64,000 bases of DNA from NCBI RefSeq assembly GCF_009796805.1, contig NZ_CP047029.1, forward strand, positions 2,778,001 to 2,842,000. The letters are read 5' to 3'. This document shows, in pieces, positions 1 to 64,000 of this stretch. The stretch is from Algibacter sp. L1A34 (GTDB taxonomy: Bacteria; Bacteroidota; Bacteroidia; Flavobacteriales; Flavobacteriaceae). The notes below the pieces were generated by a model. It had not been told where the DNA came from and ran no database searches. It saw only the letters and a program-made list of their open reading frames with translations. The first letter of the stretch is position 1; each line of letters starts with the position of its first letter. The translations under genes and the position numbers were made by a program.

Positions 1-401
1 AAATGGATACAGGGAAGCGCTTGGCTTTGTGGGCATTAAAAAACGATTACAATATAGATATTCCTGTGGTAAGCGGTCCTTTATACAAATCTATGAGCGT
101 GGAATCTAATAAAATTAAAATAGAATTTACTGAAACTGGTTCGGGTTTAATGGTTGGCAATAAAACACTTCTAGAAGATGCAGTTTCGGTTAAGGAGCCT
201 TTAAAATGGTTTGAAATTAAAGGTATAGAGGGTGTTTGGAAACCTGCTGATGCAAAAATCACTTCAAGCAATACTATTGAAGTTTGGAGTAATGCTGTGT
301 TAAAACCTAAGCAAGTACGATACGCATGGTCTGCAAATCCAAAAGGAGCCAATTTGTATAACAAAGAAGGACTTCCTGCTGCTGTATTTTTAACTGAATA
401 A
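1..401 (+). CDS. Sialate O-acetylesterase-like protein, C-terminal part (5' end outside window)
   Basis: The frame is open to the left edge, so the gene begins upstream of the window. What remains (about 132 residues) matches the C-terminal end of the sialate O-acetylesterase (SASA/DUF303) family: the GKRLALWAL segment after the catalytic domain, then a small beta domain ending in VRYAWSANP and NLYNKEGLPA. Such SGNH-type esterases remove acetyl groups from glycans and in polysaccharide-utilisation loci usually act on acetylated plant or algal polymers rather than on sialic acid. The catalytic Ser and His lie outside the window. It is 29 bp ahead of the GH30 gene on the same strand and is probably part of the same operon. 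Confidence 0.8.
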   Translation, partial: MDTGKRLALWALKNDYNIDIPVVSGPLYKSMSVESNKIKIEFTETGSGLMVGNKTLLEDAVSVKEPLKWFEIKGIEGVWKPADAKITSSNTIEVWSNAVLKPKQVRYAWSANPKGANLYNKEGLPAAVFLTE

Positions 402-430
402 AATTAGAAATAAAAATTAAATTATACCCT

Positions 431-1873
431 ATGAAATCTTTAAATGTATCTGGTAAACTCGTCTTGTTAGTTGTGTTTTTTTTAGGATGCCAAGTTAATT
501 TTGCTCAAAAAGTAGAATTGATTTATACCACAGCATCCAAACGTTGGGTAAAGCCAAAAAAGTTTTTACAAAAAGCAGATGCAACGTCAGTAAATGATAT
601 TATCATATATACCGATAGTTTACTGCAAGTTGTGGATGGTATTGGAGGTGCTTTCAATGAGCTTGGTTGGGAAGCTATCAAATCTCTTGATGAAAGTGGA
701 GAACAAGAGGTTGCCAACGCTTTATTTTCAAAAGATGGTTGTAATTTTTCAATGTGTCGTATTCCAATTGGAGCCTCAGATTATGCTTTAAGTTATTACT
801 CGCACAATGATGTACCAGGAGATTTTGTAATGAGAGATTTTAATATAGATAGAGATCGATATATTCTAATCCCATATTTAAAAGAAGCTTTAAAAGTACG
901 TCCAAATTTACAAATATGGGCATCACCTTGGACACCTCCAGCCTGGATGAAGGTTAACGAACATTATTCTTTACGCGCAGGTGATTGGAATGATCGTGCA
1001 AATGGAAATAGAATGGATCCGGGTGCTCAAATCCTGAGTAATGCTACAGCATTTAAAATGCAAGATCAATACTTAAAAGCTTATGCGTTATATTTTTCAA
1101 AATTTATTCAAGCTTATAAAAAAGAAGGTATAGAGTTGTTTTCAATTCAACCACAAAATGAAATTGCTTATGCACCAAACTGGCCAAGTTGTACTTGGAG
1201 AGCAGAAGATTTTTCAATATTTATTGGAGATTATTTAGGTCCGAAATTAAAAGAAGATGGCTTAGATACCGAAATTTGGTTAGGTACAATTAATTGGAGT
1301 AAGCCTAGTTATGTTCGTACTATTTTAGATAATAAAAAAGCAGCTGAATATATTAAAGGTGTTGGTTTTCAATGGGGAGGATCTAAAGCTATTCCCGCTA
1401 TAAATAAAGAATATCCGGATTTAAAATACATGCAAACGGAGAACAAGTGTGGAGAAGGAGAGAATGATTGGACCTCATTTGATCGCTCTTGGGAAACCTT
1501 AGTACATTTTTTTAATAACGGAGCAGGTTCTCATATGTATTGGAATATGGTTTTAGATGAAACAGGAAAAAGTGCTTGGGGATGGCCACAAAATTCAATG
1601 GTGGTTATCGATAAGCAAACAAAAAAAATAACTTATACCGATGAGTTTTATCTGTTCAAACATTTATCACATTTCGTTCAACCCGGAGATCACTTTTTAA
1701 AATCTTCCGAAGGAAAAAATCATTTAGCTTTTCAGTTAAAAGATGGTCGTATTATGGTTTTAGTGAATAATCCTGATGAAACTATTAAAAATATAAAGTT
1801 TAAAGTTGGAAACCAAACGTTTGTTGTCGAAGTACAAGCAACATCTGTGAATACATTAATTATCAACAAGTAA
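431..1873 (+). CDS. Glycoside hydrolase family 30 protein
   Basis: 480 residues with an N-terminal export signal. An FLGC stretch at 17-20 could be a weak lipobox and NFAQ just after it a signal peptidase I site, so lipoprotein status is open. The body has GH30 features: GIGGAFNE near 70, SPWTPPAWMK near 165, the acid/base Glu in QPQNE (E244) and the nucleophile Glu in QTEN (E337), followed by the small beta domain that flanks the barrel in this family. GH30 enzymes are retaining beta-glycosidases (glucosylceramidase, beta-1,6-glucanase, xylanase, beta-xylosidase, beta-fucosidase); the sequence alone does not fix the specificity. It sits in a run of exported glycosidases with 12-30 bp gaps, consistent with one operon. 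Confidence 0.9.
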   Translation: MKSLNVSGKLVLLVVFFLGCQVNFAQKVELIYTTASKRWVKPKKFLQKADATSVNDIIIYTDSLLQVVDGIGGAFNELGWEAIKSLDESGEQEVANALFSKDGCNFSMCRIPIGASDYALSYYSHNDVPGDFVMRDFNIDRDRYILIPYLKEALKVRPNLQIWASPWTPPAWMKVNEHYSLRAGDWNDRANGNRMDPGAQILSNATAFKMQDQYLKAYALYFSKFIQAYKKEGIELFSIQPQNEIAYAPNWPSCTWRAEDFSIFIGDYLGPKLKEDGLDTEIWLGTINWSKPSYVRTILDNKKAAEYIKGVGFQWGGSKAIPAINKEYPDLKYMQTENKCGEGENDWTSFDRSWETLVHFFNNGAGSHMYWNMVLDETGKSAWGWPQNSMVVIDKQTKKITYTDEFYLFKHLSHFVQPGDHFLKSSEGKNHLAFQLKDGRIMVLVNNPDETIKNIKFKVGNQTFVVEVQATSVNTLIINK

Positions 1874-1885
1874 GGTTTAAATTTT

Positions 1886-4189
1886 ATGAAGTATTATTTC
1901 AAATTACAAAATGTGTTTTTATTTGTTATGCTATTGGGAGTTTTCCAATTGCAAGCACAAGTTGTTAATGAAATAGATTGGTCAAAATTTTTAGGGCAGC
2001 ACGATTTAATTTGGGAAGAAATTCCGATGCAATGGAATGAAGGTGCTTTTACTGGAAATGGGCAAGTCGGAATGATGATTTATGCCACAATGAGCGCAAA
2101 TCGAGTAGATTTCCATATGGGGCGACAAGATGTTACAGACCATAGAGGTGCTCCAAACAGAAAAACGTCTATGGGTGTCAAGGATACCGGTCTATATGAT
2201 TATTCTAGATTAGATGTTGGTAGAATGGCTTTGTACCCTGTCGGAAAAATAAAATCGGCATCCATTCGTCAAGATTTATGGAATGCAGAAATTCGCGGTG
2301 TTATTTATACCGATTTGGGTGAAATTTCTTTTAGAGCCTTTACACCTTATGATAAAATGATGAATGTTATTGAAATCATTTCTACCGAAAAAACAAAGTC
2401 AAAAAAAGAATCTTATAAATGGGAATGGTTAGCAGGGAATCCAATTACACCTAGAGTGTATGCAAAGCCAGATCATCCAAAAACTTTAGAATATAAACCA
2501 AATCCAAAACCTATATTTAAGCAAGAAGGAAATGCAACTATTTGCGAGCAAGGCTTGTTGGCTGGAGGGGATTATGCAACAGCTTGGTTGGAGGTGAAAA
2601 ATAAATCTTCTAAAAATAGCTCTATGCTTTATGTAGCTATTGCAAATGAAGTTCCTGCTGCTCATGTTTCAGGTAAAGTAGCCTTAAAAACAGTTGAAGA
2701 TGCGGTGGCTTTAAAACCAGAAACGATAGAAAGTTCTCATAGAGATTGGTGGCATAATTATTATCAAAAATCGTTTATTTCGATGCCTGATACTAAAATG
2801 GAATCTTTCTATTGGATTCAGATTTATAAAATGGCAACTTGTTCTCGTGCAGACGGTCCCGCCTTAGATTTAATGGGGCCTTTTTACAAAAACACAGGCT
2901 GGCCAAGTTTGTGGTGGAATTTAAATGTACAATTAACGTATTGGCCATTTAACACCAGTAACCATTTGGATATAGCTGAAAATTTTATTCATCTAATTGA
3001 TACACATTTCGATTATATGGTGGAATATAAAAGTGGTAAAAGTTTAGGCGATTTTGCTTGGGCAACACATAATTATTGGTTGTATTACAAGTATAAAGGA
3101 GACGATGAGGCTATTCAGAATAAATGGGTGCCAAAAGCGATAGAGATTCTAAAAAAGTACCAAACTAAAATGGTTAGAAATGACCAAGGTCAAATTGAAT
3201 TAACCGCTATGGGATCTCCAGAATACAAAGGTTTTAAGGTATTTAAGAACACAAATTATAACTTGGCTATTTTGCGCTGGTTGCTAAATGGATTGATTGA
3301 ATCTAACGAGAAATTTAATACTAATCCAGAAGGAATTATCAAATGGAAAGAAACTCTAAATGATTTAATCGATTTTCCTACAGATGAAAACGGATTAATG
3401 ATTGGTAGCGATCAACCGGTAGATATGTCTCATAGGCATTATTCTCATCTTTTAGGTTTATATCCGTTATTTCAATTAAATCCAGATGATCCAAAGGATA
3501 GGACTTTGGTTGAAAAATCGGTGATACATTGGCATGAAATTGAAGATGGAAGTAAACTTGGTGGTTATGCTTATACAGGAGCAGCATCGTTATATGCGGC
3601 ATTAAGCAAGGGGAACGAATCGAATAAATTATTACAAAGTTTTCTGGCCGGAAATATTGGTCGCGCGTTGCTATTACCAAATACATTTTACACGGAAGGA
3701 AAAGGTTTAAACCCTGTAATAGAAACCCCTTTAAGTGCTGCTGCATCCATAATGGAATTACAGTTACAAAGTTGGGGTGATAAAATTAGAGTTTTTCCTG
3801 CAATTCCCGATTCATGGAAAGAAGCTTCTTTTCAAGATTTAAGAGCGCAAGGTGGGTTTTTAGTTAGTGCCAATAGAATAAAAGGAAAAACGGAATGGGT
3901 TTCTATTAAAAGTTTAGAGGGGAAACCATGTGTTTTAAAAGTTACAGATTGGAGGAATGCTATTCAGATAAGTAAAGGAAAACAAATTGATATTGTTAAA
4001 AACTCTGAAAATGAATTTACTATTGATTTGAAAAAAGGAGAATCTATTTTGATTGCATCCCATAATTTGGATAAAGTGATTATTAAACCAATAAGCCATC
4101 CAAAAGATGAATTAAACCAATATGGAGTGAAAAAAGGTAAAAGTTATACCGAAATAATGGAATACAAAGTACCTGAGTATAAATATTAG
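1886..4189 (+). CDS. Glycoside hydrolase family 95-like protein (putative alpha-L-fucosidase/galactosidase)
   Basis: 767 residues with a signal peptide ending near LQAQ (about residue 25). The architecture fits GH95: an N-terminal beta domain with WNEGAFTGNGQVG, a central (alpha/alpha)6 barrel with SLWWNLNVQLTYWP, HRHYSHLLGLYP and ETPLSAAASI, then LQSWGDKIRVFPAIPDSW and a C-terminal beta domain. GH95 enzymes are inverting and act on terminal alpha-L-fucose or alpha-L-galactose. That activity fits the fucose-catabolism genes about 5 kb downstream. The family-level call is firm; the exact sugar is inferred from context. It lies 12 bp after the GH30 gene. Confidence 0.82.
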   Translation: MKYYFKLQNVFLFVMLLGVFQLQAQVVNEIDWSKFLGQHDLIWEEIPMQWNEGAFTGNGQVGMMIYATMSANRVDFHMGRQDVTDHRGAPNRKTSMGVKDTGLYDYSRLDVGRMALYPVGKIKSASIRQDLWNAEIRGVIYTDLGEISFRAFTPYDKMMNVIEIISTEKTKSKKESYKWEWLAGNPITPRVYAKPDHPKTLEYKPNPKPIFKQEGNATICEQGLLAGGDYATAWLEVKNKSSKNSSMLYVAIANEVPAAHVSGKVALKTVEDAVALKPETIESSHRDWWHNYYQKSFISMPDTKMESFYWIQIYKMATCSRADGPALDLMGPFYKNTGWPSLWWNLNVQLTYWPFNTSNHLDIAENFIHLIDTHFDYMVEYKSGKSLGDFAWATHNYWLYYKYKGDDEAIQNKWVPKAIEILKKYQTKMVRNDQGQIELTAMGSPEYKGFKVFKNTNYNLAILRWLLNGLIESNEKFNTNPEGIIKWKETLNDLIDFPTDENGLMIGSDQPVDMSHRHYSHLLGLYPLFQLNPDDPKDRTLVEKSVIHWHEIEDGSKLGGYAYTGAASLYAALSKGNESNKLLQSFLAGNIGRALLLPNTFYTEGKGLNPVIETPLSAAASIMELQLQSWGDKIRVFPAIPDSWKEASFQDLRAQGGFLVSANRIKGKTEWVSIKSLEGKPCVLKVTDWRNAIQISKGKQIDIVKNSENEFTIDLKKGESILIASHNLDKVIIKPISHPKDELNQYGVKKGKSYTEIMEYKVPEYKY

Positions 4190-4215
4190 ATTAACAAACA
4201 TTAGATATATTAAAA

Positions 4216-5850
4216 ATGAAAGTATTTAAAATTTTAGTTTTCGGATTAATTTTCGGTAGCACATTATTCGGTAATGCTCAAAAAGCCATTACTATTAATA
4301 CACAAGAAAACGGAGAACAGTTTGATCATTATTGGAGTAAAATGGTTGGAGCTGGTCGTGCAAACGAAGGTTTAAGAGCAGGTTGGTTAGAACAATTAGC
4401 ACAAGTACAAGAAAATTGTGGGTTTGAATATGTGCGTTTTCACGGTTTATTTCATGATGATATGTTTCCTGTTGTTATTGAAAAAGGTAAAACAGTATAC
4501 AATTGGCAATATATTGATGATTTATTCGATAGAATGTTAGATTTAAAAGTAAAGCCTTTTGTAGAATTGGCCTTTTTGCCAACAAGCATGGCGGCTGAAG
4601 ATTCTAAAACCGTATTTTGGTGGAAAGCTAATATTACACCAGCAGAAGATTCTTTTGATAAATTTCACGATTTAGTAAAAGCCTTTACGCAACATTGTGT
4701 AGATCGTTACGGTATTGAGGAAGTTTTAACTTGGTATTTTGAAGTTTGGAATGAGCCAAACTTATATAAGTTGTTTTGGGATGGAACAAAATCTCAATAT
4801 TTTGAATTATATAAGCAGTCTGTTACAGCTGTTAGATCTGTCGATAATAGGCTTAAAGTCGGTGGACCATCTACAAGTAATTTTGTGCCAGATACCCGTT
4901 TTGATGGAGAAACAATGAATAATGAAGCTTCTGATGCCGTTTTTGCAGCAGATGATATTAATACTCTAGAATGGCATGGCGTATGGATTGAGGATTTCTT
5001 AGAATATTGTAAAAAAGAAAAGTTACCAGTAGATTTTGTGAGTTGTCATCCTTACCCAACAGATTATGCATTTAATCCAGAAACAGGTAAAGGAAAAGGA
5101 CTTACCCGTTACGTACAGTCTGTTAAAGAAGATTTAGAATGGATAAAAGGAACCGTTGCAAAAAGTGCTTTTCCAGATGTTGAAATTCACTTAACAGAGT
5201 GGCATACAAGTCCAAGTAGTAGAGATGAAATGCACGATAGGCTTCCTGCAGCAGCATATATTGTGAAATCTAATTTGGATTGTATAGGTTTAACAAATTC
5301 ATTAGCATTATGGACGTTTACCGATATTTTTGAAGAAAAAGGAGGTGCTTCAAGTATTTTTCATGGAGGCTTTGGGATGATTAATTTTCAAGGCTTAGTA
5401 AAACCATCATATCACGCATACAGAATGCTTCATCAATTGGGAAATCAAAAAATATATAAAAACGATTATCTATTTGTAAGTAAGGATGCTAGTAACGGAA
5501 ACATTTCAGCTTTAGCTTATAATTACCCCGAAGAGTATGTAAATGCTGTGCCGTCTGGAACTAATAAAAGAGAAGAAGGTACTTCGAAAAAACTTAATTT
5601 CACATTAACTGGATTGCCATCTGAAACATTATTTGAAATTGAAATTTTAGATAAAGATCACGGAAATATTCATAATTTTTGGGAGTCTATGGGGAAACCT
5701 GAGCCACCAACGAGAGAGGAAATTAAGGTGATGAAAGCTTATGCAAATACCATGAAAACGGAATATGCTAAAGCTGATAAAAAAGGAAATTTAACTATAA
5801 ATCGTTTAATTTCACCGTGGAGTTTAGTGTTAATCAAACAAATTAATTAA
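4216..5850 (+). CDS. Glycoside hydrolase family 39 protein (putative beta-xylosidase type)
   Basis: 544 residues, signal peptide ending at GNAQ (about 22). GH39 hallmarks are clear: YVRFHGLFHDDM near 72, the acid/base in FEVWNEPN (E180) and the nucleophile in LTEWH (E328), followed by SSRDEMHDR. The C-terminal 150 residues form the beta-sandwich found in beta-xylosidases of this family. GH39 members are retaining beta-xylosidases or iduronidases; the former is more common in Bacteroidota polysaccharide loci. Together with GH30 and GH3 it suggests a beta-xyloside-containing target, an inference only. It follows the GH95-like gene by 26 bp. Confidence 0.87.
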   Translation: MKVFKILVFGLIFGSTLFGNAQKAITINTQENGEQFDHYWSKMVGAGRANEGLRAGWLEQLAQVQENCGFEYVRFHGLFHDDMFPVVIEKGKTVYNWQYIDDLFDRMLDLKVKPFVELAFLPTSMAAEDSKTVFWWKANITPAEDSFDKFHDLVKAFTQHCVDRYGIEEVLTWYFEVWNEPNLYKLFWDGTKSQYFELYKQSVTAVRSVDNRLKVGGPSTSNFVPDTRFDGETMNNEASDAVFAADDINTLEWHGVWIEDFLEYCKKEKLPVDFVSCHPYPTDYAFNPETGKGKGLTRYVQSVKEDLEWIKGTVAKSAFPDVEIHLTEWHTSPSSRDEMHDRLPAAAYIVKSNLDCIGLTNSLALWTFTDIFEEKGGASSIFHGGFGMINFQGLVKPSYHAYRMLHQLGNQKIYKNDYLFVSKDASNGNISALAYNYPEEYVNAVPSGTNKREEGTSKKLNFTLTGLPSETLFEIEILDKDHGNIHNFWESMGKPEPPTREEIKVMKAYANTMKTEYAKADKKGNLTINRLISPWSLVLIKQIN

Positions 5851-5862
5851 AATTTTAGTATT

Positions 5863-6612
5863 ATGAAGATTTTGAAATATCGAAAAACATCAATTCTCGT
5901 TTTAACTTTAACGGTTTCTTTATTAATTCTAAATTCATGTTTTAATGTGAATAAATCTATAGAAATTAAAGGAAAAACTTATAATAGTAAATTAATTTTT
6001 AAGGAAAATTTTGACAAAGGACTCGAAAATTGGCAAGTAGAACAAATGCCGGAAGGTACTGTCGAAGTTAAGGACAGTAAATTAGAAATTAATGATGTTT
6101 CTGGTTGTACGGTTTGGTTGAAACAAAAGTTTAATGGGCCAATTGTTATAGAGTACGATGTATTTGTTATTCAAAATGGAGGCGCAAACGATCGCGTATC
6201 TGATCTTAACTGTTTTTGGATGGCTAATGATCCTAAAAATCCGACTAATTTATTTGCAGATTCAGAAAAACGTGGAGGTAAATTCTCTAATTATGATAAC
6301 CTTAAATTATACTACATGGGGCTTGGTGGTAACCACAATAAAACAACACGTTTTAGACGTTATGTTGGGAACGGTGAACGGCCATTACGTCCGGAACACA
6401 ATTTAAGCGATCCTCGATTTATGTTGGAGCCTAATAAAACATATCATATAAAAATTATTTCGAACAATGGTATTGTTCAGTATTTTAGAGATAATTTATT
6501 AGTATCAGATTTTGTGGATTTAGAGCCATATACATCAGGTTATTTTGGTTTTCGAACAGTTAAAAATCACATGACTGTAGATAATTTTAGAGTCTATGAA
6601 GTTGAAAAATAA
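5863..6612 (+). CDS. Lipoprotein with DUF6250-like beta-sandwich domain
   Basis: 249 residues. The N-terminus has positive charges, a hydrophobic stretch and LNSC at 23-26, so Cys26 is the likely lipidated residue and the protein is probably outer-membrane anchored. The rest reads as a jelly-roll/concanavalin-like fold: FKENFDKGLENW opens it, FGFRTVKNHMTVDNFRVYE closes it, and conserved-looking NCFWMANDP and GNHNKTTRFRRY lie between. This resembles the DUF6250/DUF1961 type proteins seen in Bacteroidota polysaccharide loci, recalled from family memory rather than searched. It could be a lyase, a hydrolase or a glycan-binding protein; no catalytic residues can be assigned. It is 12 bp after the GH39 gene. 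Confidence 0.65.
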   Translation: MKILKYRKTSILVLTLTVSLLILNSCFNVNKSIEIKGKTYNSKLIFKENFDKGLENWQVEQMPEGTVEVKDSKLEINDVSGCTVWLKQKFNGPIVIEYDVFVIQNGGANDRVSDLNCFWMANDPKNPTNLFADSEKRGGKFSNYDNLKLYYMGLGGNHNKTTRFRRYVGNGERPLRPEHNLSDPRFMLEPNKTYHIKIISNNGIVQYFRDNLLVSDFVDLEPYTSGYFGFRTVKNHMTVDNFRVYEVEK

Positions 6613-6633
6613 TTATTAAAAATTAGAAATTAA

Positions 6634-9060
6634 ATGAAGCTATCCAATAAAATAATATTATCCATTTTATGTGTGTTTTCTGTTTCAAACTTCGGGTTTA
6701 AAGCAAGTGATAAAAATATCTATCATAAGGATTGGATAGACTTTAATAAAAACGGAATAAAAGATGTTTTTGAAGATCCAAAAGCGCCTTTAGAATCAAG
6801 GGTTAAAAACCTTATTTCATTAATGAATGTGAATGAAAAAACATGTCAGCTTACCACATTATATGGTTATTCGCGAGTTTTAGAAGATGAATTACCAACC
6901 GAAGGCTGGAAAAACCGTGTTTGGAAAGATGGTATAGCAAACATTGATGAACATTTAAATACCATTTGGAATCAAGAAAAAACACATACAAAATATGCTT
7001 TTCCATATAGCACACATGCGGAGACTATAAATATAGTTCAAAAATGGTTTGTTGAAGAAACACGATTAGGTATTCCTGTCGATTTTACAAACGAAGGCGT
7101 ACACGGTTTATGTCATGAAAAAGCAACGCCATTACCAGCTCCAATTGGTATTGGAAGTACTTGGAATAAAGAATTGGTTTATAAAGCTGGAACCATTGTT
7201 GGGCGAGAAGCAAAAGCTTTAGGTTATACCAATGTGTATGCACCAATTTTGGATGTAGCCAGCGATCAACGTTGGGGACGTGTTTTGGAATGTTATGGTG
7301 AAGAGCCATTTCATATTTCCGAAATGGGTAAACAAATGGTTTTAGGAATTCAATCGGAAGGTGTAGCATCAACTTTAAAACATTTTGCCGTTTACAGTGT
7401 GCCTAAAGGCGCAAGAGATGGGGATGCTCGAACAGACCCGCATGTTGCACCTAGAGAAATGTTTCAATTGTATTTGTATCCTTTTAAAAAGGTGATAAAA
7501 GAAGCGGCTCCAATGGGGGTTATGAGTAGTTATAATGATTATGATGGCGTTCCTGTGACTGCCAGTCATTATTTTTTAACCGAATTGTTACGAGAACAAT
7601 TTGGTTTTAATGGTTATGTAGTTTCAGATAGTGAAGCTGTAGAATATGTGTCTGAAAAGCATCATGTTGCTAAAGATTACAAAGAAGCCGTGCGTCAAGT
7701 TATAGAAGCCGGTTTAAATGTGAGAACCACATTTAGAACCCCCGAAAGTTTTATTGAACCATTGAGAGAATTAATAAAAGATGGTGAAATCTCTATGAAA
7801 ACCATAGATTCTAGAGTTGCCGATGTGTTGCGTGTAAAATTCCGTTTAGGTTTGTTTGATTCTCCTTATGTTGAAAACCCTGGGGAGGCAGATAAATTAG
7901 TTCATACACCGGAAGATGAAGCATTTTCGAAACAAATAAATCGCGAGTCTTTAGTACTTCTTAAAAATGAAAATAATTTATTGCCTTTAGATGTCAATAA
8001 AATAGATAATATTTTAGTTACGGGACCACTGGCAGCAGAGGTTAGTTTTACATACAGTCGTTATGGGCCAGCGTTCAATCCATCAGTTTCTGTGTATCAA
8101 GGCATAAAAAAATATGCAGGAAACAAAGTCAATGTTAGTTTTGAAAAAGGTTGCGATATTGTAGATCCAGATTGGCCAGGTAGTGAAATTATACAAACAC
8201 CATTATCGGCAAAAGAACAAGCGGATATTGATGCTGCGGTAGAAAAAGCAAAACAATCTGATATTATTATTGCTGTAGTTGGTGAAGATGAAAAACGTGT
8301 TGGTGAAACAAAATCAAGAACAAGTTTAGGTCTTCCTGGACGACAATTTCAACTCGTTCAAGCGCTTTATGCTACAGGGAAACCTGTTGTTTTAGTGATG
8401 ATAAATGGCCAGCCATTAACTATTAACTGGGAAAATAAATTTCTACCTGCTATTTTGGAAGCTTGGTTTCCGAGCACAGCAGCTGGTGAAGTGATTGCCG
8501 AAACCTTGTTTGGAGATTATAATCCTGGAGGTAAATTATCGGTGACATTCCCGAAAACAGTTGGGCAAATTCCATTAAACTTTCCTTTTAAACCAGGATC
8601 ACAAGCAGGGCAACCTGGAGCAGGTCCCAATGGTTATGGTAATACACGAGTTTTAGGACCATTATATCCTTTTGGTTACGGGCTAAGTTACACTACTTTT
8701 GAATATAGCGATTTGGAGGTTACTCCTAAATCTTTAAAACCTCAAGCAGATGTTCAAGTTACATTCAAAGTTAAAAATACTGGTAAGCGAGCAGGGGATG
8801 AGGTTGTGCAAATGTATATTAAAGATAAGATAAGCAGTGTAACTACTTACGAATCTATCTTGCGTGGTTTCGATCGTATTCATCTAAAACCAAACGAAAC
8901 TAAAACGATAAAATTCACATTACATCCAGAAGATTTAGAAATTTTGGATATAAATATGAATTGGACGGTGGAACCTGGTGATTTTGAGGTTTTAATAGGA
9001 AGTTCTTCGGAAGATATTAAGCTGAAAGATGGTTTTAAAGTTGAAGCTATTGGTAATTAA
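6634..9060 (+). CDS. Glycoside hydrolase family 3 protein
   Basis: 808 residues with an N-terminal signal sequence. DFNKNGIKDVFEDP near 36-49 is the lead-in common to many Bacteroidota GH3 enzymes. The TIM barrel carries NEGVHGL, the substrate-binding KHF (249-251) and the nucleophile Asp in VVSDSEA (D332). The alpha/beta sandwich follows with VVGEDE and SRTSLGLPGRQ, then PFGYGLSYT leads to a C-terminal fibronectin-III-like domain. GH3 enzymes are retaining beta-glucosidases or beta-xylosidases, mostly periplasmic, finishing oligosaccharide breakdown. It is the last glycosidase of the block; 211 bp separate it from the sugar-catabolism genes. Confidence 0.92.
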   Translation: MKLSNKIILSILCVFSVSNFGFKASDKNIYHKDWIDFNKNGIKDVFEDPKAPLESRVKNLISLMNVNEKTCQLTTLYGYSRVLEDELPTEGWKNRVWKDGIANIDEHLNTIWNQEKTHTKYAFPYSTHAETINIVQKWFVEETRLGIPVDFTNEGVHGLCHEKATPLPAPIGIGSTWNKELVYKAGTIVGREAKALGYTNVYAPILDVASDQRWGRVLECYGEEPFHISEMGKQMVLGIQSEGVASTLKHFAVYSVPKGARDGDARTDPHVAPREMFQLYLYPFKKVIKEAAPMGVMSSYNDYDGVPVTASHYFLTELLREQFGFNGYVVSDSEAVEYVSEKHHVAKDYKEAVRQVIEAGLNVRTTFRTPESFIEPLRELIKDGEISMKTIDSRVADVLRVKFRLGLFDSPYVENPGEADKLVHTPEDEAFSKQINRESLVLLKNENNLLPLDVNKIDNILVTGPLAAEVSFTYSRYGPAFNPSVSVYQGIKKYAGNKVNVSFEKGCDIVDPDWPGSEIIQTPLSAKEQADIDAAVEKAKQSDIIIAVVGEDEKRVGETKSRTSLGLPGRQFQLVQALYATGKPVVLVMINGQPLTINWENKFLPAILEAWFPSTAAGEVIAETLFGDYNPGGKLSVTFPKTVGQIPLNFPFKPGSQAGQPGAGPNGYGNTRVLGPLYPFGYGLSYTTFEYSDLEVTPKSLKPQADVQVTFKVKNTGKRAGDEVVQMYIKDKISSVTTYESILRGFDRIHLKPNETKTIKFTLHPEDLEILDINMNWTVEPGDFEVLIGSSSEDIKLKDGFKVEAIGN

Positions 9061-9271
9061 ATTATCGTTTTTATAGGGTACATAAACTCTGTATATACTT
9101 ACAATTAGATTTTAAAATTGCTTTTTATGAAGATATGCATAACTGAAATGCAAAAATAGTATTAGTATTGGTCAAATATTTGGAAGATTTCACTCTTTTC
9201 TTGTAGTACTATTGTAAACCGAATATCAATACACAAGTATAAAAATCCACAATTTTATTTTATCAGTATTT

Positions 9272-10933
9272 ATGGAAGCAAAACAAAACGTACTTAAAAT
9301 ACATGAAAAGGACAATGTTATTGTCGCACTAACAGATTTAAAAAAGGGAGATAAAATTACCTTTGAGAATCAAGTGTATGAACTTCAAAATGATATTTCT
9401 GCGAAGCATAAATTTGTTACCGAATCTTTATCGGAAGGAGATCCTGTATATATGTACGGCGTATTAGTGGGTAAAGCTAAAAAAACTATTGTAAAAGGTG
9501 ATTTAATTAGTACAACAAACCTTATTCATGATACTGAAACTTACGATGTAGATGATTCCAAAGAAAAAGAAGTTTGGCAATCTCCCGATGTTTCTAAATT
9601 TATAAATAAAACATTTAACGGGTATCACAGAGCCGATGGTAAAGTAGGAACCGAAAATAATTGGTTAATAATTCCATTAGTTTTTTGTCAGAATAGAAAT
9701 GTAGAAGTTTTAAAACAGGCCTTAGTAGAAAAACTAGGTTATGGTAAAAAACAACATTTAGGTTTAGATGTTGATGCTTTAATTAATGATTATAAATCTG
9801 GCGTTTCCGCGGAAGCGATACTAGAAAAAAATATATTAAAAGAAGGAGAAGATACGAGTAAAAACTTGTTATTTCCTAATGTAGATGGTGTTAAGTTTTT
9901 AACACATGATGGTGGTTGTGGTGGTGCAACATCAGATTCTGTAGCGCTTTGTACACTTTTAGCCGGTTATATTAATAATCCAAATGTGGCGGGTGCAACA
10001 GTTTTAAGTTTAGGTTGCCAACATGCACAAGCTAGTATTTTACAAGATGCTTTATCTAAAATGGCAAAGGAAAACGCTAAGCCAGTTTTTGTTTTAGAAC
10101 AGCAACAAAGTGTATCGGAAAAAGAATTACTTGCCGATGCTGTAAAGAAAACTTTTGTTGGTTTAATGGAAGCTAATAAAGCAGAGCGTAAACCAGCCAA
10201 TTTATCTAAACTTGTAATAGGTTTAGAATGTGGTGGGTCGGATGGATTTTCAGGAATCTCTGCAAATCCAACTTTAGGTTATGTGTCCGATTTAATCGTC
10301 GGTTTAGGAGGAGCAACGGTACTGTCTGAATTCCCTGAATTGAATGGTGTAGAGCAGGAGTTAATTAATCGCTGTACAAGTGCCGATAAGGCCAAAAAGT
10401 TTTCGCATATTATGTCTACTTATAATTCTAAAGCAGAAGCTTTAGGAGCGGCATTTTCAATGAATCCTTCACCTGGAAATATAAAAGATGGTTTAATTAC
10501 CGATGCTATAAAATCTGCAGGAGCTGCCAAAAAAGGCGGAACATCTCCAGTACAAGATGTTTTAGATTATACGGAGCAAGTTGTAACTTCAGGTTTAAAC
10601 CTATTATGCACACCTGGTAACGATGTAGAATCTACAACAGGTTTAGCTGGTTCAGGTTGTAACGTTATTTTATTTACTACAGGCTTAGGTACTCCAACAG
10701 GAAACCCAATTACTCCAGTTATTAAAGTATCGAGTAATACCAAACTTTTTGATAAAATGAGTGATATCATTGATTTTAATACGGGGTCAATTATTGAAGG
10801 CTCAAAAACGATTGAAGAGGTTGGCGAAGAGCTTTTAGACTTTGTAATTGAAGTAGCTAGTGGTAAACAAACAAAAGCAAGACAATTACGTCAAGACGAT
10901 TTTATTCCGTGGAAACGTGGTATGTCTTTATAA
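9272..10933 (+). CDS. UxaA-family (altronate dehydratase-like) sugar-acid dehydratase, putative L-fuconate dehydratase
   Basis: 553 residues, cytoplasmic. An N-terminal SAF domain (about 1-90) is followed by the UxaA core: GYHRADGKVGTENNW near 117, HDGGCGGATSD near 213, GLECGGSDGFSGISANPTLG near 315 and TTGLGTPTGNPITPVIKV near 470. The family dehydrates altronate, galactarate and related sugar acids to 2-keto-3-deoxy acids. The neighbours form a fucose route that needs an L-fuconate dehydratase, and no enolase-superfamily enzyme is present, so that role is inferred. It opens the catabolic block after 211 bp of non-coding DNA. A weak TACTATTG box at 9207-9214 may belong to its promoter. Confidence 0.85.
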   Translation: MEAKQNVLKIHEKDNVIVALTDLKKGDKITFENQVYELQNDISAKHKFVTESLSEGDPVYMYGVLVGKAKKTIVKGDLISTTNLIHDTETYDVDDSKEKEVWQSPDVSKFINKTFNGYHRADGKVGTENNWLIIPLVFCQNRNVEVLKQALVEKLGYGKKQHLGLDVDALINDYKSGVSAEAILEKNILKEGEDTSKNLLFPNVDGVKFLTHDGGCGGATSDSVALCTLLAGYINNPNVAGATVLSLGCQHAQASILQDALSKMAKENAKPVFVLEQQQSVSEKELLADAVKKTFVGLMEANKAERKPANLSKLVIGLECGGSDGFSGISANPTLGYVSDLIVGLGGATVLSEFPELNGVEQELINRCTSADKAKKFSHIMSTYNSKAEALGAAFSMNPSPGNIKDGLITDAIKSAGAAKKGGTSPVQDVLDYTEQVVTSGLNLLCTPGNDVESTTGLAGSGCNVILFTTGLGTPTGNPITPVIKVSSNTKLFDKMSDIIDFNTGSIIEGSKTIEEVGEELLDFVIEVASGKQTKARQLRQDDFIPWKRGMSL

Positions 10934-10964
10934 AAAATAAACAACAAAAATTAAGCATATAAAA

Positions 10965-11747
10965 ATGACAAAATTCAGTTTAAAAAATAAAGTAGCCCTT
11001 GTAACAGGTGGCGGTAGCGGTATAGGTAAAGCTATATCTTTAACTTTTGCTGAGCAAGGTGCAGAAGTGCATATTCTAGATTTTAACCTTGAATCTGCGC
11101 AAGAAACTGTCAAAGAAATTGAAGCATTAGGGGCAAAAGGAACAGCACATAAATGTGATGTTGCTAACCAAACTAATGTGGAAACTATTGTAAATACCAT
11201 TACCGAAAACGGAGCTATTGATATTTTAATTAATAATGCGGGTATTGCACATGTTGGAAATATTGAAGGTGTAGAAGAGGCTGATTTAGACCGTTTGTAC
11301 AACGTAAATATCAAAGGTGTTTACAATTGCATTAAAGCATGTTTACCTGCTTTGAAGAAAACAGGTAACGGTGTTATTTTAAACCTAGCATCTATTGCAT
11401 CTACGGTTGGTATTAACGATCGTTTTGCATATTCTATGACAAAAGGTGCGGTATTAACCATGACGTATTCTATTGCAAAAGATTTTATAAAAGATGGTAT
11501 TCGTTGTAACTGTATTGCACCAGGACGTGTACATACACCTTTTGTAGATGGGTTTATTAAAAATAACTACCCAGGTAAAGAAGAGGAGATGTTCGAGAAA
11601 TTATCGGCAACTCAACCAATTGGGCGTATGGGGAAACCTCAAGAAATGGCAGATTTAGTGCTGTTTTTATGTTCGGATGAAGCTGGCTTTATCACAGGAT
11701 CTAATTATGCTATCGATGGTGGTTTTGTAACACTAAACGGTAATTAA
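10965..11747 (+). CDS. SDR-family dehydrogenase, putative 2-keto-3-deoxy-L-fuconate dehydrogenase
   Basis: 260 residues, classical short-chain dehydrogenase. The cofactor motif TGGGSGIG lies at 14-21, NNAG near 90, catalytic Ser143, Tyr156 and Lys160 (YSMTK), and the C-terminal CSDEAGFITGSNYAIDGG is intact. Asp39 after the second strand suggests NAD rather than NADP. In the non-phosphorylative fucose/rhamnose pathway an SDR oxidises the 2-keto-3-deoxy acid to the 2,4-diketo-3-deoxy acid, the substrate of the FAH-family hydrolase encoded next. The role is inferred from this order; the family is certain. It lies 31 bp after the dehydratase gene. Confidence 0.85.
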   Translation: MTKFSLKNKVALVTGGGSGIGKAISLTFAEQGAEVHILDFNLESAQETVKEIEALGAKGTAHKCDVANQTNVETIVNTITENGAIDILINNAGIAHVGNIEGVEEADLDRLYNVNIKGVYNCIKACLPALKKTGNGVILNLASIASTVGINDRFAYSMTKGAVLTMTYSIAKDFIKDGIRCNCIAPGRVHTPFVDGFIKNNYPGKEEEMFEKLSATQPIGRMGKPQEMADLVLFLCSDEAGFITGSNYAIDGGFVTLNGN

Positions 11748-11783
11748 AAATATATATTTACAAACATAAAATAACTTATACAG

Positions 11784-12641
11784 ATGAAATTAATAAGATT
11801 TGGAGCAGTAGGAAGCGAGCAACCAGGTGTTCAATTAGAAGATGGGACAATAATCGATGTATCGGCATTTGGAACAGATTATAATGAAGAGTTTTTTGGA
11901 AACGATGGTATTGGAAAACTAAAAGCTTGGTTAAAAGATAATCAACAAAGTTGTCCTTTAGTAGGTGATGATGTACGTTTAGGTGTGCCTTTAACAAGAC
12001 CATCAAAAATTGTTTGTGTTGGGTTGAATTATGCACAACACGCGGCAGAAGCTGGTATGGATATTCCTAAAGAACCTGTTTTGTTTTTTAAATCAACAAC
12101 GGCATTAGTTGGTCCAAATGATGATGTAATTATTCCTAAGAATAGTGAAAAATCAGATTGGGAAGTAGAGTTAGCTATCGTTATTGGTAAAAAAGCATCT
12201 TATGTAGAAGAGGCAGACGCTATTGATCATATTGCAGGTTACGTTTTGCATAACGATGTAAGTGAGCGCGCTTTTCAAATAGAAAAATCTGGACAATGGT
12301 GTAAAGGTAAAGGTTGTGATACATTCGCGCCAGTTGGACCTTTTATTGCTACAACAGACGAAATTAAAGATCCGAATAATTTAAACCTTTGGTTGAAAAT
12401 TAACGGAGAAATGATGCAGAATAGCTCAACATCCGATTTTATTTTTAACGTACAACACGTAGTAAGTCATATTAGTCAATTCATGACATTACTTCCTGGA
12501 GATATTATTTCTACGGGTACGCCATTTGGTGTTGGTTTAGGTTTAACACCTCCAACATACTTAAAACCTGGCGATGTTATGGAATTAGGTATTGAAGGTT
12601 TAGGTGTTTCTAAGCAATCGGTAAAAGCATACAAAAAATAA
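11784..12641 (+). CDS. Fumarylacetoacetate hydrolase-family protein, putative 2,4-diketo-3-deoxy-L-fuconate hydrolase
   Basis: 285 residues, a full FAH-family length with a short N-terminal domain. Metal ligands are visible in WEVELAIVIG (E127, E129) and HNDVSER (D158). VGLNYAQHAAE near 79 and STGTPFGVG near 248 are family signatures. The LRA6-type branch of the family cleaves 2,4-diketo-3-deoxy-fuconate or -rhamnonate to pyruvate and L-lactate, which would explain the lactate-oxidation genes 3.5 kb away. It could act on another 2,4-diketo acid. Its stop codon overlaps the next start in TAATG, implying translational coupling. Confidence 0.85.
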   Translation: MKLIRFGAVGSEQPGVQLEDGTIIDVSAFGTDYNEEFFGNDGIGKLKAWLKDNQQSCPLVGDDVRLGVPLTRPSKIVCVGLNYAQHAAEAGMDIPKEPVLFFKSTTALVGPNDDVIIPKNSEKSDWEVELAIVIGKKASYVEEADAIDHIAGYVLHNDVSERAFQIEKSGQWCKGKGCDTFAPVGPFIATTDEIKDPNNLNLWLKINGEMMQNSSTSDFIFNVQHVVSHISQFMTLLPGDIISTGTPFGVGLGLTPPTYLKPGDVMELGIEGLGVSKQSVKAYKK

Positions 12642-13465
12642 TGAAAATAGATGCCCATCAGCATTTTTGGAGTTACAATCCAGTTAGAGATAGCTGGATT
12701 GATGCTTCTATGGAAGTAATAAGAAAAGATTTTCTTCCTAAGGATTTAAAACCTATTTTAGAAGCCAATGCTATTGATGGCTGCATTGTGGTAGAAGCCA
12801 ATCCGTCGGAAGCCGAAACCAATTTTTTATTAGATTTAGCTCATAAAAATCCTTTTATAAAAGGTGTTGTAGGTTGGGTAGATTTATGTTCAGATGATGT
12901 AGAAGAACGCTTAAAGCACTTTTCTGAAAACAAGATTTTTAAAGGGGTTCGTTATTTACTACAAGTAGAAAATGAAGACTTTGTTTTACGAGAAGATTTT
13001 CAGCATGGCATTAGTAAATTAAGTCAATTAAACTTAGCTTACGATGTTTTAATTTTTCCGAAACATTTGGCAAATGTGATAAAGTTGGTCGAGAAATTTC
13101 CAAACCAGCAATTTGTGATAGATCATATTGCAAAACCACAAATTTCAAAAGGATTAGACCCTAGTTGGGTAAAAGATATTAAGAAACTAGGGACATTTAA
13201 AAATGTGGCTTGTAAAATTTCTGGTATGGTTACCGAAACAGAGAATTTTAATTTTGAACCAAAGGATTTTACACCGTTTTTAGATACTATGGTTGCCGCT
13301 TTTGGAACCGATAGGTTGTTATTTGGCTCCGATTGGCCCGTATGTTTATTAGCGAGTGAGTATAAAAGTGTTTTACAAATAATTGAAAATTATTTTATTG
13401 ATTTTTCGGAAGAAGAACAACGCCAAATTATGGGCGGAAATGCCATAAAAATGTATAATTTGTAA
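12641..13465 (+). CDS. Amidohydrolase-family lactonase, putative L-fuconolactone hydrolase
   Basis: 274 residues of the COG3618 type (amidohydrolase_2). The metal-site motif DAHQHFW gives H6 and H8, FVIDHIAKP gives H162, and LLFGSDWPVC gives D231. The TIM-barrel length is normal. Members open sugar lactones; the best known act on L-fucono-1,5-lactone and L-rhamnonolactone, fitting the second step of fucose oxidation. The start overlaps the preceding stop by one base (TAATG). The enzyme is expected in the cytoplasm. Confidence 0.87.
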   Translation: MKIDAHQHFWSYNPVRDSWIDASMEVIRKDFLPKDLKPILEANAIDGCIVVEANPSEAETNFLLDLAHKNPFIKGVVGWVDLCSDDVEERLKHFSENKIFKGVRYLLQVENEDFVLREDFQHGISKLSQLNLAYDVLIFPKHLANVIKLVEKFPNQQFVIDHIAKPQISKGLDPSWVKDIKKLGTFKNVACKISGMVTETENFNFEPKDFTPFLDTMVAAFGTDRLLFGSDWPVCLLASEYKSVLQIIENYFIDFSEEEQRQIMGGNAIKMYNL

Positions 13466-13484
13466 ATTAAAACTAAAATTTAAG

Positions 13485-14264
13485 ATGGATTTAAATTTAA
13501 AAGATAAAGTCATTATAGTTACCGGTGGTTCTAAAGGTATCGGGTTGGGGATTGTTGAGTCCTTAATACATGAAGGAGCCAATCCTGTAATTATTACGCG
13601 TAACAAAGCTAGCGCGATTGATGCTATTGAAGATTTTAAAAAGAAGGGAATTGAAGTTTTTTATGCACTTGCAGAACTTACCGATCCTGAACAATGTAAA
13701 AATGCTATAAACGAGGTCGTGAAGAAGTATGGGCGTATTGATGGTTTAGTCAATAATGCAGGAGTTAATGATAGTGTTGGTTTAGAAACCGGAAATTATA
13801 ACGATTTTATTCAGTCTTTAAAACGTAACGTAGGACATTATTATTCAATGGCACAGTATGTACTTCCTGAACTTAAAAAAACTAAAGGAGCTATAGTAAA
13901 TATAGGCTCTAAAACAGCAGATACAGGCCAAGGCGGTACATCTGGATATGCTGCAGCAAATGGCGGGCGTAATGCATTAACTAGAGAATGGGCGGTAGAG
14001 TTGTTACCATATAGTATTCGTGTTAATGCTCTAATAGTTGCTGAATGTTATACACCGCTTTATGATAAATGGATAAGCACTTTTCCTGATAAAGAACAAC
14101 GATTATTAGATATTACAAAAAATATACCTTTTGGAAATAGAATGACAACTGCCGAAGAAATTGGAGATACTGTCGCTTTTTTATTATCGAGTAAATCAAG
14201 CCATACTACAGGGCAATTACTTTATGTAGATGGTGGTTATGCACATCTCGATCGCTCTCTATAA
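13485..14264 (+). CDS. SDR-family protein, putative L-fucose dehydrogenase, catalytic Lys replaced by Asn
   Basis: 259 residues with the cofactor motif TGGSKGIG (13-20), NNAG near 90, Ser142 and Tyr155. At the position of the invariant active-site lysine the sequence is YAAAN, so residue 159 is Asn; the codon is plainly AAT at 13959-13961. The rest of the fold, with RVNALIVAECYTPLY and TGQLLYVDGGYA, is intact and there is no frameshift, so this looks like a real variant family rather than decay. By position it would oxidise L-fucose to the lactone. An alternative is a dehydrogenase for another intermediate. It lies 19 bp after the lactonase gene. Confidence 0.78.
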   Translation: MDLNLKDKVIIVTGGSKGIGLGIVESLIHEGANPVIITRNKASAIDAIEDFKKKGIEVFYALAELTDPEQCKNAINEVVKKYGRIDGLVNNAGVNDSVGLETGNYNDFIQSLKRNVGHYYSMAQYVLPELKKTKGAIVNIGSKTADTGQGGTSGYAAANGGRNALTREWAVELLPYSIRVNALIVAECYTPLYDKWISTFPDKEQRLLDITKNIPFGNRMTTAEEIGDTVAFLLSSKSSHTTGQLLYVDGGYAHLDRSL

Positions 14265-14300
14265 AAATCTATAGCCAATACACTTAAACTAACTAAATTT

Positions 14301-15641
14301 ATGAACAATACAACCAAAACACCCTTAGTTTCTAAGAAAGTACTTATTCCTTTTATTTTAGTAACATCATTATTCGCCCTTTGGGGATTTGCCAATGCGG
14401 TAACCGACCCTATGGTAAATGCCTTTAAAAAAGTATTAGAATTATCAAATACACAGGCGTCTTGGGTCCAAATGGCTTTTTACGGTGGTTATTTTTGCAT
14501 GGCTTTACCGGCAGCGATGTTTATGCGTAAATATTCGTATAAAGTAGGCGTTTTAATAGGTCTGGGTTTATATGCCGTAGGAGCCTTACTATTTTATCCG
14601 GCAGCTATTACCGAGCAATTTTGGTTTTTCTGCTTAGGGTTATATGTATTAACGTTTGGTTTAGCCTTTTTAGAAACAGCTGCAAATCCATATATTTTAG
14701 CAATGGGATCTAAAGAAACTGCGACCCAACGTTTAAATTTAGCACAATCTGTAAACCCTATTGGATTAACCGCAGGCTTGTTGGTTGCAAAATATTTTGT
14801 TTACGATAGGTTACAATCGGATGATATTGCCGATTTCTCAGCTTTAGATGATGCTAAAAGAGCTATGATTAGAGTGGCAGATTTAGCGGTTATTCGTGAT
14901 CCATACGTTGCTTTAGGTTTGGTTATTTCTGCTGTATTCGTATTGTTTTTGGTTAGTAAAATGCCACAAACTAAAGAAGAGGGAAATATGCCGAGTTTGG
15001 GAGATACTTTCAAAAAATTAGGAACAAATAGTAAATATGTATTAGGAGTAGTTGCACAAATATTATATGTTGGTGGTCAAATTATGACATGGACTTATAT
15101 TTACCAATATGCGGAAGCAATTGATTTAGCTAACGTAGATGTGGTAGGTTACGAAAAAATAGACGTTTTTGCTTATCAGTTTGTTGCATTTGTATTATTT
15201 ACAGTCGGTCGTATTGTTGGTACAGGTATGTTACGCTTTATGAGTCCTGGTAAATTATTAATGTCTTTTGCTTTATTAGCAGGCGCATTTGTTTTAGGAG
15301 CTATGTTTATTGAAAGTATTTACGGCTTGTATTGTGTTGTAGGTATTTCTTTTAGTATGTCGTTAATGTTTCCAACAATTTATGGTATTGCTTTAAACGA
15401 TTTAACAGAAGAACAATCTAAAGTAGGTTCTGCAGGATTAGTAATGGCCATTGTTGGTGGTGCATTGTTACCTATGTTACAAGGGATGATTATTGATGCC
15501 GGAGGAAGTGGTGTTTCTGATACAACCATAATGGGTGTTGCCGAAGTTAATTTTTCTTTTGTATTGCCTTTATTATGCTTTGTTTATATTGCTTGGTATG
15601 GTGCGCATGTATTTAGAAAGCACGAAAATAAAGTAGATTAA
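14301..15641 (+). CDS. fucP: L-fucose:H+ symporter family permease (MFS, FucP type)
   Basis: 446 residues with about 12 hydrophobic segments. FucP landmarks are present: FALWGFANAVTDPMV in the first helix, with Asp36 equivalent to the proton/sugar-coupled Asp of E. coli FucP, and LETAANPYILAMG in helix 4, with Glu125. RLNLAQSVNPIG also fits. A longer loop near 175-195 and the segment near 270 distinguish it from the E. coli protein. It should bring free L-fucose, or a related sugar such as galactose, across the inner membrane. The 36-bp spacing places it in the catabolic operon. Confidence 0.88.
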   Translation: MNNTTKTPLVSKKVLIPFILVTSLFALWGFANAVTDPMVNAFKKVLELSNTQASWVQMAFYGGYFCMALPAAMFMRKYSYKVGVLIGLGLYAVGALLFYPAAITEQFWFFCLGLYVLTFGLAFLETAANPYILAMGSKETATQRLNLAQSVNPIGLTAGLLVAKYFVYDRLQSDDIADFSALDDAKRAMIRVADLAVIRDPYVALGLVISAVFVLFLVSKMPQTKEEGNMPSLGDTFKKLGTNSKYVLGVVAQILYVGGQIMTWTYIYQYAEAIDLANVDVVGYEKIDVFAYQFVAFVLFTVGRIVGTGMLRFMSPGKLLMSFALLAGAFVLGAMFIESIYGLYCVVGISFSMSLMFPTIYGIALNDLTEEQSKVGSAGLVMAIVGGALLPMLQGMIIDAGGSGVSDTTIMGVAEVNFSFVLPLLCFVYIAWYGAHVFRKHENKVD

Positions 15642-15659
15642 ATTTAATGAAATTTTATT

Positions 15660-15989
15660 ATGAAAAAACATTGTTTCGCTTTAGATTTAGTAGATAATGC
15701 TAATTTAATTGAAGAATATAAGGCCTATCACCGAGCTGTTTGGCCGGAAATTATAAAAAGTATTAAAGATTCTGGTATTGAGGATTTAGAAATTTTTCAA
15801 GTCGGAAATCGCTTGTTTATGATAATGAAAGTAAACGAAAGTTTTTCTTTTGAAAAGAAGAACGATATGGACGCTAATAATCCTAAAGTTCAAGAATGGG
15901 AAACGCTTATGTGGAAGTATCAACAAGCGTTGCCGATAGCTAAAAAAGGAGAAAAATGGATGTTGATGGAGAAAATATTTCAGCTTTAG
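15660..15989 (+). CDS. L-rhamnose/L-fucose mutarotase (RhaM family)
   Basis: 109 residues, the normal length for a RhaM-type dimeric alpha-beta-barrel mutarotase. CFALDLVDN at the start, the putative catalytic His24 in YHRAVWPEI, and LFMIMKVN and WETLMWKYQQALP support the family. Such proteins interconvert the anomers of rhamnose or fucose. Next to a FucP permease and the oxidative route, L-fucose is the probable substrate; the classical FucU fold is not used here. It is the last gene before a strong terminator, 18 bp after the permease. Confidence 0.87.
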   Translation: MKKHCFALDLVDNANLIEEYKAYHRAVWPEIIKSIKDSGIEDLEIFQVGNRLFMIMKVNESFSFEKKNDMDANNPKVQEWETLMWKYQQALPIAKKGEKWMLMEKIFQL

Positions 15990-16027
15990 AAATAGACTTC
16001 GTTTTAATATTCAATAAAAATTATTAT

Positions 16028-16075
16028 AAAACAAATGCGACTTTGATATTAATTCAAAGTCGCATTTGTTTTTCT
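16028..16075. terminator. Bidirectional intrinsic terminator between fucose block and lutC
   Basis: A perfect 16-bp stem (16031-16046 with 16054-16069, arms beginning ACAAATGCGACTTTGA) encloses a 7-nt loop. A-rich sequence lies on one side and a T-run on the other, so it can end transcripts from both directions. It sits exactly between the convergent mutarotase and lutC genes. Confidence 0.93.
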
Positions 16076-16100
16076 TTAAAGGTTTTATTCTTCCTGTTTT

Positions 16101-16688
16101 TTACTTCAAAAATAAAGTAAAACTTAAAGCACCCTGTGCTCCAATTACTAGAGACTGTTCAATATCTGCTGTTTTTGAAGGTCCTGCAATAAAAACTCCA
16201 AAATCGTTAGATGTTTCACTTAGTTTAGCATAGGCTTGGTGCATGTATGGTACTATGCTTTCTTTTGAAACTATAACAACTAAATGCTTTGTTATAAAAG
16301 GAAGCGCCCGCATTGGTAGCTGTTTGTCACTTACCCAAACGGCACCATTTTCGGCTACTGCCAAATCACTTTCTAGAATTAAAATATCAAGATCTTCTAA
16401 ATCCTGAGAGTTTTTAATAGTCGTTAAATCTAGAGTATTAAAGGATTCTGTATTAACTAAAGTTGAATATTTAACTTTAGCATCAGGAAATAAAGTTTCC
16501 ATTTGAGAAATTACCGCATCATTAGATATTGTTTTGATGACATTTCCGCCAACAACTTCAATTTTTTTGGTGAATTCTTTTATTAAATCTAAGCCTTCAT
16601 CAAAAATAGACATATCAATATCTGGAAGGTGTAAAAGTTCTGGTTTATTTGCGCTAATTTTGCTTAATATTTGATCTCTGCTACTCAT
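16101..16688 (-). CDS. lutC: Lactate utilization protein C (LUD domain)
   Basis: 195 residues with the LUD (YkgG) domain: ILILESDLAVAENGAVWVSD in the middle and FGVFIAGPSKTADIEQSLVIGAQGA near the C-terminus. LutC belongs to the LutABC complex that oxidises L-lactate to pyruvate in Bacillus and many other bacteria. The start is 3 bp after the lutB stop, so the two are co-transcribed. Its presence beside a pathway that yields L-lactate is metabolically coherent. Confidence 0.9.
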   Translation of the reverse strand: MSSRDQILSKISANKPELLHLPDIDMSIFDEGLDLIKEFTKKIEVVGGNVIKTISNDAVISQMETLFPDAKVKYSTLVNTESFNTLDLTTIKNSQDLEDLDILILESDLAVAENGAVWVSDKQLPMRALPFITKHLVVIVSKESIVPYMHQAYAKLSETSNDFGVFIAGPSKTADIEQSLVIGAQGALSFTLFLK

Positions 16689-16691
16689 TCC

Positions 16692-18071
16692 TTAGTCTTT
16701 TTTATCTTTATTAGCTTCTCTCTTTTTGTACCAATCATCAAAACTTTCTTTTGGTCCTAATGGTAAATCTCTAGCTTTTCCCCAAGCATTTGGTTTGGAG
16801 TTTATTAACGATTTTGGCAGTGTTCTAAGTGACCAACGTGCTATTTTTCCAACCTTTTCAAATTGAGATGGTTTAGCAAAAACTTGTCCCATAATTTCCA
16901 TCGATTTCTTTTTGATGAAAGGTTGTGGCGTTTCTTTTGTAATAATTTGGCGCCATTTATAAAGTTGCGTATGTATGTCAATTTTCACCGGACAAACATC
17001 AGAACAAGATCCACAAAGCGTAGAGGCAAAGGGTAATGTGCTATATTTTTTTAAATCTTTTCCAGGAGATAGAATAGAGCCAATTGGTCCAGGGATTGTC
17101 GCATCGTAACTATGGCCACCACTGCGTCTGTAAATTGGGCAAGTGTTCATACAAGCACCACAACGAATACAATGTAGAGAGGCTCTAAAATCGGGCCTAG
17201 CCAATTGTTCTGAGCGTCCGTTATCAACAATTATAATGTGCATTTTTTTGCCATCGGCTGGTTTTTTAAAATGCGACGAATAGGTGGTTATTGGTTGTCC
17301 AGTTGCAGAACGTGCTAATAATCTTAAAAACACACCTAGATGTTCTTGTCTTGGGATAATTTTTTCGACACCCATACAAGCAATATGCACTGGAGCTAAA
17401 TGCGCCCCCATATCGGCGTTACCTTCATTAGTGCAAACAACAAACCCTCCTGTTTCTGCAATGGCGAAATTCACACCTGTAAGAGCTGCATCTGCTTCTA
17501 TAAATTTTTGTCTTAAATGTTTTCTAGCTTCTCCTGTTAAATATTGTGGGTCACCATCACAAGGTTTTGTTCCCAAATGCTCCTGAAACAATTCATCAAC
17601 TTCGTGTCTGTTTTTATGTATGGCTGGCAGTACAATATGGCTTGGCGGTTCTTTGGCTAACTGTACAATACGCTCACCCAAATCTGTATCAATCACTTCA
17701 ATACCATCGGCTTCCAAATATGGGTTTAGATGACATTCTTCCGTTAACATCGACTTACTTTTAACTACTTTTTTAGCGTTATTTTCTTTTAATATTTTAA
17801 GAACAATTTGGTTATGTTCCTCGGCATCTGCTGCCCAATGGACTTCAATGCCGTTTTTATTGGCATTGGCTTCAAATTCTTGTAAATAAACATCTAAATT
17901 AGAAAGCATGTGGGCTTTTATACCGTGACCAAGATTACGGAGTTCTTCCCAACCTTTTACTTCGTGTACAGATTTATCACGTTTATGGCGAACAAACCAA
18001 AGGGCTTTATCATGCCAATCGACTTTTTTTTCGTCTTTATTAAAAATGCTAGCTAGTTTAGAATGACTCAT
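16692..18071 (-). CDS. lutB: Lactate utilization protein B, iron-sulfur protein
   Basis: 459 residues. The N-terminal two thirds is a LUD domain (SKSMLTEECHLNPYLE, ETGGFVVCTNEGNADMG). A ferredoxin-like segment follows with CIRCGACMNTCPIYRR and CGSCSDVCPVKIDIH, giving ligands for two [4Fe-4S] clusters, then a basic C-terminal tail. This is the LutB arrangement and length. It passes electrons from lactate to the respiratory chain together with LutA and LutC. It is 35 bp from lutA. Confidence 0.93.
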   Translation of the reverse strand: MSHSKLASIFNKDEKKVDWHDKALWFVRHKRDKSVHEVKGWEELRNLGHGIKAHMLSNLDVYLQEFEANANKNGIEVHWAADAEEHNQIVLKILKENNAKKVVKSKSMLTEECHLNPYLEADGIEVIDTDLGERIVQLAKEPPSHIVLPAIHKNRHEVDELFQEHLGTKPCDGDPQYLTGEARKHLRQKFIEADAALTGVNFAIAETGGFVVCTNEGNADMGAHLAPVHIACMGVEKIIPRQEHLGVFLRLLARSATGQPITTYSSHFKKPADGKKMHIIIVDNGRSEQLARPDFRASLHCIRCGACMNTCPIYRRSGGHSYDATIPGPIGSILSPGKDLKKYSTLPFASTLCGSCSDVCPVKIDIHTQLYKWRQIITKETPQPFIKKKSMEIMGQVFAKPSQFEKVGKIARWSLRTLPKSLINSKPNAWGKARDLPLGPKESFDDWYKKREANKDKKD

Positions 18072-18106
18072 AATGTTTTGTTTTATGAAACTTTTGGCGG
18101 TTTAAA

Positions 18107-18844
18107 TTAAAGTGTGCTGTTTAAAATTTCGGCAATATGCAGAATTTTTAGTGGCTGTTTATTTCTGTTTATTAAGCCTTCTAAATGCATTAAGCATGAG
18201 GTATCAGTAGCTGTTATTACTTCAACACCACTTTCTAAATGATCTTTAATTTTATCTTTTCCCATTTTAACAGAAATGGCTTCTTCTGTCACTGCAAATG
18301 TGCCACCAAAACCACAACATTCATCACTTCTTTTTATAGGCATAATTTCTACCCCTTTTACTTCTTTTAGTAATTCTTCAATGTATGAAAAATATGGACC
18401 AACCACTTCAGAACATGAGCCTAAACGTAAGCCTCGTAAACCATGACAGCTTTTATGAACTCCAACTTTATAAGGGAAAGAAGCACCTATATCTTTTATT
18501 TTTAAAATATTCAATATAAAATCACATAGTTCGTAAACATTATTTCGAACATTAATAACATCATCGGTTTGTGGAATAATATCGTAATGTTTTTTTACAT
18601 GATATGCACAACTTCCAGAAGGTGTAACAATGTAATCAAAGTCTTTAAAATTTTCTACAAAATTGTTGCAAGCTCCAACAGATTCATACTCGAAACCAGA
18701 ATTTGCCATGGGTTGTCCACAGCAGGTTTGTCCCGAAGGGTAAACAACATCTACCTTTAGCTTTTCTAGAAGTTCTAGGGTTGCTTGACCAACTTGCGGA
18801 TAGAGTTGATTGATATAACAGGGAATAAATAAACCTACTTTCAT
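18107..18844 (-). CDS. lutA: Lactate utilization protein A, CCG-domain Fe-S oxidoreductase
   Basis: 245 residues with two cysteine-rich CCG modules: QTCCGQPMANSGF near 40 with GSCAYHV, and CHGLRGLRLGSC with SDECCGFGGTFA near 175. This is the usual LutA/GlpC-type arrangement and length. It is the first gene of the lutABC transcript. A TAnnTTTG-type box on the same strand lies about 75 bp upstream. Confidence 0.93.
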   Translation of the reverse strand: MKVGLFIPCYINQLYPQVGQATLELLEKLKVDVVYPSGQTCCGQPMANSGFEYESVGACNNFVENFKDFDYIVTPSGSCAYHVKKHYDIIPQTDDVINVRNNVYELCDFILNILKIKDIGASFPYKVGVHKSCHGLRGLRLGSCSEVVGPYFSYIEELLKEVKGVEIMPIKRSDECCGFGGTFAVTEEAISVKMGKDKIKDHLESGVEVITATDTSCLMHLEGLINRNKQPLKILHIAEILNSTL

Positions 18845-18919
18845 AAAATTTTTAATTTAAATGACTTTGGCTTTTAAAATGTTTCAAATGTGGTATTGAA
18901 GCTATTTAATTGCGTTGCA

Positions 18920-18927
18920 CAAAATTA
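18920..18927 (-). promoter_or_regulatory. -7 box for lutABC
   Basis: On the minus strand this reads TAATTTTG, an exact match to the Bacteroidetes TAnnTTTG element, about 75 nt before the lutA start. No TTG at the usual spacing was seen, so a regulator may help. Confidence 0.5.
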
Positions 18928-19017
18928 GGAGGAAAAAGAATACCAGTCTTCCTAAATTTTGATCGTGTATGATACTATTTTTGCTTTGTTTTTATTAATC
19001 TTTATATAAACAGCAAA

Positions 19018-19890
19018 TTAATCGTGCTTTGTTTTATGTTTTTCAAGATATTCTGAAGGTGTGTAGTTCATGACTAATTTAAACTGCCTGTTGAAATTTG
19101 AAATATTATTAAAACCCGATTCGTAGCAAATTTTTGATATATTGAATCTGTTTTCTAAAAGGAGTTTACAAGCATAACCAATTCGAATTTCGGTAACATA
19201 ACGAGAAAATGTTTTTTTATTCACCCGTTTAAAATAGCGACTAAAAGCAGATGGATTCATGTGCGCAATTTCAGCGGCTTTGTTTAGTGTAATGTTTTGG
19301 TTGAAATTTTTAAAAATATAAGCCTGCACATTATCTTGAGTATTACTTTTAGCCGCTTTAAACGAATTAATAAAACCTTGACTTGATAGTTTTTTAGTGT
19401 TGGTGTGCTTGGCCAAAGCATGTAGAATATTTAAAAAAGCCATAGTTTTTTCGAAACCTTCCAATTCGAGCATGTTTTTAATATCGTTAATCAGTTTTTT
19501 GTTAACATTTAAAAACTTGATACCGTAGCGAGCCCGTCGAAATAATTCTAGAATATGAATCATTTCGGGTGTTTCAAAAAATTTAGGTCCTAAATAATTT
19601 TCTTTAAAATGGATAGCAATCGCTTTTGCTGCTTGTTCCGAGGTATGTTCAAAGTAACCATCGTCATTAAGCCACATGTGTGGTAAATTTTCTCCAATAA
19701 GCACCACGTCTCCAATACCAAACTTTTCAACACTATCGCCAATAAAGCAAGTACCTTCACTTTTTAAAACCACAACAAGTTCTAGCTCGGGATGGTAATG
19801 CCATATTTTTAAAAAATAAGGATATTCGTTAATTTTTGTGGTAAACGAACTATTGGTTAGGTTACTACGATCTAAAAGATGAAGTTTCAT
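19018..19890 (-). CDS. AraC-family transcriptional regulator with N-terminal cupin
   Basis: 290 residues from the ATG at 19890 (MKLHLLDRSN). The frame stays open 12 codons further to a TTG at 19926, but the ATG gives the start usual for this family. The N-terminal half is a cupin sensor (WHYHPELELVVVL, LIGENLPHMW). The C-terminal 100 residues hold two helix-turn-helix motifs (ITLNKAAEIAHMNPSAFSRY and SKICYESGFNNISNFNRQF). Such regulators respond to sugars or metabolites. Its place behind lutABC and near the fucose genes makes a control role over either plausible but unproven. Confidence 0.9.
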   Translation of the reverse strand: MKLHLLDRSNLTNSSFTTKINEYPYFLKIWHYHPELELVVVLKSEGTCFIGDSVEKFGIGDVVLIGENLPHMWLNDDGYFEHTSEQAAKAIAIHFKENYLGPKFFETPEMIHILELFRRARYGIKFLNVNKKLINDIKNMLELEGFEKTMAFLNILHALAKHTNTKKLSSQGFINSFKAAKSNTQDNVQAYIFKNFNQNITLNKAAEIAHMNPSAFSRYFKRVNKKTFSRYVTEIRIGYACKLLLENRFNISKICYESGFNNISNFNRQFKLVMNYTPSEYLEKHKTKHD

Positions 19891-19950
19891 TTTTAAACTG
19901 GTATGGTTAGTATTTAATAAACCCAAAATAACAAAAAAGGATTAATAAGG

Positions 19951-19958
19951 CAAAAATA
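19951..19958 (-). promoter_or_regulatory. -7 box for the AraC-type regulator gene
   Basis: The minus strand reads TATTTTTG, matching TAnnTTTG, about 60 nt before the ATG at 19890. It lies in the 339-bp gap shared with trxB; apart from this box and the trxB box, nothing else was recognised there. Confidence 0.45.
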
Positions 19959-20170
19959 ATATTGCTATTGTTTTGTTGATTATGATTTTGAAGGAGAAAC
20001 TACAGTTTGTTTAGAGTGTTGTTAAATATCCTAATTGTTGATAATAATTAAAAATACAATGCTTTTACCAAGGTTTTTTAGAGATAACGCCAAAAGCCGT
20101 TTTATAACGACTAGCTATTGTATTATAAAAACTGTTGATAACTTCTATGTAAGGATTCAATCAAAAATTC

Positions 20171-20178
20171 TACTTTTG
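20171..20178 (+). promoter_or_regulatory. -7 box for trxB
   Basis: TACTTTTG matches the Bacteroidetes TAnnTTTG element and lies 51 nt before the trxB start. A TTG at the normal distance is missing. Confidence 0.5.
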
Positions 20179-20229
20179 TTGTACCAATTTCATAGTTAAA
20201 TTGGTCTTAATCAAAATTTAATAGTAATT

Positions 20230-21210
20230 ATGTCTGATACAATAGAAAAAGTAAAGTGCTTAATTATAGGATCGGGACCTGCGGGATATACAGCAGCAAT
20301 TTATGCCGCTAGAGCTAATATGAGTCCTGTGTTATATCAAGGAATACAACCAGGAGGTCAATTAACAACAACAAACGAAGTTGAAAATTTCCCAGGTTAT
20401 CCAGAAGGAGTTACAGGACCTCAAATGATGATGGAATTACAAAAACAAGCAGAACGTTTTGAAACAGATGTGCGTGATGGTTGGGTTACTAAAGTTGATT
20501 TCTCTGGTGATGTACATAAAGTTTGGGTAAATGATACTAAAGAAATACACTGCGATACTGTAATTATTTCAACAGGAGCTTCGGCTAAATATTTAGGTAT
20601 AGAATCTGAACAAAAATATTTAAAGCTAGGTGGAGGTGTTTCTGCTTGTGCTGTTTGCGATGGGTTTTTCTATAGAAACCATGAGGTTGTTATTGTAGGA
20701 GCAGGAGATTCTGCTTGTGAAGAAGCTCACTATTTATCTAAACTTTGTAAAAAAGTTACAATGTTAGTGCGTAGAGACGAATTTAGAGCGTCTAAAATTA
20801 TGGCTGCTCGTGTTAAAAACACAGAAAATATTGAAATTTTATTCAATACGGAAACAGAAGAAGTTTTAGGTGACGGACAAGTAGTTACTGGAGTAAGAGT
20901 TTCAAATAATAAAACGAAAGAAACTCAAGATATTCCTGCAACAGGATTTTTCGTAGCTATTGGGCATAAACCTAATACAGATATCTTTAAAGACTTTATT
21001 GATATGGACGAAACAGGATACATTAAAAATGTACCAGGTCGTGCTTTAACAAATGTTGAAGGAGTCTTTGTTTGTGGAGATGCTGCAGATCACGTATACC
21101 GCCAAGCTGTTACAGCTGCAGGTACGGGATGTATGGCTGCTTTAGATGCAGAACGTTATTTAGCGGCTAAAGATTCTACTTTTGAAGTAAGCACTTCAAA
21201 CTATAACTAA
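20230..21210 (+). CDS. trxB: Thioredoxin-disulfide reductase
   Basis: 326 residues. The FAD motif GSGPAG is at 14-19, the redox-active CAVC at 140-143 (ACAVCDGFFYR), the NADPH-binding VGAGDSACEEA near 166 and the C-terminal VFVCGDAADHVYRQAVTAAGTGCMAALDAE is typical. It reduces thioredoxin with NADPH in the cytoplasm. Transcribed alone, with its own -7 box upstream and a strong terminator directly downstream. Confidence 0.97.
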   Translation: MSDTIEKVKCLIIGSGPAGYTAAIYAARANMSPVLYQGIQPGGQLTTTNEVENFPGYPEGVTGPQMMMELQKQAERFETDVRDGWVTKVDFSGDVHKVWVNDTKEIHCDTVIISTGASAKYLGIESEQKYLKLGGGVSACAVCDGFFYRNHEVVIVGAGDSACEEAHYLSKLCKKVTMLVRRDEFRASKIMAARVKNTENIEILFNTETEEVLGDGQVVTGVRVSNNKTKETQDIPATGFFVAIGHKPNTDIFKDFIDMDETGYIKNVPGRALTNVEGVFVCGDAADHVYRQAVTAAGTGCMAALDAERYLAAKDSTFEVSTSNYN

Positions 21211-21233
21211 GAGTCTTTCAAAATAATTTTTTT

Positions 21234-21264
21234 AAAACCGAAGCTATTAGCTTCGGTTTTTTTA
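21234..21264 (+). terminator. Intrinsic terminator after trxB
   Basis: A 12-bp perfect stem (21234-21245 with 21249-21260, core ACCGAAGCT) with a 3-nt loop, followed by a T-run, 23 bp after the trxB stop. Confidence 0.93.
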
Positions 21265-21300
21265 TTCCTTGAGAGTTTTAGAATGAAGTTTTTATTCGAA

Positions 21301-21519
21301 AGAATTCGGGATTTGTTATATGGTGCTTAGTATTCTCAAGATATGGCTAACATGCTTTTAGAAGAGGGTATTTATGTTATAGGGTTCTTTTATCCTGTAG
21401 TACCAAAAGATAAGGCTCGAATAAGAGTACACTTATCTGCAGCACATACTAAAGCCCATATGGATAAAGCTGTAAATGCTTTTATAAAAGTTGGTAAAAA
21501 CTTAGGTGTGATAGATTAA
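21301..21519 (+). pseudogene. kbl: Remnant of 2-amino-3-ketobutyrate CoA ligase (glycine C-acetyltransferase), C-terminal piece
   Basis: From 21331 the frame encodes 62 codons to a TAA at 21517. The peptide includes SQDMANMLLEEGIYVIGFFY, PVVPKDKARIRVHLSAAHT and KVGKNLGVID, which I recognise as the last part of KBL, a PLP enzyme of threonine/glycine metabolism. Upstream homology continues in the same frame (LLYGA) but an in-frame TAG at 21328-21330 sits where the family has Lys, and before about 21301 nothing recognisable is left. The first roughly 330 residues, including the PLP lysine, are gone. It is therefore a decayed gene end between trxB and the surface-protein array. Confidence 0.82.
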
Positions 21520-21553
21520 ATTATAATTTTTAAATAGTGGGAGCTTTTTATAA

Positions 21554-24500
21554 TTAGCGTTTCAAAGCAAAATGACCTCGCAAATCAAAAGCATTTCCAT
21601 TCTGAATTATTTGAGCCAAATACCAGTAATCATCCGATGGCATATTATAGCCATTAAAAGTCCCATCCCAACCATCGGATGAATGGGTGAGTGTTTTTAA
21701 TAGTTTGCCATAACGATTATAAATATATACAACGGTTCCTGGTAATTGATTTGCTCCAACTACGTGCCAAGTATCATTAAATAAATCGTTGTTTGGTGTA
21801 AAGAATTTAGGTATATCAAAAATAAATACACTTCTAGTTTCGTCCATGCAACCATTTAAATCTCGGACGGTTACAAGGTGCTCACCATAAGGCACATCTG
21901 TAAAAACGTTAGAGGTTTGTGATTCACCATCGTCTAGAATATAAACATAATCGCCAATTCCTCCAGAACGAATATTTACTGTTATGCTATTAGGGTCTGT
22001 AAAATTTGTTGTTGGTGGTGCAATATCAATAATAGCAGAATCTGATTCTGCAACTATAAAATCAGCGCTGTTAGAACAAGAATTACCTATAGGATAAGAT
22101 CTTGTTACGGTTACACTGTAATTTCCAGGAGCATTTGGTTGAATAATAATTTCTGATGTTGTTTCTCCTGTAGACCATAAATAAGTATCGCTAGATTGTC
22201 CTGTATTTGCACTAACCGTAATAGGGGAATCGTTACAGATAGGAATAATTTTATCTATATCAATAAGAGGTAAAGGATTAACATATGTGTTAAATTGAGT
22301 AATGTCATAACATTTAGTAACACTAGACTCTAATCTAGCATAAATTGTTTCTCCATTTTCTGCGGTATATAAACTACTTATAGTATTTATCTTTTCGTCG
22401 GCATCGGTAACATTATTGTAATAGGTAATTACGTGCGTACTTGGGTCTTGACTGCCAAGAATAATTGAATTAGCATTCGTTAAATCGAATTCAAAAAGAC
22501 CATCGAAATCATCATCACACTCTATTAAATCTGCAGGTGTACTTGAGGCCCGTGGATTAACATAGACTCTTAAGTTAAAGGACGTAACAATGTGGCAGCT
22601 GTTAGCAATATCAGTCACTCTTGCAAAAAGTGTTTGATTTAAATTAGTGTATTTATACATGCTTTCCAGAGGTAATTCATTTCTTTCCGCTGCTTCTTCG
22701 GTTTCATGGTATGAAATAGTAACGGTGCTCGTATCATCTACTAGGTGCAAATCTACTTGTGATAAATCGTAAGTATCAGTTGTATTATCGCAAATCGAGA
22801 TTGTACCTATGTTTAATATTTCTGGCGGAGGATTTACATTCAAATCCTGTGGAATAACACTAAAACAGCCTGTTAATGTATTCGTTACTTTTATGTATAC
22901 TGTTTGTGTATTGGAATCAAATGCTGTTGGATCTAAAATTTCATTTGTGTTATCAAAACCATTATCATTTATATCATTAAGATTTTCATAATAATTAATT
23001 ACAAGGTTTGATTGAATTCTATCGTAAATTTCAAACTCGGCATCTTCTAAATTAAAAGATGTAATGCCATCATAATCCTCATCACAACTAATTAATGGTC
23101 CTGTAACTTCAGATATATCTGGTGCAGAAATAATATTTAAACTAAGTGTTTCTACTACAAAACATAAGGAATCATCACTTTCAATTCGTACATATATAGT
23201 TTGTGGGTTTACTGCGTTGGTGTAATTCGAGTCCGTTAAGGCATTCGTATTGTTTTCAGCTTCTAACTCAGTTAAGTGATAGGAAATGTTTAATGCATCT
23301 GGTATATCTTTTGTTATTTCTTCTGTTTTTGTATCAAGGTCGAATACTGCAATTTCGTCGTTGCTAATATCATCACATATTAAATATTGAACTGGTGCAT
23401 TGTAAACTGGTTCAGGGGCTACTTGAATAGTAAACGATGTTGTTTTAAAGCAATTGGCATCTGTTATATTCTGAACGCTAACATAAATGGTTTGCGATGG
23501 TGTTATGTTGTTGTAAATACTGTTTTTATCAATAGGCATTGTAAGTGCAATATCTTCAAAATAATAGACTTCTTTTCCGAGTTGCCCATTTAAAATTTCG
23601 GTGTCCTTTTCAACTAATAAAAAGTCCGCCGTTCTATCTCCGTCTACTTCGCATATTTCATAGTTTGTAATTTCTGGAGGGTTGGGTAATGTATTAACAA
23701 TAATTTGTTGTTCAACAATATTATAACAACCAGAGCTACTAGTGCTACTTTCTACTCTAACGTATACGGTTTGCGATTCAGCATTATATGATGTTGGCGT
23801 TTCTATTGGATTTGTTAAATTATTTGCATCTTCTAAGTTGGTATAATAGCTGAAGTTGAGTATCGAAGGATCTGCAACTATTTCGCCATTTTTATCTTCT
23901 AGATTAATAATAGAAAAAGCATCGTCATCGTCGTCGCAAATTACAAAGTCGGAAGGGGTTGTAGCGGCTGGAGCTAGTAGTATTTCAATTTGGAAAGGAT
24001 TAATTGTTGCGCATCCTGTTGCTACATGTTCTATACGAGCATATATGGTTTCTAAACTATTTGTATTCGTGTAGAAAGGTGGTAGTTGGTTTGTGTTGTT
24101 TTCAGCATGCGAAAGTTCGCCAAAATAAGTTGCTTCAAAATTAGGGTTATCATTTAATACAATGTTGTCTAATGAATGTAGATCAATACTAACAAAACCA
24201 TCATCGTCGGAATCACAATATGGTAAAGGTACGGATGGTTCAAATAATAAAACGGGATTAATAACTAATGTAATATCCGAAACTTCAGAACAACCACTGT
24301 CGGTATCTTCTATAGTAATAAAAAGTGTGGTAGGACTTTCAGCAGTAAATAAAGCTGTTTTGTCAAGCGCATTTATATTGGCATCCCTATCGGTTTCTTC
24401 TTCAAAAAAGCTAACAACAATGGGGTTAGGTAATTCGTTTGCAATATAAGTTTCTACAGAGTTTAGATTGAATTGTATTATGTCGTCTGGGTCTTCATTT

Positions 24501-26446
24501 GTATCACAAATTGCGAAGAACCCGGTGTCCGTTCCAGTTAAAAGTAAATTTGTATGCACTTCTAGCGGAACAATTGTTGGACAACCGGTTGAATCGTCAA
24601 CAATACGAACATATAGAATTCTATATCCAGGTTCGGCTACTGCATTTGTGTATTGATAGTTCGTTTCGTCTGCTATAGGATTACTTCCAGTTTGTGCATT
24701 ATTAAGACTTTCGTGGAATGTAACTGTAACACCTGTTAGACCTCCTAGAATATCTGCTATAGATTGTGTTAAATCGAAACTGGCAGAACCATCTAGATCA
24801 CTATCACAAGCATTTAAAAATTGTGTATCTCTATTTACAACAGGGCTTATGGTGATATTAATATTAAGCTCTGTGTAGTTTAAACAGCCTGTTTCGGGGT
24901 TAAGTATTCTAGCATAAACGCGTTCGTTTGGAGTATTTATGTTTTGATAAGGCGTTGGTATTGGGTTTGCACCAGTATCCGCATCTGGTTGACTGTAATG
25001 ATAGGTTACCAATAAAGCGCTGTTTCCTTGGGTTATTTCGGTGTCTTTTTGAGTTAAATCAATTATGGCATAACCATCAGATAAATTATCTGTATCACAA
25101 ACTTCTAAATCTGTAGGTTCAGTTATTATTGGTAATGGATTAACAATAAGATCGAAGTTAGTATAAGCAAAGCAACCAGAGCTTGTATCTTCAATACGAA
25201 CAAAAATATTTTGTGGGTTTGATAAGGAATTTGGTATTGGTGTTAATATTCTGTTGGTGTTAGTTCGTGCTTCCGTTTCAGAATAGTGATACGAGAAGGT
25301 ATAGTTTGTAAACGGAATATTAGCAATTAATTCAGCTGATTTTGTTGATAGATCGAAAATTTCAATTTCATCACCACTGCTGTCATCGCATAATTCGTAA
25401 TCTGTAATTGGTGTAATTGCTTCTTCAGTATTTAAAACTACAACTATTTCATCTTCTTCAATACAGTTACTTCCATTTAAAGTGACAGTTACTTCAACTC
25501 TATATGTCCCACTTTCAATAGCAGTGTAGGTTGGCATTAAGGCTCCAGTGATTTCAATATTATCCTTAAACCATTTATAAGAAGCAAAAGAATTATTAAT
25601 ATCACCATCCAAAAGCGCCGAGCTTTCACAGCTAGTAATATCATCTCCTAAATCAAGTATTTTAAAACTGTCTCCTTCAATAAATACAGCAGAATCAAAA
25701 GTACCATCTGTTTGATCTGCAATAACCAGTTTTACATGGTAAGATACATAAGGTGTAATTGTTGTAGATGCAGTTAAAACGGTTGTTCTACCTATATAAT
25801 TTGTATCTCCATTATTATAACCTGCAAAATATTCCTCATTTTCGGCAGCACATGCGGGTAATAAATTAGGGTGAACGGTGCTTGTGTTTACAGGTGTTGT
25901 TGTACCAGGAATAATGGCTATGTTTTCATAAGGAGCAGCACTTCCTGTTTCTTTTATTAGAAAAGCAAAACCATCGGAAACTTGACATGGATTTATACCA
26001 TCATAATCTTCGGAAGCAAATAGATAGTTAAATTGAAATTGTCCAGAAATTGAAACAATATCAAACTCAATTGATGTTGCATTTTGCGTGTTTGATGTTC
26101 CTAAGGCAGTTTCTAGATCGGGATCTGTTCCCCAAACGGAAGAGCCTTCACTTAATGGAGGTGTAATAAGTTCGTTTCCACCAGAATTTGCAGCTCCAGT
26201 AGATAGCATAATGCCACGTTCAAAAGGGAAGTTAGAGCCTGCACGCTCAAAATAACCATAACTTTCAAAACCATACGAAGACCCGTTTATAACAGATTGA
26301 ATATTTGAAATATCAACACAGCCATCTACTAAATTATCTTCAACTAGAGATTGTAATCCTACACTACTATCTACAGATATTTTTTGTGCATTAGAAAATT
26401 GACTAAAACATAAGATTGAAATTAAGAAAGAATAGAAAAACCTCAT
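21554..26446 (-). CDS. Giant type IX-secreted surface protein with about 11 tandem repeats
   Basis: 1630 residues with a signal peptide ending near SNAQ (21). Residues about 30-270 look like a choice-of-anchor L domain (GIMLSTGAAN, FNYLFASEDYDG, SDGFAFLI). An Ig-like segment follows, then about 11 repeats of 85-95 residues, each opening with a CD-rich turn (CDSDDDG, CDEDYDG, CDDDFDG), running through FDL, a YY or YH pair, Q(T)(I/V)Y(V/A)R and a second Cys in TGC. The end has a PKD/Ig-like unit, a SprB-type unit and the type B sorting domain (FFTPNNDLFNDTW, YIYNRYGKLL, DDYWY). It should be exported by T9SS and held at the cell surface, perhaps as an adhesin. Confidence 0.9.
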   Translation of the reverse strand: MRFFYSFLISILCFSQFSNAQKISVDSSVGLQSLVEDNLVDGCVDISNIQSVINGSSYGFESYGYFERAGSNFPFERGIMLSTGAANSGGNELITPPLSEGSSVWGTDPDLETALGTSNTQNATSIEFDIVSISGQFQFNYLFASEDYDGINPCQVSDGFAFLIKETGSAAPYENIAIIPGTTTPVNTSTVHPNLLPACAAENEEYFAGYNNGDTNYIGRTTVLTASTTITPYVSYHVKLVIADQTDGTFDSAVFIEGDSFKILDLGDDITSCESSALLDGDINNSFASYKWFKDNIEITGALMPTYTAIESGTYRVEVTVTLNGSNCIEEDEIVVVLNTEEAITPITDYELCDDSSGDEIEIFDLSTKSAELIANIPFTNYTFSYHYSETEARTNTNRILTPIPNSLSNPQNIFVRIEDTSSGCFAYTNFDLIVNPLPIITEPTDLEVCDTDNLSDGYAIIDLTQKDTEITQGNSALLVTYHYSQPDADTGANPIPTPYQNINTPNERVYARILNPETGCLNYTELNINITISPVVNRDTQFLNACDSDLDGSASFDLTQSIADILGGLTGVTVTFHESLNNAQTGSNPIADETNYQYTNAVAEPGYRILYVRIVDDSTGCPTIVPLEVHTNLLLTGTDTGFFAICDTNEDPDDIIQFNLNSVETYIANELPNPIVVSFFEEETDRDANINALDKTALFTAESPTTLFITIEDTDSGCSEVSDITLVINPVLLFEPSVPLPYCDSDDDGFVSIDLHSLDNIVLNDNPNFEATYFGELSHAENNTNQLPPFYTNTNSLETIYARIEHVATGCATINPFQIEILLAPAATTPSDFVICDDDDDAFSIINLEDKNGEIVADPSILNFSYYTNLEDANNLTNPIETPTSYNAESQTVYVRVESSTSSSGCYNIVEQQIIVNTLPNPPEITNYEICEVDGDRTADFLLVEKDTEILNGQLGKEVYYFEDIALTMPIDKNSIYNNITPSQTIYVSVQNITDANCFKTTSFTIQVAPEPVYNAPVQYLICDDISNDEIAVFDLDTKTEEITKDIPDALNISYHLTELEAENNTNALTDSNYTNAVNPQTIYVRIESDDSLCFVVETLSLNIISAPDISEVTGPLISCDEDYDGITSFNLEDAEFEIYDRIQSNLVINYYENLNDINDNGFDNTNEILDPTAFDSNTQTVYIKVTNTLTGCFSVIPQDLNVNPPPEILNIGTISICDNTTDTYDLSQVDLHLVDDTSTVTISYHETEEAAERNELPLESMYKYTNLNQTLFARVTDIANSCHIVTSFNLRVYVNPRASSTPADLIECDDDFDGLFEFDLTNANSIILGSQDPSTHVITYYNNVTDADEKINTISSLYTAENGETIYARLESSVTKCYDITQFNTYVNPLPLIDIDKIIPICNDSPITVSANTGQSSDTYLWSTGETTSEIIIQPNAPGNYSVTVTRSYPIGNSCSNSADFIVAESDSAIIDIAPPTTNFTDPNSITVNIRSGGIGDYVYILDDGESQTSNVFTDVPYGEHLVTVRDLNGCMDETRSVFIFDIPKFFTPNNDLFNDTWHVVGANQLPGTVVYIYNRYGKLLKTLTHSSDGWDGTFNGYNMPSDDYWYLAQIIQNGNAFDLRGHFALKR

Positions 26447-26492
26447 GTTTAGAAAGCTGTTATCAGGATTTGAATAGTTGCTATTAATGTAT

Positions 26493-26500
26493 CAAAAGTA
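26493..26500 (-). promoter_or_regulatory. -7 box for the 1630-residue surface protein gene
   Basis: The minus strand reads TACTTTTG (TAnnTTTG type) 46 nt before the start codon, inside the 123-bp gap after the preceding gene. The last gene of the array may therefore be separately transcribed. Confidence 0.45.
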
Positions 26501-26569
26501 TTCGTTTTTCAATTGAAATTTTAAAAATTAAGGTAAACTGCAATTTAATAAGGTTTTAGGGCTGCTAGG

Positions 26570-29017
26570 TTAATACTTTAACGTAAAATGATCTTTAAAT
26601 ATTCTACCATCTTCAAGTTTAATTGAAAACCAATAATCATCACTTGGTAATTTGTGACCATTAAATAATCCGTTCCAACCATTTTCCAAAGGGCTTAATG
26701 TCTTAATTAATTTACCAAACCTGTTATAAATTGTAATCTCGGAGTTGGGTTGGTTTTGGCTCGAAATACCGTAAACTTGCCAAGTATCATTAAAGCCATC
26801 ATTGTTTGGTGTGAAAAATTTAGGAAATCCTATAACAAATACCTTTTCATTTATAACACCACAATCGTTTTTTGCGTCTTTAACAGATACGTTATAAACA
26901 CCTGGACGGACGTTTTCAAACACAAATTCACTTTGGTATGGAACCACCACCACATTATTACTGTCAATTAATCGATACTCATAAATGCCTTCACCAGAAG
27001 TTGATACGGTAATGGTGTTGTTGTTAGAAACATCTTCTACTTTTATATCGTTAATTTCCGCAATGCCAGAAGCTTCAACGGTTATTGTTTTCGTTTTTGA
27101 GCAACCCGTGGAGTTTGTTACAGTAACATTATAAACACCAACTTCATTAACGTTTATTGCATAAGTGGTTTCTCCTGTAGACCAATTGTAGCTATAATTA
27201 TTAGGCGAATCGTTTACTATACCGGCATTAAGTTCTATGTACTCAGGGTATGTGTTTAAGCAATAATATAAAAGAGCATCTGAGTCAATTTCTGGTAATT
27301 TAGCCACTGTAAGTTCAACCTCACTAATACCATAGCAATTATTGGCATTTTCTACTCTAGCAAAAATAGTTTGGTTGTAGGCTACTGTATTGGTGTAGTT
27401 TGAATTTAATTCATTTGTTTCTAGTAGAGCATCGTCATAGGTTTTATAATAAAATATATTTAAACCAGCTGGAAGTCCATTAATAACCTGGTTATCGGCA
27501 TCGTTTAAGTTGAAAGTTTCCAAGCCATCTTCTACACCATCATTATCGCATAAAGCAAGCGCCGCATTGTTTGAATTTGTTGTGCTTACTGCCAATGTTA
27601 ATTCAGAAAAACTAAAACATCCAGTTAGTGTATTAGTGACTTCAACATAAATAATTTGTGGATTTTGGCTGTTTAAAAAAGCATCACCATTTATTTCTAA
27701 CGCTTTAGCATTATCTGTAAAAAAACGTACAGATCTATCCGGTGTGTTACCTGTTAAATTTGCTTCAGCCTCAGTTAAATTGAAATTTGTAAAACCATCA
27801 GCCGTGCCATCTTCATCACATTGAAGTAAAGTATCGTTATATGCTTCCGGATTAGGATTTGCAATTAAATTGAAAGAGGTTATACTTCTACATAACGGAT
27901 TTATTTTATCTTCAATACGAACAAATATAACTTCGTTAAAAGCCGTTGTATTGTAATATGAATCAGGATGCGGATCTGTTTTTGATTCAGCATCAGCTGA
28001 AGATTCATAATAAGTAAGATTGAAATTATTAGGGTCTTGTCCATCTAAAATTTCACCGTTTTTTGAAGATAAGGTGAAAGTTATGCGTCCGTTTTTATCA
28101 TTTCCATCGTCTAGATTATCACAAAGAACATAATCTGATGGTTCTACAAAACGTGGTCCTGTGTTTACAATTAGGTCAAATTCTGATATTTCGAAACAGC
28201 CCGTAGAATTGTTTGTAATTCTAGCGTATACGGTTTGCGGATTGGAAGTATTTGTATAAGGCGAGCTCAGTGGATTAACGCCTATTATAGCATCGCTTTC
28301 AGAATCATGATATGTAATGATAGCATCCGTCTGAGTTCCTGTAATTAAAGGTGTGTTTTCTTCTAAGTTGAAGGCTGTAAAACCGTCATTATAAGGTAAG
28401 GTAACATCGCAATTTTCGATATTTTTTGAGATAGAACTTGTTGTTGAAGCATCTGTCGGTGGGTCTGAAAACTCGGCAGTTCCTGTCCATTCTAAATTAA
28501 AGGCACTATTACCAATAGGTCTATCTATAACTATAAAATAGGTGTCTCCAGCTGTTACATTAAGCCAACTTACAAAACTGTTACCGTTAGCGCCTGGTCC
28601 TTCAGAAGTATCACTAGCGGTGCCATCCATACCTGTGTAATTATTGGTTGCTCCAGAAGAAGATGGGTTGGTGGTAGAGCATCTAATTGCTAATCCTAAA
28701 TTATTACAGTCGGCATTTGGACCAAATACAAAAAAATCGTAATCTTCGTTTATAGAACTGCTAGAGGGTTTTAGTGTAAAGCCAAGTGTACCATCGGTTA
28801 TTGGGGTAACTTTTAGCCAAACACTATTGTTTTCTTGACTGCTACAGTTTTGTCCAAAACCGAGTTCTTGAGTACCAATTCCGTTTACATTTAAGTTAAT
28901 GTTAGAATTACCACATACTATAACAGCATCGCTACAATCTGTAGGGTTTTGAGCAGAAATTTTTATTTGAAAAGCAAAGCTTATCAGTATAAAAAGGGAG
29001 AATTTATTTATTTTCAA
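26570..29017 (-). CDS. Type IX-secreted surface protein with four CD-type repeats
   Basis: 815 residues, signal peptide ending near ISAQ (22). The first 190 residues are a cysteine-containing beta domain (CSDAVIVCGNSNINLN, SFVSWLNVTAGDTYFIVIDR) of the kind often found at the head of T9SS proteins. Four repeats of the same family as the 1630-residue neighbour follow (NCDVTL, LCDNLDDG, QCDEDG, LCDNDG), then Ig/SprB-like units and the type B sorting domain (FFTPNNDGFNDTW to FTLKY). The last 430 residues align almost without gaps to the next gene upstream, from which only 3 bp separate it. The two are paralogues from tandem duplication and probably one transcript. Confidence 0.9.
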   Translation of the reverse strand: MKINKFSLFILISFAFQIKISAQNPTDCSDAVIVCGNSNINLNVNGIGTQELGFGQNCSSQENNSVWLKVTPITDGTLGFTLKPSSSSINEDYDFFVFGPNADCNNLGLAIRCSTTNPSSSGATNNYTGMDGTASDTSEGPGANGNSFVSWLNVTAGDTYFIVIDRPIGNSAFNLEWTGTAEFSDPPTDASTTSSISKNIENCDVTLPYNDGFTAFNLEENTPLITGTQTDAIITYHDSESDAIIGVNPLSSPYTNTSNPQTVYARITNNSTGCFEISEFDLIVNTGPRFVEPSDYVLCDNLDDGNDKNGRITFTLSSKNGEILDGQDPNNFNLTYYESSADAESKTDPHPDSYYNTTAFNEVIFVRIEDKINPLCRSITSFNLIANPNPEAYNDTLLQCDEDGTADGFTNFNLTEAEANLTGNTPDRSVRFFTDNAKALEINGDAFLNSQNPQIIYVEVTNTLTGCFSFSELTLAVSTTNSNNAALALCDNDGVEDGLETFNLNDADNQVINGLPAGLNIFYYKTYDDALLETNELNSNYTNTVAYNQTIFARVENANNCYGISEVELTVAKLPEIDSDALLYYCLNTYPEYIELNAGIVNDSPNNYSYNWSTGETTYAINVNEVGVYNVTVTNSTGCSKTKTITVEASGIAEINDIKVEDVSNNNTITVSTSGEGIYEYRLIDSNNVVVVPYQSEFVFENVRPGVYNVSVKDAKNDCGVINEKVFVIGFPKFFTPNNDGFNDTWQVYGISSQNQPNSEITIYNRFGKLIKTLSPLENGWNGLFNGHKLPSDDYWFSIKLEDGRIFKDHFTLKY

Positions 29018-29020
29018 AAG

Positions 29021-31741
29021 TTAATATTTTAAAGTGAAATGGTCTTTGTATATACGGCCATCTTCCAATTGAATTGCAAACCAATAATCATCGGCAGGTA
29101 ATAATGCGCCATTAAAACGACCGTTCCATCCGGTGTCTTCGGGGCTTAATGTTTTTAATAATTTTCCGTAGCGGTTATAAATTAAAATTTCCGAGTTGGG
29201 TTGATTATCACTTGATATACCGTAGATTTTCCATGTATCATGAAAACCATCATTATTAGGTGTGAAAAACTTTGGGAATCCTATAACATGGGCTTTTTGA
29301 TTAACAGCACCACAATCGTTTTTTGTATCCTTTACCGAAATGGTATAAACACCAGGAAAAACATTTTCAAAAACGGGTTCACTTTGGTATGGAGCAATTA
29401 CCACATTATTACTATCTAATAGTCTATACTCATAATCACCTTCACCCGAAGCTATAACAGTAATGCTATTATTTTTAGATACATCTTTAATTTCAATATT
29501 ATCTATGGTTGCAATATTGGCTCCTTCAATAGTAATTATTCTACTTTTAGAACATCCAGCAGCATTTGTAACGGTAACATTATACGTGCCTGTTTCATTG
29601 ATATTTATGGTATATGTATTCTCAGATGTCGACCAATTGTATGTGTAATTGTTTGGAGTATCGTTTATTAAATCTGCATTAATAGCAATGGTTTCTGGGA
29701 ATTTATTAATACAATAGAAGAAAAAAGCTTCAGTTTCTATTTGTGGTAATTCGTTAACTGTGAGTTCGATTTCGCTTATACCATAACAGTTATTAGCATT
29801 TTCTATACGTGCATAAAGGGTTTGTGAGTAAGCTGTTATATTGGTGTAAATGTTGTTTAGGTTGTTTTCTTCTAATAAGGCATCCGTATAATTTTCAAAA
29901 TACAAAATAGTTAAACCAGCAGGTAATCCATCTGTAAGTTGTATATCGGCATCATTTAAATCGAAGGTTTGAAAACCATCTTCAGTTCCATCATCATCGC
30001 ATAAAATTAATTCGGCATCTTTAGAATCGGTGGAGCTCACCGCAATGGTTAATTCAGAATAATCAAAACAAGTGGTTGCTGGATTATAAACTTCAACATA
30101 AATAATTTGTGGGTTAGATGTGTTATTATAGCTCGTACCATCTATTTCTATAGTTCTGGCGCTATCTGAATAAAAACGAGTTTCTAAGTCTGCCACATTT
30201 CCTGTTACAGCTTCGTTGGCTTCGTTTAAAACAAAGGTAGTTCTGTCGTCTTTTAATCCATCTTCATCACATTGTAATAAAGTGTAATTGAAGGCTACGG
30301 GATTTTCGTTAAAATTCACATAAGCTTCTCCTTCTAAAGCACAGTCGCCGTTATTCGGGTCGATATAAACTTCGTAATGTCCGCTGGTATCTATAAATAG
30401 GTTAGCACTAGATTCAGCAAGCGGTAAACCATCTACAGACCAAGTATACGTGGCGCCAGTAATATCATCGGCTGCTAGGGTATAAGTATCGTTTTCGCAC
30501 AAATCTAAATTAACAGTGCTTTTTTTATTTTGAATAATATCAATTTTTGTATTGAAAAAAGACTGAATAAAAGGAGGTAAACCTTGCGAGGATAAGTTAG
30601 GCGATAAGTTTACGGCATTATGCTCATAATTACTTGCTACTCCTAATTCGTTTGGATTGTTTATTACCGCTAGATATGGTAAACCTTGTCTGTAAGTGGA
30701 ACTTAGTGCCCTATAGATTTTTCCGTTTGGAGCAAGTTGTAAACCACCTCGAAAAAGTTGTCTATCATCCAGAACTACAGCAGAATTTATAATATCTGGT
30801 GCGAGTAAATTATATTGAATAAGCTTCGATTCATGGTTGGCAGGGTTTTCATTGTTTTGGGGATTACTGTTATCCGAGAAATCGTTATATGTGCTAGCAT
30901 AAAGTAATTCACTATTAGGAGAAAATTCTAGACCATAGGCTTTATTTGCAGAACCTGATATAGGTATAAGTAGCTGGTTGCTAACAATTCCTGTCGCTAC
31001 ATCAAAATCGTATAAATACATACCGTTTTGTACGTTACTGCATGCCATCTTAGTGCCATCTGGAGATAGTTTTAAATAGCCTCTATAATCTATAAAAATG
31101 GAAGACGGTAATTTAAATGTCGATTTAATAGGAGCATTTTGTACGCCAGTGTTGTCAACTTCGTAAGCATAAAAAGTGTCTAAATCTCCCTCGTTTCCAT
31201 CGACCGATGCAAAAGCAATAACCCAAATAGAATTGGTGATACAATCTTTTAAAACGGCGGTTATTTTCTCAGAACAATCGTTTAATAAATTAACGTTTTT
31301 AGTAGTAACTTCACCTAAGCCACCATCTAGAGTGATATCAACTTCAGAATAATTTAATCCAAAATGGGTTTCGTTATTATTGTGGTCGTCTACTGTAAAA
31401 ATGTAGTAAATATTTTCATCGTCTGGTTTGGGAACAATAATAGCCGATTGCGTACTCGAAGGATCTCCAAATAAACCACTACCATTGTTCATGATATCGT
31501 GGTTTCTATTCCAAACAGTTGTTCCATCTGTATAGAAAAGTAAATCTCCAAATTCATCAGAAATAGTTGCACAACCTTCATATGTGTTTAATTTTCCATC
31601 GGATAAAGTTGAAATACTATTAGAGGCTAAATCAAATTTAATGCCGCTGTTGTAACCAAAATACCAGGTAGATGCTTCACTTTGAGCGTAGATGTTAAAT
31701 CCAACTAAAAAGAATAATGCGAGTAGTATGTTTTTTTTCAT
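29021..31741 (-). CDS. Type IX-secreted surface protein with beta-propeller-like head and two repeats
   Basis: 906 residues, signal peptide ending near IYAQ (19). The N-terminal 390 residues have propeller-like blades (TWYFGYNSGIKFD, GDLLFYTDGTTVWN, YLKLSPDGTKMA, GLEFSPNSELLYAS, GGLQLAPNGKIYRA) as in many T9SS cargo proteins. An Ig-like domain, two CD-type repeats (QCDEDG, LCDDDG), Ig/SprB-like units and a type B sorting domain (FFTPNNDGFHDTW) follow. From the first CD repeat to the C-terminus it is closely similar to the 815-residue neighbour, while the N-terminal heads are unrelated, which suggests module swapping. Confidence 0.9.
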   Translation of the reverse strand: MKKNILLALFFLVGFNIYAQSEASTWYFGYNSGIKFDLASNSISTLSDGKLNTYEGCATISDEFGDLLFYTDGTTVWNRNHDIMNNGSGLFGDPSSTQSAIIVPKPDDENIYYIFTVDDHNNNETHFGLNYSEVDITLDGGLGEVTTKNVNLLNDCSEKITAVLKDCITNSIWVIAFASVDGNEGDLDTFYAYEVDNTGVQNAPIKSTFKLPSSIFIDYRGYLKLSPDGTKMACSNVQNGMYLYDFDVATGIVSNQLLIPISGSANKAYGLEFSPNSELLYASTYNDFSDNSNPQNNENPANHESKLIQYNLLAPDIINSAVVLDDRQLFRGGLQLAPNGKIYRALSSTYRQGLPYLAVINNPNELGVASNYEHNAVNLSPNLSSQGLPPFIQSFFNTKIDIIQNKKSTVNLDLCENDTYTLAADDITGATYTWSVDGLPLAESSANLFIDTSGHYEVYIDPNNGDCALEGEAYVNFNENPVAFNYTLLQCDEDGLKDDRTTFVLNEANEAVTGNVADLETRFYSDSARTIEIDGTSYNNTSNPQIIYVEVYNPATTCFDYSELTIAVSSTDSKDAELILCDDDGTEDGFQTFDLNDADIQLTDGLPAGLTILYFENYTDALLEENNLNNIYTNITAYSQTLYARIENANNCYGISEIELTVNELPQIETEAFFFYCINKFPETIAINADLINDTPNNYTYNWSTSENTYTININETGTYNVTVTNAAGCSKSRIITIEGANIATIDNIEIKDVSKNNSITVIASGEGDYEYRLLDSNNVVIAPYQSEPVFENVFPGVYTISVKDTKNDCGAVNQKAHVIGFPKFFTPNNDGFHDTWKIYGISSDNQPNSEILIYNRYGKLLKTLSPEDTGWNGRFNGALLPADDYWFAIQLEDGRIYKDHFTLKY

Positions 31742-31762
31742 CTAGATAATAGCAATAGCTAT

Positions 31763-31770
31763 CAAATATA
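31763..31770 (-). promoter_or_regulatory. -7 box ahead of the surface-protein array
   Basis: Minus strand TATATTTG, an exact TAnnTTTG match, 21 nt before the start of the 906-residue protein gene and squeezed into the 29-bp gap after the ABC permease. It could give the array its own promoter. Confidence 0.4.
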
Positions 31771-32595
31771 TTACAAATCGCGCTTTTTTAATAATTTAAA
31801 CGATAAAAATACAAATAGTGCGGTCCAGCCAAGAACAATAGCGATTTCATACCAATGCACTAAATAATCGTAAGCTAGTTCTGCCTTTTCAGGGAATTTG
31901 GACATTGCCACGCGTTGAAAAGGTTGTTCTATTAAATTATACATAGATTGTAAAGGGAAGAAGTTTTGGATTTTAGTAGCCACATGATGATCGAATTGCC
32001 ATGTAATTAATCCGAAAATAATCCATTCAGAAATAAACAAAATAAATAAGAATGCTAATGCAAAAGCAGAACGTTTTACGAGCATTCCTAAAAATAAACA
32101 CAAGCTGAAAAAACCTAATAATTTTACGAAATAAGCCAATAGAAAATTGGTTTCTCTAATAATAATTCCGAATTCGGTATAGCTAGAATAATACAAGCCA
32201 ATACAAAGTGATATAAGCCCAATTAACACTGTAGAAATTAAGGAGAAAAAAGCAATAGCATAGAATTTAGATAAAATAAATTCCTTTTTGCTTAAGCCGT
32301 CAATTAAGTTTTGTTTTATGGTTTTGTTACTGTATTCGTTACCAATCATGCTTACCACTACAATAGCGAAAAAGAACTTAAACTGCGAAGCAAAAAAGGT
32401 GGTTAAATGCCAAATTATTGGAAAGTTAAAAACACCTAGTTCTCCCAGTTCTAAGGTGAAGAAACCAAAAACATTTATTTTTATAGATGATAAAAGAATT
32501 ACGAAAAAAGGTAAAATAAACGAAACAAAAATTAAAATTTTGCTAGTTCTATTTAATAAAAGCTTTTGTAATTCTAGGTTTAAAAGTCGTAACAT
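31771..32595 (-). CDS. ABC-2 type transporter permease
   Basis: 274 residues with about six hydrophobic segments and the ABC-2 layout: a short cytoplasmic start (LLNLELQKLLLNRTSK), a GNEYSNKTIKQNLIDGLSKKEF segment in the first loop, and a C-terminal helix followed by basic residues. It pairs with the ATPase gene 20 bp upstream on the same strand. The substrate is unknown; lipid, peptide or antibiotic export are all possible for this type. It differs from GldF/GldG as I know them. Confidence 0.85.
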   Translation of the reverse strand: MLRLLNLELQKLLLNRTSKILIFVSFILPFFVILLSSIKINVFGFFTLELGELGVFNFPIIWHLTTFFASQFKFFFAIVVVSMIGNEYSNKTIKQNLIDGLSKKEFILSKFYAIAFFSLISTVLIGLISLCIGLYYSSYTEFGIIIRETNFLLAYFVKLLGFFSLCLFLGMLVKRSAFALAFLFILFISEWIIFGLITWQFDHHVATKIQNFFPLQSMYNLIEQPFQRVAMSKFPEKAELAYDYLVHWYEIAIVLGWTALFVFLSFKLLKKRDL

Positions 32596-32615
32596 GTGCT
32601 TTGCTTTTGGATGTA

Positions 32616-33512
32616 TTAGTTGTTGTCGGTTAATTGTAAAAATTGTTCTTCTAAACTTTCTTTACGCTGCACTAAATGTGTGAGGATAATACCGTTTTCA
32701 AAAAGTTGTTTATTGAAATCTTCAGAACTTAAAGGTTCTTTTAGAAAAGCAGTAATCAAACCATCTTCAGTTTTTGTATGCGTAAATGATGGATGGTTTT
32801 CAATAAAGGCTAATAATTCATTTGGTTTATTACATTTCAATTCAAAAAAACCATGACTAGAAATCATTTCATCTACACGGCCAGAATATAGTTTTACACC
32901 TTTACGTAAAACAACTACATGCGAGCATACTTTTTCAACTTCATCTAATAGATGTGAAGCCAATAAAATGGTGGTGCCTTTAGATGCTATTTCTTTAATG
33001 ATTTCTCTAATTTGATGAATACCCTGCGGGTCCAATCCGTTTGTAGGTTCATCTAAAATTAAAATTTCAGGATCGTTTAATAGGGCAGAAGCAATAGCTA
33101 AGCGTTGTTTCATTCCTAAAGAAAACGTACTGAATTTATGATCTTTTCTATCTAAAAGGCCAACAACTTCAAGTTTTTCTTCAATTTTATTTAAACCAAC
33201 ACCTTTTATTTTACAAACCAATTTCAGGTTTTGTGCAGCCGTCATGTATGGGTAAAAATTAGGGCGCTCAATAATGGCTCCTACCTTTTTTAAAGCATCG
33301 TGTGTTGAGGTGTTGCCATCGAACCAGTGAAAACTACCTTCTGTTTTGTTTACTACATTTAAAACAATGCCTAAAGTGGTCGATTTTCCGCTACCATTTG
33401 GGCCCAGAATGCCGTAGACATTGCCTTTGTTAATGGTGAAAGATAAATCTTTAACGGCTGTTAAATAACCGAATTTTTTGGTGAGATTCTTGATGGTTAA
33501 TATAGATTCCAA
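32616..33512 (-). CDS. ABC transporter ATP-binding protein
   Basis: 298 residues with Walker A GPNGSGKST (37-45), signature SLGMKQRLAIASALL, Walker B ILILDEPTNGLDP and a switch His in LLASHLLDEVEKVC. The 80-residue C-terminal extension is common to BcrA-type exporters. The start is a TTG at 33512; an in-frame TAA lies four codons upstream and no ATG is available before the Walker region, so TTG is the best choice. It forms a two-gene exporter with the following permease. Confidence 0.92.
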   Translation of the reverse strand: MESILTIKNLTKKFGYLTAVKDLSFTINKGNVYGILGPNGSGKSTTLGIVLNVVNKTEGSFHWFDGNTSTHDALKKVGAIIERPNFYPYMTAAQNLKLVCKIKGVGLNKIEEKLEVVGLLDRKDHKFSTFSLGMKQRLAIASALLNDPEILILDEPTNGLDPQGIHQIREIIKEIASKGTTILLASHLLDEVEKVCSHVVVLRKGVKLYSGRVDEMISSHGFFELKCNKPNELLAFIENHPSFTHTKTEDGLITAFLKEPLSSEDFNKQLFENGIILTHLVQRKESLEEQFLQLTDNN

Positions 33513-33736
33513 ACTATGTAGTTTTTAAAGCCTGAGTTTTTAAACGTTGGCATGTGTTAGTTTTTTAGTACGACGACCCGTTTTCTAATTTGTTACAAGA
33601 AAAGGAATAAAAGCTTTAAAATATATTGAATCGCATCATAAATTAATGATTTCAATTTTTAATTAAAAAATAATAATCAGATTAGATCACTTTAATTAAT
33701 AGAAAAATATTTTATTTTTAGATATATTTACATTCT

Positions 33737-34801
33737 ATGGAAGATTTAAAAATATCGAAAAGGAAACCATCATATCCGATAACGCCAAAATTGCATGATT
33801 ACCTCTCGGAATATAATAGGAATACAAAAATCCCTATTTTTTACGACGATTTATTGCGTTTTCAAGGCTCGATAGTGGTTTATGATAAGGATGATAATGA
33901 TACGCTCTGGATTCGGGTGTATTACAATGAGTTTGAGCGTGAAGAAATTGAGCATTCTCTAAAAAAAGTATATACCATTTTACATTCTGATGGAAACGAA
34001 AATATTTTTCAGTTTTTAAGTGTGGATGCTATAGATTTTTGCACCTTCGGAAACTCTAAGCCTTTCCGTATAAAAGTTCGTAATATTTTAAACGATAATT
34101 ACACTTATTTTTATATAAAAATAGCAGATGCATCAAGAATTTACGGGCTAGAATTAGAGCACATGCTTTCGCCTTATAATTTGAATTTTCTAATTTACGA
34201 AAACACGTTAATTGAAGAGCATATTGTTGGAATTCCAGGCGATGAGTTTATAAAAAACTTTTTACCAAAATGCAGTAAATCGGAGAAAACGCAGATAGCT
34301 AAAGAATTTGTGAAGTTTAACGAACGTTGTATGATAAGGCTTTTAGGCGATATGAGATCTTATAATTACGTAATTGTGCCTACACACGATTTTGATCATG
34401 TAGTTTATAATATTCGCGCAATAGATTTCGATCAGCAATGCTATGAAGGAAAACTTAATATTTACAGACCACAATTTTTTAAAGAAAATTTAAAAATGGT
34501 AGAGTTGGTTACCGAGAGGGTACAAAAACTCTCTATCGATCAATATAAAATAGAAGAGCGTTCCATATTAGTAAAAAGGTTCAAAAGTTTTCGTGATAGA
34601 ATAGAGGCATTATTGACTTGTATGGATGAAGATACCATTTCTAACGAGGAGAATATCACTTTATTAAAAACTAAAATTTTCGATTATACCCAGGATATCG
34701 AATTTAGAAATTGTAAAAATATGGGAGATATTTTAAGGCATACTTTAAGGTTTTTAACCCATAATTACGAGAATGTAAACATAAAAGGTTTTTATAACTA
34801 A
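33737..34801 (+). CDS. Uncharacterised protein with protein-kinase-like motifs
   Basis: 354 residues, no signal peptide or membrane segment. I do not recognise a named family, but the middle reads like a kinase fold. YFYIKIAD (K128) resembles strand 3 with its lysine, GLELEHML (E139/E141) could be helix C, and TLIEEHIVGIPGDEFI (158-171) looks like the hinge and following helix of small bacterial kinases. GDMRSYN gives D205 and N210, the five-residue spacing of the catalytic loop, and RAIDFDQ (D230, D232) sits where the metal-binding DFG would be. A glycine-rich loop is not evident. The N-terminal 100 and C-terminal 100 residues are unassigned. It is divergent from the ABC exporter genes and convergent with a 78-residue gene. 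Confidence 0.7.
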   Translation: MEDLKISKRKPSYPITPKLHDYLSEYNRNTKIPIFYDDLLRFQGSIVVYDKDDNDTLWIRVYYNEFEREEIEHSLKKVYTILHSDGNENIFQFLSVDAIDFCTFGNSKPFRIKVRNILNDNYTYFYIKIADASRIYGLELEHMLSPYNLNFLIYENTLIEEHIVGIPGDEFIKNFLPKCSKSEKTQIAKEFVKFNERCMIRLLGDMRSYNYVIVPTHDFDHVVYNIRAIDFDQQCYEGKLNIYRPQFFKENLKMVELVTERVQKLSIDQYKIEERSILVKRFKSFRDRIEALLTCMDEDTISNEENITLLKTKIFDYTQDIEFRNCKNMGDILRHTLRFLTHNYENVNIKGFYN

Positions 34802-34808
34802 GTTGCAG

Positions 34809-35045
34809 CTAGGTCGTGTAAACTTGTCCGCGATGCGGTTTTAAAGCATCACGAATCGGTTTCATATCCGCCTCATCAACTACTAAAAAAGCAATGCAAT
34901 GCATTTCACTTAAAACCTCAATACCCGTAATGGTTATGTCGAGTTTTTCGAGTTTGATATATTCTTTTAAATGGATTACGTGGTGTTCTGCTATTTTTTG
35001 ACCATTCGGCCCTCTAAAATCCCAGATAAGTTTAAGTTTACGCAT
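34809..35045 (-). CDS. Small conserved-looking hypothetical protein (78 residues)
   Basis: Begins MRKLKLIWDFRGPNGQKIAE and ends PHRGQVYTT; mixed alpha/beta, soluble. The HHVIHLKEYI and ALKPHRGQVY segments look constrained, and I believe similar proteins occur widely in flavobacteria, but no function is known to me. It faces the kinase-like gene with 7 bp between their stops, and has its own ATG and codon usage like the neighbours. Confidence 0.7.
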   Translation of the reverse strand: MRKLKLIWDFRGPNGQKIAEHHVIHLKEYIKLEKLDITITGIEVLSEMHCIAFLVVDEADMKPIRDALKPHRGQVYTT

Positions 35046-35126
35046 GCTTATTAGTGTGCTAAATTAGTTTCAAATATACTTTAAAAAGTGTAATATATTT
35101 CTTTTTTAAACGTTTGTTAAAGCAAC

Positions 35127-35156
35127 TTGCTTTATAGCTATATATTACTATTTTTG
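35127..35156 (+). promoter_or_regulatory. Bacteroidetes-type promoter of the PPIase operon
   Basis: TTG at 35127-35129, 19 bp, then TATTTTTG at 35149-35156: both elements and the spacing fit the TTG-N19-TAnnTTTG consensus of the Bacteroidetes primary sigma factor. The start codon follows 26 nt later. Confidence 0.75.
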
Positions 35157-35182
35157 TTTTTATTAAAAATTTATATTTTCAG

Positions 35183-37138
35183 ATGAAGTTTAAATATTTT
35201 TTTATTCTAGTTTCGTTCTTTTTATGTTTTTTATCAAATGCACAAACAACGGGTGAAGAGGTTTTACTTGAGGTTGGTGGCGATCCGGTTTATGTATCTG
35301 AGTTTATGAATGTTTATAATAAAAACTTGGATTTAGTACAAGATGAATCACAGAAAAATGTAGATGAGTATCTCAAACTTTTCACAAATTATAAGCTTAA
35401 ATTAAAGGAAGCTAAAACTCTTGGGTTAGACGAAAAACGAACTTACAAACGTGAGTTGCTAAGTTATAGAAAGCAGTTGGCTAAAAATTTTATGACGGAT
35501 AATACGGTTACCGAAGCTTTAGTAGAAGAGGCTTACAATCGTATTTCTAACGAGGTTAAGGCACAACATATTTTAGTGTTATTAGCCGAAGACGCTAATC
35601 CTACAGATACTTTGGCTGCTTATAATAAAATAAACAAATTACGTGAAGCAACTTTAGCTGAAGGTTTTGCAAATACAATGAAGCAAAAAGCCGATGGGAA
35701 AACAATAATTGCCGAACAATTGGGCTGGTTTAACGGTTTTAAAATGGTTTATGCTTTTGAAAATGCAGCGTTTAATACTGCAGTTGGAGAAACGTCTCAG
35801 CCATTTAGAACGCGTTTTGGATACCATATTGTTAATGTGCAAGATAAACGTAAATCACGAGGCGAGCTTACCGTAGCGCATATTATGATCGTAAAAAAGG
35901 AAGGCGATGTAGGAGCAGAAGATCCTGAAACTAGAATTCAAGATATTTATAAAAAAATAAATCAAGGTGAAGATTTTGAGGCTTTGGCTAAGCAATTTTC
36001 TGATGATAAAAGTTCGGCTTCAAAAGGCGGATTAATGCCTGCGTTTTCTGGCGGACAATTAAGTGCTACAGAATTTGAAGATGTTGCTTTTGGATTAAAG
36101 GAAATAGGCGAAGTATCCAAACCTTTTAAAACCCAATACGGTTGGCATATTGTTAAATTATACAATAAAAAGCCAATTGCAGATTTTAAGGAATTAAAAA
36201 CAGAATTGGTTCAGAAAGTAAAACGTGACGAGCGTTCTAAGCGTATTGATAATGCGTTGTACAGTAAACTAAAAGAAACGTATAAAGTAAGTGGTGAGCA
36301 ACCAAATCTTGATTATTTTGTATCGGTTTTAAATGAAGATTATTATAAACGCAAATGGAAATTACCATCGAGTTTTGAAGCAACAAAAACCTTGTTTACA
36401 ATAGGCGAGAAGGAATTTAAATATAAAGATTTTGGTGATTTTTTAGTAAAAACCCAACGTAATCTACGTAATAACACACCTTTTAAGGCTATTGTAGAAG
36501 AAAAGTATATAGAATTTTTTAACATGAGTTTAGTGGATTATCACGAAGAAAATTTGGAGAATGTAAATCCAGAATTTGCAAATATTATTATGGAGTATCG
36601 TGATGGTTTATTGCTTTTCGACTTAATGGAAAACACCATTTGGAATGCTGCAAAAACAGATTCTGTTGCGATTCAAGAATTCTACGATTTAAATAGAAGT
36701 AATTATATTTCACCAAAACGAATAGATGCCGTAGTCGCTTCTTCATCGAAACAAAAAACATTGAAAAAAGTTTCGAAATTACTTTCTGAAGATATGAGTT
36801 TAGAGCGTATTAAAAACTTAGTGAATAGTAACGATGCCGTTGAAGTTATTTTTACTTCAGGAATTATGGATGCAGAGCATCAAACAATACCAAAAGGGTT
36901 TAAGTTTAAAAAAGGTGTTTCTAAAATTTTCAAGCATAACGATGCTTTCGAAGTTATTCAGGTTAAAGAAATTTTACCAAAAGCTCAAAAAACTCTAGAA
37001 GAGGCAAAAGGCTCTGTTATTTCAGATTATCAAAACGATAAAGAAGAAAAATGGGTAAAAACTTTAGCCGATAAGTATAAAGTGGTTATAAATAAGGACG
37101 TATTGAAAAAGGTGAAATCTCAAATAGAAAAACAATAG
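35183..37138 (+). CDS. Periplasmic peptidyl-prolyl isomerase with two parvulin domains
   Basis: 651 residues, signal peptide ending near SNAQ (21). A SurA-like N-terminal helical domain is followed by two parvulin domains: about 118-225 (KAQHILVLL, QLGWFNG, FGYHIVNVQDKR) and about 228-335 (VAHIMIVKK, FSDDKSSASKGG, YGWHIVKLYNKK). The C-terminal 300 residues are unassigned helical sequence. It should help fold outer-membrane or secreted proteins, which this organism makes in quantity. It starts the operon, with the next start one base after its stop. Confidence 0.9.
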   Translation: MKFKYFFILVSFFLCFLSNAQTTGEEVLLEVGGDPVYVSEFMNVYNKNLDLVQDESQKNVDEYLKLFTNYKLKLKEAKTLGLDEKRTYKRELLSYRKQLAKNFMTDNTVTEALVEEAYNRISNEVKAQHILVLLAEDANPTDTLAAYNKINKLREATLAEGFANTMKQKADGKTIIAEQLGWFNGFKMVYAFENAAFNTAVGETSQPFRTRFGYHIVNVQDKRKSRGELTVAHIMIVKKEGDVGAEDPETRIQDIYKKINQGEDFEALAKQFSDDKSSASKGGLMPAFSGGQLSATEFEDVAFGLKEIGEVSKPFKTQYGWHIVKLYNKKPIADFKELKTELVQKVKRDERSKRIDNALYSKLKETYKVSGEQPNLDYFVSVLNEDYYKRKWKLPSSFEATKTLFTIGEKEFKYKDFGDFLVKTQRNLRNNTPFKAIVEEKYIEFFNMSLVDYHEENLENVNPEFANIIMEYRDGLLLFDLMENTIWNAAKTDSVAIQEFYDLNRSNYISPKRIDAVVASSSKQKTLKKVSKLLSEDMSLERIKNLVNSNDAVEVIFTSGIMDAEHQTIPKGFKFKKGVSKIFKHNDAFEVIQVKEILPKAQKTLEEAKGSVISDYQNDKEEKWVKTLADKYKVVINKDVLKKVKSQIEKQ

Positions 37139-37993
37139 ATGCAAAGAATAATCATTTTTATAATTTTAGCGTCATTAATGGTATCCTGCGATTTTTTTAG
37201 AAACGAGGAAGATAATCGCACACCAATTGCCAGAGTTAATAATTCGTATCTATACGAAGAGGATGTCTCACAATTAGTTTCCGAAGCCACTACAAAAGAA
37301 GATAGTGCAGTTTTAGTTGATAACTATATTAAAAATTGGGCTACAAAGCAACTGCTTTTAGATGGCGCTTTGCTTAATTTAAGTGAGGAGAAACAAGCAA
37401 GATTTGATAAATTGGTGAAACAATATAAAACAGATTTATACACTAAGGCATATATTGAGGCTTTAGTTAATAGAAGTATTGATACTGTAGTTGATCGAAA
37501 TAAGGCAGAAGCTTATTATGACCTAAATAAAGATGTTTTTAAGTTGAATGAAGAATTAATTAAATTTAGATACATTCATGTAGATGAAAATATTATTGAT
37601 TACAGTGGTATTGTAAAAAGATTTAAGCGTTTCACTGAAACCGATAAAAAGGAGTTAGATTCTATGTCTATTCAATTTAAATCCTATTCGTTAAACGATT
37701 CTATTTGGATAAAAGTAAGTCAGGTTGTTAGTAAAATTCCTGCTATTACACCCGAAAATAAAAATCAACTGTTAAAAAAATCTAATTTTGTACAGCTCAA
37801 AGATTCATTAGGAGTATATTTGATGCAAATTAATGATGTTTTAGGAAGAAATGATACGGCGCCGCTGGAATTTGTAACGCCAACAATTAACCAAATTGTT
37901 AAAAATAAGCGTAAATTAGAACTGATTAAAAAATTAGAAAAAGACATTACTAAGGATGCTATTAAAAATAAAGAATTTGAAATTTATAAATAA
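37139..37993 (+). CDS. Lipoprotein of the PPIase cluster, no clear parvulin core
   Basis: 284 residues. MVSC at 14-17 is a likely lipobox, giving a lipoprotein at Cys17. The start ATG directly follows the upstream TAG. TPIARVNNSYLYEEDV resembles the beginning of the SurA-like N-domain of the two flanking PPIases, and the helical middle fits too. The region where a parvulin domain should lie (about 150-240) lacks the usual HIL and GYHI motifs. It may be a chaperone that lost isomerase activity and works with its neighbours. Its 3' end overlaps the next gene by 38 bp if that gene uses its ATG. Confidence 0.75.
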   Translation: MQRIIIFIILASLMVSCDFFRNEEDNRTPIARVNNSYLYEEDVSQLVSEATTKEDSAVLVDNYIKNWATKQLLLDGALLNLSEEKQARFDKLVKQYKTDLYTKAYIEALVNRSIDTVVDRNKAEAYYDLNKDVFKLNEELIKFRYIHVDENIIDYSGIVKRFKRFTETDKKELDSMSIQFKSYSLNDSIWIKVSQVVSKIPAITPENKNQLLKKSNFVQLKDSLGVYLMQINDVLGRNDTAPLEFVTPTINQIVKNKRKLELIKKLEKDITKDAIKNKEFEIYK

Positions 37994-39425
37994 CTTGAAA
38001 TTTATTACTGTTGCTTTACTATGTATAGGAAATGCAGCATTTGCACAAGAAATTATTGAAGAAGAAGTTGACGTAAAAGTGGACTCTACGAGTTTAGCTC
38101 AAAACGTGAAAAGCGAGGTGCAAAGTGATTACAAAAAGCAAAAAGTAGATGCGGTTGCTGCGGTTGTTGGAGATTTTATTGTTTTAGAATCTGATGTTGA
38201 TAAAACGTATTTGCAATTAGAAGCACAAGGTGTTAGTGTAAAAGACATTGAGCCGTGCCAGTTATTTGGAAAACTATTAGAAGATAAATTGTATGCGCAC
38301 CATGCTATACAAGATAGTATTATAGTTTCTGATGCGGAAATACGCAGTATGGTGGATTACCAAATGGAGCAGTTTTTAGCTGAATTAAATGGTGATATGA
38401 CACGTTTGTTAGCGCTTTATGAAAAAGATAGCGAGAAAGCGGTTCGAGAAGAAATGTTCGAAATCAATAAGAAGAATAAGTTAGCTAAGGAAATGCAAGC
38501 TAAAATTGTTTCGGAAATTGAGGTGACTCCAGAAGAAGTTCGTTTATTTTTCTCAAAAATATCTAAAGAAGATCGTCCAACGTTTGGAACAGAACTTAAA
38601 GTAGCTCAAATTGTTTCGGAACCTAAAGTATCAGAAGATGAAGAGCAACGTGTAATAGACAGATTAAAACAGTTTAAGGCCGATATTGTTGAAAAAGGTG
38701 CAAGTTTCCGTTCTAAAGCGGTATTGTATTCTGAAGATCCTGGTTCTGCTAGTCGTGGTGGTAAATATACCTTGAATAAGAAAAAACCTAGAATGGTTAA
38801 GGAATTTAGACAAGTGGCATTTGCACTTCAAGAAGGTGAAATTTCTGAGCCATTTAAATCTGATTTTGGTTACCATATTATAACGGTAGATAAAATTAGA
38901 GGTCAAGAATACGATGTAAGTCATATTTTATTAACGCCTAAGGTTTCAGATGAAGCTATAGCGGAAGCTAAAGAACGTCTTGAAAAAGTTAGAGATCGTA
39001 TTGAAAAAGGTGATATTACTTTTGCAGATGCGGCTCGCGAAGCAAGTGACGAAAAAGAGACACGTAATGATGGCGGACAATTAATAAACCCTGCAACACA
39101 GGATTATAATTTCGAATTAACTAAAATGGATCCTGAGTTATATTCTCAGATTCAAGATTTAAAAGAAGGCGAAGTTAGTTTAGTTTTAACAGAGCAAGAT
39201 AGAACAGGGAATATTAAGTATAAAATATTAAGAGTAACCGATAGAATAGATGAGCATGAAGCTAATTATGCTAGAGATTACTTAAAAATTAGAGAACTTG
39301 CTTTAGACGAAAAGAAAATTAAGGCCATCGAAGATTGGCAAAAAGAAAAAATAGCAGATACTTATATTAAAATTGGATCTAAATACAGAGATTGCGAGTT
39401 TTCTAGTAACTGGTTAAAAAACTAA
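37956..39425 (+). CDS. SurA-like peptidyl-prolyl isomerase with two parvulin domains
   Basis: 489 residues with a signal peptide ending at AFAQ. The ATG at 37956 overlaps the upstream gene by 38 bp; a TTG at 37995, one base past its stop, would give a neater 18-residue signal, so the true start is unsettled. A SurA N-domain (VAAVVGDFIVLESDVDK) precedes parvulin domains at about 205-310 (LKVAQIVSEP, SRGGKYTLN, FGYHIITVDKIRG) and 315-420 (VSHILLTPK, DGGQLINP). It is a predicted periplasmic chaperone for outer-membrane proteins. MoxR follows after 4 bp. Confidence 0.9.
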   Translation: MLLKIKNLKFINNLKFITVALLCIGNAAFAQEIIEEEVDVKVDSTSLAQNVKSEVQSDYKKQKVDAVAAVVGDFIVLESDVDKTYLQLEAQGVSVKDIEPCQLFGKLLEDKLYAHHAIQDSIIVSDAEIRSMVDYQMEQFLAELNGDMTRLLALYEKDSEKAVREEMFEINKKNKLAKEMQAKIVSEIEVTPEEVRLFFSKISKEDRPTFGTELKVAQIVSEPKVSEDEEQRVIDRLKQFKADIVEKGASFRSKAVLYSEDPGSASRGGKYTLNKKKPRMVKEFRQVAFALQEGEISEPFKSDFGYHIITVDKIRGQEYDVSHILLTPKVSDEAIAEAKERLEKVRDRIEKGDITFADAAREASDEKETRNDGGQLINPATQDYNFELTKMDPELYSQIQDLKEGEVSLVLTEQDRTGNIKYKILRVTDRIDEHEANYARDYLKIRELALDEKKIKAIEDWQKEKIADTYIKIGSKYRDCEFSSNWLKN

Positions 39426-39429
39426 TTCT

Positions 39430-40383
39430 ATGAGCGATGTTGCTGCCATTGAACAATTTGTAAATAAATTTAAGGCATTAAAAACCGAAGTTGCTAAGGT
39501 AATTATTGGTCAAGATGCTGTTGTAAATCAAATTTTAATTTCTGTTTTCTCAGGAGGTCACGCGTTACTTATTGGTGTACCTGGTTTAGCAAAAACCTTA
39601 ATGGTAAATACAATAGCGCAAGCTTTAGGATTAGATTTTAAACGTATTCAGTTTACACCAGATTTAATGCCTAGTGATATTTTAGGTAGTGAAATTTTGG
39701 ATGAAGACCGTCATTTTAAATTTATAAAAGGGCCTATTTTTGCTAACATCATTTTAGCAGATGAAATTAATAGAACACCACCAAAAACACAAGCAGCACT
39801 TTTAGAGGCTATGCAAGAACGTGCTGTTACAGTTGCGGGACATCATTATAAATTAGATTTGCCTTATTTTGTTTTGGCAACACAAAACCCAATTGAGCAG
39901 GAAGGAACATATCCTTTACCAGAAGCACAATTAGACCGTTTTATGTTTGCTATTAATTTAGATTATCCCACTTTTGAGGAAGAAGTTCAAGTTGTAAAAG
40001 CAACCACTAATGATGAAGAAGTAACGGTTAACGCCTTATTCTCTTCAAAAGAAATTGTCGATTTTCAGCATTTAATTCGTCGTATTCCTGTAGCAGATAA
40101 TGTTATAGAATATGCAGTTTCTATGGTAGGGAAAACGCGACCAAATAGTGATACAGCTCCAGAAATTGTTAAAAATTATTTAGATTGGGGTGCAGGCCCA
40201 AGAGCTTCTCAAAACTTGATTTTAGCAGCAAAAACACATGCAGCAGTAAATGGTAAGTTCTCTCCAGATATTGAAAATGTACAAGTTGTGGCTGAAGGGA
40301 TTTTAAGGCACAGAATTATTAAAAACTATAAAGCTGAGGCTGAAGGTGTTTCAGAAATAGATATTATTAAAAGTTTATTTTAA
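39430..40383 (+). CDS. MoxR-type AAA+ ATPase
   Basis: 317 residues with Walker A GVPGLAKT (49-56), Walker B ILADEINRTPPK (D111, E112), sensor FVLATQNPIEQEGTYPLPEAQLDRF split across the usual positions, and ARRF-type end sequence with PRASQNLILAAK. MoxR ATPases act as chaperones that mature other proteins, often with von Willebrand-domain partners; none follows here because the gene converges with a receiver gene. Its stop codon overlaps the stop codon of that gene. Confidence 0.93.
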   Translation: MSDVAAIEQFVNKFKALKTEVAKVIIGQDAVVNQILISVFSGGHALLIGVPGLAKTLMVNTIAQALGLDFKRIQFTPDLMPSDILGSEILDEDRHFKFIKGPIFANIILADEINRTPPKTQAALLEAMQERAVTVAGHHYKLDLPYFVLATQNPIEQEGTYPLPEAQLDRFMFAINLDYPTFEEEVQVVKATTNDEEVTVNALFSSKEIVDFQHLIRRIPVADNVIEYAVSMVGKTRPNSDTAPEIVKNYLDWGAGPRASQNLILAAKTHAAVNGKFSPDIENVQVVAEGILRHRIIKNYKAEAEGVSEIDIIKSLF

Positions 40384-40772
40384 GTTTTAATTGAATTAAA
40401 ACGGTTTAATATACTTATTGTATTCTCCAGGTTTAGAGGTTTGCTATAAAAATCAATAACGTTACAGTAGTTTTTAGCTTTTTCTTTATCAAAAACACTT
40501 GTACTTGACGTTAAAATAATAATTTTCGATTTGTGTTGGGTAGAATTAAGACGTTCTAAAAATTGCCAACCGTCTATATTTGGCATGTTCAAATCTAATA
40601 GAATAAGGTCTGGTTGATGTTCATAAATAGAATCAAGAGCTTCTTTGGGATTTGTGAAATCATATACATTTTTGCATAGACCAGAAACCTCAATAAGTTT
40701 TTTTGAGATTATGTTTGTAATGGATTGGTCATCCACTAAAAAAATTTTGAAATTAGTTACCTTTAAATTCAT
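40380..40772 (-). CDS. Stand-alone response regulator receiver domain
   Basis: 130 residues from the ATG at 40772 (MNLKVTNFKI); a longer frame reaches 40844 but runs through the upstream gene. A complete receiver: acidic pair D14/D15 in FLVDDQ, phospho-acceptor Asp60 in ILLDLNMPNIDGW, Thr88 in IILTSS and Lys111 in YSKPL. There is no output domain, so it probably acts by protein contact or in a phosphorelay. It overlaps the end of the upstream HisKA-type gene by 20 bp, which suggests coupled synthesis. Confidence 0.9.
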   Translation of the reverse strand: MNLKVTNFKIFLVDDQSITNIISKKLIEVSGLCKNVYDFTNPKEALDSIYEHQPDLILLDLNMPNIDGWQFLERLNSTQHKSKIIILTSSTSVFDKEKAKNYCNVIDFYSKPLNLENTISILNRFNSIKT

Positions 40773-41619
40773 AATCTTTTTTATTATCAGAATTCTTAAT
40801 GCTATTTTCGCTCTTTTCAACAACATTTTTAAGAACTTCATCAAGTTCTTTAGCAGAGGTTTTTATATGTTTTATAATGTCCTCTTTTAATTGCTCTGGA
40901 TTATAATATTCTGAAATTTCAATAAGCCCTAGAATCCTGCTTAAAGGTTCTCTTAAATTATGAGCGCTAATGTTGGAGATTTCTAATAACTCGGTGTTTT
41001 TCAGTTTAACTTCTTTTGTTTTATCAATTATAACATTTTGTTGGTGCCCTAATATTTTTTCAATTTCTTTATTTTTATCGGCAACTAGCTTTACGGCATC
41101 TTCAAGGCTCTTGTTTTTAAGTATTAGCTGTTCTCCTAAATATAATTGTTGGTATTTAGAGGTAAAACCATCTACTAGTAAATGCATAATATCAATATCG
41201 GTTTTTGTAAATACTTTGGTGTCATCAGATAATATGGTTGTGCTAATATCAAGGGTATTACGTCCCATAAACCAGCCCCAGAAAAGAGGATTGGTTAGCT
41301 TAGTAATATCTGTGAATTCATTAAATTTATTTGGAATATCCGAACTGTTTAGTGGTATTTTATTTTTTAAAAGGTCTCTTTCAAAATCACAAAGTTTGTT
41401 GCCTTCTATCTTAGACCCATTGTTTGCGAAAAAAGTAAAAGAACACGTATTGTGATCCATTAAAATAGAGATTCGGAAAACTTGAAAATCCATTAGATAT
41501 TTTAAGTTTTTACTTGTAACTAAAACAAGTTCTTCAATATTACGAGCTTTACTTATGCGTCCCGATAATTTTGAAAAAGCCTCGTAAGTAATTCTATATT
41601 TAGTTGATAAGATGTCCAA
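40753..41619 (-). CDS. Sensor protein with GAF-like and HisKA modules but no ATPase domain
   Basis: 288 residues starting at a TTG at 41619; an in-frame TAA two codons upstream excludes a longer form and the next Met is at 43. Residues 15-160 look like a GAF-type sensor, 160-212 a coiled coil rich in K, E and L, and 213-275 a HisKA-type dimerisation helix with SAHNLREPLSRILGL, giving phosphorylatable His220. The protein ends just after this, with no N, G1 or G2 box, so it cannot bind ATP in the normal way. The stop is clean and there is no HATPase sequence in other frames downstream, where the receiver gene begins. Confidence 0.8.
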   Translation of the reverse strand: MDILSTKYRITYEAFSKLSGRISKARNIEELVLVTSKNLKYLMDFQVFRISILMDHNTCSFTFFANNGSKIEGNKLCDFERDLLKNKIPLNSSDIPNKFNEFTDITKLTNPLFWGWFMGRNTLDISTTILSDDTKVFTKTDIDIMHLLVDGFTSKYQQLYLGEQLILKNKSLEDAVKLVADKNKEIEKILGHQQNVIIDKTKEVKLKNTELLEISNISAHNLREPLSRILGLIEISEYYNPEQLKEDIIKHIKTSAKELDEVLKNVVEKSENSIKNSDNKKDYEFKGN

Positions 41620-41639
41620 GGTTTAATTTGTTTTTTTTA

Positions 41640-42221
41640 TCAAGCACTTACTTCCATCAACTCATTATCAATTTTAATTCCCGAAATGTCTGCTATGGTA
41701 TTCAGCATATTAACTAAATCTGCTTGAGCCATTAACTCTTGTATTTCAGCATCATCAAAACCAGCGTCCTCTAAAGCCTGAAAATCAGCATCTGTGATTT
41801 GTGAATGATTTAAAGCTGCTTTTGTAACAATCTTTATAGCTGTTCTGTAACTTTCTGGAATAATTGGCGAATCAAGATTTTCTGTAACCCTAAAACCTTC
41901 ATTAGAAGAAATCATTTGGCTCATACTATCGGCAAAAATACCATGTGTGTGCGAGCAATAATCACATCCTCTTTCTTTAGAAGCATTGTATATAATAAGT
42001 TGTTTAAGCACATTAGGGACATCTCCTTGCATTAAAGTGGACTTTAATTTGGCCCAATTACCTTCTAATAAAGTAGCGTTATTTCCTTGGCATTTAAACC
42101 AATTTAATACAAAAGGAAGTTGAAATGTTTTTTTTGTGTCGTCATAAACTGCTTTAACTCTTGGGGCAGCATCTTCATAAGATACTATTTCGTATCTTTT
42201 TTTCTTTACTAGTGTAGACAT
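41640..42221 (-). CDS. Carboxymuconolactone decarboxylase/AhpD-family protein
   Basis: 193 residues from the ATG at 42221 (MSTLVKKKRY). The frame extends 23 codons upstream but that stretch does not look like this family. The AhpD-type redox motif CDYCSHTH (C86, C89, H93) is present in an all-helical context with AAPRVKAVYDDTK and LVNMLNTIAD. Such proteins are peroxidase or thiol-dependent oxidoreductase-like; the true substrate is unknown. The gene lies 20 bp upstream of the sensor gene on the same strand. Confidence 0.85.
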   Translation of the reverse strand: MSTLVKKKRYEIVSYEDAAPRVKAVYDDTKKTFQLPFVLNWFKCQGNNATLLEGNWAKLKSTLMQGDVPNVLKQLIIYNASKERGCDYCSHTHGIFADSMSQMISSNEGFRVTENLDSPIIPESYRTAIKIVTKAALNHSQITDADFQALEDAGFDDAEIQELMAQADLVNMLNTIADISGIKIDNELMEVSA

Positions 42222-42623
42222 AATTAAGTGTAAGTTTTTATAGTTTTGGGTAGGTAATGATACAATATTTTTTGATAAACACAAAAACATAACGATTTTA
42301 GGACGCTACAGTAAAGATGTATTACGATATTAATAGTTTGAGATAGTTTATTTTTTATTAAGATTGATTTTACTACTCGTTTTTGGATTATTTTGCTCTT
42401 TTTTTCTTCCGACTGTATTAATTATTTGAAAAACCATTAGCTTAATTCAGAAATTATCAGTTTATAATCAATTATTTTTAAATTAATTTAAAGAATCATC
42501 AAGTATAATTATAAAACATTAGGATAATCATAATCATATTAAAATCTGATGTCACTATAATAATTTATTATCATAGCTGATTGCATTACGTGAATTCTTT
42601 TTAAAACTTTGCTATAAATTTTT

Positions 42624-42631
42624 TATGTTTG
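42624..42631 (+). promoter_or_regulatory. -7 box of the acnB promoter
   Basis: TATGTTTG matches TAnnTTTG. If used, the transcript would carry a leader of about 320 nt before the acnB start at 42957. The TTG nearest upstream is only 12 bp away, shorter than usual. Confidence 0.4.
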
Positions 42632-42679
42632 CAGAACTTATAAATAAGTTACACGGTTTTAGATATCTTGTGAATTAGA

Positions 42680-42739
42680 GGTATGTAATCCATAACGGCA
42701 AAACGTGTTAATACAACACGGGAAGTTGTTGGAAATACC
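42680..42739 (+). other. Candidate structured 5' leader element of acnB
   Basis: Nested pairings are visible in the 735-bp gap before acnB. GGTAT (42680-42684) can pair with ATACC (42735-42739), TCC with GGA inside, and a perfect hairpin CGTGTT-AATAC-AACACG at 42704-42720 forms the tip. I cannot match it to a known riboswitch. The rest of the gap holds no gene I can support. Confidence 0.35.
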
Positions 42740-42956
42740 ATAATACTTTCTGATAAAAACGTAAAACTATCATTGGTAAAAGAAACGATAATAGAGATTT
42801 GTACGAGGAAAGAACTATATCGTTTTCGTTATCCATTTGTATTGTTTGTAAGGATACAATCTAATAAATGACTCTTATAGCCATTTATGTAAGCAGAAGA
42901 AGAGAAAATTATTATTTTATAAAGCTGTATTTAAACTAAATAGAAAAATATTATTT

Positions 42957-45734
42957 ATGACCACTTATAAGGATTACATCAAGCAGATCGAAGAAAGAAA
43001 AGATCTAGGACTTCACCCACAGCCTATTGATGGGGCTGAGTTACTAAGCGAAATAATAGGGCAAATAAAAGATTTGGATAATGAGTATAGAGAAGATTCT
43101 CTTAACTTTTTTATCTATAATGTTTTACCTGGAACCACAAGCGCTGCTGGTGTAAAAGCTAAGTTTTTAAAGGAAATTATTTTAGGTGAATCGGTTGTTA
43201 AAGAAATAACACCTGCTTTTGCTTTAGAACAATTATCACACATGAAGGGTGGACCTTCAGTTGAAGTATTGTTAGATTTAGCTTTAGGTACAGATGCTGC
43301 TAAAGCTCAAGAGGCTGCAAAAGTATTAAAAACGCAAGTTTTCCTTTACGAGGCAGATATGGAGCGTTTAGAAAAAGCTTACCAAAATGGTAGTGCTATT
43401 GCTACGGAACTTTTAGAAAGTTATGCTAAAGCAGAGTTTTTTACAAAGCTTCCAGAAATTGACGAAAAAATTGATGTTGTAACATTTATTGCTGGAGTTG
43501 GCGATATTTCTACAGATTTATTATCTCCAGGAGGAGATGCGCACTCACGTTCAGATAGAGAATTACACGGTCAGTGTTTATTTGAGCACAACATAGAGCA
43601 ACAAAACGAATTAAAAGCAGTACAAGCGCAACATCCTGATAAAAGAGTGATGTTAATTGCTGAAAAAGGAACAATGGGCGTTGGTTCATCAAGAATGTCT
43701 GGTGTAAACAACGTAGCATTATGGACAGGTGTAAAAGCTAGCCCATATGTACCATTTATAAATATTGCTCCGGTAATTGCTGGAACAAACGGAATTTCTC
43801 CAATTTTCTTAACTACAGTTGGTGTAACTGGTGGTATTGGTTTAGACCTTAAAAACTGGGTACAACAAAAAGATGCAGAAGGAAATACTATTCGTGATGA
43901 AGATGGGGAACCAGTTTTAAAAGAAGAGTATTCTGTAGAAACAGGAACTGTACTTACTATTAATACAAAAGAGAAAAAATTATATAACGGAGATAAAGAG
44001 TTAAAAGATATTTCTGCGGCATTTACACCACAAAAAATGGAGTTTATGAAAGCGGGTGGTTCTTACGCTGTTGTTTTCGGTAAAAAATTACAAACATTTG
44101 CTTCTAAAGTTTTAGGTGTAGATGTAGTACCTGTATATGCACCATCAAAAGAAATTTCTATTGAAGGGCAAGGTCTTACAGCTGTTGAAAAAATATTCAA
44201 TAAAAATGCTGTAGGAACAACTCCAGGTAAAGTTTTACATGCAGGTTCAGACGTTCGTGTAGAAGTAAACATTGTAGGTTCTCAAGATACTACAGGTTTA
44301 ATGACGTCTCAAGAATTAGAAATGATGGCTGCTACAGTTATCTCTCCAATTGTTGATGGTGCTTACCAATCTGGTTGTCATACAGCTTCTGTTTGGGATG
44401 ATAAGTCTAAAGCAAACATTCCTAGATTAATGAGCTTTATGAACGATTTTGGTTTAATTACCGGTCGTGATCCTAAAGGGAAGTATTTCCCAATGACAGA
44501 TGTTATTCATAAAGTATTAAACGATCTTACAGTAGGAGATTGGGATATTATTATTGGTGGAGATTCTCACACACGTATGTCTAAAGGTGTTGCTTTTGGA
44601 GCAGATTCAGGAACGGTTGCCTTAGCATTAGCTACAGGTGAGGCTTCTATGCCAATTCCGCAATCTGTAAAAGTTACTTTTAAGGGGCAAATGAAATCTT
44701 ACATGGATTTCCGTGATGTAGTACACGCTACACAATCTCAAATGTTAAAGCAATTTGGAGGAGAAAACGTATTCCAAGGAAGAATCATTGAGGTTCATAT
44801 TGGTACACTTACTTCAGATGAAGCCTTTACATTTACAGATTGGACTGCAGAGATGAAAGCAAAAGCATCTATCTGTATTTCTGAAGATGATACTTTAATT
44901 GAATCTTTAGAAATAGCAAAAGGTCGTATCCAAATCATGATTGATAAAGGTATGGATAATGCAAAACAAGTTCTTAAAGGTCTTGTTGATAAAGCAAATA
45001 CTAGAATTACTGAGCTTAAAACGGGTATCAAACCATCTTTAAGACCAGATGCAAATGCTAAATATCATGCAGAAGTTGTTATCGATTTAGATGAAATCGC
45101 AGAACCAATGATTGCAGATCCAGATGTAAATAACGACGATGTTTCTAAACGTTATACACATGATAATATTAGACCATTATCTTATTACGGAGGAACTAAA
45201 AAAGTAGATTTAGGTTTTGTAGGATCTTGTATGGTTCACAAAGGTGATATGAAAATATTAGCTCAAATGTTAAAGAATGTTGAGGCTCAATATGGTAAAG
45301 TTGAATTTAAAGCTCCTTTAGTTGTTGCTCCACCAACATATAATATTGTTGATGAGTTAAAAGCAGAAGGCGATTGGGATGTTTTAGTAAAATATTCAGG
45401 TTTCGAATTTGATGATAGCGCACCAAAAGGTTTAGCACGTACTAAGTATGAAAACATGTTGTATTTAGAACGTCCAGGTTGTAACCTTTGTATGGGTAAC
45501 CAAGAAAAAGCAGAACCAGGAGATACGGTTATGGCGACATCTACACGTTTATTCCAAGGTAGAGTTGTAAAAGATACTGGTGAGAAAAAAGGCGAATCTT
45601 TATTATCATCTACTCCAGTTGTAGTATTATCTACAATTTTAGGTAGAACTCCTACTATGGCAGAATATGAAGCCGCTGTAGACGGTATTGTTTTAACGAA
45701 GTTTAAGCCTTCAACAAAACAATTAGTTAGATAA
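42957..45734 (+). CDS. acnB: Bifunctional aconitate hydratase 2/2-methylisocitrate dehydratase
   Basis: 925 residues, the length and order of AcnB: an N-terminal HEAT-like helical domain (about 1-160), the swivel domain placed early (GDISTDLLSPGGDAHSRSD), then the catalytic core. Cluster cysteines lie in GFVGSCMVHKGDM and in RPGCNLCMGNQ; GGDSHTRMSKGVAFGADSG is the active-site segment. It interconverts citrate and isocitrate and can hydrate 2-methyl-cis-aconitate. Transcribed alone, between the long leader and a strong terminator, next to a second aconitase of another type. Confidence 0.96.
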   Translation: MTTYKDYIKQIEERKDLGLHPQPIDGAELLSEIIGQIKDLDNEYREDSLNFFIYNVLPGTTSAAGVKAKFLKEIILGESVVKEITPAFALEQLSHMKGGPSVEVLLDLALGTDAAKAQEAAKVLKTQVFLYEADMERLEKAYQNGSAIATELLESYAKAEFFTKLPEIDEKIDVVTFIAGVGDISTDLLSPGGDAHSRSDRELHGQCLFEHNIEQQNELKAVQAQHPDKRVMLIAEKGTMGVGSSRMSGVNNVALWTGVKASPYVPFINIAPVIAGTNGISPIFLTTVGVTGGIGLDLKNWVQQKDAEGNTIRDEDGEPVLKEEYSVETGTVLTINTKEKKLYNGDKELKDISAAFTPQKMEFMKAGGSYAVVFGKKLQTFASKVLGVDVVPVYAPSKEISIEGQGLTAVEKIFNKNAVGTTPGKVLHAGSDVRVEVNIVGSQDTTGLMTSQELEMMAATVISPIVDGAYQSGCHTASVWDDKSKANIPRLMSFMNDFGLITGRDPKGKYFPMTDVIHKVLNDLTVGDWDIIIGGDSHTRMSKGVAFGADSGTVALALATGEASMPIPQSVKVTFKGQMKSYMDFRDVVHATQSQMLKQFGGENVFQGRIIEVHIGTLTSDEAFTFTDWTAEMKAKASICISEDDTLIESLEIAKGRIQIMIDKGMDNAKQVLKGLVDKANTRITELKTGIKPSLRPDANAKYHAEVVIDLDEIAEPMIADPDVNNDDVSKRYTHDNIRPLSYYGGTKKVDLGFVGSCMVHKGDMKILAQMLKNVEAQYGKVEFKAPLVVAPPTYNIVDELKAEGDWDVLVKYSGFEFDDSAPKGLARTKYENMLYLERPGCNLCMGNQEKAEPGDTVMATSTRLFQGRVVKDTGEKKGESLLSSTPVVVLSTILGRTPTMAEYEAAVDGIVLTKFKPSTKQLVR

Positions 45735-45759
45735 TCAAAATATAAATTTTTTATAATTA

Positions 45760-45790
45760 AAAGCCTGAATCTTAGATTCAGGCTTTTTTT
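45760..45790 (+). terminator. Intrinsic terminator after acnB
   Basis: A 12-bp stem with core AGCCTGAATC and GATTCAGGCT (arms 45760-45771 and 45775-45786) and TTA loop, followed by seven or more T, 26 bp after the stop. Confidence 0.93.
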
Positions 45791-46037
45791 GTTTTATAGA
45801 GTCAATTATACTTTTTTTCAAGTCAATAAAAACAATTGTAATATTTTAAATTTGAAGTTAGAGTGAAGACATCTTTATGTCTTTAATTTTATTAATTTTT
45901 GGAGTTAAATATTTAGAACAGTGAATATTATTTTAGAATTATTTAACGTTATCAAAATGTGAAAATATGATTATAATAATTCTATATTTTGTACATTGTA
46001 GTAATTAAAATTCAAATAACAAAAAAACAAATATTTT
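45791..46037 (+). other. Intergenic region before the second aconitase gene
   Basis: Very AT-rich. A degenerate -7-like TATATTTTG lies at 45983-45991, 47 nt before the start codon; no clear TTG element, gene or repeat was seen. Confidence 0.3.
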
Positions 46038-48308
46038 ATGGCATTTGACATCGACATGATTAAGGAGGTTTATACCAAAATGGCAGAGCGTGTAGACAAA
46101 GCACGAGGCATTGTAGGCAAACCATTAACACTTTCTGAAAAGATTTTATATTCTCACCTTTGGGAAGGAAACCCTACCAAGGCTTTCTCGAGAGGTAAGG
46201 ATTATGTAGATTTTGCGCCAGATAGAATTGCTTGCCAAGATGCAACAGCGCAAATGGCACTTTTGCAATTTATGCAAGCCGGAAAATCTTCAGTAGCTGT
46301 GCCAACAACGGTACATTGCGATCACTTAATTCAGGCAAAAGACGGAGCAGCAACAGATTTAAAACATGCGAACAGTGTAAGTAGCGAAGTTTTTAATTTT
46401 TTAGAATCTGTATCTAATAAATACGGAATAGGTTTCTGGAAACCAGGAGCAGGAATTATTCACCAAGTAGTTTTAGAAAATTATGCTTTTCCAGGAGGTA
46501 TGATGATTGGTACCGATTCTCACACAGTTAACGCTGGAGGTTTAGGAATGGTAGCCATTGGAGTTGGTGGAGCCGATGCTGTAGATGTTATGGCAGGAAT
46601 GGCTTGGGAACTTAAATTCCCTAAATTAATAGGTGTGAAGTTAACTGGTAAATTATCAGGATGGACAGCACCAAAAGATGTTATTTTAAAAGTGGCCGGA
46701 ATTCTTACTGCAAAAGGAGGAACTGGGGCTATTGTAGAATATTTTGGTCCTGGAGCAACTTCAATGTCTTGTACAGGAAAAGGAACTATTTGTAACATGG
46801 GAGCTGAAATAGGAGCTACAACATCTACTTTTGGTTATGATGAGTCTATGGAACGATATTTACGTGCTACAGACAGAAACGATGTTGCCGATGCTGCAAA
46901 TAAAGTTAAAGGATATCTAACTGGTGATGCTGAAGTTTATGCAAACCCAGAGCAATATTTCGACGAAGTTATTGAAATTAACTTATCAGAATTAGGACCA
47001 TTATTAAACGGACCTTTCACACCAGATTTATCTACACCAGTAGGTAAAGACATGAACAAGAAAGCAACCGCTAACGAGTGGCCATTAAAAGTAGAATGGG
47101 GATTAATAGGGTCTTGTACCAACTCATCTTACGAAGATTTATCTCGTGCATCATCCATAGCACAGCAAGCCTTAGATAAAGGTTTAAAAATGAAATCGGA
47201 GTTAGGAATTAACCCAGGATCGGAACAAGTGCGTTATACTGCCGATAGAGATGGTATTATAGGTATATTTGAAAAACTAGATGCTAAAATATTTACAAAT
47301 GCCTGCGGACCATGCATTGGACAATGGGCAAGATATAGCGATCCTAAAAACGCACCAAAAAACAGCATTGTACACTCGTTTAACCGAAACTTTGCTAAAC
47401 GTGCCGATGGAAACCCAAATACACATGCATTTGTGGCCTCTCCAGAGATCACAGCAGCTATTGCTATTGCAGGTCGTTTAGATTTCAATCCATTAACCGA
47501 TAAGTTAATTAACGAGAATGGTGAAGAAGTGATGTTCGATGAGCCAACAGGATGGGAATTACCACCAAAAGGGTTCGAAGTAAAAGATAACGGATACCTT
47601 GCTCCAGAAGCAGATGGTAGCCACGTAGAAGTAAAAGTAGCCGAAGATTCGGAGCGTTTACAATTACTTACACCATTCACACCTTTGGGTAACACCATTA
47701 ATGGCGCTAAATTATTAATAAAAGCCTTAGGCAAATGTACCACCGATCATATTTCTATGGCAGGACCATGGTTACGTTTCCGTGGGCATTTAGATAATAT
47801 CTCTAACAACTGTTTAATTGGAGCCGTTAACGCATTTGGAGAAAAAACTAACTTTGTTAAAAATCAATTAACAGGAGAATTTGGTGGCGTTCCAGATACA
47901 GCAAGAGCATACAAAGCAGCAGGCGTAAAAACAATTGTAGTTGGCGATCATAACTACGGCGAAGGATCTTCTCGTGAACATGCAGCCATGGAGCCAAGAC
48001 ACTTAGGAGTAGCGGCAGTTATTGTAAAATCGTTCGCTCGTATCCACGAAACAAACCTTAAAAAACAAGGGATGTTAGGTTTAACTTTTGCTAACGAAAG
48101 CGATTACGATTTAATTCTAGAAGATGATACTTTCAACTTCACAGATTTAAACGCATTTGCTCCGGGAAAACAATTAACATTAGAAGTTGTTCATGCCGAT
48201 GGAAGTAAAGATGTTATTAAACTAAACCACACTTATAACGATGCTCAAATTGCATGGTATAACGAAGGTTCTGCTCTTAACTTAATTAAGAAAGAGAATA
48301 ACGCTTAA
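46038..48308 (+). CDS. Aconitate hydratase, mitochondrial type
   Basis: 756 residues, shorter than AcnA/IRP proteins and in the mitochondrial-aconitase order. [18 protein letters not shown] comes early, cluster cysteines lie in [14 protein letters not shown] and [11 protein letters not shown], the interdomain linker follows, then the swivel domain with [19 protein letters not shown]. It catalyses citrate-isocitrate interconversion with a [4Fe-4S] cluster in the TCA cycle. It follows acnB on the same strand but has its own intergenic region and a terminator on each side, so the two aconitases are separately transcribed. Confidence 0.96.
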
Positions 48309-48385
48309 TTAATAAATTAGACCTGCAAAGGACGTATGCTGAATTTCTTTTCAGTATAAAATTCTTGTAGGTTCTTTAATAGTAT

Positions 48386-48416
48386 AAAAATCCGGCTCTC
48401 GAGCTGGATTTTTTGC
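48386..48416 (+). terminator. Intrinsic terminator after the second aconitase gene
   Basis: AATCCGGCTC and GAGCTGGATT pair with one G-U across a two-base tip (with a CTCGAG centre, so the real loop is larger), followed by a T-run. Another imperfect hairpin, TATGCTGAA with TTTCAGTATA, lies at about 48336-48358 just after the stop. Confidence 0.75.
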
Positions 48417-48431
48417 TTTTATATTATATCT

Positions 48432-48537
48432 GTTAGGGCGTTACCACAAGGGCCGGGCTTTCACTACTCGCTTTTTTGTGTTGCATAGGTGCAACAACAC
48501 AAAAAGAGCTCAAAACATGCCGTTCAATCCCTAACGC
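48432..48537 (+). repeat. Palindromic REP-like repeat, copy 1
   Basis: About 106 bp bounded by GTTAGGG and CCCTAAC in inverted orientation, with a strong central hairpin (TTTTTGTGTT with AACACAAAAA, tip GCATAGGTGC). Copy 2 at 51591 is almost identical over the central 70 bp and the 3' end. It lies between the aconitase terminator and the 3' end of the radical SAM gene. No coding potential. Similar palindromes are scattered in flavobacterial genomes as far as I recall. Confidence 0.85.
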
Positions 48538-48609
48538 AAGTGTTTGCTGGGGTTTAGTTTTAATTTAAATGCTGGATAATACTAAAAAAGTGAATTAATT
48601 AAATAAATA

Positions 48610-49542
48610 CTACCTGTTTTTGCCTTGCCAAAGATTCTTTTCTATTAGTTGTTTATCAATTTTCGCTACAATTTCAAAATTCTTTAAGCCATTCCAGTTT
48701 GGTGCAATTAATAAATGCTTTGGCGATTCGCTAATAAAACGTTCTATTATAATATCTGGTCGCAACAAGGCTACAAAATCGGTTATTAAATCGATATACT
48801 CTTCCGCAGAATATAAACTGAATTTTTCTGGAGTTTTTTTAAATTGGTGCGCCATCATAGTATGTTTTACAATCTGTAAATGGTGCAGTTTTAAACTGTT
48901 TATTGGCAATTTAGACAACTTGGTGGCATGGTTTAAAATATCGTTCTTGGTTTCTCCTGGTAAACCAATAATCATATGTGCTCCTAAATGTAAACCCTTG
49001 TTTTTTGCAAGTTCATATGCATCAACAGTTTCTTGAAAGCTATGGCAACGGTTTACATCTTTTAAAGTTTTGTCTAAAGTACTTTCTACTCCAAACTCTA
49101 ATGAAATGAAGTACTCTTTAGATAAACTAGATAGAAAATCAATTAAATCTGGATTAATACAATCTGGTCTTGTACCAATAACCAGCCCAATTACTTTAGG
49201 ATGATTTACAGCTTCATTATACAATTGCTTTACTAAATTAATATCTGCATAAGTATTGGTGTAAGCTTGAAAATACGCTAAATAGCGTTGTGTTTTATAT
49301 TTTTTTGAGAAGAATGTGATGCCTTCATCTAATTGTTGTGTGATGCTTTTTTCTGGTTTGCAATAGTTTGGATTAAAGGTGTTGTTATTGCAATAAGTAC
49401 AGCCTCCTATGCCTTTAGAGCCATCTCTGTTAGGACATGTAAAACCTGTATCTAATGAAATTTTTTGAACGCGTTCGGAAAACTGCTCTTTGATAAAAGA
49501 TGAGTAATCGTTGTATCGTTTATTGTTGTTATTGAATTTCAT
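48610..49542 (-). CDS. Radical SAM protein of the YhcC type (TIGR01212-like)
   Basis: 310 residues. The cluster motif is of the unusual spaced form TCPNRDGSKGIGGCTYC, giving C36, C48 and C51. IGTRPDCINPDLI, EFGVESTLDKTL, HMIIGLPGE and LKLHHLQIVKHT complete the radical SAM barrel of this family. The function of YhcC-like proteins is not settled. It is monocistronic, reading toward repeat copy 1. Confidence 0.9.
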   Translation of the reverse strand: MKFNNNNKRYNDYSSFIKEQFSERVQKISLDTGFTCPNRDGSKGIGGCTYCNNNTFNPNYCKPEKSITQQLDEGITFFSKKYKTQRYLAYFQAYTNTYADINLVKQLYNEAVNHPKVIGLVIGTRPDCINPDLIDFLSSLSKEYFISLEFGVESTLDKTLKDVNRCHSFQETVDAYELAKNKGLHLGAHMIIGLPGETKNDILNHATKLSKLPINSLKLHHLQIVKHTMMAHQFKKTPEKFSLYSAEEYIDLITDFVALLRPDIIIERFISESPKHLLIAPNWNGLKNFEIVAKIDKQLIEKNLWQGKNR

Positions 49543-49634
49543 TTGGTAAACAAAATTAGTGATTATCCTTTAATAATTATTACTATAAAATGGATTTCTC
49601 CCTTCGTAGAAAAGATAAAAAAAGTAACAAAAAA

Positions 49635-49656
49635 AGACTGCCTTTTTAGGCAGTCT
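49635..49656 (-). terminator. Intrinsic terminator of the CoA-disulfide reductase gene
   Basis: AGACTGCCT and AGGCAGTCT form a 9-bp stem around four bases. On the minus strand a T-run follows, placing the terminator about 30 bp after the stop at 49685. Confidence 0.88.
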
Positions 49657-49684
49657 CTTTAATCCAAAAATCTAAAAAAGCTTT

Positions 49685-51379
49685 TTATTTCTTAACTAAT
49701 ATAGGTTCCGGAATTTCAATACGGTCGCTATACATTTGCCATACTTTAAAACCTCCTGCAACATTTGCAATATGAGTTACACCGTTATTTCTTAAAATTA
49801 ATTCGGCTAAATAACCTCTTAATCCTTTTTGACAGAAAACAATAACTTTTTTATCGAGACTCTTTATAAAATCTACAGATTGTCTTAACTCATCCAAAGG
49901 GTAATTTACGGCTCCAGGAATCGTTCCTTTTCCGTATTCTTCAGCCGTTCTGGAATCTACTAGTAAATAGCCTTCGTTTAAATTATTATCTTTCATTAAA
50001 AGTTCCAAATCCTCTACAGATATTTGCTCACTTCTATTGTTTATAATATTTTCGGCTACAAAACTTGTAACTACCACAGGGTCTTTTGCTGGAGAAAATG
50101 GAGGTGCATATGCTAAATCTAATTGTGCTAAATCTGTAATTTTTAATTTAGCATAAATGGCTGTACTCAATACATCTACACGTTTATCAACGCCAACTTC
50201 TCCAAAGAGTTCTGCTCCTAATATTTGTTCGGTTTCAGGACTGTAATAAATCTCTGTGATTAAATCCTTTTGTCCTGGATAATAACCTGGTGTAGAACCT
50301 GCAACCGTTAAAACGGTTTTAAATGGAATACCTTTTTGAGTTAATGCTCTTGCATTCATTCCAGTTCTTGCCAAGGTATAATCAAATACTTTTACTATAG
50401 CTGTTTTGTAAGCGCCTTTAAATTCAATTGTTCTACCTACTGCATTAGCTCCTGCTGCACGCCCAGCTTTATTAGAATGCGTTCCTAAAGGAAAGTAATC
50501 ATACTCATTTGTTTGTAAATTTTTAATCGATACATTGTCTCCTGCAGCATATACATCTTTTATAGATGTTTCCATTAATTCATTTACTTTCAATGCACCA
50601 TTATCAATGGCTTCAGCACCTTCTGCAAGTAATAAATCTGTATTTGGTTTAATACCCACACTTAAGATTACAAAATCGGTTGGAATGCTTTTTCCAGCTT
50701 GAGTAACTACTGCGTTAATTTTTCCGTTTTTATCAATATCGAATTTAGAAACAAAGCTTAATGTTAGAACTTCAATACCTTTAGAAGCTAATACGTTTCC
50801 TGCAAAGATTCCGAATTTTTGTTGCCACATATTTAAAACATGCGAATCGCCTTCAATTAAAGTAACTTCTTTTCCAGCCTCTTTAAGGTTTTCAGCAACT
50901 TCAACACCTATTAAACCTGCCCCAATAACGGTTATATGTTTGGATGTGCTTGCTAATCCTTCTTTCGTGATTTTATCATAATCAATCATAGAGCGGCAAG
51001 TAGACCAATTATTGGCTAATTTTATATTACCTATTGGAGGCACAATAGATTTTGCTCCTGTGGCAAAAATTAGGGTATCATAAGTATAACTCTTTGTCTG
51101 AGAATAAACTGTTTTGTTTTGAGTGTCAATTTTTATAATTTCTTCGTTTAAATGGACATCAATATTAAATCGGTTTTGAAGTAATTCTGGTTTTACTACC
51201 ATTAAATTGTCTCTACTCTCGATAACACCTGAAAATGCATATGGCATCCCGCAGGTTGCATAACTAATATTGGCTCCTTTTTCAAACAAAAGAATTTCAG
51301 CTTGTTCGTTTTCACGTCTTGCTTTTGCTGCTGCAGATGGACCTGCAGACAAACCTCCGATAATTATAATTTTTTTCAT
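49685..51379 (-). CDS. CoA-disulfide reductase fused to a rhodanese domain
   Basis: 564 residues. The FAD motif GGLSAGPSAAAKA opens the protein and the active-site Cys43 lies in SYATCGMPY, the single-cysteine signature of CoA-disulfide reductases. VIGAGLIGVEVAE binds NAD(P)H, and VYAAGDNVSI, LAYAPPFSPAKDPV and the dimerisation domain follow. The C-terminal 100 residues are a rhodanese with VFCQKGLRGY (C516) and NVAGGFKVW. Such CdrA/PspE-type fusions reduce CoA disulfides, persulfides or polysulfides. It is transcribed alone; a DsrE-like gene lies upstream beyond the second palindromic repeat. Confidence 0.93.
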   Translation of the reverse strand: MKKIIIIGGLSAGPSAAAKARRENEQAEILLFEKGANISYATCGMPYAFSGVIESRDNLMVVKPELLQNRFNIDVHLNEEIIKIDTQNKTVYSQTKSYTYDTLIFATGAKSIVPPIGNIKLANNWSTCRSMIDYDKITKEGLASTSKHITVIGAGLIGVEVAENLKEAGKEVTLIEGDSHVLNMWQQKFGIFAGNVLASKGIEVLTLSFVSKFDIDKNGKINAVVTQAGKSIPTDFVILSVGIKPNTDLLLAEGAEAIDNGALKVNELMETSIKDVYAAGDNVSIKNLQTNEYDYFPLGTHSNKAGRAAGANAVGRTIEFKGAYKTAIVKVFDYTLARTGMNARALTQKGIPFKTVLTVAGSTPGYYPGQKDLITEIYYSPETEQILGAELFGEVGVDKRVDVLSTAIYAKLKITDLAQLDLAYAPPFSPAKDPVVVTSFVAENIINNRSEQISVEDLELLMKDNNLNEGYLLVDSRTAEEYGKGTIPGAVNYPLDELRQSVDFIKSLDKKVIVFCQKGLRGYLAELILRNNGVTHIANVAGGFKVWQMYSDRIEIPEPILVKK

Positions 51380-51590
51380 CTATATGACTAATTTAGATGC
51401 TAATTTCAGTCAAATATTTTACTTAGTATGTAATATTTGTTACTATAACGATTTCTTTAATTGATATTTTATTATATTTTTTGTGTATTCGCTGTTTTAG
51501 TTTATAAATCATGAAATTCGGCTAGCAACTAATAAGGAAAATAGAATTAAAGAAGCACAAACAAGGCTTAATGTTTTAGCATATGTATTT

Positions 51591-51693
51591 GGGCGTTACC
51601 CGAAAAGGGTCGGGCTTTCACTACTCGCTTTTTTGTGTTGCATAGGTGCAACAACACAAAAAGAGCTCAAACAGGCCGTTCAATCCCTAACGC
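51591..51693 (+). repeat. Palindromic REP-like repeat, copy 2
   Basis: About 103 bp, same orientation and nearly the same sequence as copy 1 at 48432. The left end here can form its own hairpin ACCCGAAAAGGGT, where copy 1 has changed bases. The central palindrome (GTGTTGCATAGGTGCAACAACAC) is unchanged. It lies in the 359-bp gap between the reductase and DsrE-like genes, beside AT-rich DNA in which nothing else was recognised. Confidence 0.85.
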
Positions 51694-51738
51694 ATTTAAG
51701 TAGGCTAAAAACAGAATGTAAAGGCTGTATTCCCTATT

Positions 51739-52293
51739 TTAGAATTTAATTAGCGAATAATTGTTCATTTGGTATATGGTTAGCACACTCATGGCCGACA
51801 ATGCAACTTTAACTTCAGGTAATAAATCTGCTTTATTGTAACCACTATAAGACATAGATTGACCACAAACAAAAACATCAACACCAATATCAGAAAGTGA
51901 TTTAATTAAGTGTTCATTAGGGTTTTCTACTTTAAATTTTTCATTATAAACATTAGAAGATAGAGCATCTTTTGTTGATCCTCCATGCAAAACAAGTGCT
52001 AAGTGTATGTTTTCTTTAGGAATACCATACCGTACATGCATGTTATAATAACGATGTAAACTAGCTATTATATAATTTATTTTACTAGCATCGGTTTGCT
52101 TACTATCAATATCAAAAATAGCTTTTAAATCTTGCGCAGGATCCGGCAGTAAGTCTAGATTTTCTACAGAGAAAACGGGGCCTATATTATCAAAAACAGG
52201 ACCTGTTGTTGGCTTATTAGTTTGCCCAAAAGAGAAGTTAGCTTGAATAAGGAATAAAACGAATATAAATAGATATTGAAATTTAATTTGCAT
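51739..52293 (-). CDS. Exported DsrE/DsrF-like protein
   Basis: 184 residues with a signal peptide ending near SFGQ (24). The C-terminal 110 residues match the DsrE-like fold: LALVLHGGSTKDAL, then HLIKSLSDIGVDVFVCGQSMSYSGY and ALSAMSVLTIYQ. The Cys in VCGQS is where sulfur-carrier relatives have their active cysteine. Periplasmic DsrE-like proteins are common in Bacteroidota but their role is unclear. Its neighbour with a rhodanese domain hints at sulfur chemistry, though the palindromic repeat lies between them. Confidence 0.8.
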   Translation of the reverse strand: MQIKFQYLFIFVLFLIQANFSFGQTNKPTTGPVFDNIGPVFSVENLDLLPDPAQDLKAIFDIDSKQTDASKINYIIASLHRYYNMHVRYGIPKENIHLALVLHGGSTKDALSSNVYNEKFKVENPNEHLIKSLSDIGVDVFVCGQSMSYSGYNKADLLPEVKVALSAMSVLTIYQMNNYSLIKF

Positions 52294-52482
52294 TTTTATT
52301 TAAAAATAATGGTTCACAGCTAAAATATTAATTTTATTAACGCAAATAGATTTTTATTTTGTCTAGCATAAATACATTTAAAAAAATAGGGTAGAAGGAA
52401 TTATTTTTTTTGTAATATGAACAAATAAAAATTCTATATCAAAGTAATAAATAAAGCTTTCATAATGTATAAAACAGTGGTT

Positions 52483-52960
52483 TTATCTTATTTGATAAAT
52501 AGAGCTATAACTATGTTCTTTATCACCTAAAACATTTAAACTTGCTACAAATGGTATAGTATCATCTTTTGCTAAACCTATTGTTTTAGAAATACGTCTT
52601 TAAGGATAATATACGTTTATAGCTATCACTGCCACGCTCAGGTGATGTTATCCAGCAATTAAAACGTTTTTTTTTCAATACTTAATCAAAAATTTGTATT
52701 GGTATATATTAGGAGAACTAATTTTTATTTGTGCATTAATTGCATAAATACCATCTTGTTTAGCCGCAAATGTGTTTTGAGGTTACATCAAATTCATCAA
52801 TACTATCAACTTCTTCACTATCAAATGTTATTTTAGAATTTACAAGAGTAATGGCTAATATTTTTAGTCCTCCACTAGAGAAAGATGCCTTTACTGTAGT
52901 AGGCAATACTGCTTTTAAAATTTGTTCTGCTGGCACTCTATTAATCGTATTTATTATAAG
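52483..52960 (-). pseudogene. Broken gene for a C1q/TNF-like domain protein
   Basis: Three pieces in different frames on the minus strand add up to one domain: VPAEQILKAVLPTTVKASFS with DSEEVDSIDEFDVTS (stop TAA at 52760-52762), then after a shift NTFAAKQDGIYAINAQIKIS, then after further lesions PFVASLNVLGDKEHSYSSIY and a terminal QIR before TAA at 52483. The FxAxxDGIYxIxxQ core and the IYQIR end are what I know from flavobacterial C1q-like domains. At least two frameshifts and internal stops make it non-functional. The 718-bp gap here holds no intact gene. Confidence 0.62.
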
Positions 52961-53011
52961 ATTAAATTGTTAAATATAAGTAGTTTAGGTGTTTTTTTTT
53001 ATCTCTTTTAA

Positions 53012-53743
53012 CTATAGAATAGGATTTGTTTTATTTCTAGGGTCTTGTTTTAATAGTTTGGTCGTGCTAAAGTATAATAAGGGCTCGTTTTCTTCAAAAT
53101 ATTCAGCTTGTTCAAAAAATGTTTCTAAAGACACTGAGAATAATTCTACCAAGTTGGTTCCAGCATAATCTCTTAAAACTTTATTGTCGTTAGATTTTAC
53201 TTTTTCAAGTTTAACTTCGGCGTGTTTTCTCCAATTATTAAAATCCTTCTTTTTAAATATTTTTGATAGATAGGAACGTGAAGTATTTTCAAAAATTAAA
53301 CAATGCCCAAATTCATGAATGCATAGGTTTAAAGCATCATCGGGTATTTTAAAACCCCTTTCTATAGCTGGCCAAGACATGTTTATTTTTTTAGTATGTA
53401 AATTAACATCACCATCAAAGAGTGCTGCATTGTTTTTATAAGAATAGGGTTGGGGCGTAATAAATATATTATTGAATACTTTAAGAGTATCTGTTTTTAG
53501 TCCAAATGTGAGTTGGGCAAAGGCACTAGAAATAATAATTTTCATCTTATTATTAACAACAAATCCTTGGGTAGAGTTAAAAGTTGTAGTTCGGATAAAA
53601 AGAAGTGTGCGTATTTGAAAATTATATTTATTAACCTTAGAAAGGTTTTGGTAATATGGACTGTAAACTGATAAAACTTTATCGCATTCAAGCTTTGTCT
53701 TTTTTGTAAAAAGTAAGGCTATAAGTTTGTGTTTTATATTCAA
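53012..53743 (-). CDS. MtfA-like zinc-dependent peptidase (M90 type)
   Basis: 243 residues from a TTG at 53743; no ATG occurs before Met67, and the segment before that belongs to the family (YYQNLSKVNKYNFQIRTLLF). The zinc motif is HEFGH (H143, E144, H147) and the third ligand is probably in NLVELFSVSLETFFEQAEYF. A short hydrophobic start (LIALLFTK) is not a convincing signal peptide. MtfA in enterobacteria inactivates the Mlc repressor; here the target is unknown. It is monocistronic. Confidence 0.82.
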   Translation of the reverse strand: MNIKHKLIALLFTKKTKLECDKVLSVYSPYYQNLSKVNKYNFQIRTLLFIRTTTFNSTQGFVVNNKMKIIISSAFAQLTFGLKTDTLKVFNNIFITPQPYSYKNNAALFDGDVNLHTKKINMSWPAIERGFKIPDDALNLCIHEFGHCLIFENTSRSYLSKIFKKKDFNNWRKHAEVKLEKVKSNDNKVLRDYAGTNLVELFSVSLETFFEQAEYFEENEPLLYFSTTKLLKQDPRNKTNPIL

Positions 53744-54039
53744 ATTGATTCGTTTTTGTTAAGAGAATTGTTTTTTAGAAAACAAAATAGTTATTAAAAA
53801 TTTTACTATTTTTATTTTGTTACTTTTTTATTAAAGCAATACTAGTTTTCTAATTAAGTAGTAAACTTAATATTATTTATGTTCTCTATTTTATAGAATA
53901 CATAATTTCTTAACATTTTATTCTCTGTTGCAATTATTCAAAATAGTATTTTTACAGTCTAATTAACCTTTAAGGAAACACTTTAAAGTATCTATTGCAA
54001 TTGTTATTTCCGAGACATCGGGAACCAAATCTTATTTTT

Positions 54040-54813
54040 ATGAATTCTAGAGCAAACCAGCTAAAAGCTTTCGATCGTTTATTAACCATAATGGACGAGC
54101 TACGTGCGCAATGTCCATGGGATAAAAAGCAAACCATGGAAACGCTTCGTCATTTAACCATAGAAGAAACTTACGAACTTGGCGACGCTATTTTAGATAA
54201 GGATTTAGAAGAAGTAAAAAAAGAATTAGGTGATGTGCTTTTACATATTGTGTTTTATTCCAAAATAGGTAGTGAAACTAAAGATTTTGATATTGCCGAT
54301 GTTTGTAATTCTATTTGCGAAAAATTGATACATAGGCATCCGCATATTTATAGCGATGTAAAAGTTGAAAATGAGGAAGATGTTAAACGAAACTGGGAAA
54401 ACTTAAAACTCAAGGAAGGAAAAACGAGTGTTTTAGAAGGTGTTCCAAAAAGTTTACCTGCATTGGTAAAAGCCAGTCGTATTCAAGAAAAAGTGGCTGG
54501 AGTAGGTTTCGATTGGGAAGAGCCTGGCCAGGTTTGGGAAAAAGTAGAGGAGGAACTCAGCGAGTTTAAAGTTGAGGTAGAAGCAAATGACCAAGATGCT
54601 ATGGAAAGTGAATTTGGCGATGTTTTGTTCTCTTTGGTAAACTATGCTCGTTTTAAAAATATTAATCCAGAAAATGCTCTAGAACGTACTAATAAAAAGT
54701 TTTCTAAACGTTTTCAGTATCTGGAAAGCAAAGCAAAAGCATTAAACAAACCTTTAGCAGATATGACGCTTGCCGAAATGGATGTTTTTTGGGAAGAGGC
54801 TAAAAAACTATAA
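54040..54813 (+). CDS. mazG: Nucleoside triphosphate pyrophosphohydrolase MazG
   Basis: 257 residues from the ATG at 54040 (MNSRANQLKAF); an upstream in-frame TTG at 53995 would add 15 residues unlike the family. Two MazG domains: the first with IEETYELGDAI (E42, E43, E46) and KELGDVLLH, the second with EPGQVWEKVEEELSEFKVEV and EFGDVLFSLVNYAR. CPWDKKQTMETLRH is typical. It hydrolyses NTPs, protecting nucleotide pools and lowering (p)ppGpp-related stress signals. An upstream TTG (53928) and TATTTTTA box at 53947-53954 may be its promoter. Confidence 0.95.
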   Translation: MNSRANQLKAFDRLLTIMDELRAQCPWDKKQTMETLRHLTIEETYELGDAILDKDLEEVKKELGDVLLHIVFYSKIGSETKDFDIADVCNSICEKLIHRHPHIYSDVKVENEEDVKRNWENLKLKEGKTSVLEGVPKSLPALVKASRIQEKVAGVGFDWEEPGQVWEKVEEELSEFKVEVEANDQDAMESEFGDVLFSLVNYARFKNINPENALERTNKKFSKRFQYLESKAKALNKPLADMTLAEMDVFWEEAKKL

Positions 54814-54865
54814 ACCATAAAAACAAGCCTTTTTTGGGAATTGTATTTATCTTAACATGCTTAAT

Positions 54866-54896
54866 TTGCGGTTAGGGCTTAGTTTTTTTATATTTG
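54866..54896 (+). promoter_or_regulatory. Promoter of the GNAT-proCBA operon leader
   Basis: TTG at 54866-54868, 20 bp, then TATATTTG at 54889-54896, an excellent Bacteroidetes-type promoter. It lies about 240 nt ahead of the first operon gene, so the transcript would have a long leader. Confidence 0.72.
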
Positions 54897-54900
54897 CACC

Positions 54901-55002
54901 ATGGTAAAAGGTATACATGAAAAGAGAAATATTAGAATCTTCAACTTTAACTTTCTAGTTTTTAGAACTCAGTCGGATAAATTTATTCCTCCTGGACTTT
55001 AG
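54901..55002 (+). CDS. Possible 33-residue leader peptide of the proline operon
   Basis: ATG at 54901 opens MVKGIHEKRNIRIF and closes DKFIPPGL before TAG at 55000-55002. It begins almost at the predicted transcript start, so it would be leaderless or nearly so; a 13-codon alternative (MKREILESSTLTF) starts at 54917 in another frame. Three Arg and two adjacent Pro codons are present. Translation is not demonstrated, and this is offered only because promoter and attenuator-like hairpins flank it. Confidence 0.3.
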   Translation: MVKGIHEKRNIRIFNFNFLVFRTQSDKFIPPGL

Positions 55003-55059
55003 TATCAAGCCAATCTCCTTACTACATTTTTTACACTTTTATTATTTACTTATACTATG

Positions 55060-55113
55060 TAGGTGAATAATTAATTGCGTTAATTATTTTTTCTATTTAC
55101 CTAAATTCTAGGT
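55060..55113 (+). promoter_or_regulatory. Attenuator-like mutually exclusive hairpins
   Basis: TAGGT (55060-55064), ACCTA (55099-55103) and TAGGT (55109-55113) allow two alternative pairings. Inside the first, AATAATTAA and TTAATTATT (55066-55074, 55080-55088) form a perfect 9-bp AT-rich stem followed by four T. The pattern is that of a transcription attenuator between the leader peptide and the GNAT gene. Confidence 0.45.
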
Positions 55114-55136
55114 ATAATCATAAATAATATCATTTA

Positions 55137-55574
55137 ATGAATATTACAACATTTGATGCCTTTTCGAGGCTATCAATTAATGATATATCCCGTATTTCGA
55201 AATTTTTATTTGAACACTCAGGTGAATTTAAAGACACCAAAAGTGCTATTCGAAAATCAATTATGTATGCGGCAAAAGAAGTTCCAGGTCTTGGCGGTTA
55301 CGTTTTTATCATGGAAAATAAAGGTGAAATACTTGGCGCCATAGTTGTAAATAGAACAGGTATGAATGAATATCTGGCAGAAAACATACTAGTTTACATT
55401 GCTGTAAAAGAGTCGTGTAGAGGTGAAGGGATTGCTCAGAAATTAATATCACACACTATAAAATATTGTAGAGGCGATATAGCGATACATATAAACAAAG
55501 AAAATCCTGTTATTAAATTATTTGAAAAACAGGGTTTTAAATCAAGAAATATAGAAATGAGATTAGAACGATAA
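55137..55574 (+). CDS. GNAT-family N-acetyltransferase
   Basis: 145 residues with a GNAT fold: YVFIMENKGEILGAIVVNR, ENILVYIAVKESCRGEGIAQKL, where RGEGIA is the acetyl-CoA pyrophosphate-binding turn, and NPVIKLFEKQGFKSRNIEM. In flavobacteria such a gene often heads arginine/proline biosynthesis clusters, so an amino-acid substrate is plausible, but that is inferred from context. It is the first gene after the attenuator-like leader. Confidence 0.85.
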   Translation: MNITTFDAFSRLSINDISRISKFLFEHSGEFKDTKSAIRKSIMYAAKEVPGLGGYVFIMENKGEILGAIVVNRTGMNEYLAENILVYIAVKESCRGEGIAQKLISHTIKYCRGDIAIHINKENPVIKLFEKQGFKSRNIEMRLER

Positions 55575-55598
55575 TCTATTTTTAAAAAATACAGACAA

Positions 55599-55790
55599 AT
55601 GAAAATTATACGAGTAAAAAGAAACACAACTTACGAAAAAATACATAGTGTTAAAATGGGAGAACTTACAAGTAAAGTTACTCATATTAAGAAATACTTA
55701 TTTGGTTTACCTATAAAAACGTTGCATAAATATCGTGAAACATATTATGGTGAAGTTAAAGATGATAAAGATTGTATTCTTTTTGTATAA
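55599..55790 (+). CDS. Small hypothetical protein of the proline operon (63 residues)
   Basis: Basic, soluble, beginning MKIIRVKRNTTYEKIHSVKM and ending KDDKDCILFV. It sits 24 bp after the GNAT gene and 35 bp before proC, in the same direction, which supports a real gene. Alternating charged and hydrophobic residues (FGLPIKTLHKYRETYYGEVK) suggest a small beta-rich protein. I recognise no family. Confidence 0.65.
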   Translation: MKIIRVKRNTTYEKIHSVKMGELTSKVTHIKKYLFGLPIKTLHKYRETYYGEVKDDKDCILFV

Positions 55791-55825
55791 CCAAATTTTT
55801 TAATCATTAATAAAATATATATTAA

Positions 55826-56632
55826 ATGAAAGTACTGGTAATTGGAGCAGGAAACATGGGGCTTACTTATGCGGAAGGCATGTCTAAATCTAGACTGCTA
55901 AAAAAGAGAAATATCATGGTTTTGGATAAATCTGAAGAGAAATTGGAGGAGCTTAACCAAATATCACATTTTGACGCATTTAAAGAGCTGGAAGACTGCG
56001 TACCAAAAGCAGATATTATTTTTATTGCAGTAAAACCATACCATGCGGAAGGTGTTTTTAAAGCCATTAGCAAATTGGTAAGCTCACAACAAATTATTGT
56101 CTCTATTATGGCGGGTGTAACTATAGCCTCTATAAAAGAACTAACAGGTTTAGATAAAGTAGTGCGGGCCATGCCAAATTTGCCAGCGCAAATAGGTAAG
56201 GGTTTAACATCTTATGTAACGTCTCCAGAAGTTTCTAGAATAGAAATGTTAACTGTGGAAAGTTTATTAGATACCACCGGGAAATCAATGCGAGTTTCTA
56301 GTGAAAATCTTATTGATGCTTCTACTGGAATTTCTGGTAGCGGACCAGCCTATGTATTCTATTTTATGCAAAGTATGATGGAAGCGGCACTGCAAATGGG
56401 GTTTTCTAAAAACGACTCGTCTGTTTTGGTAAGTCAAACATTTACAGGTGCTATTGAGCTTTTTAATCAATCTAATTTATCACCAAATTCTTGGATGGAT
56501 AAAGTAGCATCAAAAGGCGGAACTACACGTGCAGCGTTAGATTCTATGGAAGATAATAATGTTAATGAATTAATAAAAGAAGCCGCTTTTGCAGCATTTA
56601 GCCGTGCTGTAGAAATGGGAAAAGAACACTAA
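55826..56632 (+). CDS. proC: Pyrroline-5-carboxylate reductase
   Basis: 268 residues. The NAD(P)-binding start VIGAGNMGLTYAEGM, IFIAVKPYH, SIMAGVTIASIKEL, VRAMPNLPAQIGKGLTSYV and the C-terminal dimer helix segment STGISGSGPAYVFYFMQSMMEA with VASKGGTTRAALDSME are characteristic. It performs the last step of proline synthesis. proB starts 2 bp after its stop, so the three pro genes form one unit. Confidence 0.96.
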   Translation: MKVLVIGAGNMGLTYAEGMSKSRLLKKRNIMVLDKSEEKLEELNQISHFDAFKELEDCVPKADIIFIAVKPYHAEGVFKAISKLVSSQQIIVSIMAGVTIASIKELTGLDKVVRAMPNLPAQIGKGLTSYVTSPEVSRIEMLTVESLLDTTGKSMRVSSENLIDASTGISGSGPAYVFYFMQSMMEAALQMGFSKNDSSVLVSQTFTGAIELFNQSNLSPNSWMDKVASKGGTTRAALDSMEDNNVNELIKEAAFAAFSRAVEMGKEH

Positions 56633-56634
56633 AA

Positions 56635-57405
56635 ATGTGTAAACAAAGAATAGTGATTAAGGTTGGTACAAACGTAATGACCAATAAAGATAATAGAATT
56701 GTAAGACCGGTTTTACAACGATTAGTAAAACAAATAGCAGAACTTTATGAGCGTGGTATCATGACGATATTAGTGTCTTCTGGTTCTGCAATTGCCGGAA
56801 AAGAAGTTATTGGAAAATCTAAAATTAAAGATAAAACAGTAAGACGTCAAGTATATTCATCCATCGGGCAACCCAGAATGATGCGCCTTTATTATGATAT
56901 TTTTCATGATTATGGATTAAAATGTGCTCAAGTACTGCCTACTAAACGAGATTTTAGTCCAGGCGTACATAGACAAAATATGATTAATTGTTGCGAAGGA
57001 TTACTTTCTGAAGGGGTAATTCCGATTGCTAACGAGGATGATGCGGTATCGATAACCATGTCTATGTTTTCAGATAATGATGAGCTAGCAAGTTTAATTG
57101 CGCAGCTTATAAACGCTGATAAGCTTATTATTTTAACAGATATAGACGGGCTTTATACAGGCCATCCAGAAGCAGCCAGTAGTGATTTAATAAAAAATGT
57201 GAATCCAGAAGAAGATCTGGATAAGTATATTCAAAAAAACACTAAAGCCGAAGGAGAAGGCCGTGGCGGTATGGGGTCTAAGCTAGATTATGCACAACAA
57301 ACGGCTGCCAATAATATTCCAACTTATATTGCTAATGGTAAAAAAGACAATACTATTATTGATATTATAGATGGAAAAGCAGTAGGCACAAAAGTGTCTC
57401 TTTAA
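56635..57405 (+). CDS. proB: Glutamate 5-kinase without PUA domain
   Basis: 256 residues comprising only the amino-acid kinase fold: VIKVGTNVMT, LVSSGSAIAGKEVIG, PIANEDDAVS, FSDNDELASLIAQLINADKLIILTDIDGLY split over adjacent strands, and GRGGMGSKLDYAQQTA. The PUA domain present in E. coli ProB (367 residues) is missing, a known short form. It phosphorylates glutamate to start proline synthesis. Confidence 0.95.
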   Translation: MCKQRIVIKVGTNVMTNKDNRIVRPVLQRLVKQIAELYERGIMTILVSSGSAIAGKEVIGKSKIKDKTVRRQVYSSIGQPRMMRLYYDIFHDYGLKCAQVLPTKRDFSPGVHRQNMINCCEGLLSEGVIPIANEDDAVSITMSMFSDNDELASLIAQLINADKLIILTDIDGLYTGHPEAASSDLIKNVNPEEDLDKYIQKNTKAEGEGRGGMGSKLDYAQQTAANNIPTYIANGKKDNTIIDIIDGKAVGTKVSL

Positions 57406-57413
57406 AATAAAAA

Positions 57414-58619
57414 ATGACAATGAAATTAATTTCAGAAAAAATAAAAAATAGTGTTTTAAAAAGCATGGAGATTCTTTTAAAGGAAAACCAAGAGGCTTTA
57501 TTAAATGCGAATAAAAAAGATATAGCCTCTTTTAATCAAGAAGATCAAGCTATGTATGATCGCTTAATTTTAAATAAAAAGAAGATCGACGGCATGATTA
57601 CCGCCATAGAAGTAGTTCGAGAACAGGAAGACCCTGTAAATAAAATTATCAGTAGAAAAGAATTTGAAAACGGTTTAGATGTAGTGAATAAAACGGCTCC
57701 ATTTGGAACCATTATGATTATTTACGAGTCTAGACCAGATGTTACTGTAGAAGCTACTGTGCTTGCTTTTAAAGCCAATAATAAAATATTGCTTAAAGGA
57801 GGTAAAGAAGCTGTGCATAGCAATAGGGCTATTATTAAGCTTTGGCATAAGGCACTTGAAGAAAATGGATTAAGTACAGATTATATTCAAATGTTAACTA
57901 TGAATAGATTAGAAACTCAAGCTTTTTTGAAAAACCCTACCGAGCCGTTAGATTTGATTGTGCCAAGAGGTGGCGAGCAACTTATTAAGTTTGTTAAAGA
58001 ACATGCTACCTGTGCTGTTTTGGTTAGTGGGCGTGGAAATAATTTTTTATATGTTGACGAAGCTGCAGATTGGAAAAAAACTATTGGAGTAATTTTAAAT
58101 GCTAAGACTCAGAAAATTTCGGCATGTAATGCTTTAGATAAAATTTTAGTAAGTAAAAAACTTCCTGATTATGCTGGTAGAATTTTAGATTTAAATGAAA
58201 TTTTAAAAGATAGTGGTGTAGAGGTTTTAGTTGACGACGAAACGAAATCGATTTTAACTAATGAAAAGTTAATAACTGATAATTCGATTTGGTATCAAGA
58301 ATTTTTAGAAATGAAATGCTGTATTGGATCGGTTGATTCTGTTTTTGAAGCTATTGAAAAAATAAACGAATATTCTGGCGGACATTCTGCTACTATAATG
58401 ACAACAAATAATGATGTTGCAAAAACTTTTATGGAGCAAGTAGATTGTGCTGTAGTATATCAAAACGCATCTACTCGGTTTACCGATGGCGGACAAATTG
58501 GTGTAGGAGCAGAACTTGCCATTAGTACAGATAAATTGCATCACCGTGGGCCTTTAGGTCTTAAAGAACTCGTTACCAATAAATATTATGTTTTTGGAGA
58601 CGGCCATGTTCGCGTTTAG
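57414..58619 (+). CDS. proA: Glutamate-5-semialdehyde (gamma-glutamyl phosphate) reductase
   Basis: 401 residues; a start two codons later (MKLISEK) is equally possible. PFGTIMIIYESRPDVTVEA, LLKGGKEAVHSNRAI, VPRGGEQLI and the catalytic Cys238 in KTQKISACNALDKIL are family features, as is RFTDGGQIGVGAELAIST near the end. It reduces gamma-glutamyl phosphate to the semialdehyde. The catalytic loop reads SACNA where many homologues have GVCNA or similar. A bidirectional terminator follows. Confidence 0.95.
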   Translation: MTMKLISEKIKNSVLKSMEILLKENQEALLNANKKDIASFNQEDQAMYDRLILNKKKIDGMITAIEVVREQEDPVNKIISRKEFENGLDVVNKTAPFGTIMIIYESRPDVTVEATVLAFKANNKILLKGGKEAVHSNRAIIKLWHKALEENGLSTDYIQMLTMNRLETQAFLKNPTEPLDLIVPRGGEQLIKFVKEHATCAVLVSGRGNNFLYVDEAADWKKTIGVILNAKTQKISACNALDKILVSKKLPDYAGRILDLNEILKDSGVEVLVDDETKSILTNEKLITDNSIWYQEFLEMKCCIGSVDSVFEAIEKINEYSGGHSATIMTTNNDVAKTFMEQVDCAVVYQNASTRFTDGGQIGVGAELAISTDKLHHRGPLGLKELVTNKYYVFGDGHVRV

Positions 58620-58645
58620 TTTTTAGAAAACGTAATTTGGTATTA

Positions 58646-58682
58646 AAAAAGGCAGCTTAGAATTTCTAAGCTGCCTTTTTTA
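58646..58682. terminator. Bidirectional terminator between proA and the DUF349 gene
   Basis: Arms AGGCAGCTTAGAA and TTCTAAGCTGCCT, flanked by A-run and T-run, make a long near-perfect palindrome between the convergent genes. It can serve both strands. Confidence 0.93.
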
Positions 58683-58704
58683 ATTTTTAAACTGATATTA
58701 TTTA

Positions 58705-60702
58705 CTAATAACGCTCTTTAATTTTTCTTAATTTTTCTTTCAAAAGAACAAGAGTATCTTTATGCCCTTTAATATTATTATGAACATCTTTAACTAACGG
58801 GTTATCATCATCAACATTAGTGAAAAATTGTAAGTTGTTCTCTAATTGATTGATTTGCGCTTTTACTTCATCTATTTTTTTACGGACAAATAAACGTTCG
58901 TTATCTAAATTTCTGGTATCACCATCATTAGAAGTCAAACTATCTAGTTTGTTTTCATATTTAATCATTTCGATTTCAGTTTTATCCATTTTTAAACTGG
59001 ATAATACATCGTCTATGGTTTTTTGAAATTTATCTTCAATAAAACGTTTGTCGTTTGGTACGCGACCCAAGTCTTTCCAAGTATTAATATGTACTTTAAT
59101 GACTTCAACGTCTTTGTCCTTATCATCCGATGGTTCTAAGGCTTTAAGCGTGTCTAGTAATTCTGCCTTTTTATTAAAAGCATCTATCTGCTCTTGGCTT
59201 GCAGCATTACGTTTCGCGTGTATTTTATCAAAATAATGATTACAGGCTGCTTTAAATTGTTTCCAGATTTTGTCGCTATCTTTTCTTGGTACATGACCAA
59301 TTTTTTTCCAATCACCTTGAATTTTTTTCATCAAAGGCGTTGTTACAGCAGTATCTTCACTTTCTTTATTGTCTTCGGCAATTTTAATCAATTCCAATTT
59401 CTTCTGTAAATTGGTATATTGTTCCTTTTTTAGGTTTTTATAATAAGCGTTTTTGTTTCTGTTAAAGTTTCTAACAGCATCTTTAAACTTTGCCCAAGTA
59501 TCTTCGTTTACTTTCAACGGAACTTTCCCTGCATTAAAAAACTGATTTCTTAGCTCTTCAATAATTTTAATACGCTTTTGCCATTCACTATGTGAGCCTG
59601 CAGGCTGTGCTGCAACAAATTCAATATTTGCAATTATTTCAAGCTTACTCTCTAAGTTTTTGTCGTAAACCTTATCAATTTCTTTGTAATAAACTTGGCG
59701 TTTATCGTTTATAATTTTTGTAGCGGCTTTAAAACGATCCCAGATTTCTTCACGGTGTTCTTTGCCAACAGGTCCGAGTTCTTCTTTCCACATTTTGTGT
59801 AATTCTTGAAGTTCTCTAAAAGATCTCATTACGTTATCATCCTGCGCTAATTCTTCGGCACGCTCAATAATTAATATTTTCTTTTCTAAATTATGCTTAA
59901 AATCTAAATCTCTTAAGTCTCTATTAAGGTGTAAAAAGTCGTAAAACAATTCTACATGGTGATGGTAACTATTCCAAGCATTATTATATTTATCACGAGG
60001 GATTGGGCCTGTAGTTCTCCAACGTTCTTGTAATTCTTTAAAGTGCTTGTAGGTTGTGTTTATGTTTTCTTCAACATTTATTAACCCTTTTAGCTCTTCA
60101 ATTATTTCAAGTTTGTCGGTTAAATTTTGTTTTAGGTTTTTCTCTAAACTTTTATAGTGATTGTTAAGTTTATTTCGATATTCTTTATAGGCTGCTTTAT
60201 AGCGTTTTTCAACAGGAGACGAGTAGTAGAAATCTATTTCATTTCCGCCTTCATGCAAAAAATCTTCTTTTTTCTCTTCAACTAAAGCTTGATGTTTTGT
60301 TTTAAACTCAGCATTAATACCGTCTACATGCGATTTTATGGCTTGAACTTTTTGAGTAGAAACAAGTTTTTCTAACTCAATGGCTAAAGCTTCTAACGAC
60401 ATGCTATCATACTCTTTTACCTCAATGCTATGCCTGTCTTTGTTTCCTTCATCTTCCGCGTCTTCCGCATTAGATTCTTCAATTTCATTAAGCACTTCAT
60501 CATGCTCACTTTCTGCTTTCAAAGGTTCAGTTTCAACTGCTATAGTTTCTTCCGTGTTTTCTTCAACTTTAGGTGTTTCAGAAATTTGTGAATCTTCTGG
60601 TATTACAGCTTCAATAGGTGTTGTTTCAGGAGTTGTAGATTCACTTTTTATAGGATTAACGTTATCAGCGTTTTCCACATTAGGATTATTTAAGTCAGAC
60701 AT
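58705..60702 (-). CDS. DUF349 repeat protein
   Basis: 665 residues. The first 110 are acidic and low-complexity (E, T, S and P rich). The remainder is helical with about seven units of the DUF349 type, recognisable by W-spaced patterns such as LQERWRTTGPIPRDKYNNAW, LHKMWKEELGPVGKEHREEI, IQGDWKKIGHVPRKDSDKIW and HINTWKDLGRVPNDKRF. DUF349 proteins are widespread in Bacteroidota with no settled role; RNA or nucleoid association has been suggested for relatives. It has its own promoter upstream. Confidence 0.88.
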   Translation of the reverse strand: MSDLNNPNVENADNVNPIKSESTTPETTPIEAVIPEDSQISETPKVEENTEETIAVETEPLKAESEHDEVLNEIEESNAEDAEDEGNKDRHSIEVKEYDSMSLEALAIELEKLVSTQKVQAIKSHVDGINAEFKTKHQALVEEKKEDFLHEGGNEIDFYYSSPVEKRYKAAYKEYRNKLNNHYKSLEKNLKQNLTDKLEIIEELKGLINVEENINTTYKHFKELQERWRTTGPIPRDKYNNAWNSYHHHVELFYDFLHLNRDLRDLDFKHNLEKKILIIERAEELAQDDNVMRSFRELQELHKMWKEELGPVGKEHREEIWDRFKAATKIINDKRQVYYKEIDKVYDKNLESKLEIIANIEFVAAQPAGSHSEWQKRIKIIEELRNQFFNAGKVPLKVNEDTWAKFKDAVRNFNRNKNAYYKNLKKEQYTNLQKKLELIKIAEDNKESEDTAVTTPLMKKIQGDWKKIGHVPRKDSDKIWKQFKAACNHYFDKIHAKRNAASQEQIDAFNKKAELLDTLKALEPSDDKDKDVEVIKVHINTWKDLGRVPNDKRFIEDKFQKTIDDVLSSLKMDKTEIEMIKYENKLDSLTSNDGDTRNLDNERLFVRKKIDEVKAQINQLENNLQFFTNVDDDNPLVKDVHNNIKGHKDTLVLLKEKLRKIKERY

Positions 60703-60740
60703 TTTAAAATGTTTAGGTTCGATGTTTTTACTCTAGAGTT

Positions 60741-60770
60741 TAAAGATACTAACAAGTCTATTATTAACAA
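60741..60770 (-). promoter_or_regulatory. Promoter of the DUF349 gene
   Basis: On the minus strand TTG (60770-60768), 19 bp, then TATCTTTA (60748-60741), one base off the TAnnTTTG element. The start codon is about 38 nt further on. Confidence 0.55.
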
Positions 60771-60791
60771 AGGCTTAGGTGTGGATATTTT

Positions 60792-61529
60792 TTATAAATC
60801 CCAAATAGACCACGATTTCTCGGCTTGGAGTTTTAACATGTTTAAGCCGTTTACGGTAACAGCACCGTTATCTTTACCTTGTTTTAAGAATTTAGTTTGA
60901 TCTGGATTGTAAATTAAATCGAATAAAATATGTTTATCCGTTATGCCGTTGTACGGAATATTTGCACAAACATCGATATCCGGAAAAGTACCTAAAGGCG
61001 TACAATTCACAATAATTTGATGATCGGTTATAATGTTTTCTGTTAAATCATCATAAGTGAAAGTAACTCCTTTCGATTGTTTTCTAGATACATATTTATA
61101 ATCGATTCCTAGTTCTTTTAAACTGAAAGCCACAGCTTTACTTGCTCCGCCAGTTCCTAGAATTAGTGCTTTTTTATGATACGATTTGATAAACGGTTTT
61201 AATGTATTTTTAAAACCATAGCAATCGGTGTTGTAACCCACAAGTTTACCTTTTTTTGTAACTTTTATAGTGTTTACAGCGCCAATAGCTTTAGCCTTTT
61301 TGTTTATTTTATCAAGAAAAGGCATCACGGCTTCCTTGTAAGGAATAGTAACATTAAGGCCTTTAATATTTTTTGTGTTTTTTATGATTGAAGGAAATAG
61401 ATCAATATTTTCTAAGTCGAAATTTTCGTAAGTAGTGTCTGTTATATTTTCATTTTCAAATTTTTCTTTGAAATAATTTCTTGAAAATGAATATGATATA
61501 TCCTTGCCTAAAAGTCCTAGTTTTTTCAC
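60792..61529 (-). CDS. aroE: Shikimate dehydrogenase
   Basis: 245 residues from a GTG at 61529, 17 bp after the upstream stop; an ATG at 61583 in the same frame would overlap that gene by 37 bp and add 18 unlikely residues. SYSFSRNYF binds shikimate, NVTIPYK carries the catalytic Lys65, GAVNTI and YNTDCYGF (D102) complete the site, LGTGGASKAVAFSL binds NADP, and VNGLNMLKLQAEKSW is the C-terminal signature. It makes shikimate in the aromatic amino-acid pathway. Confidence 0.94.
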   Translation of the reverse strand: MKKLGLLGKDISYSFSRNYFKEKFENENITDTTYENFDLENIDLFPSIIKNTKNIKGLNVTIPYKEAVMPFLDKINKKAKAIGAVNTIKVTKKGKLVGYNTDCYGFKNTLKPFIKSYHKKALILGTGGASKAVAFSLKELGIDYKYVSRKQSKGVTFTYDDLTENIITDHQIIVNCTPLGTFPDIDVCANIPYNGITDKHILFDLIYNPDQTKFLKQGKDNGAVTVNGLNMLKLQAEKSWSIWDL

Positions 61530-61546
61530 TTGATAATTTTTTAATG

Positions 61547-62566
61547 TTAATCTTTTAAATGTCTTGTTTTTTGTCCGTACCATTCTAGGGCTAAAACGAG
61601 GGCTATACCAACTATAATAAAGCCAATTGCTAAATAAGTATCTGTGTTTAATTCTGGAAAAAAACGTTGATAATTTTGAACGACTTTGGATCCTGTTGAA
61701 TCGAAAAGAAAACTACCATTACTATCTAGCTTGTAAATGGTTTTTTTCCATGGCCAAACAACACCTAAAGAGCCAATGATAAACCCTAATATTGCAGAGG
61801 TTGTAATACTCTTATAATGTTTTAATATATAGCTTAATAGGTGAGAAAACGTAATTAAACCAGTAACAGAACCTAAAGTGAAAGCGGCTAAAACTTTTAG
61901 CATTCTAATGCGGTCAGGATTTGCCGTAAAGCTAAAATTACCATTAAACATTTCAGAAAATGTATCGTAAAGCGCATTGACAGAATCGACTAAAAGTAGT
62001 ACATAATTACCGAGTAGAATAAGAATGAATGAGCCTGAAAACCCAGGAAGGGTCATTCCCGATACGCTAATAATTCCGCAGAAAAACACAAACCAGAGGT
62101 TGTCATTTTCCTTAGCTGGACTTAAAAAACTAATACCTACACCAAGTAAAATACCAATAGCTAAAGATAAATAAGTTTTGTAATTCCGATCTTTAAAATC
62201 TTTATTAACGTAATAAATGGAGCCGATTATCATTCCGAAGAAGACACTCCATACATAAAGTTCATAATGTTTAATAAGGTAATCTAGAATTTTAGAAACA
62301 CTAAAATAACTAACAATCATTCCGAAGAAAAGCAGACTTAAAAAACGACCATTGATATAATTGTAAAAACTATTAAACCTGCCGTTAATCAATAATTTAA
62401 AAGCTTTACCATTTACTTTTTTTAATGAGTAAATAAACTCTTCGTAAAAACCAGCAACAAAAGCCACAACACCACCAGAAATTCCTGGAACTTTATTGGC
62501 AGCTCCCATACCTAATCCTTTTAAGATTAGAAAAATTTTATCGGTAAGTGTTCTGGTGCTTTCCAT
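61547..62566 (-). CDS. DUF368 membrane protein, undecaprenyl-phosphate translocase family (copy 2)
   Basis: 339 residues with about eight to ten membrane segments. DUF368 hallmarks occur twice, as expected for an internal repeat: GLGMGAANKVPGISGGVVA at the start and ISVSGMTLPGFSGSFILILLG in the middle; GFIIGSLGVVWPWKK is near the end. DUF368 (PopT) proteins were shown to recycle undecaprenyl phosphate across the inner membrane. The gene follows its paralogue by 2 bp and precedes aroE. An insertion near 285-305 (LDSNGSFLFDSTGSK) is periplasm-like loop sequence. Confidence 0.9.
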   Translation of the reverse strand: MESTRTLTDKIFLILKGLGMGAANKVPGISGGVVAFVAGFYEEFIYSLKKVNGKAFKLLINGRFNSFYNYINGRFLSLLFFGMIVSYFSVSKILDYLIKHYELYVWSVFFGMIIGSIYYVNKDFKDRNYKTYLSLAIGILLGVGISFLSPAKENDNLWFVFFCGIISVSGMTLPGFSGSFILILLGNYVLLLVDSVNALYDTFSEMFNGNFSFTANPDRIRMLKVLAAFTLGSVTGLITFSHLLSYILKHYKSITTSAILGFIIGSLGVVWPWKKTIYKLDSNGSFLFDSTGSKVVQNYQRFFPELNTDTYLAIGFIIVGIALVLALEWYGQKTRHLKD

Positions 62567-62568
62567 AA

Positions 62569-63486
62569 TTATTTTTTGTTCCCTACTTTTTCAAGAATAA
62601 AAATGGTTAAAAACCCTATAATCATTAAGATTAAAGAAAAAAGTAATTGATTATTTCCATCGAAAGAAAAAGGTGATACGCTTTCTTGTAAAACGGCCGA
62701 TTTGATTCCTTCGGAATTAGTATGCCAGGTTAAGGTTTTTTTCCATGGCCAAACTTTGTTTAGTGAACCAAAAATGAATCCTGTAAGTATCGCTAAAGTG
62801 ACGTTATGGTAATTTTTGAATAACCATTTTAATAAATGACTAAAACTCAATAACCCAACAAGAGCTCCACTAGCAAAAATTAATATTTTTTTGATGTCAA
62901 AATCATGAAAAGCATCACTAAGTGCTTTGTATGCGCCTAGAATTATTAAAATGAACGCTCCAGAAATCCCTGGTAAAATCATGGCACAAATAGCAATAGC
63001 ACCCGCAATAAATAAAAACCACGGGTTCTCGTTATTTGATGAAGCTGGAAGTGTTGTAATGTAATAGGCAATAAAGGCGCCAATTATTAAACTAATAATG
63101 ACAGCTAAATTCCATTTTCTAATCTGTTTTCCAACGAAAAAAATACTGGCTACAATAAGACCAAAAAAGAAAGACCAGATAAGTACAGGATGATTTTCTA
63201 ATAAGTATTTGGCTAATCGCATTACCGATACAAAACTGACCATAATACCTGTCATTAATGCAAGTAGAAAGTTGCCGTTAAGTTGTTGCCAAAATGGTTT
63301 TATACCTTTAGTAAAAAGGGATTTAATTAAAGAAGCATTTATATTGCTTATGGTATTGATTAATTCCTCGTAAATACCAGAAATAAAAGCAATTGTACCT
63401 CCCGAAACGCCTGGAACAGCATCGGCTGCTCCCATAGCAAGGCCTTTAAGCGAAATAATTAAATAGTCTTTTAAGCGTCTTTGCAT
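62569..63486 (-). CDS. DUF368 membrane protein, undecaprenyl-phosphate translocase family (copy 1)
   Basis: 305 residues from the ATG at 63486 (MQRRLKDYLI); a TTG at 63513 would add nine residues. Same layout as its neighbour: SLKGLAMGAADAVPGVSGG at the start, AICAMILPGISGAFILIILG in the middle and GFIFGSLNKVWPWKK near the end. It is shorter in the final loop. Both are predicted inner-membrane C55-P flippases; the close tandem pair shows duplication followed by divergence. Confidence 0.9.
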   Translation of the reverse strand: MQRRLKDYLIISLKGLAMGAADAVPGVSGGTIAFISGIYEELINTISNINASLIKSLFTKGIKPFWQQLNGNFLLALMTGIMVSFVSVMRLAKYLLENHPVLIWSFFFGLIVASIFFVGKQIRKWNLAVIISLIIGAFIAYYITTLPASSNNENPWFLFIAGAIAICAMILPGISGAFILIILGAYKALSDAFHDFDIKKILIFASGALVGLLSFSHLLKWLFKNYHNVTLAILTGFIFGSLNKVWPWKKTLTWHTNSEGIKSAVLQESVSPFSFDGNNQLLFSLILMIIGFLTIFILEKVGNKK

Positions 63487-63555
63487 GTTTTGATTTTTTA
63501 CGTAAAAAACCAAAGGTATGTATTTTAATGAAAATGTTTATATAGAATATAAAAC

Positions 63556-64000
63556 TTACTTGGAATTTTGTTTTAGCAAGCCTTGTACAGAGATTTTTGT
63601 GTATATCTCAGGAAAAAGTTCCTCAATAATAAAGCTATATTCTTCATTTAATTTTATAGCATTTTTTAGGTGAAACGTACCTTTATCGGTTTCATGAAGT
63701 GCTAAATATAATCCCGCAAGACGATATTCTAATTCTGCGCTATCTGAATAGAACTCTACAGCTTGTTCAAAATTATCAATTGCCGCTTCTGGTTCGCCTA
63801 ATTTAATTAATAAATCACCTCGTGTTAACCAAGTGTTTAGTTCGTAATTGCCGAGTTCTAGTGTTTTTTTGTATCCGCGTTCTGCTTCTTCATAAAAATT
63901 TAAACGTTGATTTATTTGAGCATAAAGTTTCCAATACACAACATTTTCGGAGTCTATATTAATTGCTTTATTTATAAAATAGAGAGCACGTTGGTAATTT
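63556..64000 (-). CDS. TPR-repeat protein, C-terminal part (5' end outside window)
   Basis: The frame is open to the right edge; at least 147 residues are present. Tetratricopeptide units are visible (RALYFINKAINIDSENVVYW, AERGYKKTLELGNYELNTWL, AIDNFEQAVEFYSDSAELEY, GTFHLKNAIKLNEEY). A GTG at 63939 is an internal codon, not the start. The role cannot be told from this fragment; flavobacterial genomes often have such a long TPR protein near aroE and DUF368 genes. Confidence 0.85.
   Translation of the reverse strand, partial: NYQRALYFINKAINIDSENVVYWKLYAQINQRLNFYEEAERGYKKTLELGNYELNTWLTRGDLLIKLGEPEAAIDNFEQAVEFYSDSAELEYRLAGLYLALHETDKGTFHLKNAIKLNEEYSFIIEELFPEIYTKISVQGLLKQNSK

Follow-up and report, generated by a model that had tools for sequence, protein, structure and literature searches.

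A largely single-copy family of probable kinases in Bacteroidota with a PI3K-like predicted fold

Members of the protein-kinase-like superfamily are recognised by a two-lobed kinase fold and by a small set of residues: a lysine, an acidic residue in helix C, a catalytic aspartate, an asparagine and a metal-binding aspartate. The PI3K, PI4K and PIKK kinases share a GD-x-x-x-x-N catalytic loop and a metal motif of the form hydrophobic-I-D-F, which in the family PF00454 read GDRHxxN ... HIDFG. In PI3K-gamma, VPS34 and mTOR an aspartate or glutamate lies three residues after the lysine, an arginine lies six residues after it, and an asparagine lies five residues after the catalytic aspartate. The kinase fold also hosts other reactions; these include AMPylation by SelO, a pseudokinase, and glutamylation by SidJ (PMC10870513). 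KINtaro comprises 72 kinase-like families, 32 of which are unrecognised in domain databases (PMC10870513). Kinase families that are missed by annotation hide whole metabolic or signalling steps.

The family described here resembles those in KINtaro in being unrecognised and in having a predicted kinase fold (PMC10870513), and it could itself be listed there. Its representative is encoded in a 64,000-nucleotide stretch of DNA (the window) from Algibacter sp. L1A34, a member of the Flavobacteriaceae close to Algibacter with a complete genome of 4.64 Mb. The open reading frame was confirmed where an earlier note, made from the letters alone, had located it (Table 1). It has one match only within its own genome, and its nearest named relative is that of Algibacter miyuki (92% protein identity). 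The product is short and soluble-looking, and no transmembrane or signal segment is apparent by eye in its sequence. It is reported as a new kinase-like family, unnamed in the libraries and the open-access literature covered. Among the open-access papers searched, none with the motif strings of the family was found, and none that describes a PI3K-like family in Bacteroidota. A search for Flavobacterium transposon fitness data found nothing usable.

The earlier note had proposed a kinase core made up of K128, E139/E141, a hinge-like segment (residues 157–172), D205, N210 and D230/D232, and all of these lie at those residues. Their conservation was assessed in 77 members of the family, all below 80% pairwise identity, with a lowest pair of 32%. 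Only 34 of the 354 positions are fully invariant in this set, and these include K128, D131, R134, E160, H162, D205, N210, D230, F231, D232 and Q233; the kinase motif residues are therefore not a coincidence. E141 is glutamate in 76 members and aspartate in one, while E139 is glutamate in 75 and aspartate in two. Variation at D205, N210 or D230 among homologues had been named in advance as grounds for abandoning the kinase reading, and each of the three is kept in 77/77. Conservation as strong as that of the ATP site is seen in the N-terminal extension and around the activation loop (Q233, Y243, P245 and N251 invariant). DFD stands in place of the usual DFG, and the conserved pair Q233-Q234 which follows is unusual.

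Table 1. The kinase-like gene and the predicted parts of its product, with positions in the window.
Feature	Residues	Position	Strand	Remarks
Kinase-like gene		33737..34801	+	354 aa, stop included
N-terminal extension (ISKRKPSYPI..YL..YNR)	1–43	33737..33865	+	K10 and R28 invariant
N-lobe	44–129	33866..34123	+	From the AlphaFold model
P-loop equivalent, C-x-F-G-N-S/T-x-P-x-R	102–111	34040..34069	+	Proposed from position and spacing
Predicted ATP-phosphate lysine	K128	34118..34120	+	77/77; ends the strand preceding the first long helix
Start of alpha-C helix	131–141	34127..34159	+	D131 (K+3), R134 (K+6); E139/E141 are candidate partners of K128
Hinge, TLIEEHIVGIPGDEFI	157–172	34205..34252	+	E160, H162 and G165 invariant; from the AlphaFold model
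Catalytic loop, L-G-D205-M-R/H-x-x-N210	203–210	34343..34366	+	Assigned by conservation, hhalign and anchor spacing
DFG equivalent, I-D230-F-D232-Q-Q	229–234	34421..34438	+	Assigned by conservation and hhalign
Activation-loop region	230–251	34424..34489	+	Y243, P245 and N251 invariant; low model confidence at 232–249
All-helical end of C-lobe	252–348	34490..34780	+	From the model; aligns with PI3K C-lobes

AlphaFold models were built on Flavobacteriaceae relatives of 64–92% identity. The first, made with 80 Flavobacteriaceae sequences, has a mean pLDDT of 81.9 and a pTM of 0.80; the second, of a Zunongwangia protein with 54 alignment rows, has a mean pLDDT of 78.5 and a pTM of 0.76. The two are not independent, as most alignment rows are common to both. 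Both models have the two-lobed kinase fold, so the unrelated fold which the earlier note had held would count against it was not predicted. The N-lobe is modelled as strands 44–49, 55–62, 94–102, 110–116 and 121–129 with helices 65–83 and 88–93. In both models K128 closes strand 121–129 and is followed by a helix (132–144) that bears E139 and E141, after which short strands (151–154 and 157–161) lead to the hinge and then to helix 168–178. A further helix (181–204, ending at 202 in model 2) precedes the catalytic loop, which is followed by a strand pair (210–218/221–229), D230, a poorly predicted loop at about 231–249 and a helical end. In neither model is the activation loop predicted with good confidence. 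The predicted structures thus have the fold of the protein-kinase-like superfamily, and the lysine, helix-C acid, catalytic aspartate, asparagine and metal-binding aspartate of that superfamily are all present. In one respect the earlier note needs correction. It had seen no glycine loop, but the loop at 102–111 (CxFGNSxPxR), in which C102, N106, P109 and R111 are invariant and which sits between strands 94–102 and 110–116, is probably a P-loop of the PI3K type rather than a GxGxxG loop; this would account for the oversight.

When both models were compared with the PDB by Foldseek, the best matches were all kinases, with protein kinases in the lead for both models (E-values to 3.8e-4, probability about 0.99–1.00) and low global TM-scores of 0.25–0.30, and in a viral structure library protein kinases came first. 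The kinase reading is supported by a fold predicted twice and by strong structural neighbours of which every one is a kinase. The top 1000 Foldseek chains were re-aligned with VIA-align, for which the stated noise level is a Z of about 8. For model 1 all 50 rows were PI3K or PI4K, among them VPS34 (7rsj; Z 11.6, 269 residues, rmsd 4.5) and PI4KB (Z 10.1). For model 2 VPS34 (3ihy; Z 10.9, 263 residues, rmsd 4.6) and Tra1 of SAGA (8.6) were found, and the first kinases of another type were WaaP (6.6) and Bud32 (6.5). The PI3K-type matches cover residues 16–348. These PI3K-type Z-values exceed the noise level, but the candidates were preselected by Foldseek, which puts kinases of other types at a disadvantage in the comparison. 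The earlier note had suggested a fold comparison with HipA, APH, Fam20 and SelO; a kinase fold, as it expected, was predicted. Structures of these four are absent from the rows, which comprise preselected chains only, and the fold may also resemble theirs. Among the preselected chains the modelled fold is most likely nearest to PI3K/VPS34, and a PI3K-type kinase-domain fold, as in PF00454, is seen in the models over the whole chain within this limited candidate set.

The likeness to PI3K extends in part to the layout of the sequence. Kinase-domain sequences of PI3K-gamma, VPS34, PI4KB and mTOR, checked against PDB chains, were used for this, and in the comparison, which is post hoc and has few anchors, the family has D131, R134 and N210 at the K+3, K+6 and D+5 positions. 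The distance from the P-loop proline to the lysine is 19 residues in the family (P109–K128), 18 in VPS34 and mTOR, and 23 in PI3K-gamma. Other distances differ: the lysine and the catalytic aspartate are 77 residues apart, compared with 107 to 151 in PI3K-type kinases, and the catalytic and metal-binding aspartates are 25 residues apart (D205–D230) rather than 18–19. The GD-x-x-x-x-N loop and the hydrophobic-I-D-F motif are shared, whereas the full PF00454 motifs are matched in part only, the family reading LGDM(R/H)xxN ... IDFD. The histidine of GDRH is replaced by arginine in most members, with histidine at position 207 in 16/77, as in one deep clade. At about 350 residues in all, the protein is without the C2, helical and FAT domains of PI3K-type proteins.

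Sequence searches set the family apart. The earlier note had taken it to be undescribed, and it is indeed absent from the libraries searched (Pfam, NCBIfam, PHROGs and PADLOC), which were scanned with the protein and with 26 members: Pfam, NCBIfam and PHROGs gave no family match, and PADLOC gave a few low-scoring, unrelated matches of single members. The matches that did occur were weak and showed no pattern, and were rejected as composition effects; examples are ATCase_reg (E 0.0039, one member), MG491_central (0.027) and, from a library without a curated cut-off, a CARF model that matched one member (0.00036). No match to family models of Fam20 or SelO was found in the Pfam or NCBIfam scans, or to the APH family model PF01636 in the Pfam scans; the two APH matches of the same genome (E <= 0.001) lie at other loci, and the HipA model has no match anywhere in that genome. 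A search of PDB sequences, with the single sequence and with a profile, found no related chain.

In profile–profile comparison by hhalign, the family aligned with PI3K at an E-value of 0.055 over 106 columns, in which D205, N210 and D230 fall opposite the PI3K motifs, with APH at 0.058 over 19 columns and with HipA at 0.071 over 44 columns; these values are only slightly below the 0.091 reached by the best control among 15 unrelated neighbour families. None of the three kinase alignments is significant, though each has the catalytic loop in register, and the profile search that the earlier note had advised accordingly gave neither a family-library match nor a significant relation. The PF00454 model has no match at the gene in 30 genomes, even at an E-value of 10, and PF00454 members were found in 0/148 Bacteroidota genomes. 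Together with the insignificant profile comparison, this marks a separate family which is PI3K-like in predicted fold and does not belong to PF00454. Elsewhere in the same genome, outside the window, a different frame of 296 aa has a weak PF00454 match (G000:C1:1105413-1105562, E 0.15), and similar weak matches occur in G001 and G018 (E 0.005); these are possibly another kinase-like protein.

Searches for the family covered Bacteroidota genomes, viral contigs and plasmids, and the best 80 matches of one scan across genome contigs. Among 40 genomes chosen for their relatedness, 24 have a relative in open frame (50–92% identity), so the reading frame is not there by chance. The family is present in 80/296 sampled Bacteroidota genomes and in 97/295 genomes sampled from the class, a share of between about one quarter and one third, and nearly always in single copy; the laboratory genera Zobellia and Tenacibaculum are among those that have it. 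The family tree tracks taxonomy, with support of 100/99 for the Flavobacteriales clade and 100/100 for another Bacteroidota class. Inheritance is mainly vertical, with frequent loss, as is seen from the single copy, the agreement with the species tree and the occurrence in 80 of 296 genomes. No relative of the gene was found in the viral contigs and plasmids searched; it is therefore not phage or plasmid cargo.

Some individual genomes depart from this pattern. One, G129, has two members (L056:6001-7008 on the + strand and L057:6004-6987 on the − strand). The L057 copy, one of the 77 rows, is very divergent (branch 2.47) with its catalytic residues all kept, and a new function is possible for it. 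Decayed remnants of the gene occur in G286 and perhaps in G583; that in G286 (G286:C1:3158145-3158413) is in two pieces and interrupted by stops, which points to recent loss in that lineage. A metagenome bin labelled Rhodobacteraceae includes a contig (L097) with a copy of 70% identity in a Flavobacteriaceae gene order; this contig is probably mis-binned.

The neighbourhood of the gene in Flavobacteriaceae gives no reading of its function. The gene is flanked by divergent and convergent neighbours and has no close co-directional partner, and no operon partner was found in the Flavobacteriaceae loci examined, where neighbours are likewise divergent or convergent. In most genera of the family one flank consists of leftward ABC-transporter genes, and the opposite flank is also leftward, with for example a 37-kD nucleoid-associated protein (PF04245) and a pRiA4b-like protein (PF07929). 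On the 3' side of the gene in the window lies an ORF of 78 aa (34809..35045, −), without a match in Pfam or NCBIfam and common only to Algibacter miyuki among the loci examined. It is followed by three successive genes (35183..39425, +; 651, 284 and 489 aa) whose products we take to be periplasmic peptidyl-prolyl isomerases of the PpiC/SurA type or relatives of these. A protein of 906 aa (29021..31741, −) belongs to a family that adjoins the kinase region in most Flavobacteriaceae loci; its C-terminal FFTPNNDGFHDTWKIYG... and LPADDYWFAIQLEDGRIYKDHFTLKY look, by eye, like a sorting domain of type B for type IX secretion.

The explanation that we consider probable is that the gene encodes a cytoplasmic kinase which stands alone, belongs to the protein-kinase-like superfamily, has a two-lobed fold of the PI3K/VPS34 type and transfers phosphate from ATP-Mg to one dedicated substrate. 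ATP would be bound between the lobes, with its phosphates held by K128 and the loop at 102–111, and a glutamate of helix C, E141 or E139, would in turn hold K128. Segment 157–172 would act as the hinge and D205 as the catalytic aspartate, while N210 and D230, perhaps with D232, would hold Mg2+. The gamma-phosphate would then pass to a substrate recognised by the highly conserved loop 232–251. The protein is very probably catalytically active, given that every residue for Mg-ATP phosphotransfer is conserved. From the sequence and the models we infer ATP binding, transfer of phosphate rather than, for example, AMP, and one conserved substrate. The conserved N-terminal extension and activation loop, the single copy and the inheritance along the species tree suggest a single substrate that has stayed the same, and not the diversifying role of a toxin or defence gene.

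Other readings have been considered. It is unlikely that the protein is a diverged small-molecule kinase of the APH/choline-kinase type, or a protein kinase of the HipA type, whose likeness to PI3K reflects a shared core. The deep clade with H207 has a GD-M-H-x-x-N loop which resembles the GDxHxxN of APH-type kinases, IDFD resembles APH-type variants of DFG, and inheritance that is mostly single-copy and vertical would fit a metabolic kinase; the hhalign E-values, with the loops in the right register, are also as good as that for PI3K. Yet the stretches aligned with APH and HipA are short, and VIA-align ranks PI3K-type kinases highest with either model over nearly the whole chain; with model 2 they exceed WaaP and Bud32 by some 4 Z units, albeit among the top 1000 Foldseek chains, in which APH and HipA were not fairly compared. 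HipA (PF07804) shares the kinase core with the family but has no sequence relation to it, and it is multi-copy in several of the sampled Bacteroidota genomes, unlike a family which is mostly single-copy and tracks the species tree. A different chemistry on the kinase fold, AMPylation or glutamylation for instance, or a role as a regulatory pseudokinase is quite improbable. The precedents of SelO and SidJ, the replacement of DFG by DFD and the unusual Q233-Q234 are consistent with such a role; against it, the family keeps the canonical Mg-ATP residues invariant, including the catalytic aspartate and K128, and their retention across the phylum would be unexpected in a pseudokinase. That the motifs are coincidental and the protein, with an unrelated fold, is not a kinase at all is scarcely credible. 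Profile libraries do not recognise it and the sequence comparisons are not significant, but the predicted fold, the fold searches and the invariance of exactly the kinase residues largely refute this view.

A more specific proposal arises from the second Bacteroidota class, which is probably Rhodothermia, a guess from G+C and gene content. There bshA, identified by TIGR03999, lies directly upstream on the same strand at 15 of 23 loci (L052, L054, L059-L062, L065, L209 and L211-L217) in 6 of 8 families, with a gap of down to a few bases (L052). This adjacency is a weak functional lead towards a kinase in bacillithiol metabolism, with a precursor, a conjugate or an enzyme as its target, or in the redox regulation of that thiol. 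The whole gene block is conserved in the bshA clade, however, so that the pairing may be plain synteny, and it is absent from all Bacteroidia loci examined as well as from families f51 and f32. Furthermore, BshC is present in 291/296 genomes, with or without the kinase-like gene (80/296), and being nearly universal it gives no phyletic link to bacillithiol. For these reasons, conservation of the surrounding genes and the near-universality of BshC, a role in bacillithiol metabolism is rated very unlikely.

The reading as a PI3K/VPS34-type kinase would have consequences for both the organisms and the fold. Given the single copy and the conserved active site, the protein probably has one defined job in the bacteria that keep it. 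Possible, though at somewhat less than an even chance, is that this is a new PI3K-type family of bacterial kinases as old as the phylum, whose target, be it a metabolite, a lipid or a protein, would be novel as a phosphorylated molecule in Bacteroidota, and which may be a branch of the PI3K/PIKK fold that arose early in bacteria. If true, the occurrence of such a fold in bacterial proteins of this small size would bear on the origin of the eukaryotic lipid kinases and of the mTOR-type kinases.
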